Part shown: piece after piece, positions 1-42,494 of the stretch
How positions within the stretch are numbered: the first letter of the stretch is position 1
How the letters are laid out: every line of letters begins with the position of its first letter
Origin: Treponema sp.
GTDB lineage: Bacteria > Spirochaetota > Spirochaetia > Treponematales > Breznakiellaceae
Reading direction: 5' to 3'
Length of the DNA stretch: 42,494 nucleotides
NCBI GenBank assembly: GCA_031280125.1
Contig: JAITHE010000109.1
Span: 1-42,494 of the forward strand
Notes under the pieces: model-generated
The model's database searches: none
What the model was told of the DNA's origin: nothing
Seen by the model: only the letters and a program-made list of their open reading frames with translations
Translations under genes and position numbers: made by a program

Positions 1-126
1 GCGCGGTTCCCCTCCCGCTGTCAACACCATAGGTTGTTGTACCACTTGTAAGCAGCCGTGTCAATGCCCGCGGCGGGGACATACCGCTGGCGGCTGATTT
101 TCTGTACGCCCCCGCGTGCGTACCCC

Positions 127-156
127 TTGACCGGCCCCGCCCAGCATGAATATAGT
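127..156 (+). promoter_or_regulatory. sigma70-type promoter of ssrA
   Basis: A -35 box TTGACC (127-132) and a -10 box TATAGT (151-156) are separated by 18 bp. Transcription would begin near 163, leaving a leader of about 65 bases before the mature tmRNA 5' end at 229, to be removed by processing. I see no gene in 1-126. Confidence 0.6.
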
Positions 157-228
157 GAATGTACGGGGCAGGGCGGCCAGGCCCGTTCTGGCTATGGAAA
201 CCGCCCTGCCGCAGACCGTGATCCCCCT

Positions 229-571
229 GGGGGTGCACCGGTTTCGACTGGTACGGTTCGGGATACAGGCCGCAGGTGGAGCGCCCATCTCCTGATTGGG
301 CAAAACTTTAACTGCCAACAACGACAGTTACGATTACGCCTTAGCTGCGTAACCGCGTGGAACCGTTCCGCCGCTCTGAGGAACGGCTTCCGCGTCGCAA
401 TCAGGGCTGGCCGTACCGCCGCTTCCGGAGGCGGCGCGGCAAGAATACCCGGAATACGGAGGGGCCGCGCGCTGTCTAGCCAAGCCCTTCCCGACAATGC
501 AATAGGCGGCTAAACCTGTAGACGCCTGTGTTTCGCGTATTAGGACGCGGGTTCGATTCCCGCCACCTCCA
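229..571 (+). ncRNA. ssrA: transfer-messenger RNA (tmRNA)
   Basis: This RNA rescues stalled ribosomes by acting first as tRNA-Ala and then as a short mRNA that adds a degradation tag. The 5' end GGGGGTG (229-235) pairs with CACCTCC (564-570) as a seven-pair acceptor stem with one G-U pair. The conserved GGTTTCGACTGG block follows the 5' stem, and a T arm with GTTCGATTCC lies at 551-560. The tag frame begins at GCC 314 and reads ANNDSYDYALAA before TAA at 350-352. This keeps the ALAA degron and resembles, from memory, Treponema tags. The 3' end continues ACG rather than ACCA, so CCA must be added by nucleotidyltransferase. The region after the tag is GC-rich and hairpin-prone, as expected for the pseudoknots. 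Confidence 0.95.
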
Positions 572-576
572 CGCTT

Positions 577-2007
577 TTACCGCCCCGGCAGGGCTGCCGG
601 CCCCGGCCCTTTGGAAGGGCCGGGGAGTTCCTTGAGCTTTTTCAGTTCCAGCAGGATCATGATCCCCGTACAGACAAAGGCGGCGCTGTCTGCCACGGGA
701 GTGGCGGCCACCACCCCCCAGAGTCCCCAGATCCTGCCAAAGATAAAAATGCAGGGGATCAGGGCCAGGAACTGCCGGAACATGGAAAGAAAAATGGACG
801 CCCTGGGCCTTCCGGTAACTACAAAAAAATTGGTCGCCACAATGGTAAAACCGTTCACCGGCAGGGCAAGCATCACTATCCGCATAGCCGGAGGGGCAAA
901 ACGGAGCAGGGCGGAACTTCCCCTGGGGGCAAAGAGGCCCACCAGAAAACGGGGAAAGATCATGGTCAGGGCAAACCCTCCCAGGCAGATGGCAGTGGCC
1001 CCGGCCGCTGCCAGGAGCAGGGTCCGCCGCACCCGGTAAAAGCGTTTTGCCCCGTAGTTAAACCCCAGCAGGGGCTGGGCCCCCTGGTTGATCCCGAAGA
1101 TCGGCATCAGGATCAGCATGGCCACCGACATATTGATGTTAAGCCCCGACAGGGCGATGTCTCCCCCTCCCTCTCCCAGGGCCGCCGGACCGTACCAGCC
1201 CATGCTGACATTAAAGAGAAGCTGCGCCGTGGACATGACAAACTGAAGCAAAAACTGGGAACAGCCAAAGGACATAATATCCAGGATGATCCTGCCCTGG
1301 GGCTTGAAAGCCCAGGGCCTAAGCCGTATCTGGGCTTTTTTCCGGAAGTTAAAGGCCACAATAAACACCGCGGAGATAAACTGGGAGATGATCGTGGCCC
1401 AGGCGGCTCCCTCCACTCCCCATCCCAAAAGGATGATAAACACCGGATCCAGGACCATGTTGGTCCCCGCCCCTATGAGCATGCTTACCATGGTGATGTT
1501 GGGAAAACCCTGGGCCCTGGTACAGTGGGAAAAGCCGAAACCCGCCAGGGCAAAGACCTGGCCGTAGAGGATAATCCTGTAATAACTGCGGGCATAGCCC
1601 AGGGCGGCGCTTCCCTCCCCGGCCCCCATCAGGGAAAGCAGCGGATCCAGGAAGATCATCTCCACCACCGTGAGGATAACCCCAGCGGCGGCCAGGAGGA
1701 CCAGACAGTGGTTCAGGGCCTTTTCCGCCTCTTCCCGGCGGCCCTGGCCCAGGCGCATGGAGATCATGTTGGCCGCCCCAATGCCAAAGAGCATGGCAAA
1801 GGCCAGGGTAATGGTCATCAGGGGCATTACCAGGGACAGCCCTCCCAGGGCGATTTCGTTGACCCCCCGGCCCACCCAGATCCGGTCCACCACATTGTAG
1901 AGGGCGTTCACCACCATCCCCGTGATGGCGGGAACGGAAAATTGAAGTAAAAGCCGCCCCACGGGCTCCGTGCCGAGCCGGGCGGAGGCATTTGTGTGTC
2001 CAGCCAT
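577..2007 (-). CDS. MATE family multidrug/sodium efflux transporter
   Basis: This is an inner-membrane antiporter of the multi-antimicrobial extrusion family, 476 residues, the usual length for the family. It has twelve predicted membrane segments in two halves. The N-terminal signature is visible as FSVPAITGMVVNALYNVVDR (about residues 29-48) followed by ALGGLSLVMP, and the second half carries the matching GINQGAQPLLGFNYGA motif (about residues 305-320). The substrate cannot be told from sequence; drugs, organic cations or metabolites are all possible. The start codon at 2007 has no Shine-Dalgarno site but has TATACT six bases upstream, so the message may be leaderless. The stop lies only a few bases beyond the end of ssrA, which is transcribed convergently. 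Confidence 0.93.
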   Translation of the reverse strand: MAGHTNASARLGTEPVGRLLLQFSVPAITGMVVNALYNVVDRIWVGRGVNEIALGGLSLVMPLMTITLAFAMLFGIGAANMISMRLGQGRREEAEKALNHCLVLLAAAGVILTVVEMIFLDPLLSLMGAGEGSAALGYARSYYRIILYGQVFALAGFGFSHCTRAQGFPNITMVSMLIGAGTNMVLDPVFIILLGWGVEGAAWATIISQFISAVFIVAFNFRKKAQIRLRPWAFKPQGRIILDIMSFGCSQFLLQFVMSTAQLLFNVSMGWYGPAALGEGGGDIALSGLNINMSVAMLILMPIFGINQGAQPLLGFNYGAKRFYRVRRTLLLAAAGATAICLGGFALTMIFPRFLVGLFAPRGSSALLRFAPPAMRIVMLALPVNGFTIVATNFFVVTGRPRASIFLSMFRQFLALIPCIFIFGRIWGLWGVVAATPVADSAAFVCTGIMILLELKKLKELPGPSKGPGPAALPGR

Positions 2008-2013
2008 ACTTAT

Positions 2014-2019
2014 AGTATA
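2014..2019 (-). promoter_or_regulatory. -10 hexamer next to the MATE start
   Basis: On the minus strand TATACT is followed by six bases and then the ATG at 2007. Transcription would begin at or within one or two bases of the start codon. No good -35 match was found. It is one of a set of similarly placed hexamers in this window. Confidence 0.45.
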
Positions 2020-2143
2020 CTAAAGAAGAGAGCTTTATTCGAGTATACCCGCCGGGTTCTGTTTCCCGGCCCGCCTACCGGAAAAGCCCGGGGAAAGGCC
2101 CCTGCCGTCAGGGCAGTCCGCCCCTTCCCCAAAGGAGTGCGCC

Positions 2144-2368
2144 ATGCCCGAACCGGCAAAAAGGGACCCCAAGGCCCCGAAATTTCTCGAAATTACGATC
2201 AAGGACAGCGACAACAGGATCTGGTCCACCGTGTACGCCCAGGCCAAGGATTTTTCCACCGGATCCGTCGGTTACTATGCCTCCGAAAAAGCGGTAAACC
2301 CCGAAAGCGGTGAACGGTACCAGTGCGGTCTCAGTTTTACCCTGATCGGGTCAAAACCGGGGAAGTAG
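2144..2368 (+). CDS. Small conserved-looking hypothetical protein
   Basis: A 74-residue soluble protein with no signal peptide or membrane segment. I do not recognise a family. The start is well supported: an AAAGGAG ribosome binding site lies seven bases before ATG 2144. The composition is natural for a protein (balanced charged residues, FLEITIKDSDNRIWSTVYAQ near residues 14-33, then a Gly/Tyr-rich stretch), which argues against a chance ORF. It is divergent from the MATE gene and convergent with the leucine-rich-repeat gene, from which it is separated by a strong hairpin. Function unknown. Confidence 0.7.
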   Translation: MPEPAKRDPKAPKFLEITIKDSDNRIWSTVYAQAKDFSTGSVGYYASEKAVNPESGERYQCGLSFTLIGSKPGK

Positions 2369-2406
2369 ACCCGGCCCTGAAGTGAACCGCCCCGGGGAAC
2401 TATGCC

Positions 2407-2436
2407 CCCGGCGGCGGCAGGGATGCCGCCGCCGGG
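2407..2436. terminator. GC-rich hairpin between convergent genes
   Basis: A perfect 12-bp stem of CCCGGCGGCGGC and its complement encloses the six-base loop AGGGAT. It sits between the stops of the small ORF (+) and the LRR gene (-). No T-tract follows on either strand, so it may be a bidirectional mRNA-end structure rather than a classic intrinsic terminator. Confidence 0.6.
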
Positions 2437-2448
2437 CGGATACGAGGC

Positions 2449-4080
2449 TCATTCCCCGGAACCCCGGAATACCCAGTACCGGCCGTCAAAGACATAGGTC
2501 CCCCCGGCGCGGCGTCCGGTGTAATAGGCGCGGTAGAAAAAATCGTTCATAAAGGTATACCGGTCCTTGCCCTCCAGCACACTGTACAGGGGATTTCCGG
2601 CAAAGGCCCCGGAGACAATCCTGTTGTTGGCGGTGATCCGGATAGTCTTGAGGGCGTTCCCCGCAAAGGCCCGGTTGTCTATGCCCACATTCCGGGCATC
2701 CACCGTGAGGGTTTCCAGCTTGTTGCCGGTAAAGGCCCCCTCCCCTATGGACTCAACCCTGGAGGGAATCACCGCCGCCGCCAGGCTGTTGTTGGCAAAG
2801 GCCCGGCTGCCGATACTCCGCAGGCCGCCGGACAGGTTAAGGTTGGTCATGCCGTTATTGGCAAAGGCTTCTTCTCCAACGGCGGTAACGCTTTCCGGAA
2901 TGTTTACCACCGTCAGCTTGTTATCCGCAAAGGCCCCCTCCCGGATAACGGTGATATTTTCGGGAATCACCAGCTCCTGCATGCCGTTATTCCTAAAGCA
3001 GGAGGCGCTGACGTTCCGGATCCCCCGGGGCAGGGTTACAGACGTCAGGGCATTTCCCTCAAAGGCGCCGGCCCCTATGGAGCTAACGGTCTCCGCAATA
3101 TCCAGGGAGGCCAGTTTGTTTTTGGCAAAGGCGTTGTCCCCTATGGTCTTGACCGTGCCGGGGACGGAAAGGGAAACAAGCTGATTGTTCGCAAAGGCCC
3201 CCTCCCCTATGGTTTCCACAGCGCCGCGGATAGAAAGGGCCGCGATCTGGTTGTTGGCAAAGGCTTCCGCGGGGATGGTTTTAAGGCCGCCGGACAGGGT
3301 CAGTTCCGTAAGCTGATTATCCGAAAAGACCCCCGATCCCAGACCCGTTAACGAGGCCGGCAGGGCCAGGGCTTTAAGACTGTTGTTGGCAAAGGCCCCT
3401 TCGCCGATCCGTACCAGACCCTCGGCACAGGTAAGTTCCGCCAAAACCCCCTTCTCCTTCGCGGAAGCAAAGGCAGAGGGGCCAATGGACGTAACCGTAC
3501 CGGGGATACTAACCGAGGTCAGCTTGGAATTAAGAAAGGCCCCCTCCCCTATGGTTAAAAGCCCGCTGGAGAGGGTCAGTTCCGCCAGCTCGCTGGTCCG
3601 GCTCCCCGCCCCGGCGGCGTCTTCCGCGCCCCCTTCGGCGGCTTCCGCCGGTTGTACCGCGGCAAAGGCATAGTTTCCTATGGCGATGACGCTGCCGGGG
3701 ATGGACACCTTCACCAGCCTGGTATCCGCAAAGGCATAGTTCCCAATACGGACCACCGTGGCCGGGATGGTAACGCCGGTCAGGGCGCTGCCCCGGAAGG
3801 ATTCATCCCCAATTTCCACCACCGTTTTGCCGTTCACCCTTTCGGGAATCTCAAAGACGGCATTTTTTCCCCTAAAGGCGGTGATCCTGAGCTCCCCGGT
3901 CAGGGCGCCGTCTTCGCCGGCTAATTCCAGTACCTCCAGTTCGTTATCCGCCGGCGGCTCCTCCCCGCCGGGGCTGTCCGCGCCGGTCCCCGGCTTGCAG
4001 CCGGCCAGCATCAACAAAATAAGCAAAAGAACTCCGGAAAGGGAAATCCCCCGCCGGAACACCGTGGTTTTGACGATCAT
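2449..4080 (-). CDS. BspA-type leucine-rich repeat lipoprotein
   Basis: A predicted surface or periplasmic lipoprotein of 543 residues. Residues 1-28 form a signal peptide ending in the lipobox LAGC (Cys at about 28), followed by an acidic linker. Residues from about 65 to 500 are tandem repeats of about 23 residues of the LRR_5 (BspA / TpLRR) kind, with cores such as IGEGAFANN and LTxVxIPxxV. A non-repeat C-terminal tail of about 30 residues rich in Tyr and Arg follows. In spirochaetes and Bacteroidetes these proteins are tied to adhesion and protein binding; the ligand here is unknown. The start has AGGAGG eight bases upstream. It lies 78 bases downstream of the skp-like gene on the same strand, so co-transcription is possible. 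Confidence 0.93.
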   Translation of the reverse strand: MIVKTTVFRRGISLSGVLLLILLMLAGCKPGTGADSPGGEEPPADNELEVLELAGEDGALTGELRITAFRGKNAVFEIPERVNGKTVVEIGDESFRGSALTGVTIPATVVRIGNYAFADTRLVKVSIPGSVIAIGNYAFAAVQPAEAAEGGAEDAAGAGSRTSELAELTLSSGLLTIGEGAFLNSKLTSVSIPGTVTSIGPSAFASAKEKGVLAELTCAEGLVRIGEGAFANNSLKALALPASLTGLGSGVFSDNQLTELTLSGGLKTIPAEAFANNQIAALSIRGAVETIGEGAFANNQLVSLSVPGTVKTIGDNAFAKNKLASLDIAETVSSIGAGAFEGNALTSVTLPRGIRNVSASCFRNNGMQELVIPENITVIREGAFADNKLTVVNIPESVTAVGEEAFANNGMTNLNLSGGLRSIGSRAFANNSLAAAVIPSRVESIGEGAFTGNKLETLTVDARNVGIDNRAFAGNALKTIRITANNRIVSGAFAGNPLYSVLEGKDRYTFMNDFFYRAYYTGRRAGGTYVFDGRYWVFRGSGE

Positions 4081-4158
4081 GAACTATTCCTCCTGTGGAA
4101 TGTACGCCTTGACAGGCGTGCTGTGATAGGCTTGCGGTACCGGCCGTTGTTATACAAA

Positions 4159-4689
4159 CTACCTTCGTTTGCCGCCGGTCCGCATCCATTCAATAACCCG
4201 GGCGGTGATGTCCACCTCCGGGCTGTACCATAAAATCCCCGACCCTTCCTGTTTGCTCAACACCATGCTAAAGCCCTCGTTCTGGGCCACGGTGCGCAGC
4301 AGGTTACTCAGCCTCATAAGCTGATCCCCGGTCAGGGCCATGGCGGCCCTTTCCTTTTCCAGTTCCGCCATGCTGTTTCTGTAGTAGACCTGGATTTCCT
4401 GCTTCTTGGCCTGGACGTTTTTCTCCAGCTCCTTCAGGTCCTTGGCCTTTCCCTCTTCCTGGGCCCCGGCAAGCTGGGCCTCCAGTTCCTTCAGTTCCTC
4501 CCCCAGCCGGGCCAGGTTCTCCTGGACGGCGGCGCTCTTTTCGTTCAGGGCCGCCGCCGCATCCTGCCCCGTCATGGCCCTGGTAACCCGGTCCATGTCC
4601 ACCACCGCAAACCGGGTGATGCTTTTCTGGGCCCACAGGGAACAGGCCAAACCCGCCGCCAGCAGCCCGCAGATAACCCGCCGTTTCAT
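4159..4689 (-). CDS. OmpH/Skp-family periplasmic chaperone
   Basis: A 176-residue exported protein. A signal peptide ends around LWAQ (residue 21). The mature part starts with a beta strand containing FAVVDMDRVTRA, as in Skp, then a long charged coiled coil (about residues 45-115, rich in Glu, Lys and Ala), and ends with the second half of the small barrel (FSMVLSKQEGSGILWYSPEVDIT). In the family this forms a jellyfish-shaped trimer that carries unfolded outer-membrane proteins to the Bam complex. bamA is not adjacent here. AAGGAGG precedes the ATG at 4689. The LRR lipoprotein gene follows downstream. Confidence 0.9.
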   Translation of the reverse strand: MKRRVICGLLAAGLACSLWAQKSITRFAVVDMDRVTRAMTGQDAAAALNEKSAAVQENLARLGEELKELEAQLAGAQEEGKAKDLKELEKNVQAKKQEIQVYYRNSMAELEKERAAMALTGDQLMRLSNLLRTVAQNEGFSMVLSKQEGSGILWYSPEVDITARVIEWMRTGGKRR

Positions 4690-4756
4690 ACTATCCTCCT
4701 TACATACTGCGGCCGGCGTCTGTACCCGGAGAAGGCCCCTCCCGGAAGCCCCGCCC

Positions 4757-4784
4757 CCTGCTAAGGCGCTCGCGCCTTAGCAGG
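4757..4784. repeat. Perfect 13-bp palindromic stem
   Basis: CCTGCTAAGGCGC (4757-4769) and its exact complement (4772-4784) are separated by two bases. It lies in the intergenic space upstream of the skp-like gene. There is no T-tract. It could end the transcript of the gene at 5046-5756 (minus strand), bind a protein, or be a dispersed palindromic element. Confidence 0.5.
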
Positions 4785-4835
4785 TTCCCGGCGGAGGGAC
4801 CGCTCCAACGCGGCCCCCCGCCCTCCCTCCATAAC

Positions 4836-4849
4836 AGCGCCTGGGCGCT
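4836..4849. terminator. Small GC hairpin
   Basis: AGCGCC, TG, GGCGCT form a 6-bp stem in the gap between the genes at 5046 and 4689. It is weak as a terminator because no T-run follows on either strand. Confidence 0.25.
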
Positions 4850-4997
4850 TACTCTCCACAAACCCCGGCGGCCTGCTGTATGGCCGCCGTCATTTTTTCA
4901 GCCCGTTCCGTGAACCGGCGGTTAAAATGCTCCCGATCCGCCCCGGACAGCCGGTCCGCCGGCGTTTCACCGGCGGGGAAGTCCGGGGATACCCGGC

Positions 4998-5030
4998 GGG
5001 GAGTTTCACAGCGGCGCCGGGAAACTCCCC
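4998..5030 (-). terminator. Hairpin after the hypothetical gene
   Basis: GGGGAGTTTC (4998-5007) pairs with GAAACTCCCC (5021-5030) around a 13-base loop, starting 16 bases past the stop of the gene at 5046-5756. There is no clear T-tract on the minus strand, so termination is an inference from position. Confidence 0.4.
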
Positions 5031-5045
5031 CTGTAGTCCGGGCAA

Positions 5046-5756
5046 TTACGGAACAATGGCCGGGAACAAGGGTCCCCAGGGACCGGCCTGGCCCTTGGAA
5101 TTTTCGCAGCGGATACAAAAGTACACCGTGGAACCCCGGTCTTCGTGGAAGTCCAGCCGCTCCTTCCTCCGCCGGGTCCACTGGGAATGGGGCAGGTCGT
5201 CCCCGGTGGCGGGGGGATTCATCAACAGCCGCCGCTTCCCCGTGGCCAGTTCCACCCCCGCGCCCCCCGGCGGGTAGATTCCCCAGTAGATCCGGTATCC
5301 GTAGTCGCCCCGGACATCCGCCGGATCCTGACCGGCCACCGGGCGGCACCGCAGTTCCAGCACCCCCGGCCCGGGGAAGCTCACATCCGCCTCGGCAAAC
5401 TCCGCGGGGGGCGGGGCCGGCGTGGGGATACTGTCCCGGGGTTTCAGGAGCAGCGCCGGATAGTCCGCCTCCAAGAGGGGCGGGGCGTGGACATACCGCT
5501 CCTTGATAAACCGCAGCTTCTGTACCAGCGCCTCGAAGGCCGCCCGGCACGCCGCGGTGGTCTTTTGGTTCCGGTCCGACCCCTTGGCGGTGGCCAGGGC
5601 CGCGTCCGCCGTCCCCGTGAGGGTTACCAGCTCCGTTACCTCCCCCTGGGGAATGTTCCAGGCCGTATACTTCTGGGCCAGGACGGTCATCCAGACCTTG
5701 CCCAGGTTCAATACGTCCTCCCGTCTGCCGGGAATCCAGTCTGATCTTTGGTTCAT
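5046..5756 (-). CDS. Conserved hypothetical protein ending in a fibronectin-like fold
   Basis: A cytoplasmic-looking protein of 236 residues with no signal peptide. The first half is helical (WIPGRREDVLNLGKVWMTVL near the N terminus, then Ala/Thr-rich helices), with a Pro-rich hinge around residues 108-120. The second half is beta-rich and ends with GPWGPLFPAIVP, a closing motif I associate with a poorly characterised family seen in Treponema and Bacteroidetes. Two starts are possible: ATG 5762, only two bases after GGAGG, and ATG 5756, eight bases after it; I chose 5756. A TATAAT -10 box lies at 5813-5818. Its promoter region is formed by the 21-bp dyad array. Function unknown. Confidence 0.8.
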   Translation of the reverse strand: MNQRSDWIPGRREDVLNLGKVWMTVLAQKYTAWNIPQGEVTELVTLTGTADAALATAKGSDRNQKTTAACRAAFEALVQKLRFIKERYVHAPPLLEADYPALLLKPRDSIPTPAPPPAEFAEADVSFPGPGVLELRCRPVAGQDPADVRGDYGYRIYWGIYPPGGAGVELATGKRRLLMNPPATGDDLPHSQWTRRRKERLDFHEDRGSTVYFCIRCENSKGQAGPWGPLFPAIVP

Positions 5757-5796
5757 AACCATTTCCTCCGTTAAACCCCAGAGTAAACCCTCCGGC

Positions 5797-5976
5797 GTCT
5801 AAAGGCAACGAAATTATATCTGTAGACAACAGAGCATTGTCTAAAGACAACAGAGCATTGTCTAAAGACAACGAAGCATTGTCTAAAGACAACGAAGCAT
5901 TGTCTGTAGACAACGAAGCATTGTCTACAGACAACGGAGCATTGTCTAAAGACAACGAAGCATTGTCTACAGAAAA
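5797..5976. repeat. 21-bp tandem array carrying TTGTCT-NN-AGACAA dyads
   Basis: About eight and a half units of exactly 21 bp: 5797-5817 (degenerate), then 5818, 5839, 5860, 5881, 5902, 5923 and 5944, and a partial unit from 5965. Each full unit junction contains the dyad TTGTCT-NN-AGACAA; the two central bases vary (AA, GT, AC) while both arms are kept, except in the degenerate end units. The only other variable site is a triplet (GAA, AGA, GGA). The most degenerate unit contains the TATAAT -10 box (5813-5818) of the minus-strand gene at 5756. Spacing of 21 bp is two helical turns, so the dyads face one side of the DNA. The array can be read without stops on both strands as a heptapeptide repeat, but I see no convincing start site there. 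Confidence 0.9.
5813..5818 (-). promoter_or_regulatory. -10 box TATAAT upstream of the 5756 gene
   Basis: A perfect TATAAT on the minus strand, predicting a start near 5806 and a leader of about 50 bases with a good ribosome binding site. The best -35-like match is TAGACA, 19 bp upstream and part of a 21-bp repeat unit, so the repeat array supplies the upstream promoter sequence. Confidence 0.5.
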
Positions 5977-5992
5977 GGGCCCCCGGGGACCC
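5972..5992 (-). terminator. Intrinsic terminator candidate of an orphan transcript
   Basis: On the minus strand GGGTCC, CCGG, GGGCCC form a 6-bp stem with one U-G pair, followed directly by TTTTCT. It stands about 300 bases downstream of the strong minus-strand promoter at 6300-6328, with no gene between. Confidence 0.45.
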
Positions 5993-6174
5993 CCGGATGG
6001 GCGGTTCCGCGTCCCGGACGGAGCAGCCCGGACCCTCCCTGCCCCGGGGCGGGTTCCGGATACGGAGCGAGGCACGCCGCCTCCCCCAGTAGGCACGGGG
6101 GATCCCTTATCCCCTAACCGGGGAAGGCCGGGGGGATATACGAATGTTGCTGTGCAAGAAATTACGGATTGCTT

Positions 6175-6192
6175 GGGGGGGGGGGGGGGGGG
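6175..6192. repeat. Homopolymeric tract of 18 G
   Basis: An uninterrupted run of 18 G on the plus strand (C on the minus strand) in the intergenic region. Tracts this long are prone to slipped-strand length change. In Treponema pallidum, poly-G tracts near antigen genes are known to vary and to change expression. No gene start lies close by; it is inside the candidate orphan transcript. Confidence 0.95.
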
Positions 6193-6254
6193 TAACTCAC
6201 TGTACTGTAAGGAATTAACCTATGCACGCTCCCTGGCCCTCCCGGATAAGAATG

Positions 6255-6291
6255 TAACGATCCACCCAGCCCTGGCGGCTGTGGACCGTTA
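6255..6291 (-). other. Strong hairpin at a predicted RNA 5' end
   Basis: On the minus strand TAACGGTCCAC and GTGGATCGTTA pair over 11 positions with one G-U, and AGCC/GGCT extends the stem inside. It begins about two bases after the predicted transcription start of the promoter at 6300-6328. A 5' stem of this kind often protects RNA from decay. Confidence 0.55.
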
Positions 6292-6299
6292 TGCCTGCT

Positions 6300-6328
6300 A
6301 TTGTAGGGAGGATGGGGGATTTTGTCAA
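6300..6328 (-). promoter_or_regulatory. Near-consensus sigma70 promoter facing a gene-free region
   Basis: TTGACA (6328-6323), a 17-bp spacer, and TACAAT (6305-6300) on the minus strand. This is one of the best promoter matches in the window, yet the next start codon downstream is over 500 bases away. The -35 begins about ten bases past the stop of the CAP-domain gene. Confidence 0.6.
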
Positions 6329-6337
6329 CCGCCGGTA

Positions 6338-7159
6338 TTAGGGCCGCCAGGGGGTTTTTTCTGCCACCCCGTGCCCCCCCAGGTCTATGATGATTCTACG
6401 GTTATAGATGCCCACCCCGATCCTGTCATACTGGGGATCGGAGAGGTTGACCCGGTGTCCCTTATCGGCCTCGCTCCCGTCGGCAATGAATCCCCAGACT
6501 ATACGGGCCGCCGGTTGGCCGCTGTAAGAGGCGACGTTTTCCCCCCAGTAGGGAACGTTGACATACACCCGGACCCGGCTGACATCGTTATGCCCCCCGT
6601 CTCCCCGGGCGCATTTATGCAGGGCGGCCTGGTGTAATCCCCGGGAAGGATACAGGGGCTGGGCAGGGAAACTGTAATTTCTATGGGCGGCATTTTGTAT
6701 AAATTCCGCCTGGGCCGAAACACCCTCCGGCAGGGCGGCCAGTCCGTTGGCGCTGCACCATCCCACGGGGTTAGCCCGGAATTTGTTGATCTCCCACACC
6801 ACGTCCTTTTCTAACTGGGACCATTTTGTTTCGTATACTGTTCCTTCTCCGGGGTTGGCGTTAAAGTCGCCCACCGTATCCTGGGCCGGCGGAAACCAGA
6901 TGTTGATGGGATGCCGGGGGGGCCATCCCGTAAAGGGATACTCTCCATCGAATCCAAGCCCTTCTGTCCGCAGGGGCTCCCCGTCGGCGGTGGCAAGCCG
7001 GCTCCGGAACTGGGAGCCGCCCTGTCCTCCCCCTCCCCCGCTCAGGGCGCCCTCGTCCAGCAGGCCGGGATCTATGGACTGACCGCCGCAGCCCGAGGCC
7101 AGGAAGAACAATACCGCCGTCAGCGCCGGCGCTCCCCACACCTGCCGTATCTTTTTCAT
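6338..7159 (-). CDS. CAP/SCP-domain lipoprotein
   Basis: An exported protein of 273 residues. The start at 7159 is chosen over the in-frame 7198 because AAGGAGG lies just before it and a signal peptide begins there (MKKIRQVW). The peptide ends in a relaxed lipobox ASGC. A Gly/Pro-rich linker follows. The last 160 residues are a CAP (cysteine-rich secretory/PR-1-like) domain: the GENVAS motif, a GHNDVS segment, and GHRVNLSDPQYDRIGVGI, giving the paired histidines and acidic residues of the CAP cavity. Bacterial CAP proteins are secreted or cell-surface proteins of mostly unknown biochemical role. It has its own promoter (7232-7260) and is divergent from the LacI-type regulator gene, which might control it. 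Confidence 0.88.
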   Translation of the reverse strand: MKKIRQVWGAPALTAVLFFLASGCGGQSIDPGLLDEGALSGGGGGQGGSQFRSRLATADGEPLRTEGLGFDGEYPFTGWPPRHPINIWFPPAQDTVGDFNANPGEGTVYETKWSQLEKDVVWEINKFRANPVGWCSANGLAALPEGVSAQAEFIQNAAHRNYSFPAQPLYPSRGLHQAALHKCARGDGGHNDVSRVRVYVNVPYWGENVASYSGQPAARIVWGFIADGSEADKGHRVNLSDPQYDRIGVGIYNRRIIIDLGGHGVAEKTPWRP

Positions 7160-7231
7160 GTCCGCCTCCTTAAAGAACACTGGGGTTGGCCCGGACATAA
7201 GGAAACCCCCCAGGCGTCTTTGCCATATACC

Positions 7232-7260
7232 ACTATTGGGTACAAGCGGGGCTATGTCAA
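7232..7260 (-). promoter_or_regulatory. Promoter of the CAP lipoprotein gene
   Basis: TTGACA (7260-7255), a 17-bp spacer and AATAGT (7237-7232) on the minus strand. The predicted start is near 7225, giving a leader of about 65 bases before ATG 7159. Confidence 0.6.
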
Positions 7261-7337
7261 CACTTTTTCCCGCCCCGTACTGTCTCCGGCCCGGGGGAGC
7301 GGGTTCCGGCGGCCTTCCCTTTTCCCCGCCCTCCCCC

Positions 7338-7343
7338 TATAAT
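7338..7343 (+). promoter_or_regulatory. -10 box TATAAT next to the LacI-type start
   Basis: A perfect TATAAT ends eight bases before ATG 7352. The spacer of 17 bp leads to TTCCCT (7315-7320), a poor -35. There is no Shine-Dalgarno site in the short gap, so the mRNA is probably leaderless. Confidence 0.55.
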
Positions 7344-7351
7344 GGCGCCGT

Positions 7352-8371
7352 ATGACCATGCACGAGATTGCCGCCCTGGCGGGGGTATCCATAGGCACCG
7401 TGGACCGGGTACTCCACAAGCGGGGCCGGGTGTCGGCGGCTACCCGGGAAAAAGTAGAGGGGATCATCGACCACTACCGGTTTATTCCCAATCCCATAGC
7501 CCGGCGGCTTAAACGGGGCCGGGCCTACCGGTTCTGCGCCCTCATTCCCCGGCGGGATCAGGACGCCGGTTACTGGGCCCAGGCGCTGGAGGGCATCGAA
7601 GCGGGGGCCGCGGAACTAAGGCCCCTGGGGGCGGAAACGGAGATCCTGGAATACGACCGGTACAGTCTGGGGGAAGCCTGGGGGATGCTGGACCGGGCGC
7701 TGGCCGCGGATCCCGACGGCATGATCTTTGCCCCCATCGTTCTTATCAAGCCGCTGCTGGAGAAGGTCCGGGAACGGGGGATCCCCTGCGTCTTTTTTGA
7801 TTCCGATTTTCCCGGGGTGAATCCCCTCTGCAGGATCCGCCAGGATCCTGTCCGGGGGGGTTACCTGGCGGGGCGGCTGATGCATCTTTTCATGGGGACG
7901 GAAAAACGGCCCATGGGGGTGCTGAACATCCACAGCCAGGATTATCACATTATCAAACGCCGGGACGGTTTTGTGCGGTATGCGGAGGAACAGGGGGTGC
8001 CCACGGTGGTGAGGGACTACGCGGGAGAAGAGGAGTTGTCCGGCGCGGAGATGGGGCGCTTTTTGGAGGACTGCCCGGATCTGGCGGGGGTTTTTGTTAC
8101 CAACTGTCTGGCCCACCGGGTAGCCCGGACCTTAAAGAGCCGCCGGAGGGGGGATCTGTTTATCATCGGCTACGATCTTATCCCCGGCAACCGGCGGCTT
8201 TTGGAGGAGGGTTTTATGGACGCGGTGATTGCCCAGCGTCCGGAAGAACAGGGCCGCCGCTCGGTGCTGGCGCTGTACCGCCATATCGCACTGGAAGAGC
8301 CGGTGGAGCCGGAGATCGACATTCCCCTGGACATCTATGTGCGGGAAAATATTCCCGGAGAACGATCTTAA
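7352..8371 (+). CDS. LacI-family transcriptional regulator
   Basis: A DNA-binding repressor or activator of 339 residues, the normal length. The N-terminal helix-turn-helix is clear (MHEIAALAGVSIGTVDRVLH, residues 3-22) with the hinge region ending in PNPIARRLKRG (about residues 49-59). The rest is a periplasmic-binding-protein-like sensor domain, with the FDSDFPGVNPLCRIRQD effector-pocket region near residues 149-165. The ligand is probably a sugar, by family. It lies 89 bases before the glycosidase-like gene on the same strand, whose promoter carries a matching dyad, so that gene is the most likely target. The divergent CAP lipoprotein gene is a second candidate. A second ATG two codons in (7358) is possible. 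Confidence 0.93.
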   Translation: MTMHEIAALAGVSIGTVDRVLHKRGRVSAATREKVEGIIDHYRFIPNPIARRLKRGRAYRFCALIPRRDQDAGYWAQALEGIEAGAAELRPLGAETEILEYDRYSLGEAWGMLDRALAADPDGMIFAPIVLIKPLLEKVRERGIPCVFFDSDFPGVNPLCRIRQDPVRGGYLAGRLMHLFMGTEKRPMGVLNIHSQDYHIIKRRDGFVRYAEEQGVPTVVRDYAGEEELSGAEMGRFLEDCPDLAGVFVTNCLAHRVARTLKSRRRGDLFIIGYDLIPGNRRLLEEGFMDAVIAQRPEEQGRRSVLALYRHIALEEPVEPEIDIPLDIYVRENIPGERS

Positions 8372-8415
8372 AGGGCGGTCCGTCCCGGTCTCCCGCGGTA
8401 AAAGGACGATTTTGT

Positions 8416-8444
8416 TTGACTTTTTAACAACCATGGGATACCCT
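8416..8444 (+). promoter_or_regulatory. Promoter of the glycosidase-like gene
   Basis: TTGACT (8416-8421), a 17-bp spacer and TACCCT (8439-8444). The -35 is good and the -10 weak, as is usual for a regulated promoter. The predicted start is near 8451. Confidence 0.45.
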
Positions 8445-8458
8445 TTGAACAGGGGTAT
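8438..8458 (+). promoter_or_regulatory. Candidate operator overlapping the -10 box
   Basis: The dyad ATACCC, nine bases, GGGTAT spans 21 bp and covers the -10 box and start point of the promoter at 8416-8444. The gene just upstream encodes a LacI-family protein, so this is a plausible repressor site. Its nine-base centre differs from the compact palindromes typical of LacI-family operators. Confidence 0.4.
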
Positions 8459-8460
8459 GA

Positions 8461-9885
8461 GTGATTAAGAGGGACTTCCCCAAAATCCACTTTTATGATC
8501 AGGATTTTGTGGATATTTATGACAGAACATGGGCATGGATTCAGGACTACTGGACCACAGGGGATGATTCGGAAGCAATTGAGGGCAGATTCTTTGCTAG
8601 TCCGGGCAGTACCACCATAAAACAACTGGACGCTATCTTTTCTTCCTTCTTTTTGGTTTATTCCAACAGAATCTACCAGGCTTCGCCCAGTCTGGACGTG
8701 TTCTATGAACGCCAGGAGTCTTCCGGGGCAATCCGCGGGGCCTATTCCCTGGATACGGGCCTGCCCGCGGTCTGCGCCGGCAACCCCGAAGCCCTGGGGC
8801 TTCCCCTGTTTGCCTGGGCCGAATTTAACCTGTACCATAAATCGGCCAACAAAAAGCGGGTCAAGGATGTGATCCCCATTCTGCACCGGTATACCGAATG
8901 GATCGATTCCCTGTACAAGCAGGAAAACGGCCTGTACCGGGTTCCCCTGGAGGCCCTGGAGATGGGCAATGCTCCCCGGGAGGGAACCGAATACCCGGTG
9001 GACTTCAATACCTGCATGGCCGTCAACGCCCTCTACATATCCGCCCTGGCGGATATTCTTAACGACAAGGAAACGAGTTTTCAATACAAGCGGCGGTACT
9101 TTTCCCTTAAAACCCGGATCAATACCCTGATGTGGAACGACGAAGACGGCTTTTACTACGACATTAACGGGGACGAAGGACAGATCAGGGTAAAAACCCT
9201 GGCGGGCTACTGGCCGCTGCTGGCGGAAATTTCCAACGATGAAAAGGCCGACCGGATCATCAGCAAGCTCCAGGATCCCAAAGTGTTCGGATCCCCCCAC
9301 CCCTTTCCTTCATTGGCCCTGGACGAAGCGGCCTTCGACGAACACGGCGGCGGTTTCCGGGGCTCGGTGTTTCCCCACCTTACCTTTATGGTAATCAAGG
9401 GCCTGGAAAAGTACCAGCGCTGGGAGCTGGCCCGGGAATGTGCCATCCGGCACCTGTACTTTATGCTGGATTCCATGAACCCCGACGGCAGCCACCACAA
9501 GGGAAAACTCTGGGAGGCCTACCTCCCCCTTAAGGAAGGTCCCGCCCAGTGGCCCGAAAACCCGGGGTTTCCCCGGGCCCAGCATCTGGCCTGCGGCGCC
9601 CTGTCCACCATCTGCCTGACCATCGAAAATGTAGTGGGCCTCTTTATTTCCCTGCCCCGGAAAACCGTGGACTGGATTATTCCCAACCTGGAAGTGATGG
9701 GCATAGAAAACCTTTCCCTTAAAAAAAACATGATCACGATCCTTTCCAACAAAAGCGGCCGGGGCTGGGAAATCCACATGGAAAGCGAGAAACTCTACTA
9801 TTTCACAATCAACATTTTGGGGAAGAAAAAAAAGACCCTTCCCATTCCTTCGGGGAAATGTTCCATGCTGATAGATAAACTGTAA
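8461..9885 (+). CDS. (alpha/alpha)6-barrel glycosidase-like protein (GH37/GH63 type)
   Basis: A soluble protein of 474 residues with no signal peptide, so probably cytoplasmic. The pattern of alternating helices and conserved aromatic motifs resembles trehalase/glucosidase-type (alpha/alpha)6 enzymes. Visible motifs are the substrate-loop region with IRGAYSLDTGLP (about residues 91-102), VDFNTCMAVNALYISALADI (about 181-200), LMWNDEDGFYYDIN (about 224-237), and a LWEAYLPLKEGPAQW segment (about 348-362) in which Glu corresponds to the EKYNP-type catalytic region of these families. Substrate unknown; an alpha-glucoside, trehalose or glycerate glycoside are candidates. It starts with GTG at 8461 and no strong ribosome binding site. 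It lies downstream of the LacI-type gene. Confidence 0.7.
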   Translation: MIKRDFPKIHFYDQDFVDIYDRTWAWIQDYWTTGDDSEAIEGRFFASPGSTTIKQLDAIFSSFFLVYSNRIYQASPSLDVFYERQESSGAIRGAYSLDTGLPAVCAGNPEALGLPLFAWAEFNLYHKSANKKRVKDVIPILHRYTEWIDSLYKQENGLYRVPLEALEMGNAPREGTEYPVDFNTCMAVNALYISALADILNDKETSFQYKRRYFSLKTRINTLMWNDEDGFYYDINGDEGQIRVKTLAGYWPLLAEISNDEKADRIISKLQDPKVFGSPHPFPSLALDEAAFDEHGGGFRGSVFPHLTFMVIKGLEKYQRWELARECAIRHLYFMLDSMNPDGSHHKGKLWEAYLPLKEGPAQWPENPGFPRAQHLACGALSTICLTIENVVGLFISLPRKTVDWIIPNLEVMGIENLSLKKNMITILSNKSGRGWEIHMESEKLYYFTINILGKKKKTLPIPSGKCSMLIDKL

Positions 9886-9890
9886 ATGGA

Positions 9891-9938
9891 CCTGTTCGAT
9901 AACCCGGCTGGCTGCGGACCTTCGGTCCAGCGAACAGG
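9891..9938 (+). terminator. Hairpin after the glycosidase-like gene
   Basis: CCTGTTCG (9891-9898) pairs with CGAACAGG (9931-9938), with an inner GGACC-TTC-GGTCC stem-loop. It begins six bases after the stop. No T-tract follows directly. Confidence 0.45.
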
Positions 9939-9978
9939 CCCTGCAAAATGCTGCACATGCTGCAGTTTTTAACCGGAC

Positions 9979-10008
9979 GTTATCCGGAAACTGAAGTTTC
10001 CAGATAAC
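9979..10008 (+). other. Imperfect 14-bp hairpin before the EIIA gene
   Basis: GTTATC plus GGAAACT pair with AGTTTCC plus GATAAC with one mismatch and a GA loop. It lies 33 bases before the GTG at 10041 and might act on translation or end the upstream transcript. Confidence 0.4.
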
Positions 10009-10040
10009 CCTCATGTCAGTGTGCCGATGTGGAGGGAACC

Positions 10041-10475
10041 GTGGTTGGAATTTTGCTTGTAGCCCATGGCGATTTTGCCCAGGGTATGTTAAGCGCGGTC
10101 AGGTTAATTGCCGGTGAACCGGAAAAGACCATTGCCCTGGGTCTCTACCACGGGGACAGTCCGGAAGATTTTGAAAAGAAAATAAGCGCCGCGATACGAA
10201 AACTGGACGACGGCGGAGGCATGATCGCCTTTGTAGATTTTCTGGGGGGTACTCCGGCTTCTTCGCTTCTGCGGGTCATGCAGGACAAGCCATTTCCCTG
10301 TTTTTCTGGAGTCAACATGCCCATGCTGGCCGAAGCGGTTCTGGCCAGGGTAGACGCGAATCTTAGCTCCGGTCAAATAGCCGAAATATGTTCGGCCGCG
10401 GGCAGGGAGGGGCAGGTCCGGCTGGATACTCTGCTTAAGGGCCAGCCGGAAAACACCGGCACTGGGACAACATAA
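10041..10475 (+). CDS. Orphan PTS EIIA component, mannose family
   Basis: A cytoplasmic protein of 144 residues, close to the size of EIIA-Man domains. It starts MVGILLVAHGDFAQG, where His9 is the conserved site phosphorylated by HPr. It also keeps FVDFLGGTPASS and SGVNMPMLAEAVL, both EIIA-Man signatures. I chose GTG 10041 because GGAGGG stands just before it; an upstream in-frame GTG at 10029 would put that site inside the gene. No EIIB, EIIC or EIID gene is nearby, so a regulatory role is more likely than transport. It lies between a glycosidase-like gene and a peptidase gene on the same strand. Confidence 0.88.
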   Translation: MVGILLVAHGDFAQGMLSAVRLIAGEPEKTIALGLYHGDSPEDFEKKISAAIRKLDDGGGMIAFVDFLGGTPASSLLRVMQDKPFPCFSGVNMPMLAEAVLARVDANLSSGQIAEICSAAGREGQVRLDTLLKGQPENTGTGTT

Positions 10476-10496
10476 GCCGCAGGGCCGCGCCGGGCG

Positions 10497-10525
10497 GGGA
10501 CAATCCTTTCTTTTTCCGGTATACT
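10497..10525 (+). promoter_or_regulatory. Promoter of the M20 peptidase gene
   Basis: GGGACA (10497-10502), a 17-bp spacer and TATACT (10520-10525), then six bases to ATG 10532. No Shine-Dalgarno site is present, so the message is predicted to be leaderless. Confidence 0.55.
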
Positions 10526-10531
10526 CCAAAC

Positions 10532-11794
10532 ATGGATACGGTCAGGGAAAAACTTTTTGCCTTTATTGACGGCGCCGAAGATACGGCGGTGGAACTGGAA
10601 ACGGAACTCTGTAAACGGCCGGCCGTTTCTCCCCAGTCTGGGGGAGAGGGCGAGCTGGACAAGGCCCTCTACCTGGAGGACTGGCTCACGGTCCGGGGGT
10701 TTGAGTATGAACGGGTAGATATTGAGGATGACCGGGCCAAGGGGGGGGTAAGGCCCAACCTGATAGTTACGGTCCGGGGACCGGATACCAGCGCCGCCGG
10801 AACTTCCTGTCTGTGGATCATGAGCCACCTGGATGTGGTGCCGCCGGGGGAATTTTCCCTGTGGGAAAGCGATCCCTGGACGGTGGTCCGCCGGGAGGAT
10901 CCCCCCCTGGGGTCCCGGCTTATTGGGCGGGGAGTAGAGGACAATCAGCAGGGCCTGGTATCTTCCCTGCTGGCGGTTTTGGCTTTCAAAGAAACGGGCC
11001 TGGTTCCGTCCCGTCCGGTCAAACTCCTCTTCTGCGCCGATGAAGAATGTGGCAGCGCCTACGGTATCGAGGCCTTGATAAAAAAGATACCGGGGCTTTT
11101 CGGCAGGGAGGATCTGGTCCTTATCCCCGACGGAGGAGACAGCCGGGGCGAGACCATTGAAATCGCCGAAAAAAACTGCCTGTGGGTTGAGTTTACGGTC
11201 CGGGGCGTTCAGGCCCACGGTTCACGGCCGGATCAGGGGGTCAACGCCCATCTGGCCGCCGCCGATTTTGCCCTGCGGATGCACCACGAGCTTTCGGAAC
11301 AATTCAACGCCCGGGACCCCCTCTTTGAACCGGACTATTCTACTATCCAGCCCACCCGAAAGAACGCCAATGTGCCCAATATCAACACCATACCGGGGGA
11401 GGACATTTTTTGCATGGACATGCGGATCCTGCCCCGGTATACAATAAAAGAGGTTTTGGCCGGGGTGGACCGTATCAAGGGAGAAATCGAGGCCAGGCAT
11501 GGAGTAAAGATCAGCTATACTATCCCGCAGGCGGTAGAATCCAAAGCTACCCCGGCGGATTCCCCCCTGGTGGCCATGCTTTCCCGGGCCGCCGAAGCAG
11601 TCTACGGGGTTAAAACCAGGCCCATCGGTATAGGGGGGGGTACTGTGGGGGCCTTCCTTCGTAACGAGGGAATCCACTGTGCAGTCTGGGGCAAGGTGGA
11701 CGATACCGCCCACCAGCCCAACGAATACGTCTTGATTGCGAATATCCTGGGAGATTCCCGGGTCATGGTCCTTTTAATGTTGGAGCCCCATTAA
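10532..11794 (+). CDS. M20-family metallopeptidase (ArgE/DapE/dipeptidase type)
   Basis: A cytosolic zinc amidohydrolase of 420 residues that would cleave dipeptides or N-acyl amino acids. The di-zinc centre is readable: His99 and Asp101 in SHLDVV, Asp137 in GRGVEDN, Glu171-Glu172 in DEECGS, an Asp in IPDGG near residue 198, and a C-terminal His in DDTAHQPNEYV. The lid (dimerisation) domain begins around WVEFTVRGVQAHGSRPDQGVNAH. Length and motif spacing fit the dipeptidase/deacylase group better than strict DapE. The substrate is not decidable from sequence. It is followed by a hairpin with a T-rich tail at 11869-11903. Confidence 0.92.
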   Translation: MDTVREKLFAFIDGAEDTAVELETELCKRPAVSPQSGGEGELDKALYLEDWLTVRGFEYERVDIEDDRAKGGVRPNLIVTVRGPDTSAAGTSCLWIMSHLDVVPPGEFSLWESDPWTVVRREDPPLGSRLIGRGVEDNQQGLVSSLLAVLAFKETGLVPSRPVKLLFCADEECGSAYGIEALIKKIPGLFGREDLVLIPDGGDSRGETIEIAEKNCLWVEFTVRGVQAHGSRPDQGVNAHLAAADFALRMHHELSEQFNARDPLFEPDYSTIQPTRKNANVPNINTIPGEDIFCMDMRILPRYTIKEVLAGVDRIKGEIEARHGVKISYTIPQAVESKATPADSPLVAMLSRAAEAVYGVKTRPIGIGGGTVGAFLRNEGIHCAVWGKVDDTAHQPNEYVLIANILGDSRVMVLLMLEPH

Positions 11795-11824
11795 CGGCCA
11801 GGATGCCGCGCCGGACCGCCGCTA

Positions 11825-11853
11825 TTGACAGGGCGGCTTAAAATTCGCATTGT
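11825..11853 (+). promoter_or_regulatory. Candidate promoter of the pot operon
   Basis: A perfect TTGACA (11825-11830) with a weak -10, CATTGT (11848-11853), at 17 bp. The predicted leader runs for about 95 bases and contains two hairpins before the ribosome binding site. Confidence 0.4.
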
Positions 11854-11868
11854 TACGTTACTGCACCG

Positions 11869-11903
11869 GGAGTTTTGCTCCGTAAAACTCCGTATTTTCT
11901 TGT
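11869..11903 (+). terminator. Terminator or attenuator before potA
   Basis: GGAGTTTT (11869-11876) and AAAACTCC (11884-11891) form an 8-bp stem with a seven-base loop, followed by the T-rich GTATTTTCTTGT. It is downstream of the TTGACA promoter at 11825, so it can end the M20 transcript or attenuate the pot operon. A second small stem, TCCCC/GGGGA (11903-11907 with 11919-11923), follows. Confidence 0.55.
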
Positions 11904-11952
11904 CCCCCTTTGTTTGGCGGGGATGTGCATCTTCCCATGACGGAGGAAGGTA

Positions 11953-13104
11953 TTGAAAGGAAGTAACGTGGCCATCGAAGGGGTGTCCAAGCTCTTCGGC
12001 GGCTTTAGGGCTTTGAACAAGGTTAACCTTTCCATAAAAAAGGGGGAGTTTTTTTCCCTGTTGGGCCCTTCGGGCTGCGGGAAAACCACCCTGCTGCGGA
12101 TTCTGGCGGGCTTTGAAAGTCCCGATACCGGATCGGTATGTTTTGACGGGATGGATGTACTTTCCCTTCCGCCAAACCGGCGGCAGGCCAACACGGTATT
12201 CCAGAATTATGCGCTTTTTCCCCACCTGACAGTTTTTGAAAATGTCGCCTTTCCCCTGCGGCTTAGAAAACGGTCCGGGGGGGAGGTTAACTCCCGGGTA
12301 CAGGATTACCTCCGGCTGGTTCAGTTGGACACCCATGCCTACAAAAAACCCAACCAGCTTTCCGGGGGGCAGAAACAACGGGTGGCCATTGCCCGGGCGC
12401 TGATCAATGAACCCAGCGTACTCCTCCTGGACGAACCTCTGTCGGCGCTGGACGCCAAACTGCGCCAGCACATGCTTATTGAGCTGGACCAGATCCATGA
12501 CAAAATAGGCATTACCTTTATCTATGTAACCCACGATCAGCAGGAAGCCCTTTCCGTTTCGGATCATATCGCCGTAATGGATCAGGGGAATATACTCCAG
12601 GTGGGGACCCCCCAGGAGATTTATGAAAGTCCCGCCACGGGCTTTGTAGCCCGTTTTATCGGGGAAACCAACCTCTACGATGGGCAGGTAGTCAGCGTAA
12701 AGAAGATCCCCCCGGCTGAAATTGGCGGCGCCGCCGAGTATATGGCGGAACTGGAGATTTCCGGCCTGGGACGGATCAAGGTAACCACCGTGGATGCAGT
12801 AGAGGACGGACAGCAGGTTGCTTTTACTGTCCGCCCCGAAAAGGTACTGATCTCCAAGGAAAAGCCCGCCACCAAACGGGACGATATCAACCTTTTTCAG
12901 GGCTTTGTGGAGGAGCCGATTTATTCGGGGTTTCAGACAAAGTTTTATGTCAAAATAAACGATACGGTGATGATCCGGGTGATCAAACAACACGCCAAGT
13001 ATTCCGATGAGGGCCCCGGCATTGTCTGGAAGGATTCGGTGTATCTTTCCTGGAGCGCCAACGACGGCTACATTGTCGGGTCCGCCGACGGGGCGGTTCC
13101 TTGA
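11953..13104 (+). CDS. potA: Spermidine/putrescine ABC transporter ATP-binding protein
   Basis: The ATPase of a polyamine importer, 383 residues. Visible are Walker [10 protein letters not shown] (38-46), the Q-loop FQNYALFPH, the signature [15 protein letters not shown], Walker [13 protein letters not shown], and the switch histidine in [12 protein letters not shown]-terminal TOBE domain (about 270-370) carries [10 protein letters not shown]. These match PotA-type importers. The start is TTG 11953, six bases after GGAGG; a later GTG at 11968 is possible. It heads a four-gene operon with permeases and binding protein. Spermidine/putrescine is the family assignment; related compounds cannot be excluded. 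Confidence 0.93.
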
Positions 13105-14057
13105 GCGCCGGCCTGCGGACGAACCGCCCCTTCAGGGGCGAATTCCCCAAGGGCCGCGGCGGACGGTCCAATCCAAACTACGGCCCTGTTTATTCCGGCC
13201 CCATGGCGTTATGGTTTACAATCTTTTTTCTTGCGCCCCTGGTTATTATTGTGATTTACAGCTTCCTTAAAAAGGGACTGTACGGGGGAGTAACTCCGGT
13301 TTTTTCCCTGGCCGCCTACAGAAATCTGGGAAACCCCAATTTCCTTATCATCGCGGTCCGGACCCTGATTACTTCCGGGGCGGCCACCTTGATTACCATA
13401 TTTATCGCCCTGCCCTGCGGCTACTATATGGCCCGGAGCAGGTACCAGACGCTCCTGCTGCTTCTTATCATCATTCCCTTTTGGACCAACTTTCTTATCC
13501 GGGTCTTTGCGTGGATGAATATTCTGGGAAACAACGGTTTTTTGAACGATCTGCTTTTGAAGCTGGGGCTTATAAAGGACTATGTTCACTTTCTCTATAA
13601 CCAGAAAACGGTGGTACTGGTGCTGGTGTACATGTACCTGCCCTACGCCATACTTCCCCTTTTTTCCACGATAGACAAATTCGATTTTTCCCTGCTGGAA
13701 GCGGCCCGGGATCTGGGGGCCACCAAGCTGGGGGCCATAGTCAAGGTATTGCTGCCCAATATTAAAAGCGGCGTTTATACGGCGGTGCTTTTTACCTTTA
13801 TTCCGATTTTTGGGGCCTATGCGGTTCCCCTCCTGGTGGGGGGAAAGGACTCCTACATGCTGGGAAATGTTATAGCGGATCAGCTTACCAAGGCCCGGAA
13901 CTGGCCCCTGTCTTCCGCCATTTCCCTGGTTCTTACGGTGATCACCACCGCCGGGGTGGTGATGATGATGACCCTCCAAAAGCGGGAGGCAAAGAGCCGC
14001 CTTGATCTGCCGGGCATTTCCGAATCCCGGGAGCATCTGCATGGAGGCCCGCCGTGA
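13101..14057 (+). CDS. potB: Polyamine ABC transporter permease PotB
   Basis: An inner-membrane permease of 318 residues with six predicted membrane helices. After a basic, Gly/Arg-rich N-terminal extension of about 30 residues, the first helix is LWFTIFFLAPLVIIVIYSFL. The EAA loop that docks to PotA is visible as EAARDLGATKLGAIVKVLLP (about residues 196-215). The TTG start at 13101 overlaps the potA stop by four bases (TTGA), implying translational coupling. The N-terminal extension is longer than usual and may not all be translated. Confidence 0.93.
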   Translation: MSAGLRTNRPFRGEFPKGRGGRSNPNYGPVYSGPMALWFTIFFLAPLVIIVIYSFLKKGLYGGVTPVFSLAAYRNLGNPNFLIIAVRTLITSGAATLITIFIALPCGYYMARSRYQTLLLLLIIIPFWTNFLIRVFAWMNILGNNGFLNDLLLKLGLIKDYVHFLYNQKTVVLVLVYMYLPYAILPLFSTIDKFDFSLLEAARDLGATKLGAIVKVLLPNIKSGVYTAVLFTFIPIFGAYAVPLLVGGKDSYMLGNVIADQLTKARNWPLSSAISLVLTVITTAGVVMMMTLQKREAKSRLDLPGISESREHLHGGPP

Positions 14058-14920
14058 ATTTCAAAAACATAGTAAGGAATTTTATTACCCCCCTCCGGTC
14101 GCCGCCGGCGGGCGAGGCGGCCCGCCACGCCCGCCGGGCCTACCGCCGGAGTTTTTCTTTTTCCCAGACCGTTTTTCTGGCAGCCATTGTATTCCTCTTT
14201 CTGCCCCTCTTCGTCCTCGTCTTCTATTCTTTTAACGGATCCAAGGGCATGAACTGGACCGGCTTTTCCCTGGTCTGGTACAGGGAACTTTTTTTCCATT
14301 CCCGGGATCTCTGGCGGGCCTTCTGGCACAGCATTATCATCGCCCTGGGGTCTGCCCTCAGCGCCACCGTCATCGGCACCCTGGGGGCTATTGGGGTAAA
14401 CTGGTACCGTTTCCGGCTGCGCGGCTATGTACAGACCATTTCCTTCCTCCCCATGATTCTGCCTGAAATAATTATCGGGGTCTCCCTTTCAATTTTTTTC
14501 GCAGGACTCAAAATGAAACTGGGACTGGGGACCATCCTTATTGCCCACATCAGCTTTAACCTGCCCTTTGTGTTTCTTATGGTCATGGCCCGGCTGGACG
14601 AATTCGATTTTTCGATTATCGAAGCGGCCCACGATCTGGGGGCCAATGAAATCCAGACCCTTATTAAGGTAACAATACCGGTCTGCATGCCCGGTATTGT
14701 TTCCGGTTTTTTAACGGCCATAACCATTTCGCTGGAAGACTTTGTGATCACCTACTTCGTTACCGGCCCCGGTTCTTCCACCCTGCCCATTTACATTTAT
14801 TCCGCTATCCGTTTTGGGGTCTCACCGGTGATCAACGCCCTTTCGGTGGTGATGATCCTGGGAACGGTGGCCTTGACATTTTTGCTCAGAAATTTCTTAA
14901 AATACATAGCCGCCAAATAG
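14054..14920 (+). CDS. potC: Polyamine ABC transporter permease PotC
   Basis: The second permease, 288 residues, six membrane helices. The first helix is VFLAAIVFLFLPLFVLVFYSF after a basic N-terminus. The EAA loop reads EAAHDLGANEIQTLIKVTIP (about residues 196-215). The GTG start at 14054 shares four bases (GTGA) with the potB stop, again suggesting coupling. With PotB it forms the membrane channel of the importer. Confidence 0.93.
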   Translation: MNFKNIVRNFITPLRSPPAGEAARHARRAYRRSFSFSQTVFLAAIVFLFLPLFVLVFYSFNGSKGMNWTGFSLVWYRELFFHSRDLWRAFWHSIIIALGSALSATVIGTLGAIGVNWYRFRLRGYVQTISFLPMILPEIIIGVSLSIFFAGLKMKLGLGTILIAHISFNLPFVFLMVMARLDEFDFSIIEAAHDLGANEIQTLIKVTIPVCMPGIVSGFLTAITISLEDFVITYFVTGPGSSTLPIYIYSAIRFGVSPVINALSVVMILGTVALTFLLRNFLKYIAAK

Positions 14921-14949
14921 CGGCAAAACCACCTAAGGAGGATACTCTA

Positions 14950-16017
14950 TTGAAGAAAATTCCTGTATCAGCCGCAGTTGCGGCTGCGGCGTTGACCGCC
15001 GTCCTGCCCGGCTGTCCAGGCGATGCCGGAACTGCCCGGAGCGGGGAGTCCCGGCGGCTGCACATTTACAACTGGACCTACTACACCCCAGATTCGGTGA
15101 TTGAAAAGTTTGAGGCCGAATACGGCGTGGAAGTGATCTACGACGAATTTGCTTCCAACGAAGAAATGTACACCAAGCTTCAGGCCGGCGGAACGGGCTA
15201 CGATATTATTTTTCCTTCCGGGGATTATGTATCGATCATGGCAAATCAGGGAATGCTGGAAAAAATTGACCGGTCCCGGCTTTCCAGCCTGGTGAATGTG
15301 GATCCCAGGGTTCTGCAAAAAGCCGTTTACGATCCTGCCATGGATTATTCCGTACCCTACTACTGGGGGGCGGCGGGGATCGCCGTTAATACCGCCAAGG
15401 TGCCTAAATATGAAAAAAGCTGGTCCATTTTTTCCCGGGAGGATCTCCGGGGCCGCATGACCATGCTGGACGACATGCGGGAAGTCCTTGGAGATGCCCT
15501 GGTTTCCCTGAGGCATTCGGTGAATACTAAAAATCCCGCAGAACTTGAGGAGGCCCGGACACTGGTAAACAATATCTGGAAGCCGAACCTGACCAAGTTT
15601 GACGCCGAAGCCTTTGGCAAGGGTTACGCCAACGGGGATTTTTGGGTTGTCCAGGGCTATGCCGAAGTGGTTTACGAAGAAATCGCCGGAGACCCGGTTT
15701 TGCTTGCGAATACGGTTTTCTTTATTCCCCCCGAAGGGGGCCCTGCCTACATAGACAGCATGTGCATCCTTAAAGGGGCAAGGAACATCGATCTGGCCTA
15801 CAAGTTTATCGACTTTATCCACCGGCCTGAAATTTATGCGGAATTTACCGATGTGTTCGGATTTCCCGCCACCGCCAATGCCGCCGCGGGAACCCTTAAA
15901 AAGGAACCCCCCCGCTATACGGTGGAAGATCTTGCCAATACGGAACTAAAGGATGATTTGGGGGAAGCGCTGGAAATGTACAATACCGCCTGGGAAACAA
16001 TTAAGGTGGGGTATTGA
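14950..16017 (+). CDS. potD: Polyamine-binding lipoprotein PotD
   Basis: The substrate-binding component, 355 residues. A signal peptide ends in the lipobox LPGC (Cys about 22), so it is a lipoprotein held at the inner membrane or in the periplasm. The mature part begins with LHIYNWTYYTPDSVIEKFE, the standard PotD/PotF opening, and keeps YDIIFPSGDYV and the aromatic cage region PYYWGAAGIAVN. The start is TTG 14950, eight bases after AAGGAGG. It is the last gene of the pot operon and converges on the gene at 16031 with 13 bases between stops. Confidence 0.93.
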   Translation: MKKIPVSAAVAAAALTAVLPGCPGDAGTARSGESRRLHIYNWTYYTPDSVIEKFEAEYGVEVIYDEFASNEEMYTKLQAGGTGYDIIFPSGDYVSIMANQGMLEKIDRSRLSSLVNVDPRVLQKAVYDPAMDYSVPYYWGAAGIAVNTAKVPKYEKSWSIFSREDLRGRMTMLDDMREVLGDALVSLRHSVNTKNPAELEEARTLVNNIWKPNLTKFDAEAFGKGYANGDFWVVQGYAEVVYEEIAGDPVLLANTVFFIPPEGGPAYIDSMCILKGARNIDLAYKFIDFIHRPEIYAEFTDVFGFPATANAAAGTLKKEPPRYTVEDLANTELKDDLGEALEMYNTAWETIKVGY

Positions 16018-16030
16018 TCCGGCTGCGCCG

Positions 16031-16612
16031 CTAAACCCCAAATGAAAGGGCCGCCGCAATCTTGGAGCGGCGGTCCCCTTCGGTGATTTCGCCGTTAAGG
16101 TAATCCTTGATGATTAATTTTATAACCCCAGGAAAGGTCTTCCAGAATTTCTGGGGCCAGTCGCCCATGGTTTCCCTCAGTTTCCGGTTTTCCCCTTCGG
16201 GCATGCGGCCTGTGGAAAAACCCACAAACTGTTCCGTCATTTCCAGAATCATATCCGGGGGAGGTCCCGAAGGACGCGAATCATCCTCCTGACGGCCGGA
16301 GGTTCCACCGGGGATCCAGGCGGCGGTAAGGCCCGCTATCTGTTCATCGGTCAATTCCGGCGCTTCCTGCCGGATAATCCGCACAGCCATGTTTCGCACC
16401 GTTTCCCGCAGCCCCTCGATACTGGCTCCCGTATTGATTTGACCGGCAAGCTCCCGGGCCATCCTGCGGGGATCCGGAAGACCGGCGGCTCCGCCAAACA
16501 TGGCCAGTTCCCGGCGGCGGCGTACCACCGCGGCGGCCACCGCCTCGATGGCTTTTTCATCACAGCGGTTAAGGATATAATCCATAACCCGGACCAGTTC
16601 GGAATTCGCCAT
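16031..16612 (-). CDS. Hypothetical protein
   Basis: A 193-residue soluble protein that I do not recognise. It is mainly helical: MANSELVRVMDYILNRCDEK at the start, an Arg-rich helix (AAVVRRRRELAMFGG), and a C-terminal helical part (QKFWKTFPGVIKLIIKDYL). A Gly/Ser/Pro-rich linker lies near residues 120-140. The frame extends upstream to 16855, but the start at 16612 is preferred because the upstream part overlaps the promoter and start of the divergent gene at 16782 and has poor composition, and TACACT stands six bases before ATG 16612. It is probably leaderless. Confidence 0.75.
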   Translation of the reverse strand: MANSELVRVMDYILNRCDEKAIEAVAAAVVRRRRELAMFGGAAGLPDPRRMARELAGQINTGASIEGLRETVRNMAVRIIRQEAPELTDEQIAGLTAAWIPGGTSGRQEDDSRPSGPPPDMILEMTEQFVGFSTGRMPEGENRKLRETMGDWPQKFWKTFPGVIKLIIKDYLNGEITEGDRRSKIAAALSFGV

Positions 16613-16618
16613 AGGATA

Positions 16619-16624
16619 AGTGTA
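16619..16624 (-). promoter_or_regulatory. -10 hexamer next to the 16612 start
   Basis: TACACT on the minus strand is followed by six bases and ATG. No ribosome binding site is present in the gap. Confidence 0.45.
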
Positions 16625-16746
16625 GCGTAAAAAAACAGGGAGGAACAGGCCGGACCGCCGGCCCCGGGATTGATTAAACCTTTGCTGCGGTTGGCCCCCC
16701 CCGCTGCAGAGGAAGGGTATTAAACTCCTTTGCCGCGGATACGGAA

Positions 16747-16775
16747 GGGACTTTTTATTCCTTTTTAAGCATACT
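16747..16775 (+). promoter_or_regulatory. Promoter of the metallo-hydrolase gene
   Basis: GGGACT (16747-16752), a 17-bp spacer and CATACT (16770-16775), then six bases to ATG 16782. The -35 resembles the GGGACA found at the M20 gene. A leaderless message is predicted. Confidence 0.45.
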
Positions 16776-16781
16776 GTCTGC

Positions 16782-17585
16782 ATGAAACTTACAATCCTCG
16801 GCTCCGGAACCTCCCACGGCGTCCCCGTGATCGGCTGCGCCTGCCCTGTCTGCATCTCCCCGGACAGCCGGGACAGGCGGATGCGCTGTTCCCTCTATAT
16901 AGAAGGACCGGCGGGAGAACGGGCGGTGATCGACACCGGCCCGGAATTCCGGCTCCAGGCTCTAAAAGCGGGGATGGAGCGGCTGGATGCGGTATTCCTG
17001 ACCCATGCCCATGCGGATCATATCCACGGCCTGGACGACATCCGCCCCTTGAGCAGGGAAAAACCTATCCCCGTTTATGGAAACGGCCCCGTCATCGCCG
17101 AATTCCGGAAACGCTTTGCCTATATTTTCAGGATTACCCAGACGGGGGGAGGCAAACCAAGGATAGCAACCTGCATCGCCGACGGCCCCGTTAGGCTGGG
17201 AAGCCTTGTTTTTACCCCCCTTCCGGTAAAGCATGGAACCCTCGATATTTTGGGCTGGAAAATTGAACAGGAATCAGCGCCGGAGGTTTCCGCTGTTTAT
17301 CTGACCGATACATCCTTTATCGGCGGCGAAACCATGGGAATCATCGGCAGACCGGATCTGCTTATCATAGGAGCCCTGCGGGGCCGGCCCCATGAAACCC
17401 ACTTTACCTTTGGGGAAGCCCTGGAAACCGCCGCCGGTACCGGAACTCCGCGGGCCTTTTTGACCCATATCTGTCATGAACATTCCCACCGGCAGATAGA
17501 AGAGTATTGCCGGTCCTTTGTGGAAAAAAACGCCCCGGGATTGAAGGCGGGACCTGCCTGGGACGGGCTGGGGTTAACCCTTTAG
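16782..17585 (+). CDS. PhnP-like metallo-beta-lactamase-fold phosphodiesterase
   Basis: A cytosolic metallo-hydrolase of 267 residues, the size of PhnP-type phosphoribosyl cyclic phosphodiesterases. The metal-binding motif HAHADHIHGLDD (residues 75-86) is intact, with further ligands in KHGTLDILGW, LTDTSF and LTHICHEHSH. Three cysteines near the N terminus (GCACPVC, residues 18-24) match the structural zinc site of PhnP. No other phosphonate-degradation gene is present, so the natural substrate is open; cyclic phosphates or cyclic nucleotides are family possibilities. Confidence 0.9.
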   Translation: MKLTILGSGTSHGVPVIGCACPVCISPDSRDRRMRCSLYIEGPAGERAVIDTGPEFRLQALKAGMERLDAVFLTHAHADHIHGLDDIRPLSREKPIPVYGNGPVIAEFRKRFAYIFRITQTGGGKPRIATCIADGPVRLGSLVFTPLPVKHGTLDILGWKIEQESAPEVSAVYLTDTSFIGGETMGIIGRPDLLIIGALRGRPHETHFTFGEALETAAGTGTPRAFLTHICHEHSHRQIEEYCRSFVEKNAPGLKAGPAWDGLGLTL

Positions 17586-17621
17586 CTTTCCCCGTTCCGG
17601 AAAGATTCCCGCCCTGCCGGA

Positions 17622-17813
17622 CTATACCTTTTTGGTGATCAAGTCACTTTTAAGGCAACGGGTGCAGATTTTAACGGTTACGGTGGTACCGCCACTATTC
17701 GTTTTTACCTTTTTGAGGTTAGGCTTCCAGACCCGCCGGGTACGGTTTTTGGCGTGGCTGACCGAATTACCGGTAATGGTGTGTTTTCCGCAAATATCGC
17801 AGGTCCGTGACAT
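17622..17813 (-). CDS. rpmB: 50S ribosomal protein L28
   Basis: A 63-residue basic ribosomal protein of the large subunit. It opens [10 protein letters not shown] and carries [18 protein letters not shown], the L28 hallmark. Cys5, Cys8, Cys50 and Cys53 form two CxxC pairs, so this is the zinc-binding form. The start is preceded by AAGGAAGG. A promoter lies at 17870-17898. It is convergent with the metallo-hydrolase gene. Confidence 0.97.
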
Positions 17814-17869
17814 GATAATCCTTCCTTAAAATACATCAGCTTGTTCAAGCCGGAATTTCCATAGGCTTC

Positions 17870-17898
17870 AGCATACCGGAAAACAGGGCCCGTGTAAA
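17870..17898 (-). promoter_or_regulatory. Promoter of rpmB
   Basis: TTTACA (17898-17893), a 17-bp spacer and TATGCT (17875-17870) on the minus strand, giving a leader of about 50 bases before ATG 17813. Confidence 0.55.
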
Positions 17899-17904
17899 GC
17901 CTCC

Positions 17905-17918
17905 GCGGGGATCCCCGC
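17905..17918. terminator. Palindrome right after the LUD gene
   Basis: GCGGGGATCCCCGC is a perfect 14-bp palindrome next to the stop of the gene at 17919. It could form a stem at the mRNA end. No T-run follows. Confidence 0.35.
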
Positions 17919-18563
17919 CTAAAACCCCAGGTCTTTCCCAACAATGATCACCTTGATCCTCCCCGCGGGCTTGCAGAGCCGGGTGATCACGATGTGGGAA
18001 CACACCGAATCCCCGCTCTTGCAATCGGCGCAGGCGCCGGTGATGGAACAGGGGGTTTTTAACGAAGGAAAACGCTGAACATTGAGGGGCGCCGCATGAT
18101 ACCGGGCCCGGGCCAGGGCATCCTCCGGGCTTTTGACCGCCTTGTTGATACCGGTAACGACGATCACCTGTTTGGGACCGTAACAGAGGGCGGCGACCCG
18201 GTTGCCGTTGCCGTCGATGTTGACAAGCTGGCCGTCTTCGCTGATCCCATTGGCGCCCATCAGAAAGGTACCACAAAGCAGGGCCTGCCGCCCCAGTTCA
18301 GCCTTTTCCTCCGAATTTGCCGCCGCATCCCGGTTGATCACGGCATAACCCCGCTGCACCGCCTCGCCGTACAGGTTCATGGCCTTGGCCGTCATGGATC
18401 CCCCCCAGGAAACAACATGATCCGGGGGGATAAGGCTGAACACTTTTTCCACCGCTTCGGGAATATCACCAAAATACCACGCATCAAAATGCCGGTCCTG
18501 AAGGGCCTTTACCAGGGTTGATCCCAGTTTGGTGTTTCTAAGATCATGAAAGGATCTGTCCAT
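17919..18563 (-). CDS. LUD-domain protein (LutC/YkgG-like)
   Basis: A cytosolic protein of 214 residues that matches the LUD (lactate utilisation, formerly DUF162) fold. Motifs are VVSWGGSMTAKAMNLY (about residues 50-65), GTFLMGANGISEDGQLVNIDGNGNR (about 98-122), QVIVVTGINKAVKSPEDALAR, and a Cys-rich C-terminal part (CSITGACADCKSGDSVCSH). LutC-type proteins act with iron-sulfur partners in lactate oxidation, but no lutA or lutB lies nearby, and many clostridial and spirochaetal LUD proteins occur alone. The cysteines might bind a metal. AAGGAGG precedes the ATG. The gene is divergent from the EamA transporter. Confidence 0.88.
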   Translation of the reverse strand: MDRSFHDLRNTKLGSTLVKALQDRHFDAWYFGDIPEAVEKVFSLIPPDHVVSWGGSMTAKAMNLYGEAVQRGYAVINRDAAANSEEKAELGRQALLCGTFLMGANGISEDGQLVNIDGNGNRVAALCYGPKQVIVVTGINKAVKSPEDALARARYHAAPLNVQRFPSLKTPCSITGACADCKSGDSVCSHIVITRLCKPAGRIKVIIVGKDLGF

Positions 18564-18612
18564 GAATCTCCTCCTTGATTACTGTTTACTGTACCCGCGG
18601 CGGGTTTTTTAC

Positions 18613-18618
18613 TACTAT
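18613..18618 (+). promoter_or_regulatory. -10 hexamer next to the EamA start
   Basis: TACTAT is followed by six bases and ATG 18625. At 17 bp upstream stands TGTACC (18590-18595), a partial -35. No ribosome binding site lies before the ATG. Confidence 0.45.
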
Positions 18619-18624
18619 TGTAGT

Positions 18625-19572
18625 ATGCATAAAACCGCTTTTCTCGCCAATATGCTCTGCGTCCTTTTCTGGGGATTTTCCTTTATTTCGATTAAAATCG
18701 CCGTTCTGGTCATTCCGCCCATGAGTCTGGGGGCCCTGCGGTTTGCCGTCGCGGTGTTGTTGCTGCTGGCATACCGGCTTTGCGCCCCCCGGCGGCCCGG
18801 GGAAAACCAGAAGGGCGGCGGACTTACACCGGGGGACCTTCCCTATTTAGCCGGATCGGGCCTTTCGGGGGTTACCTTTTACTTTTTCTTTGAAAACAAC
18901 GGCGTTGCCCTGGTAACCGCCTCGGAGGCTTCGATTATTATGGCGGCCATTCCGGTATTGACCATGAGCGCCGAATGGCTGACATCCAGGCTGTTTCCAG
19001 CACAGGCCCGGGGCGCCGGAGGACTTGTCCGCCTTGGCCGGCGGCACTGGCTGGGGGCTCTAGTCTCTGTGGCGGGGGTAATCCTGGTGGCCCGTGTTTC
19101 CTTTTCCCTTTCGGGAAACATAGCGGGTTATCTCTATATGGGTGGAGCCGCCCTCTGCTGGGTAGCCTACGGCTTTTTTACGCGGCCCCTCTTTGGCCGG
19201 GGACGTTCCCAAAGCTACATCGTCTTTTGGCAGAATGTTTTTGGGCTTCTGGGTTTCCTGCCCTTTGCCGTGCTGGAACACGCCCAATGGCAGATACCCT
19301 CCACCTCCGTGATGCTGCACGTGCTGTTCCTGGGACTGTGCTGTTCCGCCGCTGGCTACCTGCTTTATGCCCACGCCTTCAAGGCTCTGGGGGCGCCCGT
19401 CGCTTCGGTGTTCCTTAACCTGATTCCCGCAATAACCGCCGTGGCCGGTTTTTTCATCCTAGGCGACAGACTCAGCGCCCTGCAGTGGACCGGGGCGGCC
19501 CTGGTACTTACTGGCGTCTACCTGACGGTCCTCCCCGGCTTTTCCCAGGCACGTCTGCGCCCCGGCCCCTAA
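18625..19572 (+). CDS. EamA/DMT-superfamily transporter
   Basis: An inner-membrane exporter-like protein of 315 residues with ten predicted helices in two EamA repeats. It opens [20 protein letters not shown], typical of the family; the longer frame from 18562 would overlap the divergent gene. The first repeat ends near VLTMSAEWL and the second begins at the segment [18 protein letters not shown]. The substrate is unknown; amino acids or metabolites are usual. Its TAA stop and the TAG stop of ftsH overlap on opposite strands in the four bases CTAA. Confidence 0.9.
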
Positions 19573-21575
19573 CCCGGCGGCGATCCATCCGCTCTGAGGG
19601 CTTCTCCCCCGGAGGAAAGCCGGCAGAGGCCGTTAAATTCCTTTTCGTCCAGCGTCTCTTTTTCCAGCAGTACCACCGTAATCTTGTCCAGGAGTTCCCT
19701 TTTTTCTGCCAGCAGCGCCTTGGCATGGGCGTATCGCTCTTCTGAAATCCTGGCCACCTCTTCATCGATGTATTGCTGAGTGGCCTCCGAATATTCCCGG
19801 TGCAGAAAGGGATCCCCCTGCCGGTCTCCCAGCATACCCCCTCCCCGCTGGGTCAGGGCGGTATGCTTGAACCGGTCCGACATGCCGTAATCGGTGATCA
19901 TTTTTCTGGCAATATCGGTAACCTTGGTAAGATCGTTGGCCGCTCCAGTGGAGACGGTGCCGAAGACCAGATCCTCCGCCGCCCGGCCCCCCAAAAGGAC
20001 ATCGATCTTTCCCAGCAGTTCCTCCCGGGTAACAATGTAGCGGTCTTCCACGGGCATCTGCAGCGTATAGCCCAGCGCCCCAAAACCCCGGGGAATAATC
20101 GAAATCTTCTGCACCGGATCCGAGGAAGGGGTAAACGCCGCCAGCAGGGCGTGGCCCGTTTCGTGGACCGCAATAACCCGCCTGGCCTCGCCGGACATAA
20201 CCCGGCTCTTTTTTTGAAGCCCCGCCACGGTTTTTTCAATGGCCTCAAACAGATCCTGCTGTTCTACCTGTTTCCTGCCGGAACGGACCGCCAGCAAGGC
20301 CGCCTCGTTGATAATGTTGGCCAAATCTGCCCCCACAAAACCAGAGGTACTCCGGGCCACCGCCGCCAGATCCACCCCGGAACCCAGCTTTACCACCCCG
20401 GCATGGATCCGCAGTATGGCCTCCCGTCCGGAAAGATCCGGACGGTCCACCAAAACCTGCCGGTCGAACCGTCCGGGCCTGAGCAGGGCCGGATCCAGTA
20501 CGTCCGGCCTGTTGGTGGCCGCTAGGATGATCAGCCCCGACGTACCGTCAAAACCGTCCATTTCCACCAAAAGCTGGTTGAGGGTCTGCTCCCGCTCATC
20601 GTTGCCACCGGCGATGTTGTTGATCCGGCTTTTACCGATGGCGTCAAGCTCGTCTATGAAGATAATACAGGGGGCCTTCTGCCGGGCCTGCTTAAAGAGA
20701 TCCCGTACCCGGGCGGCGCCCACCCCCACAAACATTTCCACAAAATCCGCGCCGCTCATCCGGAAGAAGGGAACCTCCGCCTCCCCTGCCACCGCCCGGG
20801 CTAAGAGCGTCTTCCCCGTGCCCGGCGGGCCCACCAGCAGCACTCCCTTGGGGATCTTCCCCCCTATGGCGGTGTACTTTTCCGGACTTTTAAGAAAGTC
20901 CACCACCTCCACCAGCTCCTCCCGGGCCTCGTCCACCCCTGCCACATCCTTAAACCGGGTAACAATGTCTCCCTCGGCGACGATCACCGCTTTGTTCTGC
21001 CCCACGGAAAGGACATTGCCCCCCAGGCCGGACCGCTTCATCAAAAAACGCCAGATTACAATAAAAAACACAATGGGCAGCACCCAGCTCAGGATCAGGT
21101 TTACCACGGCCCCGCCCTGACGGGAAACCCCGTGGTAGGCCACGTTTTTTTCATCCATCAGCTTGATAAACCCCTCGTCGTTCAGGGGGATGGTCCGGTA
21201 TACCCTTTCGGCAGCCCGGCCATCGCCTCCCTGCCCGGCCCCTCCCCCCAGGCGGGCGGAACCGGGCAGGGAAAAGGGAAAGGGAGGGAAGACGGTTCCC
21301 GGCTCTTCGCTCTTTTTATCCCCGGTGTAGCCGGTAAACAGGGATTCGCTCAATTCCACCCGCCTAATCTCGCCGGAAGCGATCCGGGCTTTGAATTCGG
21401 AAAAGTCGATGGGCGGCGCGGACCTGTGGGTCAACACATAGTTGAGCCCTCCCATGAGGGTCAAAAAAAGAAGGAGGGAAAGGACGGAAAATTTCCCGGG
21501 CCCGAATTTACCCGGGGGTTTGGGTTTTTTGCCGAAAGGAAGGGGATTCCGGTCCCCGCCGCCGCTGCTAACCAT
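19569..21575 (-). CDS. ftsH: ATP-dependent zinc metalloprotease FtsH
   Basis: A membrane-anchored AAA+ protease of 668 residues that degrades membrane and short-lived proteins as a hexamer. Order: cytoplasmic Gly/Pro/Lys-rich N-terminus (1-30), first membrane helix (about 29-48), periplasmic domain with an unusual Gly/Pro-rich insert (about 91-120), second helix (about 155-180), AAA module with Walker A GPPGTGKT (249-256) and Walker [10 protein letters not shown] (304-312), the second region of homology with [18 protein letters not shown], and the protease domain with the zinc motif HETGH (471-475). The start has TATCAT seven bases upstream and no ribosome binding site. Its stop overlaps that of the convergent EamA gene. 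Confidence 0.97.
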
Positions 21576-21582
21576 ACCCTAG

Positions 21583-21588
21583 ATGATA
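21583..21588 (-). promoter_or_regulatory. -10 hexamer next to the ftsH start
   Basis: TATCAT on the minus strand is followed by seven bases and ATG 21575. No good -35 was found. Confidence 0.4.
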
Positions 21589-21706
21589 CTAAAAACCGCC
21601 CGGGAAAACTAGACCGTGCCCCGGCCCGGCCCGCCGGGGTTTGTCAATACCCCGGGGCAAAAAAATACAAAACAGCAAAAACCCCGCCAGGCAGGCCCCG
21701 GAAGGC

Positions 21707-21735
21707 TTGACGTAAACCGGTTTGTGTATCACCAT
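21707..21735 (+). promoter_or_regulatory. Promoter of the chemotaxis operon
   Basis: TTGACG (21707-21712), a 17-bp spacer and CACCAT (21730-21735), then six bases to ATG 21742. The strong -35 makes up for a weak -10. No Shine-Dalgarno site is seen, so cheA may be leaderless. I saw no sigma28-type box. Confidence 0.45.
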
Positions 21736-21741
21736 TAACCT

Positions 21742-24159
21742 ATGAGCGATTATCTCGACCCCAACAATGAAGAGCTCCTTAAGGATTTTTTCAGTGAAGC
21801 CCAGATGCAGGTGGATACCCTGGAACAGAACATCCTGGTTCTGGAAAACGAGGGCGGCAACAAGGATGCGGTGGATGAGATATTCCGGGCGGCCCATACC
21901 CTTAAGGGGGGGTCGGCCACGGTGGAAATGATGGAACTGTCCCACTTTACCCACCTGGTAGAGGATGTGCTGGACGCGATCCGGTCGGATCAACTGGGGA
22001 TCAACGAAGACGTGGTGGATACCCTTTTGGCCGCCATCGATATTATCAAGGCCATGTTGACCCAGCGGATGAATGGGGCGGTCTACCAGGGGGATACCTC
22101 CCAAATGGAAGGGCGGCTGGGGGCGATGATTCCCGCCAAGGGCCAAAAGGCCCCGGCCAAACCTGCCGTCCCGGCGGCCCCTGCCACCCCGGCGGTTCTT
22201 GCCGCCCCGCCCCGCTCCGCTCCGGCGGCCTCGGCTCCGGCCCTTTCCCCGGCGGATCTCCAGGAACTGCGGGACGCGGTGGACGGCGGAACCCCGGTGT
22301 ACCAGGTGGCGGTGAGCTTTGACGAAAGCAGTCTGATGAATACCGTGGGAGGAATCCAGTGTTACGCGGCCCTGAAGGGCCTGGGAACCATCCTGCGGAC
22401 CCTGCCGGAATTTGAACAATTGTATGAAGATACCTTTTTCCCCGTGGTGAATTACTATATCGCCTCCACCAAGAGGCCGGAAGAACTGCAAAGATGCGTT
22501 ACGATCCCCGATGTAACCCTGTCAGCGGCGGCGGTAAACATAGACGCCCTGCAATCTTCCGGGGCCCCTGCTTCAAGCGGCCGGGGCTTGCTGCAGGCCG
22601 CGGCCGCGGCGGTTCCTGCCCCGGCGGCCCCTGTTCCTCCTGTGGCTCCCGCCCCTCCCCGCCCCGCTCCTGCGGCCCCGGCGGCGGCGGCTCCCGTTCC
22701 TGCAGCCCCTGCTGCGGCGGAGGGGGCAGGCAAGGCCGGTTCCCCCGGGGATGCCAAAAAGGCGGGCAAGGAGGCGGGTTCCATCCTCCGGGTAGATTCC
22801 AAGCGGATCGACGACCTCCTTAACATGGTATCTGAAACGGTGATCACCAAGGCCACCTTTAACCAGATCAACATCCAGTTTATCGAGCTTTTGAACTATC
22901 TCCACAGCATAGAGGCCACGTACCGGGAAAAAATTAAAAGCCTCTTCGATACCCTGCCGGCCTACCTGGAAAGCATCCAGAATGGCCGGTCCGTCAAGGA
23001 TATTCGCAAGGAAATAAGCGATCAGTACGGGAATATTTTTACCCTCTTTGACGGGTTTGAAACCAGCCTCAAGGGAACCTTGAGCAAATTCCGCTCCACC
23101 AGTCAGAACCTGGGCCGGATCACCGGGGAACTGCAGGAGGGGGTGATGCGGATCCGCATGGTTCCCATCAGCCAGATCTTCAGCCGCTTTCCCCGGCTGG
23201 TGCGGGACCTTTCCAAGTCCCTCAACAAAAAGATCAACCTGGTTATCGAAGGGGAAGAAACGGAACTGGATAAATCGGTGATCGAGGATCTGCTGGATCC
23301 GATTATGCATTCGGTGCGGAATTCCGTGGATCACGGCATTGAAAACGCCGAAGAACGCATGGCGGCGGGCAAGAGCGAAGAAGGGACCGTGTTTCTCAGG
23401 GCTTCCAACGAGGGCAACATGATCCTTATCGAAATAGGCGACGACGGCAAGGGCATAGATGTGGAATCGGTGAAGGCCAAGGCCGTTGAACGGGGGCTTA
23501 TCAACCCCAACAAGGTCCTTTCCGATGTGGAAGCCTACAACCTGATCTTTGAACCGGGCTTTTCCACCGCCAAGCAGATCACCAGCATTTCCGGCCGCGG
23601 CGTGGGTCTGGATGTGGTCCGCCGTTCCATTGAAAAGCTTAACGGAACTGTTACCGTCAGCTCCGAAAAGGGCAAGGGTACCCGGTTTATCATCAAACTG
23701 CCCCTTACCCTGGCGATTATCCAGGGCCTCCTGGTCAAGGTGGGGGAGGAGATCTACTCGATCCCCATCACCAGCGTGATCGAAAGCCTGCGGATTACCC
23801 CTGAGGAGATCAAGCTTATCGACAATTACGAGGTCTTTAACATACGGAACGATGTCATTTCCCTGCTCCGGCTGAACCGGCTTTTCGGCATCAAAACCGA
23901 GGAAAAAAAGGATTATCACTTTATTGTCATTGTGGGCACGGCGGAAAAGAAGATGGGCTTTATGGTGGACAGCCTTATAGGCGAGGAGGACGTGGTCATC
24001 AAGCCCTTACGGGATCAGTTTACCAATTCGCCGGGCATCGCGGGAGCTTCAATACTGGGAGATGGTTCGGTCTCCCTTATTATCGATGTAAGCCAGCTTC
24101 TGGAACTCGGCCAGCGCAAGGAAATGGAACAGCGCCGGATCCGCGAAGGGGTACGGTAG
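21742..24159 (+). CDS. cheA: Chemotaxis histidine kinase CheA
   Basis: The kinase of the chemotaxis array, 805 residues. Order: P1 phosphotransfer domain with AAHTLKGGSATVE, phosphorylated His52; an Ala/Pro-rich linker (about 135-170); a P2-like domain (about 172-270); a second, very Ala/Pro-rich linker (about 275-345); P3 dimerisation region (about 350-480), longer than in enteric CheA; P4 kinase with N box HSVRNSVDHGIE, G1 box DDGKGID and SGRGVGLDVV; and P5 CheW-like domain at the end. The long P3 fits the spirochaetal CheA described in Treponema denticola. It is followed nine bases later by the cheW-cheR fusion gene. Confidence 0.97.
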   Translation: MSDYLDPNNEELLKDFFSEAQMQVDTLEQNILVLENEGGNKDAVDEIFRAAHTLKGGSATVEMMELSHFTHLVEDVLDAIRSDQLGINEDVVDTLLAAIDIIKAMLTQRMNGAVYQGDTSQMEGRLGAMIPAKGQKAPAKPAVPAAPATPAVLAAPPRSAPAASAPALSPADLQELRDAVDGGTPVYQVAVSFDESSLMNTVGGIQCYAALKGLGTILRTLPEFEQLYEDTFFPVVNYYIASTKRPEELQRCVTIPDVTLSAAAVNIDALQSSGAPASSGRGLLQAAAAAVPAPAAPVPPVAPAPPRPAPAAPAAAAPVPAAPAAAEGAGKAGSPGDAKKAGKEAGSILRVDSKRIDDLLNMVSETVITKATFNQINIQFIELLNYLHSIEATYREKIKSLFDTLPAYLESIQNGRSVKDIRKEISDQYGNIFTLFDGFETSLKGTLSKFRSTSQNLGRITGELQEGVMRIRMVPISQIFSRFPRLVRDLSKSLNKKINLVIEGEETELDKSVIEDLLDPIMHSVRNSVDHGIENAEERMAAGKSEEGTVFLRASNEGNMILIEIGDDGKGIDVESVKAKAVERGLINPNKVLSDVEAYNLIFEPGFSTAKQITSISGRGVGLDVVRRSIEKLNGTVTVSSEKGKGTRFIIKLPLTLAIIQGLLVKVGEEIYSIPITSVIESLRITPEEIKLIDNYEVFNIRNDVISLLRLNRLFGIKTEEKKDYHFIVIVGTAEKKMGFMVDSLIGEEDVVIKPLRDQFTNSPGIAGASILGDGSVSLIIDVSQLLELGQRKEMEQRRIREGVR

Positions 24160-24168
24160 GGGTGGTAT

Positions 24169-25500
24169 ATGGCCATAGTGCGGGATTTGGAAACGGTTAA
24201 CGCGGAACTCCAGGAACAAAAGGAGCGGGTGGAAAATGTTGATTTTAAAATGATCACCTTTTCCCTGGCCGGCAAGGACTACGGTGTGGACATTATGAAT
24301 GTCAAGGAAATTGCCAAGGCCGACAAGTTTACCTATGTGCCCAACGCCGCTTCCTATGTGCGGGGGGTTTACAACCTCCGGGGCGACATTATCCCCATTG
24401 TGGATCTCCGGGCTTTTTTTCACCTGCCGGTGGAAAAAAACGAGACGGCCTTTGAAAACATGCTGATCCTCCGCATAGAAGACCGGGTGTACGGAACCAT
24501 TGTGGACAAGATAGATAAGGTGGTGGGGATCAATTCCGAATCGATACAGCCTCCTCATCCTATCTTTGGGGATATTAATATCAAGTTTATCAGCGGGGTG
24601 GTGGAAAAACAGGGCGCCCTGTATATTATCCTGGATGTGATCAGGATCTTTTCTGTCAACGAGGACGATAAAAACAAGCCCCGGCGGCAGGAAGTTTCCG
24701 GAGATGCCTACTACATGCCTCCCCCGGTCCAGGAAACCGCCGCCGGCCCGGACGCCGACGGGGCCGTTTCCGCCCTGGACTTTATCCGCCAGAGCCTGCC
24801 GGCCATCAGGCATTTTTACCCCAGCCCGGTTAACGAACAATGGATCCGGGAGCGTTTTACCGGCTGGAGCATTGGCAGGCAGGGACCGGAGTTGCAGCTT
24901 AAGGACACCAAGGATGCGGACAGCTTTCTTGCCCAGTTCTATTCCCCCTGTTCGGGGGCTTTCTGGAACGAAGACTATGCGGCGGCGGTCAAGGCGGCCC
25001 TGCCGGAACTCAGTTCCCGCCAAATTCAGATCTGGAATGTGGGCTGTGGAAAGGGGTATGAAACTTTTTCATTTGCCTGTATACTCAAAAGCAGGTACCA
25101 GGGGGTCATGTTTAAAATATGGGCCAACGACAGCGACATCATGGCCATATCCCAGGCACCGAGTATGTTCTTTGATGTGGACGAAGTGCCTGAATACTGC
25201 CGGGCCTATATGGTACGGGGGCCCAATGGCTATTCTTTTACCCAGGAGATCAAAGATTCAATTCTGTTTGAATACCATGATGTCCTGAACGACAATTCCC
25301 TGCCGGAGCTTGATCTTATTCTGGCACGGGATATTCTTTCGTTCCTGCCGGTGCAGGAACAAGAGAAGCTGATAGTCCAGTTTGAGGAAAGGCTCAAGAG
25401 CCGGGGTATGGTGTTCCTGGGGCAAAACGAAGAATTGGCGGAAGCTGAATGGCGGTCTGTGGCAAAACAGCCGGTGTCCGCTTTTATGCATAGAGAATAA
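24169..25500 (+). CDS. CheW fused to a CheR-like domain
   Basis: A 443-residue coupling protein. Residues 26-165 are a CheW domain (MITFSLAGKDYGVDIMNVKE; GVYNLRGDIIPIVDLR). A charged and Pro-rich linker (165-200) leads to a CheR-like methyltransferase fold (about 200-443). The SAM-binding motif is altered to GCGKGYE (292-298) from the usual GCSTGEE, the Arg of the FFR motif is replaced (FWNEDY, 265-270), and the RNVLIYF segment reads RDILSFL. Catalysis is therefore doubtful, and the domain is more likely structural. Such CheW-CheR-like proteins are known from spirochaete arrays adapted to thin, curved cells. The ribosome binding site is weak (AGGGG). Confidence 0.93.
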   Translation: MAIVRDLETVNAELQEQKERVENVDFKMITFSLAGKDYGVDIMNVKEIAKADKFTYVPNAASYVRGVYNLRGDIIPIVDLRAFFHLPVEKNETAFENMLILRIEDRVYGTIVDKIDKVVGINSESIQPPHPIFGDINIKFISGVVEKQGALYIILDVIRIFSVNEDDKNKPRRQEVSGDAYYMPPPVQETAAGPDADGAVSALDFIRQSLPAIRHFYPSPVNEQWIRERFTGWSIGRQGPELQLKDTKDADSFLAQFYSPCSGAFWNEDYAAAVKAALPELSSRQIQIWNVGCGKGYETFSFACILKSRYQGVMFKIWANDSDIMAISQAPSMFFDVDEVPEYCRAYMVRGPNGYSFTQEIKDSILFEYHDVLNDNSLPELDLILARDILSFLPVQEQEKLIVQFEERLKSRGMVFLGQNEELAEAEWRSVAKQPVSAFMHRE

Positions 25501-25510
25501 GGAGTTTACC

Positions 25511-25978
25511 ATGAGAGTTGAGTATATTAATCCCTTTGTTGAAGCCGCCTTCAATGTATTGAAGGAAGTGCTGGAAACCGATGTAAAGCGGGGGGATCTA
25601 TACCTTAAATCCACCACCATGTCCATTATGGGGGTTGCCGCGCTGGTAGGGCTTGCGGGCGATGTGGAGGGCCGGGTGCTTTTTGACATGTCCAAAGAGA
25701 CGGCTCTGAATGTGGCCGGCGCCATGAACAACGAGAAATTTTCTGAACTGGATGATCTTGCCAAGGCGACCATTACGGAGCTTGCCAACATGATCACCGC
25801 CCAGGCGGTAACCAAACTGCACGGCATGGGTTTCAAGTTTGATTTGACCCCCCCGGCCCTGTTTTCCGGAGAAAACATGGAAATTTCCACCAGGGCGGTC
25901 GAAGCTTTGATTGTTCCCATGGATCTGGGACCGGTTGGAAAGCTTGAAATTAACGTCGCCATCCGTGAACGGGCCTGA
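25511..25978 (+). CDS. cheX: CheY-phosphate phosphatase CheX
   Basis: A 155-residue phosphatase that resets phosphorylated CheY in spirochaetes. ATG 25511 is chosen because AAGGAG lies before it (AATAAGGAGTTTACC); the frame extends upstream inside the cheW-cheR gene. The catalytic ExxN pair of the CheC/CheX/FliY class is visible as TELANM (Glu90, Asn93). The third gene of the operon, 10 bases after the fusion gene. In Treponema pallidum cheX is followed by cheY, as far as I recall; here it is followed by a gap and tRNA-Val. Confidence 0.93.
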   Translation: MRVEYINPFVEAAFNVLKEVLETDVKRGDLYLKSTTMSIMGVAALVGLAGDVEGRVLFDMSKETALNVAGAMNNEKFSELDDLAKATITELANMITAQAVTKLHGMGFKFDLTPPALFSGENMEISTRAVEALIVPMDLGPVGKLEINVAIRERA

Positions 25979-26111
25979 TTTTTTCATTTGCGGCGGAATT
26001 TGATGCCCTGTTCCTAGGGGCAGATTTATTTGAACATTGGCAGAAATGATGTGGAAAACGGAAAGGCCGGTTCTTCAGGGCCGGTGAAAAAATTGGCCGG
26101 CATGTCCACAT

Positions 26112-26143
26112 TTTTCCCGTCAAGCGGCAGCGAAACGGGAAAA
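26112..26143. other. Hairpin just before tRNA-Val
   Basis: TTTTCCCGT (26112-26120) pairs with ACGGGAAAA (26135-26143) around a 14-base loop, ending two bases before the tRNA. It may mark 5' processing of the precursor or end the cheX transcript. The rest of 25979-26111 shows no gene. Confidence 0.4.
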
Positions 26144-26144
26144 C

Positions 26145-26218
26145 GGGCGGTTAGCTCAGTTGGTTAGAGCACCAGTATGACACGCTGGGGGTCACAAGTT
26201 CGACTCTTGTATCGCCCA
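26145..26218 (+). tRNA. tRNA-Val (anticodon GAC)
   Basis: A 74-nt cloverleaf. The acceptor stem GGGCGGT pairs with ATCGCCC, the D stem is GCTC/GAGC, the anticodon stem CCAGT/GCTGG has loop ATGACAC with anticodon GAC, and the T arm is ACAAG-TTCGACT-CTTGT. The discriminator is A and CCA is not encoded. It reads the valine codons GUC and GUU. Confidence 0.95.
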
Positions 26219-26243
26219 TTTTAATGTAATGCGATCCCCTTCC

Positions 26244-26278
26244 TCCGGCGGGGTTTTGGGTCTCCAGGATCCGCCGGA
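26244..26278 (+). terminator. Hairpin after tRNA-Val
   Basis: TCCGGCGG (26244-26251) pairs with CCGCCGGA (26271-26278) around a 19-base loop. It lies 25 bases after the tRNA. The following T-run is short (ATTTTAG). Confidence 0.4.
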
Positions 26279-26280
26279 TG

Positions 26281-26298
26281 TGAATTTTAGTAAATTCA
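26281..26298. promoter_or_regulatory. Inverted repeat upstream of the HAD gene
   Basis: TGAATTT, TAGT, AAATTCA form a 7-bp dyad 27 bases upstream of the -10 box at 26325. The position suits an operator or an AT-rich upstream element. Confidence 0.35.
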
Positions 26299-26324
26299 AG
26301 CTACCAATTTATCTTCCCAGGGTA

Positions 26325-26330
26325 TATATT
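26325..26330 (+). promoter_or_regulatory. -10 hexamer next to the HAD start
   Basis: TATATT is followed by seven bases and ATG 26338. No ribosome binding site and no clear -35 were found; a leaderless message is predicted. Confidence 0.45.
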
Positions 26331-26337
26331 ATATCTT

Positions 26338-27123
26338 ATGCAAGATCTTGAACAGATTAGGTCCAAAGGGGCCTTTATTATTGACATGGACGGGGTAATC
26401 TACCATGGCAACCAGCTCCTTAAGGGGGCGCTGGAATTTGTAAAATGGATGGAGACAAACGGCAAATCCTTTCTTTTTCTTACCAACTCCAGTGAACGCT
26501 CTCCCTTGGAGCTTTCCCAAAAACTTGCCCGGCTGGGTATAGAGGTAGATCCGGAACATTTTTATACCAGCGCCCTGGCAACCGCCAGCTTTCTGGCTAC
26601 TCAGACTCCCGGAGGCTCAGTCTATGTAATCGGCGAACCAGGGCTAATCCAGGCCCTTTATGACCAGGGGTTCACCATGAACAATGTCAACCCCGATTAT
26701 GTGGTGGTGGGCGAAGGCCGGGGCTACAGCCTGGAGGCCCTGGAACGGGCGGTTAAGCTGGTCGAGGGAGGGGCGCGGCTTATTGGTACTAACCCCGATA
26801 TGAATGGCCCCATAGAAGGAGGGGTGATTGTGCCCGCCTGCGGGGCCCTGGTTTCTCCCATTGAACTGGCCACGGGAAAAAAGGCCTACTTTGTAGGAAA
26901 ACCCAATCCCTTGATGATGCGCCATGGCCTGCGCCGCCTTGATGCCAAGCGGGAAGAAACCGCCATTGTGGGGGACCGTATGGACACGGATATTCAGGCG
27001 GGGGTTGAATCCGAAATCGAAACGGTTCTGGTTCTTTCGGGGGTTACCAGGCTGGAAGAGGTTAACCGGTTTCCCTACCAGCCCCGGCATATTTTGGAAG
27101 GGGTGTTCGAAATCGCCCCTTGA
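26338..27123 (+). CDS. HAD-IIA family phosphatase (NagD-like)
   Basis: A cytosolic sugar- or nucleotide-phosphatase-like protein of 261 residues, normal for subclass IIA. Motif I is IIDMDGVIYHG with nucleophile Asp16 and acid Asp18. Motif II is FLTNSS. The cap domain holds VVVGEGRGYSLEALERAV and GTNPDMNGPIEGG. The KPNPLMM segment gives the motif III Lys, and IVGDRMDTDIQAG gives motif IV metal ligands. It is related to NagD, 4-nitrophenylphosphatase and phosphoglycolate phosphatase; the substrate is not decidable. It stands alone between tRNA-Val and a convergent chemoreceptor gene. Confidence 0.92.
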   Translation: MQDLEQIRSKGAFIIDMDGVIYHGNQLLKGALEFVKWMETNGKSFLFLTNSSERSPLELSQKLARLGIEVDPEHFYTSALATASFLATQTPGGSVYVIGEPGLIQALYDQGFTMNNVNPDYVVVGEGRGYSLEALERAVKLVEGGARLIGTNPDMNGPIEGGVIVPACGALVSPIELATGKKAYFVGKPNPLMMRHGLRRLDAKREETAIVGDRMDTDIQAGVESEIETVLVLSGVTRLEEVNRFPYQPRHILEGVFEIAP

Positions 27124-27276
27124 GGTTTCCCGCGGCGCAATTCCCCCGATCTGCGGTGCGGTTTTGGTGGTACTCCTTATGCCGGTGCTTCTGGTCTTTA
27201 AATTCAGGTCCGCTTGGCGGAAAGGGTTGAGCCGGAGTTTAACGGCCCGGTCTGCGGTTCTTTCCAGCCGGATAAA

Positions 27277-29475
27277 CTATCCCACGGTGAAGCGGGACAC
27301 TTCCTTTACCAGGATGTCGATGCTTTCCTTGTTTTGGCCGCTGACCTCGTTGATCTGCTGTACCGCCGAATTGATCTGATCCGCGCTGCCGGCCATTTCG
27401 TTCATCCCGGTGGAAATCTCCTGGCTTGCCAGTTCAAGGTTTCTGCTTTCTTCGATTATTTCCTTTGCTCCCTCAAGCATTTCTCCGGAACCGTTTTTTA
27501 CCTGCCCAGTAATGTCGTTGAGCATGGCAATGGCATCAAGGATCTGCTTGCTTCCTTCCCCCTGCGCTTCCATGGCGTTCCGGATACTGCCTTCCTGATC
27601 GGCTACGATCTTTACCCCCCTGTCTATGGCTTCAAACTTATTAAGTACATTGCCTGTGGATTCGGTGATCTTGTCAATGGATCCCTTGATCTTTTTAAGT
27701 ACCTTGCTGATAGTTTTTGACTGTTTTCCGGAAGATTCGGCGAGCTTTCGTATTTCATCGGCCACTACGGCAAATCCCTTTCCCGCTTCCCCGGCGTGGG
27801 CCGCTTCGATGGCGGCGTTCATGGATAAAAGATTGGTCTGACTGGCGATATTTTCCATCACCGAGTTGATCTCCAGCAGGCCCTCGGATTCCCGGGCAAT
27901 TTCCTGAATATCGGAAGCCACTGCCTCAAGGCCCCGGCGGCCCACCTCGGAGGCCTCCGAAAGATCCGTTACACTCTCCGCGTTTTTTATCAATGTTTTG
28001 GTAACGGACTGAATATTGGCCAGCATCTGCTCAATGGCCGAAGAAGAGCGGGATACGCCGGAGCTTTGTTCCTCTATAAGGCTGTTAAGTTTGTTGATGT
28101 TTCCCGTGATCTGTTCCATGGTGGTGCTGGTTTCCGTTACCCCGGCGGATTGGTTTAACATTCTGCCCCGGATGCTCTGAATATTGGCGGTGATCTCGTT
28201 AACCGCCGCGGCGGTTTCTTTCATGTTGGCGGCCATCTGCCCGCCTATATTAAAGAGATTTGCCGTGTGCCGCTTTATTGTAATAATCAAGTGCTTGATC
28301 TTTTCCATGGTCTGATTAAAGGAACCGCTGATGTCTCCTATTTCATCACTGCTATGGATGTCCAGTTTCTGGGTCAGGTCTCCTTCGCCGGCCATACTGA
28401 AGCTTGTCATCATGGATTTGAGGGGCAGGGTGATTCTGCGGGCCATAAAGATCGCCGCCGCGGTGATCAAAAGAAGCATAACAACGATGATGGGAATGCT
28501 TATTTGCAGCATCTTGAGTACCGGTCCGTTGACGATGCCCATGGGGATGCCGAGCATCAGGGCCCAGGGAGTGCTGGTTGTTCCTATCTCGATGGGACTG
28601 AGAACAAATAAATAATTCTGGCCGTTGAGGCTGGATGTGTTGACAAAAGAAAACTGCCGGCCTTCCTTTACAGCGTTCAGCAGGTCCCCGCGGGACTGCT
28701 CGTTCAGTTCAAGTTCGGTTTCCATAAGGTATGCGCCGACCCGGTTACGGTCAAAATGGCCCGCCACTATTCCCTGGCTGCTAAAAACCGCTGCAATGGT
28801 TCCCTGGTAGGGCTGTATCCCGCTGACCCTGTTCTGTATGTTTTGAATACTGATGTCAAGCAGCGCCGCCCCCGGTATTTGATCATTTATGAAGATTGGT
28901 ACAGTAAGGGTCGTTATAAGTTCATCCTCTCCGTCAATGGCATAGTAATATGGCTCCATGATTGTTTCGTTTCCGCTGTCGCGGGCGGCAAGGTAAAAAT
29001 CTCCTTGTCCGGGAATATCGTAATTAAGAAGGGGCGATACGGCAATATTGTCTTCTTCTGTCCATGCCCAATAAGAGATGAATCTTCCGGTTCTATCCGA
29101 TCCGGGGGTGCCTGCATATTCCGCATCATTGCCGTCAAGGGCGTTGGGTTCCCAGCAGCTAGCCACGGCAGCTATGTCGGGGCTGGCTTTGAGAACGCCC
29201 CGCAATATCATGTCAAAGGTGGACCTCCGCCGCCAGTCTTCCAGTTCTACCGCTCCCTCCGCCATAATTTCGCTGATGGTCCGGATGGTGGACATATAGT
29301 TTTCGAACCATGTCTCAATTTCCGTAGCCTGTTTGTCGGCGATATCTGTTATTTCCTTGTTTACCAAGGCGTTAATTTCTTTTCTTGCCGTGTTTAATAC
29401 CACCGTAACAAGGGTTCCTATTCCAAGGAAAACGATGGACACAATCATAATAGTGAGTTTTTTACCCAGCTTCAT
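27277..29475 (-). CDS. Methyl-accepting chemotaxis protein with dCache sensor
   Basis: A transmembrane chemoreceptor of 732 residues. Start 29475 is chosen because GAGGAG precedes it and the signal anchor MKLGKKLTIMIVSIVFLGIG begins there. Order: first membrane helix (7-28), periplasmic double-Cache sensor (about 35-330, with the SYWAWTEEDNIAVSPLLNYD region and the YYYAIDGEDELITTLTVPIF region), second helix (about 340-365), HAMP, and a long cytoplasmic coiled coil with the tip IASQTNLLSMNAAIEAAHAGEAGKGFAVVADEIRKLAE (written here only as location: about residues 565-602). There is no C-terminal CheR-tethering pentapeptide. The ligand is probably a small organic acid or amino acid by domain type. 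Confidence 0.95.
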   Translation of the reverse strand: MKLGKKLTIMIVSIVFLGIGTLVTVVLNTARKEINALVNKEITDIADKQATEIETWFENYMSTIRTISEIMAEGAVELEDWRRRSTFDMILRGVLKASPDIAAVASCWEPNALDGNDAEYAGTPGSDRTGRFISYWAWTEEDNIAVSPLLNYDIPGQGDFYLAARDSGNETIMEPYYYAIDGEDELITTLTVPIFINDQIPGAALLDISIQNIQNRVSGIQPYQGTIAAVFSSQGIVAGHFDRNRVGAYLMETELELNEQSRGDLLNAVKEGRQFSFVNTSSLNGQNYLFVLSPIEIGTTSTPWALMLGIPMGIVNGPVLKMLQISIPIIVVMLLLITAAAIFMARRITLPLKSMMTSFSMAGEGDLTQKLDIHSSDEIGDISGSFNQTMEKIKHLIITIKRHTANLFNIGGQMAANMKETAAAVNEITANIQSIRGRMLNQSAGVTETSTTMEQITGNINKLNSLIEEQSSGVSRSSSAIEQMLANIQSVTKTLIKNAESVTDLSEASEVGRRGLEAVASDIQEIARESEGLLEINSVMENIASQTNLLSMNAAIEAAHAGEAGKGFAVVADEIRKLAESSGKQSKTISKVLKKIKGSIDKITESTGNVLNKFEAIDRGVKIVADQEGSIRNAMEAQGEGSKQILDAIAMLNDITGQVKNGSGEMLEGAKEIIEESRNLELASQEISTGMNEMAGSADQINSAVQQINEVSGQNKESIDILVKEVSRFTVG

Positions 29476-29506
29476 GATTAACTCCTCATTTTTACATCCC
29501 ATAAAA

Positions 29507-29535
29507 AATATAGTACAACCCGCCGCTAAAGTCAA
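29507..29535 (-). promoter_or_regulatory. Promoter of the chemoreceptor gene
   Basis: TTGACT (29535-29530), a 17-bp spacer and TATATT (29512-29507) on the minus strand. The leader is about 25-30 bases and contains the ribosome binding site. This is a normal sigma70 promoter, not sigma28. Confidence 0.65.
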
Positions 29536-29642
29536 AAATTTTTGGATCTCCCAAGACCATGCGGGAAAAAGCCGCTACAGCCGGGACCTGCGGCATTTGA
29601 AGGGTATTGTGGGGCAGCAGAAATCCGCTTAAAGGATCCGCT

Positions 29643-30503
29643 CTACAGTTTCAGGAATATTTCGGCTTTTTCGATCTCGGAGTTCACCGTGGGTGCAATT
29701 TCTTCAAAAATTTCCGATCCCGTACCCAGCGCTTCCCGGATGGAAGGTCCCGGTTTTTCCGGATGCCTGTCGCCGGAAAAGCCTATGTCCATTTCGCAGG
29801 CAAAGCGGTTTGCCAGCATGATCGTATAAAGGATGTTTCTGTGGTCGCCGTCATAATCCAGGTGGCTGTGGTGGTATACAATAACATCCCCCACAGCCCC
29901 TTCAAGTTTCCAGGCTTTTACGATCTTTGCACCGGCGCCGCAGTGGTTGATTCCCAGATTTCTGTCTTCCGCCCTGACCAGGGAAAGCCGGTCCCGGTCG
30001 GAGACACTGACGGTAAGCAGATAATCCGCACCGGCTGCCGCATTAAGGGGGATCTTGCCTATGTCGTGCAGAAGTCCGGCGGTAAAATACTCTTCAAGCT
30101 GTTTGGCATCGATCCCCCGTTTTTTTGCGATGGTTTTGGCGGCCACCCCCACACACAGGGAATGCCGCCAGAAGCCTTCCATGTTGAGCCCTGCGGCGGC
30201 TCTGCCGGAAGCGAGGTTGCCCACCACCGCGGAAGAAAGGGCCAGGTTTTTTACGGTATTAATTCCCAGCATGATAATTGCCCGTACCAGGTTGGTAACT
30301 TGTTGGCCTAGTCCATAATAGGCAGAGTTGATCAATTTAAGTACCCGGCCTACCAGAACCGGATCCAAAGAAATCACGTGGTTTAAATCCGCGGGACTGG
30401 TCTGGGGATTGTTACAGACCTCCAGAACCTTTGCTACCGATGTGGGAAGGCTCGGCATATTCTTAATATATTCTTCAATTTTACGGTGCTGATCAGTGGA
30501 CAT
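29643..30503 (-). CDS. HDOD-domain signalling protein
   Basis: A cytosolic protein of 286 residues made almost wholly of one HDOD domain. It opens IEEYIKNMPSLPTSVAKVLE and continues LNHVISLDPVLVGRVLKLIN and ALSSAVVGNL, all typical. An HD-like GLLHDIGKIPL segment (about residues 165-175) keeps the His-Asp pair, which many HDOD proteins have lost. HDOD proteins act in signalling and gene regulation with unclear biochemistry. The start at 30503 overlaps the upstream TPR gene by 11 bases. It ends the LamG-TPR-HDOD operon, just after the chemoreceptor gene promoter. Confidence 0.93.
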   Translation of the reverse strand: MSTDQHRKIEEYIKNMPSLPTSVAKVLEVCNNPQTSPADLNHVISLDPVLVGRVLKLINSAYYGLGQQVTNLVRAIIMLGINTVKNLALSSAVVGNLASGRAAAGLNMEGFWRHSLCVGVAAKTIAKKRGIDAKQLEEYFTAGLLHDIGKIPLNAAAGADYLLTVSVSDRDRLSLVRAEDRNLGINHCGAGAKIVKAWKLEGAVGDVIVYHHSHLDYDGDHRNILYTIMLANRFACEMDIGFSGDRHPEKPGPSIREALGTGSEIFEEIAPTVNSEIEKAEIFLKL

Positions 30504-31575
30504 TATTCTGCCTCTTGCCGTTTATGGCGTTGATCTTTGATGCAACGTCCTGAAGCCTGCGCTTAAGGACGATAATCAGATTTTTATCCGGCATGGAACC
30601 GGAAAGATCTTCCAGGTATGACAAGGTACCGGCAATTTTTTCTCCCGGTACTTTTTCCGGCGGAGAAGAGACCAGAGAAATTTTCCGTGCCCTGATTTCA
30701 TTGAGCAGCCCTTTTTTACCTTCCAGGGTATTGATTACATACTCCATAACAAGCCTGGTTTCACTCCTCATGAACTCTTCCCGTTTTTTGGAGGGGAGCG
30801 AAGCGGCCAGAGTTTTGAGGTAGTTCATGAGCCCCAGAACCGCTTCCCGGTCATTCCGCCCCTTCCTGCCCTCTACGGATTCCGGGGTTTCTTCTCTGGT
30901 TTTTTTGATTCCCCCATCATACCGGTTTCCGGCCCACACACCGGCCAAATCCGGCCAGCTTTCCTGGCCCGGAGGGTCTCCGGGCTCCGGCTGTTTATCT
31001 TTCCCCTGTTCATCCCCGCTCTGGTACGCCCGGGTTATTTCAATATTTTTCTTCGTTTCTCCATTTTCGGGATCCATCCGGAGTGCCTGCTGAAAAACAG
31101 CCATGGCCCTGCCGTGAAGGCCCTGGCTGAGGTAGATTACCCCTAGGCCGTTACAGGCATGGACGGAACCGGGATCCAGTTCTACTGCCCTGGCGCAGGA
31201 CATGGCGGCAGCCTTGAGGCTGCCCATCCGCGCCTGGATAGTCCCAGTATTATAATACAATTCCGCCCTGGTGGGATCAATTTCAACGGCCTCCGCCAGA
31301 GCATCCAGGGCGTCCTGATACTTTTCCTGCCGCCGGTAAACAACCGCCAAGTTGTTTAGGGCTTCCGTATCCCGGGGGTTCTTCGCCAGAAGACTGCGGA
31401 ATTCATCCGCCGCTTCACCAGGTTTTCCCGCCTCCGCCAGGGTAATTCCCAAAAGAAGACGCGCCTCCCTGTCATCCTGATGTTTGGCCAGGTACTGCCC
31501 AAGGAGTTCCTCCGCTTCCGCATGATTTCCTGCCCGGCGGGGGTTCCCGGTGCGGCCAAGGATGGTTACATTCAT
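30493..31575 (-). CDS. TPR-repeat protein
   Basis: A protein of 360 residues without a signal peptide. Residues about 15-185 are five or so tetratricopeptide repeats (for example TEALNNLAVVYRRQEKYQDA and AELYYNTGTIQARMGSLKAA), a scaffold for protein binding. A charged, disordered linker (about 185-235) follows. The C-terminal part (about 236-355) is helical with no family I recognise. The start ATG at 31575 shares ATGA with the stop of the upstream LamG gene, and its own stop lies inside the HDOD gene, so translation is tightly coupled. Confidence 0.88.
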   Translation of the reverse strand: MNVTILGRTGNPRRAGNHAEAEELLGQYLAKHQDDREARLLLGITLAEAGKPGEAADEFRSLLAKNPRDTEALNNLAVVYRRQEKYQDALDALAEAVEIDPTRAELYYNTGTIQARMGSLKAAAMSCARAVELDPGSVHACNGLGVIYLSQGLHGRAMAVFQQALRMDPENGETKKNIEITRAYQSGDEQGKDKQPEPGDPPGQESWPDLAGVWAGNRYDGGIKKTREETPESVEGRKGRNDREAVLGLMNYLKTLAASLPSKKREEFMRSETRLVMEYVINTLEGKKGLLNEIRARKISLVSSPPEKVPGEKIAGTLSYLEDLSGSMPDKNLIIVLKRRLQDVASKINAINGKRQNNVH

Positions 31576-33365
31576 CGGCCTGCCCCCGGACCGGGAGGAG
31601 GAGCCCGCAGGGGCCGGGCACTGACCTCCCGGGCAAATTGTCCGGCATGGAAGCCCGGCACACTGTTCCCGCCAGGACGCGGCGGAGCCGCCGGGGACGC
31701 TCCATCATAGGCAGCCACCGTAAAAAAGTACAGCGTTCCGTTCCGCAGGCCCTCGATCCGCAGGGAAGTCCGGTTCCCCGCGTCAATGGGGGAATCCCCC
31801 GCCGCAGCTCCCTGGCCATAGTAAACGCCGCTGGAAGTTCCGTAGTATACCAAATAACCTTGGACATCTTCGTCGGGGCTCCCCCGCCAGGACAGGTCCA
31901 CCGCTCCGTCCATGGCTTGAGCAATCACCAAAGAAGGGGGATAGGGGGGATCGTTACTTTCGTAGATGATCCTGAGTTCCTCCAGATAAGGGCTGGTTTC
32001 ACAGTCTCCACTGGGGTAGAATGAAACCGCAAGCTGGATATACCGTCCCCAAAGAGACGGCAGGGTTTCGCCGGGGACGATGGGGATCCATGGGCTTTGG
32101 CCGAACCGGTAGGGCTCTTCTCCGGTACGGATAAAAAACTGCAACGCCGAATCATCGGGAAAGCGGAAACTGCCCCGGCCTGTATAGGTATTTTTTACCG
32201 CCATATACCGGGCCCCGGCCTGGAGGACAAAACTTAGCCGCCCGCCGGAAGCCTCTACCCTGATCACCCGTGAACCCGCTTCGCCCAGATCCAGGGTCCG
32301 GGTTTCAATGCGTCCGCCGCTGCGGGGAAATTTGGTCAGTTCCGGCAGTTCCAGGGCAGTCCGGGATGCCGGTTCCAGGGCGGTCCGGCCCGGCGCGTTG
32401 ATCACCCGGTTGTAAATCCGGAATTCATCTATCATCCCGGAAAAACGGCTCCCCAGAATAAAATAACCGTCCCGGTTTGTCCGGGGAGTGTACACGTCCC
32501 CCCCCTCTCCACCGCTGGAAGTAGCGTGGGCCGTACTTTCAATTCTGCCGTTGATAAGATATTCCAGCAGGCCAGAATCGGCGTTGTACCGGATCAGGTG
32601 GTGGCTCCAAGTCCGGGGGGTTAAAACGCTTCTGCTTTCCAGGGTGATGCTGAGCCGTCCCGGGAGAAAATTTCCCCGCCGGGACCCGGTTTCTTCCTGA
32701 GGGGGACTGAAAAATTCTTGAAAGGTCCAGCGGATCCGGTTTTTCAAGGCTTCGCAGAGGATTCGCTGGTTTTCCACCGCCGACCAGCCTAGAATTTTTT
32801 CGCCGTTTTCCATATTATTGGGATACAGCCAAAATTCCAGGCTAAAATCCCGGATATTCCGTCCCGGGGCAAAGAGGGCGCCCGGCCCCGGCCTGAGCGT
32901 TAACGGTTCGCTTGCCCGGTCCCGCAGCCCGGAAAAAAGGGCCGCTCCCCGGCCGTATCTGGCCCATCGCTCGTTGACGCTCTCCACCGGTCCGGAAATA
33001 CCCGTCCTGTAATGACCTTGACGATCCTCAAAACGATCCGGTGAGGATTCGTCAAAACCCAGTTCCAGGTCCAGGGCAGATTCGGGCACGGAAAAATTTC
33101 TGAAGGCCCCATAAAGGGCCGTGATATCCTGACCGGCGTTCCGGCGTTCCGCGGCCCCCGCCGAAAAGGAACCGGTCCAGGCGGAAGACAGGGCCAGCAC
33201 CCTCCGGGGCCTTACGGCAGACAGTTCTTCTACCTGGCTGCGCGCTTCCACCGCCTGCCACCCGGCGGAAGCGCCGAGGATCAAGGTTTTTTCCGCCGCC
33301 TGCAGACCGGGACTGACGCAGCACAGAAAAAAACAGTATAATATAATCGGTGCGGTATTTTTCAT
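31572..33365 (-). CDS. Exported LamG- and fibronectin-type III protein
   Basis: A 597-residue exported protein with signal peptide MKNTAPIILYCFFLCCVSPG and a cleavage region near LQAAEK. The middle (about residues 130-325) is a LamG/concanavalin-like jelly roll, with FSLEFWLYPNNMENGEKILGW and GMIDEFRIYNRVI, the latter typical of LamG ends. A beta domain follows (about 340-470), then one fibronectin III domain (about 475-560) with AVDLSWRGSPDEDVQGYLVYY. The C-terminus is Pro/Gly/Ala-rich. Such architecture suits carbohydrate or surface binding; the ligand is unknown. No ribosome binding site is seen; TATAAT lies 12 bases before the ATG. It heads a three-gene operon. Confidence 0.85.
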   Translation of the reverse strand: MKNTAPIILYCFFLCCVSPGLQAAEKTLILGASAGWQAVEARSQVEELSAVRPRRVLALSSAWTGSFSAGAAERRNAGQDITALYGAFRNFSVPESALDLELGFDESSPDRFEDRQGHYRTGISGPVESVNERWARYGRGAALFSGLRDRASEPLTLRPGPGALFAPGRNIRDFSLEFWLYPNNMENGEKILGWSAVENQRILCEALKNRIRWTFQEFFSPPQEETGSRRGNFLPGRLSITLESRSVLTPRTWSHHLIRYNADSGLLEYLINGRIESTAHATSSGGEGGDVYTPRTNRDGYFILGSRFSGMIDEFRIYNRVINAPGRTALEPASRTALELPELTKFPRSGGRIETRTLDLGEAGSRVIRVEASGGRLSFVLQAGARYMAVKNTYTGRGSFRFPDDSALQFFIRTGEEPYRFGQSPWIPIVPGETLPSLWGRYIQLAVSFYPSGDCETSPYLEELRIIYESNDPPYPPSLVIAQAMDGAVDLSWRGSPDEDVQGYLVYYGTSSGVYYGQGAAAGDSPIDAGNRTSLRIEGLRNGTLYFFTVAAYDGASPAAPPRPGGNSVPGFHAGQFAREVSARPLRAPPPGPGAGR

Positions 33366-33377
33366 GGTACTTCATTA

Positions 33378-33383
33378 ATTATA
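33378..33383 (-). promoter_or_regulatory. -10 box TATAAT of the LamG operon
   Basis: A perfect TATAAT on the minus strand, 12 bases before ATG 33365, predicting a leader of only about five bases. It shares a 33-bp space with the divergent uvrC start. Confidence 0.5.
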
Positions 33384-33387
33384 TCGG

Positions 33388-33393
33388 TAATTT
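33388..33393 (+). promoter_or_regulatory. -10-like hexamer next to the uvrC start
   Basis: TAATTT is followed by five bases and ATG 33399. It overlaps the promoter region of the divergent operon. No ribosome binding site is present. Confidence 0.35.
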
Positions 33394-33398
33394 GTTAT

Positions 33399-35387
33399 AT
33401 GGACCTTAAAAAGATTGCCAGGGAAGCTCCCCGGGAAGCGGGGGTCTATATCATGAAAGATGCCGAAGGCCGGATCATCTATGTGGGCAAGGCCAGGGTA
33501 CTCAGGAACAGGCTGGTCTCCTACTTTTCCGGTGAAAAGGACATTAAAACCAGGACTCTCCTTCGCCACGCCGCCTTGATCGAAATGATCATAGTCAAGG
33601 ATGAATATGAAGCACTGCTGCTGGAAAATACCCTGATCAAACAGCACAGTCCCCGGTACAATATCAACCTCAAGGACGGCAAGACCTACCCGGTGATACG
33701 GCTTACCGCAGGGCCCTTCCCCCGGGTTTTCAGGACCCGGCATATCATTGACGACGGATCTTCCTACTTTGGTCCCTTCCCCAATGTAGGGGCCATGGAC
33801 GGCATGCTGGATGTGATAGACCGGGTTTTTTCCCTGCGGAAATGCCGGATCCTGCAAAAACGCCGGGATCCCTGCATGTACTACCACATTGGCCGCTGCG
33901 CCGCCCCCTGCTGCAAAAGGATCGGCGAGGCGGATTACGCCCTTCAGGTAGACAGGGTGCGGCGGCTCCTTTCAGGCAATACGAAAAGACTGGCCGATGA
34001 GCTTACCGGAGAAATGCGAAAGGAAGCGGCCGCTCTGCGTTTTGAGCGGGCCGCCCAGCTCCGGAACGCCGTTAAAACCATCGAAACCCTAAACGAAACC
34101 AGCGCTGTAATAGATTTTGATCCCCAGGGCCGGGACTACATAGCCTGGGCCGCCGAAGGGGTTCTGGCCACTTTTTCGGTTTTTTCCATGCGGGGGGGCA
34201 AGCTTACGGGGCGGGAACTGTACCGGACCAGAAGCGCCGCCACCGAAGGTGAATCCATGATTACTTTTATTGCCGGCTACTACAACGGTGAGCGGCTTCC
34301 TCCGGGACAGATATACGTTGCTCCCGTTCCGGCAACTTCCGGGGCGGGTAGTCCCGAAGCGGAGACCGGAGAGCCTGCAAAATCCCTTCCTTTTGATTCC
34401 CGGCCCCTGGCGAAATGGTTCCGGGATAAGCTGCATTTGGAGCCGGAACTACTGACACCCAGCGACAGCCACCACCAGGCGGTAATGGCCATGGCCGGAC
34501 AAAACGCCCGGGAGGATCTCCGCCGGAGGCTCAGGGAACGGGGAGCCGGTCCGGCCCTGGACGAACTAAAAAATGTGCTGGGCCTTAAAAACCGGCCTGA
34601 ACGAATCGAAGGTTTCGACATTGCCCAGCTTGACGGCAAACATCCGGTGGCATCCCTTATCAGTTTTGTCAACGGTGTTCCGGACAAAAAAAATTACCGC
34701 CGTTTCAAGCTCCGTACCGTGGCGGGGATTGTGGACGATTTTAGAGCCATGCGGGAGGCGGTGGAGCGCCGCTACCGCCGGCTCCTCCGGGAAAACCGGG
34801 AACTGCCGGACCTGATCCTTGTTGATGGAGGCATAGGGCAGGTAAACGCCGCCCGGGGGGTACTGGACGCATTGGGGGTTGACTGTGATGTGGCGGGACT
34901 GGCCAAGCGGGAAGAAGAAATCTGGCTTCCCAAAGCCCGAACCCCCCTGCGGCTTTCCCGGCAGTCCGAAGCCTTGCGGGTACTTCAATTTATCAGGGAC
35001 GAAGCCCACCGTTTCGCCACAGGTTTAAACCAGATCCTCCGTTCCGGGGATCTAAAACTGGAAACGCTGGAATCGGTGGAGGGGATTGGTCCCAAACGGG
35101 CGGCGGTCCTGATCCGGCGCTACCAAAGTATCGGGAGGGTAGCTTCCGCGGAAGCGGAAGAAATTGCTCAGATCTGCGGCTGTTCTGCGGCGGCGGCCCG
35201 GGCTGTCAGGGCCGCCGCCGGGCTTGCCCTCCTGGACAGAAAATCCAGGGGACTCCGCCGTCCCTCCGGCGTTTCCGCTCTGGCGGCGGCCGCCCTTGCT
35301 CCGGATCCCGCCGATGGCTGTCAGGACAGTTCCGCGGCTGCCTGCGGCACCGGGATGGCCGCCGAAGCGGCAAAAGAATACGGCTAG
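33399..35387 (+). CDS. uvrC: Excinuclease ABC subunit C
   Basis: The dual-incision nuclease of nucleotide excision repair, 662 residues. Order: GIY-YIG nuclease (GVYIMKDAEGRIIYVGKA, residues 15-32) that makes the 3' cut, a Cys-bearing segment (CRILQKRRDPCMYYHIGRC), a UVR motif that contacts UvrB (about 198-230), the RNase H-like 5' nuclease with FDIAQLDGKHPVAS and ILVDGGIGQVNAA, and a helix-hairpin-helix pair (VEGIGPKRAAVLIRRYQSIG). After it stands an unusual Ala- and Pro-rich tail of about 60 residues (from about 605) with no known role. No ribosome binding site is seen. Confidence 0.97.
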   Translation: MDLKKIAREAPREAGVYIMKDAEGRIIYVGKARVLRNRLVSYFSGEKDIKTRTLLRHAALIEMIIVKDEYEALLLENTLIKQHSPRYNINLKDGKTYPVIRLTAGPFPRVFRTRHIIDDGSSYFGPFPNVGAMDGMLDVIDRVFSLRKCRILQKRRDPCMYYHIGRCAAPCCKRIGEADYALQVDRVRRLLSGNTKRLADELTGEMRKEAAALRFERAAQLRNAVKTIETLNETSAVIDFDPQGRDYIAWAAEGVLATFSVFSMRGGKLTGRELYRTRSAATEGESMITFIAGYYNGERLPPGQIYVAPVPATSGAGSPEAETGEPAKSLPFDSRPLAKWFRDKLHLEPELLTPSDSHHQAVMAMAGQNAREDLRRRLRERGAGPALDELKNVLGLKNRPERIEGFDIAQLDGKHPVASLISFVNGVPDKKNYRRFKLRTVAGIVDDFRAMREAVERRYRRLLRENRELPDLILVDGGIGQVNAARGVLDALGVDCDVAGLAKREEEIWLPKARTPLRLSRQSEALRVLQFIRDEAHRFATGLNQILRSGDLKLETLESVEGIGPKRAAVLIRRYQSIGRVASAEAEEIAQICGCSAAAARAVRAAAGLALLDRKSRGLRRPSGVSALAAAALAPDPADGCQDSSAAACGTGMAAEAAKEYG

Positions 35388-35411
35388 GGCCGCCGCCCCG
35401 CCGCCGGACTA

Positions 35412-35440
35412 TTGCATATCCCCCGGTAAGGCGGTATGTT
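35412..35440 (+). promoter_or_regulatory. Promoter of the coiled-coil gene
   Basis: TTGCAT (35412-35417), a 17-bp spacer and TATGTT (35435-35440), then six bases to ATG 35447. A leaderless message is predicted. Confidence 0.45.
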
Positions 35441-35446
35441 TACTCC

Positions 35447-35833
35447 ATGGGAATGAAACAGTTTATATTTACCGTAGTCCAGCAGGCGGTAAGGGAAGTC
35501 ATTACCAAAGAAGTAAATACCCGTATTGATATTGTCGAAAAGAACCTGGGCCAGCGGATCACCGATGTCGAAAAGAACCTGGGCCAGCGGATTGACGCCC
35601 TTGATCATCGTATTGATACCGTTGAAAAGAGTCTTGGTCAGCGGATCAACGATGTTGAAAAGAACTTTACCCAGCGGATAAACGACGTTGAGAAAAACCT
35701 GACGGAACGCTTTGAGGTACGGTTCGACAACATTGAAAAAGGGTTGGCAACGCTTCAGGGCAACCTTGAAGGTGAGGCCCGTTTTTTCCACCTGGCGGAC
35801 TACCTTAAACAACAGCAGTCCCACGCCGGATGA
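35447..35833 (+). CDS. Hendecad-repeat coiled-coil protein
   Basis: A 128-residue protein dominated by 11-residue repeats of the form IxDVEKNLGQR (about residues 26-95): five near-identical units, one shortened to seven residues (IDALDHR), and a degenerate end. Hendecads form nearly straight or slightly right-handed coiled coils. The underlying DNA repeats at 33 bp (from about 35522), so unit number can change by slippage without frameshift. The N-terminal MGMKQFIFTVVQQAVREVI might be a short amphipathic helix. No known family is recognised. A second in-frame ATG lies at 35453. Five bases separate its stop from the convergent permease gene. Confidence 0.8.
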   Translation: MGMKQFIFTVVQQAVREVITKEVNTRIDIVEKNLGQRITDVEKNLGQRIDALDHRIDTVEKSLGQRINDVEKNFTQRINDVEKNLTERFEVRFDNIEKGLATLQGNLEGEARFFHLADYLKQQQSHAG

Positions 35834-35838
35834 GTCCG

Positions 35839-36843
35839 TTACTTTGCCCTGGCGTATTTCCGTACGTCTATGGCTACGGCGATGATGATAATCGCTCCCT
35901 TGACGGCGTACTGTAAATAGGGATTGATGCCGATAAAGGTAAGTCCGTAGTTAATCACATTAAAGATGATCACCCCCGCCAAAACGCCGCCCACATTACC
36001 CACGCCGCCTGAGATGGTACACCCACCCACGATACAGGAAGCGATGGCGTCCAGTTCGTAGGCGTTGCCGTAGTTACTGGTGGCGCTTCCTGTCCGGGCC
36101 GATTCGAGACTCCCCGCCAAACCGTAGAGGATCCCCGCTATGGCAAAGGTTAATACCTCGACCCTAAAGACATTGATTCCCGACACTCTGGCAGCTTCCC
36201 GGTTTCCGCCGACGATGTACAACTCGTGGCCAAAGAGGGTTTTGGTTTGAATAAGCCACACCGCCAGAACACAAACCGCCGCGATGATCAGCACATAGGG
36301 AATATTAAAAACAGAACCGGTTCCAAGCCTGCCGAAGGATTCCGTGTAGCCCCCCAGGGGCTGGGAATTGTTGGGGGGACTGCTAAAGTATACGCTGTTG
36401 ATTCCCAGAAGGATCATCTGCATCCCCAGGGTGGCAAGAAAGGCCGGAACTTTTACCTTTGATACGATGATTCCGTTGGCAATCCCCGCCAAAAGGCCCA
36501 CCGTCATGGCGGCCAGAACCGGTACAATCACGGGCATCTCCGGCAGGTTGGGCCAGAATTTAAGGTGATACGTGGTTTTCTGGGCCAGGGTCCCCGCCAC
36601 CACCGCCGCCAGGCCCAGCATCCGTCCGCCTGACAGATCCGCCGAACCGGCGATAATGATAAACATGCAGCCCAGGGCCATGAGGATCCGCACGGAGCTT
36701 TGCATGAGGATATCCCGGAAAACCCGGAGGGAAAGGAATTTGGGCGAAATGCAGGTGATGATCAATATCAGGGTCAAGAGGATAATATAAATGGCGTTGG
36801 CCAGCATGAACTGCTTGATGTTGATTTTTTTTTCGTTAAGCAT
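35839..36843 (-). CDS. mglC: Sugar ABC transporter permease (MglC/RbsC type)
   Basis: An inner-membrane permease of 334 residues with about ten helices (ANAIYIILLTLILIITCI at the start). The family loop is visible as SGGRMLGLAAVVAGTLAQ, plus NAYELDAIASCIVGGCTISGGVGNVGG, which corresponds to the conserved EAA-like region near the end. Start 36843 is chosen because AAGGAG precedes it and MLNEKKINIKQF matches family N-termini; it overlaps the mglA stop by eight bases. The upstream in-frame start at 36891 would add residues of odd composition. Confidence 0.92.
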   Translation of the reverse strand: MLNEKKINIKQFMLANAIYIILLTLILIITCISPKFLSLRVFRDILMQSSVRILMALGCMFIIIAGSADLSGGRMLGLAAVVAGTLAQKTTYHLKFWPNLPEMPVIVPVLAAMTVGLLAGIANGIIVSKVKVPAFLATLGMQMILLGINSVYFSSPPNNSQPLGGYTESFGRLGTGSVFNIPYVLIIAAVCVLAVWLIQTKTLFGHELYIVGGNREAARVSGINVFRVEVLTFAIAGILYGLAGSLESARTGSATSNYGNAYELDAIASCIVGGCTISGGVGNVGGVLAGVIIFNVINYGLTFIGINPYLQYAVKGAIIIIAVAIDVRKYARAK

Positions 36844-38395
36844 GGGGACTATTCTCCTTCCCGCCGGCGGCGCTCCTGTCCGCACTGGCATAGTAAATAA
36901 TTTTTTCGTCCGTCGCCTCGCTTCGTTCCAGAATACCCGACAGCCGGCCCTCGCACATTACCATGATCCGGTCCGACATACCCAGCAGTTCCGGAATTTC
37001 GGAACTGATCAGGATAATGCTCTTTCCCTGCCGGACCAGTTCTTCCATTAAGGTATAGATTTCGTACTTGGCCCCCACGTCAATTCCCCTGGTGGGTTCG
37101 TCAAGGATTAACACCGCCGGTTCCGTCAGGAGCCAGCGTCCCAGAAGCACCTTCTGCTGGTTCCCGCCGGAAAGAAACTGTATCTGCTGTTTGATAGAAG
37201 GGGTTTTTACCGACAGGGATTGGACACATTGTTCCGTTTCGGCCCGGCGTTTTTTCTCATTAAGAAAAAGGAGGCTCTTAAGGTATTGGGCGGGCCGGGC
37301 CGTTTGATTCGCCATGACGGTATTTTCCGTGATGGAAAGCATGGGAACAATACCGGAAAAACGCCGGTCCTCGGTGAGCAGCGCAATGCCCCGCTTAATC
37401 GCTTTGGCGGGGCTGGGTATCTTAAGTTCCTGTCCTTCCAGTATGAGCGTTCCCTTTTCAATGGCCCGCAGTCCAAAAACCGCCTCCAGCACTTCGGTAC
37501 GCTGGGCGCCCATGAGACCCCCGACTCCCACAATTTCTCCCCGCCTCAGGGAAAAGCTGACGTTCTGAAATGAATGTACATTGGGGGAAGTAAAATCCCG
37601 GACCTCAAGAACCACCTCCCCCGGAGTGTGATTCCGGGCGGGGAAACGGTTGACCATTTCACGGCCCACCATATTTTTGATGATCAGGTTTTCCGTTAGT
37701 TCCGAAGCGGGCCAGTTCCCGGCCATTTTTCCGTCCCGCATGATGCTGACTTCGTCAGAAATTTTGAGAATCTCTTCGATCTTGTGGGAAATATACACAA
37801 TGGTAACGTTTTGGCGGGTTAGCTTTCGTATGATCTTGAACAAGAGTTCGGTTTCCACATCCGTCAGAGACGAAGTGGGTTCGTCCATGATGATCACCTT
37901 GGCGTTAAAAGAAACGGCCCTGACTATTTCCAAAAGCTGGCAGTGCGCCACGGAAAGTTCACTCACCCTGCTGTGGGGAGAAATGGCAATTTCCAGTTCT
38001 CCAAACAGATCCATGGTATCCCGGTACATTTTTTTCCGGTCTATCCAGTGGATCCCCGCCCGCTTCCGGCAGGGAAGGCGGCCTATCCAAATGTTCTCCA
38101 TGACATTTCGGGTTCTGACGGGGTGCAGTTCCTGATGAATCATGGAGATGCCGTTGTCCATGGCGTGCCGGGGATTCTTTAACACCACCGGTTTTCCCTC
38201 AATATAGATGTCTCCCCCGTCGGGCCGGTAAAGTCCAAAGGCGCATTTCATCAAGGTCGATTTGCCCGCTCCGTTTTCGCCCATGAGGGCATGGACCGTT
38301 CCTTTCCGCACGGAAAGACTTACGCCGTCCAGGGCGAGGACGCCGGGAAAGGTTTTCTTGATATGCTTCATCTCCAAAACCACGGTGTTTTCCAT
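36836..38395 (-). CDS. mglA: Sugar ABC transporter double ATPase (MglA type)
   Basis: A 519-residue ATPase with two ABC domains. The first has Walker A GENGAGKST (39-47), the Q-loop region ISMIHQELH, a degenerate signature SELSVAHCQLLEIVRA and Walker B VIIMDEPTSSL. The second has a degenerate Walker A (GVGGLMGAQRTEVLEAV), an intact signature LSGGNQQKVLLGRWL and Walker B VLILDEPTRGID. This asymmetry is normal for MglA/RbsA. It powers import of galactose or glucose, or a related sugar. It lies between the binding-protein gene and the permease gene. Confidence 0.94.
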   Translation of the reverse strand: MENTVVLEMKHIKKTFPGVLALDGVSLSVRKGTVHALMGENGAGKSTLMKCAFGLYRPDGGDIYIEGKPVVLKNPRHAMDNGISMIHQELHPVRTRNVMENIWIGRLPCRKRAGIHWIDRKKMYRDTMDLFGELEIAISPHSRVSELSVAHCQLLEIVRAVSFNAKVIIMDEPTSSLTDVETELLFKIIRKLTRQNVTIVYISHKIEEILKISDEVSIMRDGKMAGNWPASELTENLIIKNMVGREMVNRFPARNHTPGEVVLEVRDFTSPNVHSFQNVSFSLRRGEIVGVGGLMGAQRTEVLEAVFGLRAIEKGTLILEGQELKIPSPAKAIKRGIALLTEDRRFSGIVPMLSITENTVMANQTARPAQYLKSLLFLNEKKRRAETEQCVQSLSVKTPSIKQQIQFLSGGNQQKVLLGRWLLTEPAVLILDEPTRGIDVGAKYEIYTLMEELVRQGKSIILISSEIPELLGMSDRIMVMCEGRLSGILERSEATDEKIIYYASADRSAAGGKENSPHA

Positions 38396-38422
38396 AACGT
38401 GAATCCTTGGGGCGGACGTAAA

Positions 38423-38445
38423 CCGCCGGGCTTTGGGCCCGGCGG
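38423..38445. other. Intercistronic hairpin between mglB and mglA
   Basis: CCGCCGGGC (38423-38431) and GCCCGGCGG (38437-38445) form a 9-bp GC stem around a five-base loop. The place, just after the binding-protein gene, is typical of stems that protect that part of the mRNA and lower ATPase expression. No T-tract follows. Confidence 0.55.
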
Positions 38446-38471
38446 CGAGTGTGTCCGGGACGGCGCAACGC

Positions 38472-39509
38472 CTAGTAAGAAGCGTCCTGAACGTTGCCGG
38501 CGTCTATGGGTTTAAAGTCAAGGTACACATGGTGGCCTTCCACCCGGGTACCGGGAATGTTGATATTGGCGTCGGTGATTTCCTTGCCTTCCGACAACAG
38601 CATGACAACCTTATAGGCGGCGTTTCCCAGGGTAACCGGATTGTTCAGCGCCGTACCAAGGAGGGTTCCTTCCTTGACCGCTTCTACCGCTACCGCCGTG
38701 GCGTCCACGCTGATCACGGGAATAAAGCTCGCCGGATCCTTAAAAAATCCGGCGGCCTTGAGGGCTTCTATGGCGCCCAGGGCCATGTCGTCGTTGCAGG
38801 CAAAAATGAATTCGATATCATCCCTGCGGGCCTGTAAAATGGAAGCAACCTGGTTCTGCGCCTCCCCCCGCTGGTAGCCGCAGATCGCTTCCTGCACGAG
38901 GTTCGTTTGGATTCCCGCTTCCTGGATCCCCTGAATCGAAAGCCTGGACCGGATCTGGGTGGAATTATGATCCACAATGCCCAGGAGCATAATATAATCG
39001 AGCTTGCCGTTACCGTTTCTGTCCGCTTCCGGATGGGCCTTCCAGTATTTGACGGCGTGTTGGGCCATGATCTCCCCGGATTGTTCTTCCAGGGCGGATA
39101 CATGGTAGACCCGGTCGTACAGTTTGTATTCTTCATCGCTTGGACTGTCGGTGTTTACAAACAGGATGGCGGCGTCATGTTCCTTGGCCTGCTGGATAAG
39201 CTGGACCTTGGCGTTAAAGTTGATGTTGTTCAGCACCAAAAAGTTAATACCCTGGGAATAGAGGTTGTTGATATTGCTGGTCTGGGTAGCAATATCGCCC
39301 TGGCTGTCCGCTTCCCGGATAGTGATAATGCCCTCAGCCTCGGCGGCCTTGTTCAGGGTGGTCCGGGTGGTGGCAATATAGGTGTCCGCATAGTTGTACC
39401 ATACAGCCCCGGCAACGGGCTTTTCGTCCTTGCTTCCTCCCTTACAGGCAAAAACAAACACGGTTAAAGCGGCCGCAATGACACCAAAAACGGCAATCGA
39501 TCTTTTCAT
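38472..39509 (-). CDS. mglB: Galactose/glucose-binding lipoprotein (MglB type)
   Basis: The substrate-binding component, 345 residues. The signal peptide ends in VFAC (Cys about 22), a relaxed spirochaetal lipobox. The mature protein has the two-lobed sugar-binding fold. Motifs include LVLNNINFNAKVQLIQQAK, FVNTDSPSDEEY, and DRNGNGKLD (about residues 164-172), a calcium-binding-like loop similar to that of enteric MglB, then IFACNDDMALGAIEALKAAG. This supports glucose/galactose specificity by family, though a different sugar is possible. AAGGAG precedes the ATG, and a near-consensus promoter stands at 39555-39583. Confidence 0.93.
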   Translation of the reverse strand: MKRSIAVFGVIAAALTVFVFACKGGSKDEKPVAGAVWYNYADTYIATTRTTLNKAAEAEGIITIREADSQGDIATQTSNINNLYSQGINFLVLNNINFNAKVQLIQQAKEHDAAILFVNTDSPSDEEYKLYDRVYHVSALEEQSGEIMAQHAVKYWKAHPEADRNGNGKLDYIMLLGIVDHNSTQIRSRLSIQGIQEAGIQTNLVQEAICGYQRGEAQNQVASILQARRDDIEFIFACNDDMALGAIEALKAAGFFKDPASFIPVISVDATAVAVEAVKEGTLLGTALNNPVTLGNAAYKVVMLLSEGKEITDANINIPGTRVEGHHVYLDFKPIDAGNVQDASY

Positions 39510-39537
39510 CTTTTTCTCCTTAAAGTAATGAATGATC

Positions 39538-39548
39538 TCGTAAAACGA
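39538..39548. promoter_or_regulatory. Dyad near the mgl transcription start
   Basis: TCGTAAAACGA is an 11-bp dyad (TCGT/ACGA) lying about seven to seventeen bases past the -10 box, around or just after the start point. It could be an operator for an unknown sugar-responsive regulator. Confidence 0.35.
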
Positions 39549-39554
39549 TAGTCG

Positions 39555-39583
39555 AGTATAATACCGCTCTTTTGGGGTGTCAA
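39555..39583 (-). promoter_or_regulatory. Near-consensus promoter of the mgl operon
   Basis: TTGACA (39583-39578), a 17-bp spacer and TATACT (39560-39555) on the minus strand. The leader is about 40 bases with a good ribosome binding site. Upstream, 39584-39630 is AT-rich, possibly an UP element. Confidence 0.75.
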
Positions 39584-39636
39584 GAAAAAACTTACCAAAA
39601 CAATAAAAATTCTTGCTTTTTTAAGTATTTTTCTTA

Positions 39637-40791
39637 TTATGACAATTTTTTGAGGTTTTCCAGGTCCTTTACGATTTCGTTTACCATGTCCTCGGCCTGG
39701 GGAGCGTAACCCAAGCGGTCAAAGGTTCCGTGGGTAATGCCCCCGTAACGGATGTGCCGGTTTTCCACGCCGGCCCTTGCCAGCATCCGGGAATACTCTT
39801 CACATTCGGCCCGCAGAAAATCATATTCGGCGGTCAGCATAAGGGTTGTGGGCAGCCCTTCGGGGGCCGCCGTTATGGGGCTTGCATACGGTAAAAACCT
39901 GCCGCTTTCCGGGGGAAGATACCACCGGTTCATTGGCGGGGACAGTTTTTGGATAGCGAGAATTTGTTCTTCGATCAGCGGATCCCGGTCCGGGTTGTCG
40001 TAGATGTCCCCGGTCCAATACCAGTGGGGATCCTCCGGCCCTTCGGCGCGGCTTAAGACCGGGTATATCAGGGCCTGGTACGCCACGGGGGGGCCGCCGC
40101 TGTCCCGGCTGCGGAGGGCGCAGCACAGCGCCAGGTTTCCCCCGGCGCTGTCTCCGGCAAGGGCTATTTTTCCGCCGTCGATACCCAGGGGGCCGGCATT
40201 CCGGGCGGCCCATTCCAGCACGGCGTAACAGCAGTCAAAACCAATGGGGTAAGGATTTTCCGGAGCCAGGGGGTAATCCACCGACAGGACCAGAGCCCCG
40301 GCCCGCTGGGCAATCAGCCTGCACTGGTTTTCTACGGTGGCGATGGAACCGGCAAAAAAACCCCCGCCGTGGAAAAAGACGAGGCCGGGCCGGTCCTTTA
40401 CGGGGGCGGGAGTCTCTTTTTCGTAGGCCCAGCATACCACCGGCCCCCAGGGGCTTTCAACACAGATCCGTTTTGTCCCCACCCCCCGGCTCATATCGAC
40501 GCTGGCCCAGCCAAAAAGGGTCCGCAAAATTTCCAGCTGGGTACGGCCCTGGGCATGACGGGGTTCAAAGAGATGATCCATGTTGGGCCACAGGGCGCTG
40601 TCATAGCGGGCAAAGGCCCTTTCAAAGTCTTTCCGTTTAAGTGTCAGAGTCAGCGCCGTCCGGGGATCCAGAGCGCCGGAGGTCCGGTCAAAACAATCTC
40701 GGACTTCAAGAGTCAGTCCCCTTTCGGTAACACGCCGCCCGCCCTCCGGGAGGCTCCTTAACAAGCCGTCGTACCTATCCATAGTTCCCAT
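39637..40791 (-). CDS. HSL-family alpha/beta-hydrolase (esterase/lipase)
   Basis: A protein of 384 residues without signal peptide. It has the hormone-sensitive-lipase oxyanion motif HGGG (141-144), the nucleophile elbow GDSAGG (213-218, Ser215), an Asp in LTAEYDFLRAE and the His in GITHGTF, so the triad is complete. The N-terminal cap of about 110 residues is longer than usual. It probably hydrolyses short-chain esters; the substrate is unknown. Two ATGs are possible (40791 and 40782), neither with a clear ribosome binding site. It lies right after the cimA remnant. Confidence 0.88.
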   Translation of the reverse strand: MGTMDRYDGLLRSLPEGGRRVTERGLTLEVRDCFDRTSGALDPRTALTLTLKRKDFERAFARYDSALWPNMDHLFEPRHAQGRTQLEILRTLFGWASVDMSRGVGTKRICVESPWGPVVCWAYEKETPAPVKDRPGLVFFHGGGFFAGSIATVENQCRLIAQRAGALVLSVDYPLAPENPYPIGFDCCYAVLEWAARNAGPLGIDGGKIALAGDSAGGNLALCCALRSRDSGGPPVAYQALIYPVLSRAEGPEDPHWYWTGDIYDNPDRDPLIEEQILAIQKLSPPMNRWYLPPESGRFLPYASPITAAPEGLPTTLMLTAEYDFLRAECEEYSRMLARAGVENRHIRYGGITHGTFDRLGYAPQAEDMVNEIVKDLENLKKLS

Positions 40792-41106
40792 TCAGAAGGC
40801 CCCGCCGTCCCCAATCAGCTTGTATTCAATGGAATCCACCAGCGCCGCCGTCAATAACCCACACCTTCTCATCCGTCAGGAGCACCGCTTCCAGCCGGGA
40901 GTGAAACCATCCAGGGCCCGGATAACCGCCAGCTTGTCTTCAATAGAAAAGGAAATCCCCTCCCCCTGGGCGCCGTCCCTGAGGGTCGTATCGAGGAGTT
41001 CGACGTCAGGCGGTTCGTTAAAAGTTTTTTCGCCGGGCGCTTCTGTGTCCGGGCGCTTCACACTGGTGTCCGGGCGCTTCACACTGGTGTCCGGGAGCTT
41101 TCCCAC
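40792..41106 (-). pseudogene. Remnant of a citramalate synthase (cimA-like) gene
   Basis: Three disconnected pieces of a CimA/LeuA-family protein lie in order on the minus strand. The N-terminal piece (about 41007-40909) reads [20 protein letters not shown] and on to IRALD, the usual CimA opening. The second, in another frame (about 40900-40844), reads [19 protein letters not shown], resembling the C-terminal regulatory region. The third, in a further frame (about 40850-40792), reads AALVDSIEYKLIGDGGAF and stops, matching the usual CimA end. The catalytic core of some 400 residues is gone. The frame enters from the leuA 3' end through the 21-bp repeats, with a possible GTG at 41106. It is not expected to be functional. 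Confidence 0.75.
41033..41090. repeat. 21-bp tandem repeat with ACAC-NN-GTGT dyad
   Basis: Two identical 21-bp units (41049-41069, 41070-41090) and a shorter third copy (41033-41048). Each full unit holds the dyad ACAC-TG-GTGT. The repeat spans the leuA stop codon (41079-41081) and the start of the cimA remnant. It has the same period and two-base dyad centre as the array at 5797-5976 but no sequence similarity. Confidence 0.85.
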
Positions 41107-42494
41107 TCCAGGGCGTTCACCGCCGCCAGATAGGCTTTAATGGAAGACTCGATGATGTCGGTGGAAACTCCCCGGCCGTTGTAGCGGCGGTCGTCCCAGG
41201 CTATCTTTACCATGGTTTCGCCCTGGCTGGCGGAACCGCCGGTGATGGCCCCGATTTCGTAGAGTTCCAGTTCCGGTTCCCTCCCGATGATCTGGTTGAT
41301 CGCCTTGTAGATTGAATCGATGGGGCCGTCCCCCAGGGACACCAGTTTCTGGAAGGTTCCGTCCTTGCGGCGGAGCCGGATCGTGCCGCTGGCCCCCAGG
41401 GCGCTTCCGGTGTTCACCGCCCAGTGATCCAGGGTCCAGGTTTCGGGAACCGCCGCGGCGCCCATGACCAGGGCCTCGATGTCCCGGTCGTTGACGGTTT
41501 TCTTTTTGTCCGCCAGGAGCTTGAATTCGGCAAAGACCTTTTCCAGGGCTTCGCCGTCCAAAGAAAAGCCCAAAAGCCCCAGCCGGTCTTCAAAGGCGTG
41601 GCGGCCCGAATGTTTGCCCAGAACCATTTGATTTTTGGCGATCCCCACCGATTCGGGGGTCATGATTTCGTAGGTTTCCCGGTTGGCCAGGACGCCGTGC
41701 TGGTGGATCCCCGCCTCGTGGGCAAAGGCGTTTTCGCCCACGATGGCCTTGTTGGGCTGAACCTTGACCCCCGTTACCTGGGTAACGAGGCGGCTCGCGC
41801 TGTAGATCTGGGCGGCGTCGATCCGGGTGTCCGCCCCGAAGAGATCCTTGCGGACCCGCAGGGACATGACGATTTCTTCCAGCGAGGCGTTCCCCGCCCG
41901 CTCACCGATGCCGTTTACCGTACATTCCGCCTGATCCGCCCCGGCGGCGACCGCCGCCAGGCTGTTGGCCACCGCCAGGCCCAGGTCGTTGTGGCAGTGA
42001 ACCGAAAGCCGGGCCTTTTCCATCCCAGGGGTATGTTCCTTGATGTACCGGACCCGCTCGCCAAATTCGCCGGGCATGGCGTAGCCCACGGTGTCGGGAA
42101 AATTCACCGTCAGGGCCCCGGCTTTGATCGCCCCGCCAAAGACCCGGCACACAAAATCCGGATCGCTGCGGAAGGCGTCCTCGGCGGAAAACTCCACGTC
42201 GGCGCAGAACTTTTTGGCGTAGGACACCGCCGCCGCCGCCTGTTCCAGCACCTCCTCTTCGGTCATTTTAAGCTTCCACTTCATGTGGACGGGGCTGGTG
42301 GCAAGAAACACGTGGATCCGGGGGGCGGTGGCTTTTGCCAGGGCTTCCCGGGCGGCGTCGATGTCCTTTTCCAGAGAACGGCAGAGCCCCGCCACGGCGC
42401 TGTCCCGGACTATCCCGGCGATGTCCCGGACCGATTCGAGGTCTCCGGGGCTGGAAGCGGGGAACCCCGCCTCGATCACGTCTACCCCAAGCTT
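41079..42494 (-). CDS. leuA: 2-isopropylmalate synthase, partial at window edge
   Basis: The first enzyme of leucine synthesis, condensing acetyl-CoA with 2-oxoisovalerate. The visible part has about 471 residues, reading without break to the window end, where [15 protein letters not shown] is in frame; perhaps 40 N-terminal residues are missing. The HMGL-like barrel keeps the metal-binding [15 protein letters not shown] segment, [14 protein letters not shown] and the [11 protein letters not shown] motif. The C-terminal LeuA regulatory domain (from about 340) holds [19 protein letters not shown] and [19 protein letters not shown]. Its stop codon lies in the 21-bp repeats, so the last residues (SSRTPV) are repeat-derived. 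A cimA remnant follows. Confidence 0.96.

Follow-up and report, generated by a model that had tools for sequence, protein, structure and literature searches.

Palindrome arrays of 21-bp period before the genes of an undescribed many-copy family in three bacterial phyla

The window, i.e., the whole stretch of 42,494 nt from Treponema sp. that was analysed, carries a run of TTGTCT-NN-AGACAA palindromes located 5' of a minus-strand gene. A sequence-only reading had taken this run for a phased array of sites for a dimeric protein. This raises the question of whether the array belongs to the adjacent gene and what it might do there. We find that the array is one case of a larger phenomenon: a gene family with many copies per genome is almost always accompanied by a start-proximal array of 21-base palindromes.

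The array and its locus

Perfect copies of TTGTCTNNAGACAA start at positions 5837, 5858, 5879, 5900, 5921, and 5942. They are flanked by imperfect units (one mismatch at 5963, two mismatches at 5816, and a more degenerate unit at 5795). The spacing between all units is 21 bp, and TRF reports a period of 21 with 7.1 copies and 92% matches. When up to two mismatches are allowed, the dyad is found 10 times in the window, compared to 0.61 times on average and never more than 3 times in 100 dinucleotide shuffles, so that the array as such is real. The centres of the units are AA, GT, and AC. The 7-bp linker also varies, with its purine/pyrimidine pattern being conserved. The features of the locus are listed in Table 1. 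Another 21-bp repeat of the window (GTGTCCGGGCGCTTCACACTG; positions 41045-41100, 2.7 copies, 97% matches) has no family gene nearby.

Table 1. Features of the array locus (positions in the window)
Feature	Position	Strand	Basis or remark
Phased 21-bp dyad array (14-bp palindrome plus 7-bp linker)	5795..5976	-	Dyad search, TRF; the sense strand is the minus strand
Six perfect TTGTCT-NN-AGACAA units	5837..5955		Motif search
Degenerate gene-proximal units	5795..5836		Include TATAAT at 5818-5813 (minus strand), which has no good -35
Degenerate distal unit TTGTCTACAGAAAA	5963..5976		The variant also terminates the array of locus L002
Gene (236 aa) of the undescribed many-copy family; a three-helix bundle and an FN3-like domain are predicted	5046..5756	-	Profile searches, structure prediction
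Shine-Dalgarno GGAGG	5765..5769	-	Start thereby the second ATG (5756), agreeing with homologue alignment A2
Likely promoter TTGACA-17-TACAAT (11/12 matches), upstream of the array	6300..6328	-	Promoter type enriched in homologues
Stretch of 18 C within the predicted leader (G when read on the plus strand)	6175..6192	-	L106 and L107 have shorter C-runs at this place

Read in gene sense, the order of elements is sigma70-type promoter, leader, array, short gap, Shine-Dalgarno, and ATG. The best sigma70-type site of the locus is the one listed in Table 1, about 320 bp upstream of the array. With a promoter at this position, the predicted leader would be about 0.5 kb long and would include the array and the 18-C run. 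This run lies between the likely promoter and the array, and a change of its length could give phase-variable expression. Two genes downstream of the family gene, a BspA-type leucine-rich repeat protein is encoded (2449-4080).

The sequence-only reading had placed the -10 box of the gene in the degenerate end unit of the array. A TATAAT is present in the degenerate proximal unit, but there is no acceptable -35 at a distance of 16-18 nt. It is doubtful as a promoter because of the better site upstream of the array and because homologues show an excess of sense promoters before their arrays. Within 350 bp before the array, a sense sigma70-type promoter was found at 19 of 59 loci and an antisense one at 6 (shuffles: 3.5 +/- 1.7). 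The gap between array and gene is below 45 bp in 18 of 69 cases, so that a quarter of the gaps is too short for a promoter to fit in comfortably. A Shine-Dalgarno-like motif ends 61 of the 69 gaps. The gaps are more stably folded than their shuffles (mean z -1.27, with 25 of 52 below -1), and a T-run after the gap hairpin is rare by inspection (e.g., present in L099, absent in L085). Judging from the positions of promoters and ribosome sites, transcription probably includes the array.

Pure heptamer runs (CCCGGCT, ACAGGCC) were seen further upstream in L100, L077, L078, and L081. An antisense promoter-like site (TTGACA-16-nATAAT or TATTAT) occurs in L100 and L077 and also near the arrays of L080, L086, and L093.

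Arrays accompany one gene family in three phyla

Searches of Pfam, NCBIfam, PHROGs, and PADLOC, the latter representing models of defence systems, gave no credible match for the product of the window gene. A profile search of solved structures with the family protein gave one weak, unrelated match and no credible one, and there were no matches among phages or plasmids. The structure, predicted with high confidence (pLDDT 93.5), consists of three helices followed by a beta sandwich, which matches FN3 domains in a fold search. This fold contains no recognised DNA-binding domain, and the window gene product is not of the ribbon-helix-helix type according to its predicted structure. The protein alignment of the family (A2) begins with M-x-x-x-x-D-W-L-P. 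In the literature searched, we found no earlier description of the gene family or its arrays, and the element appears to be new as judged from the lack of a match in these libraries and this literature.

Family members come from Spirochaetota, Betaproteobacteria, and Planctomycetota. The genome that contains the window (G000) has 24 matches. Matches were obtained for 66 of 100 genomes of the taxonomic family of the host, with up to 31 per genome. From Spirochaetota at large, 6 of 297 genomes were positive, all 6 belonging to the taxonomic family of the host, and in Planctomycetota the family was found in 5 of 294 genomes with two to eight copies each. We assume that proteins resembling the family also occur in Bacteroidota. 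Most of the genomes are fragmented metagenome assemblies, and many family copies are located at contig ends. Locus L098 is on a closed 3.86-Mb contig (genome G028), which we take to represent Treponema azotonutricium, a cultured termite treponeme.

The association between arrays and the family was assessed by a census of the best-scoring repeat period before all family genes that protein similarity had brought up and that had 200 bp or more of upstream sequence. The seed alignment was built from array-bearing loci, and all later members were added by protein similarity only. Since pure heptamer runs lie further upstream at some loci, the census left out all multiples of 7 except 21, 42, and 63. 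For 85 of 98 distinct family gene starts, the 450 bp upstream contain a leader array with a best period of 21, 42, or 63. Among the other 13 starts, one has a period of 44 and twelve are without an array above the threshold, four of these being just under it with a period of 21 or 42. Counts by group, obtained with slightly different cut-offs, are 39/42, 15/20, and 15/17. Only 7 of 72 full-length family genes are without an array. The median array size is about 10 units. As a blind control, 245 kb of G000 were scanned; a single such array was found, directly before a truncated family gene. The association of the arrays with one gene family in three phyla is thus shown.

While the 21-bp period is fixed, the unit sequence is private to each gene copy: units differ from copy to copy (GAATTATATAATTC, TTCGCTACAGCGAA, GATTCTAAAGAATC, GGCGTTGCAACGCC, and TTCTTGATCAAGAA among others), and most family genes within G000 are unrelated in their units. 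Between genomes, more similar proteins tend to have more similar units (Mantel r 0.27, with 0 of 2000 permutations as high), the signal coming mostly from proteins which are more than 70% identical. Arrays and proteins thus travel together, with the arrays changing faster, and unrelated units are possible even between proteins with 70-80% identity.

In G000, arrays of the TTGTCT type are present at only three places, namely in the window and on C160 and C169, and there is one two-unit site on C50. At this site (C50:17350-17384), the two units form a 35-bp near-perfect palindrome (GCGTCTAAAGACAATGCTCCATTGTCTTTAGACGC). Relatives do have 21-bp dyad arrays, as the sequence-only reading had led one to expect: the two-unit pattern occurs in 11 of 200 genomes of the taxonomic family of the host, spanning 9 genera, and on 24 contigs among 84,980 species genomes. 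These 24 contigs are from Treponema or Spirochaetaceae MAGs, Zoogloeaceae/Azoarcus MAGs, and one Planctomycetaceae MAG. No viral contig with the pattern was found. The bin names of pattern-bearing contigs presumably follow the style of termite-gut MAG collections (cf. PMC7024585). When the genes flanking TTGTCT-type arrays were listed, a homologue of the window gene adjoined 13 of 27 arrays, nearly always directly downstream; several of the remaining arrays are at contig ends.

An array can persist alone, since solitary arrays and arrays before other genes occur (L001, L061). Locus L001 has the array of the window and about 250 bp of its upstream flank in common with the window, but not the gene; a 462-aa gene, which is not the family gene, is found 19 bp from the array. 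At L061 (9713-9997), a strong 21-bp array precedes a gene for a GH1-like glycosidase by about 60 bp. In L164 (6098-6480), L150, L054, L144, and L199, the family gene is reduced to its first 28-101 residues, and some of these copies still have an upstream array, if sometimes a weak one. This truncation, sparing the 5' end, is thus repeated.

Dyad symmetry is conserved within the arrays

The sequence-only reading had stated that the arms are kept while the central bases vary, and had named slippage alone as another possible origin of the array. Both points were addressed by counting variation per position in 178 units from 13 TTGTCT arrays. The inner arm varies by 0-1.4%, the outermost arm by up to 11%, the two central bases by about 30%, and the linker by 12-22%. 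Variation in arms and centre is therefore unequal, and the dyad is selected. Slippage alone is not sufficient because it would spread changes evenly, unlike the observed position dependence.

Pairing is stronger than in period-preserving column shuffles for 32 of 66 arrays (p<0.05), with means of 0.68 and 0.54, respectively. It is nominally, but not decisively, stronger within units than across the linker. Shuffling array by array with only the consensus as input made too weak a test. The two arms covary within arrays (z 5.2, p<=0.0005), arm changes being compensated. Alternative self-complementary dyads occur side by side, namely TTGTCT/AGACAA and TAGTCT/AGACTA in L062, and TTTTCT/AGAAAA in L064. 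Upstream of L189, two 21-bp units alternate strictly (period 42), both being palindromic about a common GAA...TTC core. Dyads are weak in the arrays of L072, L079, and L087. Dyad symmetry is thus shown to be conserved.

The linker follows the pattern YRRNYYR in 32 arrays from three phyla, with mirror-symmetric base frequencies. Because the linker is itself two-fold symmetric, symmetry axes (the centre of the 14-mer and the centre of the linker) follow each other every 10.5 bp, which is one helical turn.

Folding is better than in period-preserving shuffles (p<=0.05) for 34 of 52 arrays in sense and for 29 of 52 in antisense orientation. A signature of sense-strand RNA hairpins was not found: 26 of the 52 arrays fold relatively better in sense, and wobble-compatible mismatches amount to 5.0% on the sense strand versus 9.0% on the antisense strand. 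Searches of RNA families gave only weak matches to miRNA models below the gathering score, which are expected because any inverted repeat gives them.

Proposed function and comparison with known systems

A function of the array in cis-control is likely. Our tentative proposal is that it acts as a leader array which controls its own downstream gene, probably via dimers on DNA. Each copy would be a two-part unit, with a promoter, a 21-bp dyad array as 5' leader, and a Shine-Dalgarno sequence with the gene, and the array, transcribed with the gene, would control the expression of that gene in cis. The most likely ligand would be a dimeric protein assembling in phase along the DNA, either the product of the gene or a partner specific for this product. 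Dimers on duplex DNA are favoured because of the two-fold symmetry without strand preference, the fixed arms, and the helical phasing. The own product or a specific partner is more economical than a common regulator because the dyads differ between family members of one genome. For the same reason, the dyad is not a regulon motif, and the idea of the sequence-only reading that repeat number could set regulator dosage is not supported as far as a shared regulator is concerned. A regulon operator array was also rejected in view of the few TTGTCT sites in G000. Several observations speak against protein dimers on DNA: the predicted fold has no recognised DNA-binding domain, the dyads of some arrays are weak, some arrays are solitary or precede other genes, and the unrelated units of proteins with 70-80% identity demand much of protein-DNA specificity. 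Structure-based recognition is better suited to neighbouring units with different yet self-complementary dyads (L062, L064, L189).

The main rival to dimers on DNA is action at the RNA level, which we regard as rather doubtful. On transcription, the array would fold into a series of small hairpins with 6-bp stems and 7-nt loops, and this series would be processed or bound and would control or neutralise the downstream protein, either like a type III toxin-antitoxin system or as a translational leader. The order of promoter, array, hairpin, Shine-Dalgarno, and gene corresponds to the type III layout (PMC5086642). The folding of gaps and arrays relative to shuffles, the tolerance for any arm sequence provided that it is complementary, the survival of arrays after gene truncation, and the small number of array-less full-length genes also fit. 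However, the sense strand is not preferred, wobble-compatible mismatches are rarer in sense than in antisense, the loop is two-fold symmetric, and the protein matches neither defence-system models nor, credibly, profiles of solved structures.

Two further explanations are both unlikely. As a site of recombination or variation, the array would drive slippage, amplification, or exchange, thereby varying expression or moving copies, and the truncated copies and contig breaks would be its traces. The many family copies at contig ends, the arrays followed by just the first 30-50 codons in several genomes, the shared array and flank of L001, and the 18-C run in the leader are in line with this, but slippage needs neither a period of 21 across phyla with private sequences nor a near-zero change of the arms, and no accompanying recombinase was noticed. 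Alternatively, the arrays could be non-functional satellites, kept alike by slippage and perfected as palindromes by template switching during replication. Template switching can yield compensated arm changes, and the private units change fast relative to the protein. Against a satellite stand the position dependence of change inside arrays, the linker pattern common to three phyla, and the single exact period shared by 85 of 98 genes, with near absence elsewhere in the genome. That the array is a coding sequence for seven-residue peptide repeats has a negligible probability. The unit length is divisible by three, and the array can be read through in some frames (LSKDNEA-type repeats), but the start codon and Shine-Dalgarno of the family come after the array, and central-base variants (TTAA, TTGA, GT centres) stop every frame in some array, so that this candidate was rejected. 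A phage, plasmid, or viral element was rejected because the protein and the two-unit pattern are both without matches there.

We cautiously suggest a new class of two-part element. It would comprise a helical-bundle/FN3 gene family spread between phyla in gut bacteria, each copy having a private, co-evolving 21-bp palindrome array in its leader, and this array, as DNA sites or as RNA, would specifically control or neutralise the cognate protein. Such a control region, with one spacing kept across phyla and another sequence at each of the many copies in a genome, is unusual. It implies either that recognition depends on structure or that protein and DNA, or protein and RNA, co-evolve rapidly as a pair, and this dozens of times in each genome. 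Termite-gut spirochaetes are rich in the family, yet the protein-family libraries searched gave no credible match. As a cultured termite treponeme probably carries the family, the proposal is directly testable.

Several known systems share traits with the arrays. Plasmid iterons also have about two helical turns per unit and are gene-adjacent. The arrays, in contrast, are on chromosomal contigs with many copies per genome and have dyad units. The term iteron-like, used in the sequence-only reading, describes an analogy only, and an iteron or replication origin was rejected because there is no Rep-like protein, copies are found on many contigs, and phage or plasmid matches are absent.

In the operators and parS sites of pSM19035 Omega/ParB, dimers bind cooperatively to WATCACW heptads, which adjoin each other in direct and inverted orientation (PMC9499535). 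Both these sites and the arrays have adjoining 7-bp steps in a gene's control region. However, the heptads have one sequence and one ribbon-helix-helix protein, while the arrays have a period of 21 and a private dyad per gene, and a ribbon-helix-helix protein is not seen at the window locus. An Omega-type heptad operator was rejected on these grounds.

The TAACTGA heptamer repeats of Beggiatoaceae, Cyanobacteria, and Bacteroidetes are intergenic, often just before start codons, and patchy across phyla (PMC4679880). They resemble the arrays in their multiples of 7 bp, their proximity to start codons, and their patchy occurrence in phyla, but represent one fixed heptamer before unrelated genes and not private sequences with dyad symmetry before one gene family.

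Type III toxin-antitoxin loci have one promoter, tandem RNA repeats, a hairpin, and one protein gene (PMC5086642). The family protein, with its predicted three helices and FN3 domain, is not similar to ToxN, CptN, TenpN, or AbiQ by profile or defence library. Units here are two-fold symmetric 21-mers, and most gap hairpins, by inspection, are without an evident T-run such as that of a Rho-independent terminator. The likeness to ToxIN, CptIN, TenpIN, and AbiQ lies in locus-private tandem repeats followed by a hairpin and then by a single protein gene. The arrays also take the position of the type III repeats, being found before 85 of 98 gene starts with promoters enriched upstream of them, and may share a transcript with the gene.

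Follow-up and report, generated by a model that had tools for sequence, protein, structure and literature searches.

How are two genes transcribed when they point away from each other from start codons only 33 bases apart, and to what extent do they share promoter DNA? This question is raised by uvrC and a LamG gene in the 42,494-nucleotide stretch of Treponema sp. DNA analysed here (the window), which belongs to a genome of 2.43 Mb in 172 contigs, 77% complete. As a preliminary description of this DNA had said, the two start codons were found to be divergent and separated by 33 bases, with LamG starting at 33365 (minus strand) and uvrC at 33399 (plus strand), and the gene names that it gave hold, as indicated by domain matches (Laminin_G_3 and fn3, TPR, HDOD and MCP on the minus strand, and UvrC on the plus strand). 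Inspection by eye revealed no Shine-Dalgarno-like sequence before uvrC and no good one before LamG, in agreement with its statement that both starts lack a ribosome binding site. The gene run that it had called a surface-protein operon is better described as one that begins with a secreted LamG/fn3 protein and ends with a chemotaxis-receptor gene; a search of solved structures with LamG gave matches to fn3 only. The window also contains a tmRNA gene (Rfam RF00023) at positions 229-574 on the plus strand. The features of the locus are given in Table 1.

Table 1. Genes and observed or predicted promoter elements at the uvrC-LamG locus (positions in the window).
Feature	Positions	Strand	Remarks
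uvrC (excinuclease ABC subunit C)	33399-35387	+	Pfam UvrC and GIY-YIG domains; TIGR00194 above its cut-off
LamG gene	31572-33365	-	hydrophobic N terminus, then Laminin_G_3 and fn3 domains
TPR gene	30493-31575	-	overlaps the LamG stop
HDOD-domain gene	29643-30503	-	overlaps the TPR gene
Methyl-accepting chemotaxis protein (MCP) gene	27277-29535	-	last of the LamG run; 107 bases from the HDOD gene
Gap between uvrC and LamG start codons	33366-33398		33 bases
Candidate uvrC -35, CTGACG	33313-33318	+	in LamG codons 16-18
Candidate uvrC -10, TATAAT	33337-33342	+	in LamG codons 8-10
Putative sigma-28 type -10 of LamG, ACCGATAT	33381-33388	-	core conserved in linked loci; matches flgM promoters
Putative weak sigma-28 -35 of LamG, TTAAGG	33401-33409	-	inside uvrC codons 1-4, one base out of usual spacing
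TATAAT proposed earlier	33378-33383	-	present, not conserved
TAATTT proposed earlier	33388-33393	+	present, not conserved; four bases from the minus-strand TATAAT
Predicted overlap of the two 5′ ends	33349-33374		predicted starts ~33349 (plus) and ~33374 (minus), from the -10-to-start spacing

The conservation of this arrangement was evaluated in 78 distinct spirochaete uvrC loci, which remained of 97 after removal of 7 non-spirochaete loci (L090, L092-L097) and 12 duplicates. It was found that 62 had a divergent LamG gene within 700 bases (linked loci), 14 did not (unlinked loci), and 2 were too short. The gap between the start codons in 60 linked relatives had a median of 33 bases and was 25-40 bases in 35 of them. 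More widely, LamG relatives were present in 123 of 146 genomes of the order, and in other families uvrC was located upstream of LamG in 12 of the 17 stretches examined, the other 5 being without uvrC; in one of the stretches (L293, family f3) a LamG start read by eye would put the two start codons at a distance of only about 3 bases. In 385 kb of the genome of the window, 6 of 38 divergent pairs called with a simple purpose-made gene caller, uvrC-LamG included, had gaps of 40 bases or less. The 33-base gap is by itself not unusual; the conservation of the gap is. In spirochaetes related to Treponema, uvrC and the predicted secreted-protein gene are divergent and often about 33 bases apart. All of the evidence presented here is a comparison of related, non-independent genomes, and the statistics overstate the case.

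The preliminary description had assigned the shared promoter DNA to two hexamers in the gap, TATAAT on the minus strand and TAATTT on the plus strand. Both are present at the distance that it implied, but as promoters they are poorly conserved: of 61 aligned linked loci, only that of the window has the minus-strand TATAAT at this place, tried as the LamG -10, and 7, all close relatives, have TAATTT, tried as the uvrC -10. These two hexamers of the gap are probably not the promoters. The conserved piece between them is TATCGG, which was exact in 58 of the 61 loci and had one change in 3. Within 150 bases upstream of uvrC, all 62 linked loci have this hexamer, 59 as TATCGG and 3 as the one-base variants TGTCGG or CATCGG; the additional locus, L012, is absent from the 61 aligned and has TATCGG 121 bases upstream of the match start. 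Near unlinked uvrC genes it was found in 2 of 14 loci, both on contigs that end too soon to show LamG. TATCGG was rejected as an element of uvrC, being absent from 12 of the 14 unlinked uvrC loci, whereas CCGATA or CCGAAA was kept upstream by 8 of 10 unlinked LamG copies. Speaking against an assignment to LamG only, 36 of the 61 loci have TATCGG beginning exactly 17 bases upstream of the uvrC start, a fixed distance that we ascribe, without proof, to relatedness and the fixed place of both genes. In the other families, 8 of the 12 uvrC-bearing stretches (all of families f2, f4 and f5) had TATCG no more than about 20 bases from the uvrC start, and the 4 that had none there were all of family f3.

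Read on the opposite strand, TATCGG is CCGATA, the core of sigma-28 promoters, and FliA is encoded in the genome of the window. The sigma-28 -10 type GCCGATAA was found on the LamG side. Linked loci and flgM promoters both have a T[GA]CCGATA-type core; the flgM promoters, when aligned, read TAAACTAT-N12-TGCCGATAAT (one clear site in 21 of 30 loci). Comparison of the loci showed that this putative sigma-28 core is conserved and goes with LamG. The -35 of the TAAA type is weak where LamG is linked to uvrC and overlaps the uvrC start codons, and it is better in 7 of the 10 unlinked copies, in which the best -35-like block was at exactly 12 bases. The mean score of the LamG -35 beside uvrC was -5.0, relative to -9.0 at control positions and 5.6 to 14.1 for flgM.

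A stringent sigma-28 pattern gave 3 matches in the genome (fliS, fliD and flgM) and none in the control, and a looser pattern was not enriched in the genome (24 matches versus 22 in the control). The full pattern was close upstream in only 5 of 30 fliS loci of the family, and no clear sigma-28 site was seen upstream of flaB genes in the pieces inspected. The bare CCGATA hexamer occurs 13 times in the window, where 19 would be expected, and is thus not enriched; the sigma-28 case therefore rests on conservation and place. In T. denticola, the mapped start of flaB2 lies behind CCGATAA and TTAA (PMC9481697); LamG resembles this sigma-28 promoter in its CCGATAA-type -10, the TTAA upstream and the presence of FliA and FlgM, and differs from it in that the -10 is ACCGATAT and the -35 is degenerate and located inside another gene. 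We infer that LamG carries a sigma-28 (FliA) type promoter in the gap, and the secreted LamG/fn3 protein probably belongs to the motility regulon.

A consensus scan for the uvrC promoter gave CTGACG-N18-TATAAT on the plus strand (33313-33342), with 10 of 12 matches, within the signal-peptide codons of LamG. A -10 was found at the matching place in 12 of 13 near relatives (as TACAAT, TATACT, TACACT or TAGAAT), with an upstream block of CTGAC, CTGGC or ATGAC. The candidate -35 CTGACG has 4 of 6 matches to TTGACA, compared with 2 of 6 for the CTACC that stands upstream in most of the family and is a poor sigma-70 -35. In the linked LamG genes, of which 60 were counted (L045 is without a called LamG start, and L077 and L089, with doubtful called starts, were scored as lacking the embedded element), TANA[AC]T was present in the first 90 bases of 42, and each of the next four 90-base windows had it in 0 to 3 of the genes. 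Shuffling of synonymous codons gave 8.8 on average and a maximum of 21 in 1000 draws, relative to the 42 observed, and the -10 together with a block 18 bases upstream was found in 30 of 60 genes, relative to 0.83 and a maximum of 5 for the shuffle. The embedded -10 is missing from 18 of the 60.

This signal could be followed at the level of codons. A Tyr in the hydrophobic N terminus of 52 of the 60 linked LamG proteins has a codon that supplies the TA of the -10, and the last T of the -10 corresponds to a wobble A in the codon two before this Tyr, which was found in 48 of 52 genes versus 454 of 1740 in the background and was kept through at least six amino acids. When the genes were aligned on the Tyr, Gly at +7 was GGT in 31 of 31 and Ser at +8 was AGY in 39 of 39, the background for GGT being 242 of 2160 Gly codons in LamG bodies. 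These counts show that the putative embedded element is conserved at synonymous sites of linked LamG genes, and the sigma-70-like CTGACG-N18-TATAAT within the LamG coding region is the best candidate for the uvrC promoter. Folding of the predicted uvrC leader revealed nothing unusual (z 0.34).

It was also observed that a block near ACTACCGGAAAC on the plus strand, 18 bases before the -10, is kept at synonymous sites in most linked LamG genes, in an alignment in which the Tyr of L003, L008, L064 and L069 differs from that of the wobble count and the columns are slightly off. As a general promoter class, CTACC with TATACT gave about the same number of matches as a reversed control in 7 genomes. 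The ACTACCGGAAAC-like block does not make a good -35 and is not a motif of common occurrence; it is perhaps an operator.

Unlinked LamG genes were used for comparison (n = 10; the starts of L191 and L193 are doubtful, and L185-L188 represent a single lineage). The -10 with its block was found in 0 of 10, whichever nearest start codon was used (Fisher p 0.004, or 0.03 when counted as 6 lineages), and the Tyr with the wobble A in 0 of 8 with readable ATG starts, or TTG for L180 (p 1.7e-5). When later start codons were used for L185-L188, such a base went with another Tyr, located past the hydrophobic core, and with no -10. The -10 alone, in another register, was present in 3 of 10 (p 0.03), or in 4 of 10 with the TTG start of L180 (p 0.08). 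The -10 alone separates linked from unlinked LamG genes weakly, and the whole element does so better.

The explanation that we favor, and regard as probable with some reserve, is that of conserved, interlocked promoters, with LamG transcribed from a FliA promoter and uvrC from a sigma-70-like promoter in LamG codons. In this model, the LamG gene run would start at a FliA (sigma-28) promoter that has the -10 ACCGATAT in the 33-base gap and a weak -35 squeezed into the uvrC start codons, and uvrC would be transcribed from a housekeeping promoter of the sigma-70-like kind that lies within the codons for the LamG signal peptide, its messenger beginning with some 50 bases that contain no ribosome site. 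Placed by the usual spacing between a -10 and the start, the predicted starts would face each other and the 5′ ends would have about 26 bases in common. A strongly firing promoter would hinder the opposite one, and open complexes would crowd each other, as judged from the size of the polymerase footprint. Which sigma factor reads which promoter, where the transcripts start and whether there is interference are predictions of this model.

The claim of shared promoter DNA is thus supported by the sigma-28 type -10 and the putative embedded sigma-70-like promoter and not by the hexamers that had been named. The preliminary description had considered that start sites inside the neighbouring genes, well apart from each other, would speak against it; the uvrC start is predicted to lie inside the neighbouring LamG gene, yet only about 25 bases from the LamG start. 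That two polymerases are unable to occupy the shared DNA at once is plausible, as is promoter interference between LamG and uvrC. The mutual exclusion of expression that had been proposed is possible if it is taken as repression of uvrC under active FliA, not as a switch.

Could the same layout exist without any regulatory effect? The promoters may be as proposed and their overlap a matter of genome economy, a reading that shares the layout of the interlocked-promoter model, differs only in the effect and has, in our estimate, an even chance of being correct. It is consistent with the short divergent gaps that are common in this genome (see above), and with five E. coli bidirectional promoters whose two directions were too weakly active at the basal level to compete, and did so once one of them had been strongly activated (PMC12825309). 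That several families of the order retain both the linkage and the gap speaks against mere economy and is itself no test of regulation. At the other extreme, a conserved lock that couples nucleotide excision repair to the FliA motility regulon in this spirochaete order, in which FliA activity damps uvrC and the uvrC promoter fixes the Tyr and Gly-Ser, with their near-invariant wobble bases, of the signal peptide of a FliA-dependent secreted protein, is in our view improbable. If the interlocked-promoter model is right, a housekeeping promoter would constrain the amino-acid sequence of a secreted protein encoded on the opposite strand, and in a large group of spirochaetes there would be a physical link between a repair gene and the motility sigma factor.

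Other readings concern the elements themselves. The conserved signal-peptide DNA might serve as the operator of a regulator, as a signal in the LamG messenger or as the signal peptide itself. The CTACC block, as a poor -35 that forms no general class, would fit such a role, and the Tyr and Gly-Ser could matter to the peptide; however, the conservation sits at wobble bases through several amino acids and is not reproduced by the codon-shuffle null, the element with its block is absent from all 10 unlinked LamG genes, and the block and the -10, which is of the TATACT type used in this genome, are spaced as in a promoter. We consider this role unlikely. Back-to-back sigma-70 promoters in the gap (TATAAT minus, TAATTT plus) that give short or leaderless transcripts, as in a classical bidirectional promoter, are quite unlikely in view of the poor conservation of both hexamers described above and the lack of a good -35 at 16-18 bases for TAATTT (by eye), although both are found in the sequence and TATACT stands directly before the ATG in some uvrC genes without LamG (L022, L086). 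Such promoters are further favored by genes that have TANNNT at positions -13 to -11, a class that in 385 kb of the genome of the window (the window and L129-L147) comprised 40 of 267 ATG genes (39 without a Shine-Dalgarno sequence) versus 14.9 expected; in 320 kb of one relative the class was not enriched (20 of 212 versus 18.7 expected). This class suggests that many transcripts in the genome may be leaderless.

Compared with known systems, the uvrC-LamG locus resembles the E. coli bidirectional promoters of Warman, Grainger and colleagues (PMC12825309) in having divergent genes with overlapping promoter DNA. One polymerase blocks the other at those promoters, which use sigma-70 and one pseudo-symmetrical -10 region, the distance between the starts being commonly 18 bases and in other cases 10 or 23. 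At uvrC-LamG, in contrast, there would be two promoter types, predicted starts that face each other and one promoter in coding DNA; no shared pseudo-symmetrical -10 was found there, the conserved elements being separate. No report of an interlocked uvrC/LamG arrangement was found in the open-access literature searched. Excludons are overlapping divergent transcripts that regulate each other. Like them, uvrC-LamG has divergent genes with overlapping 5′ ends, here predicted, and unlike them its predicted overlap is only about 26 bases. With its linked and unlinked lineages, the pair would be a natural case for studying sigma-factor competition on a short piece of DNA.

Several other observations were made on start regions and divergent pairs. 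Members of the TANNNT class without a Shine-Dalgarno sequence often read GGTATACT. In the window, a LUD-domain gene (17919-18563, minus strand) and a transporter-like gene (18562-19572, plus strand) seemingly start on one shared CATG (18561-18564), in which case each promoter would need to lie in the other gene. Two further divergent pairs of the same genome, 25 and 29 bases apart (L147:2162-2188 and L134:3411-3441), have in common a palindromic AGTATACT, which resembles a classical bidirectional -10. In L158:6666-9059 (G027), recO and a radical-SAM gene are divergent with starts 63 bases apart, and the second start follows CCGATATAATAAGTACC, in which it closely resembles the start of LamG in the window.
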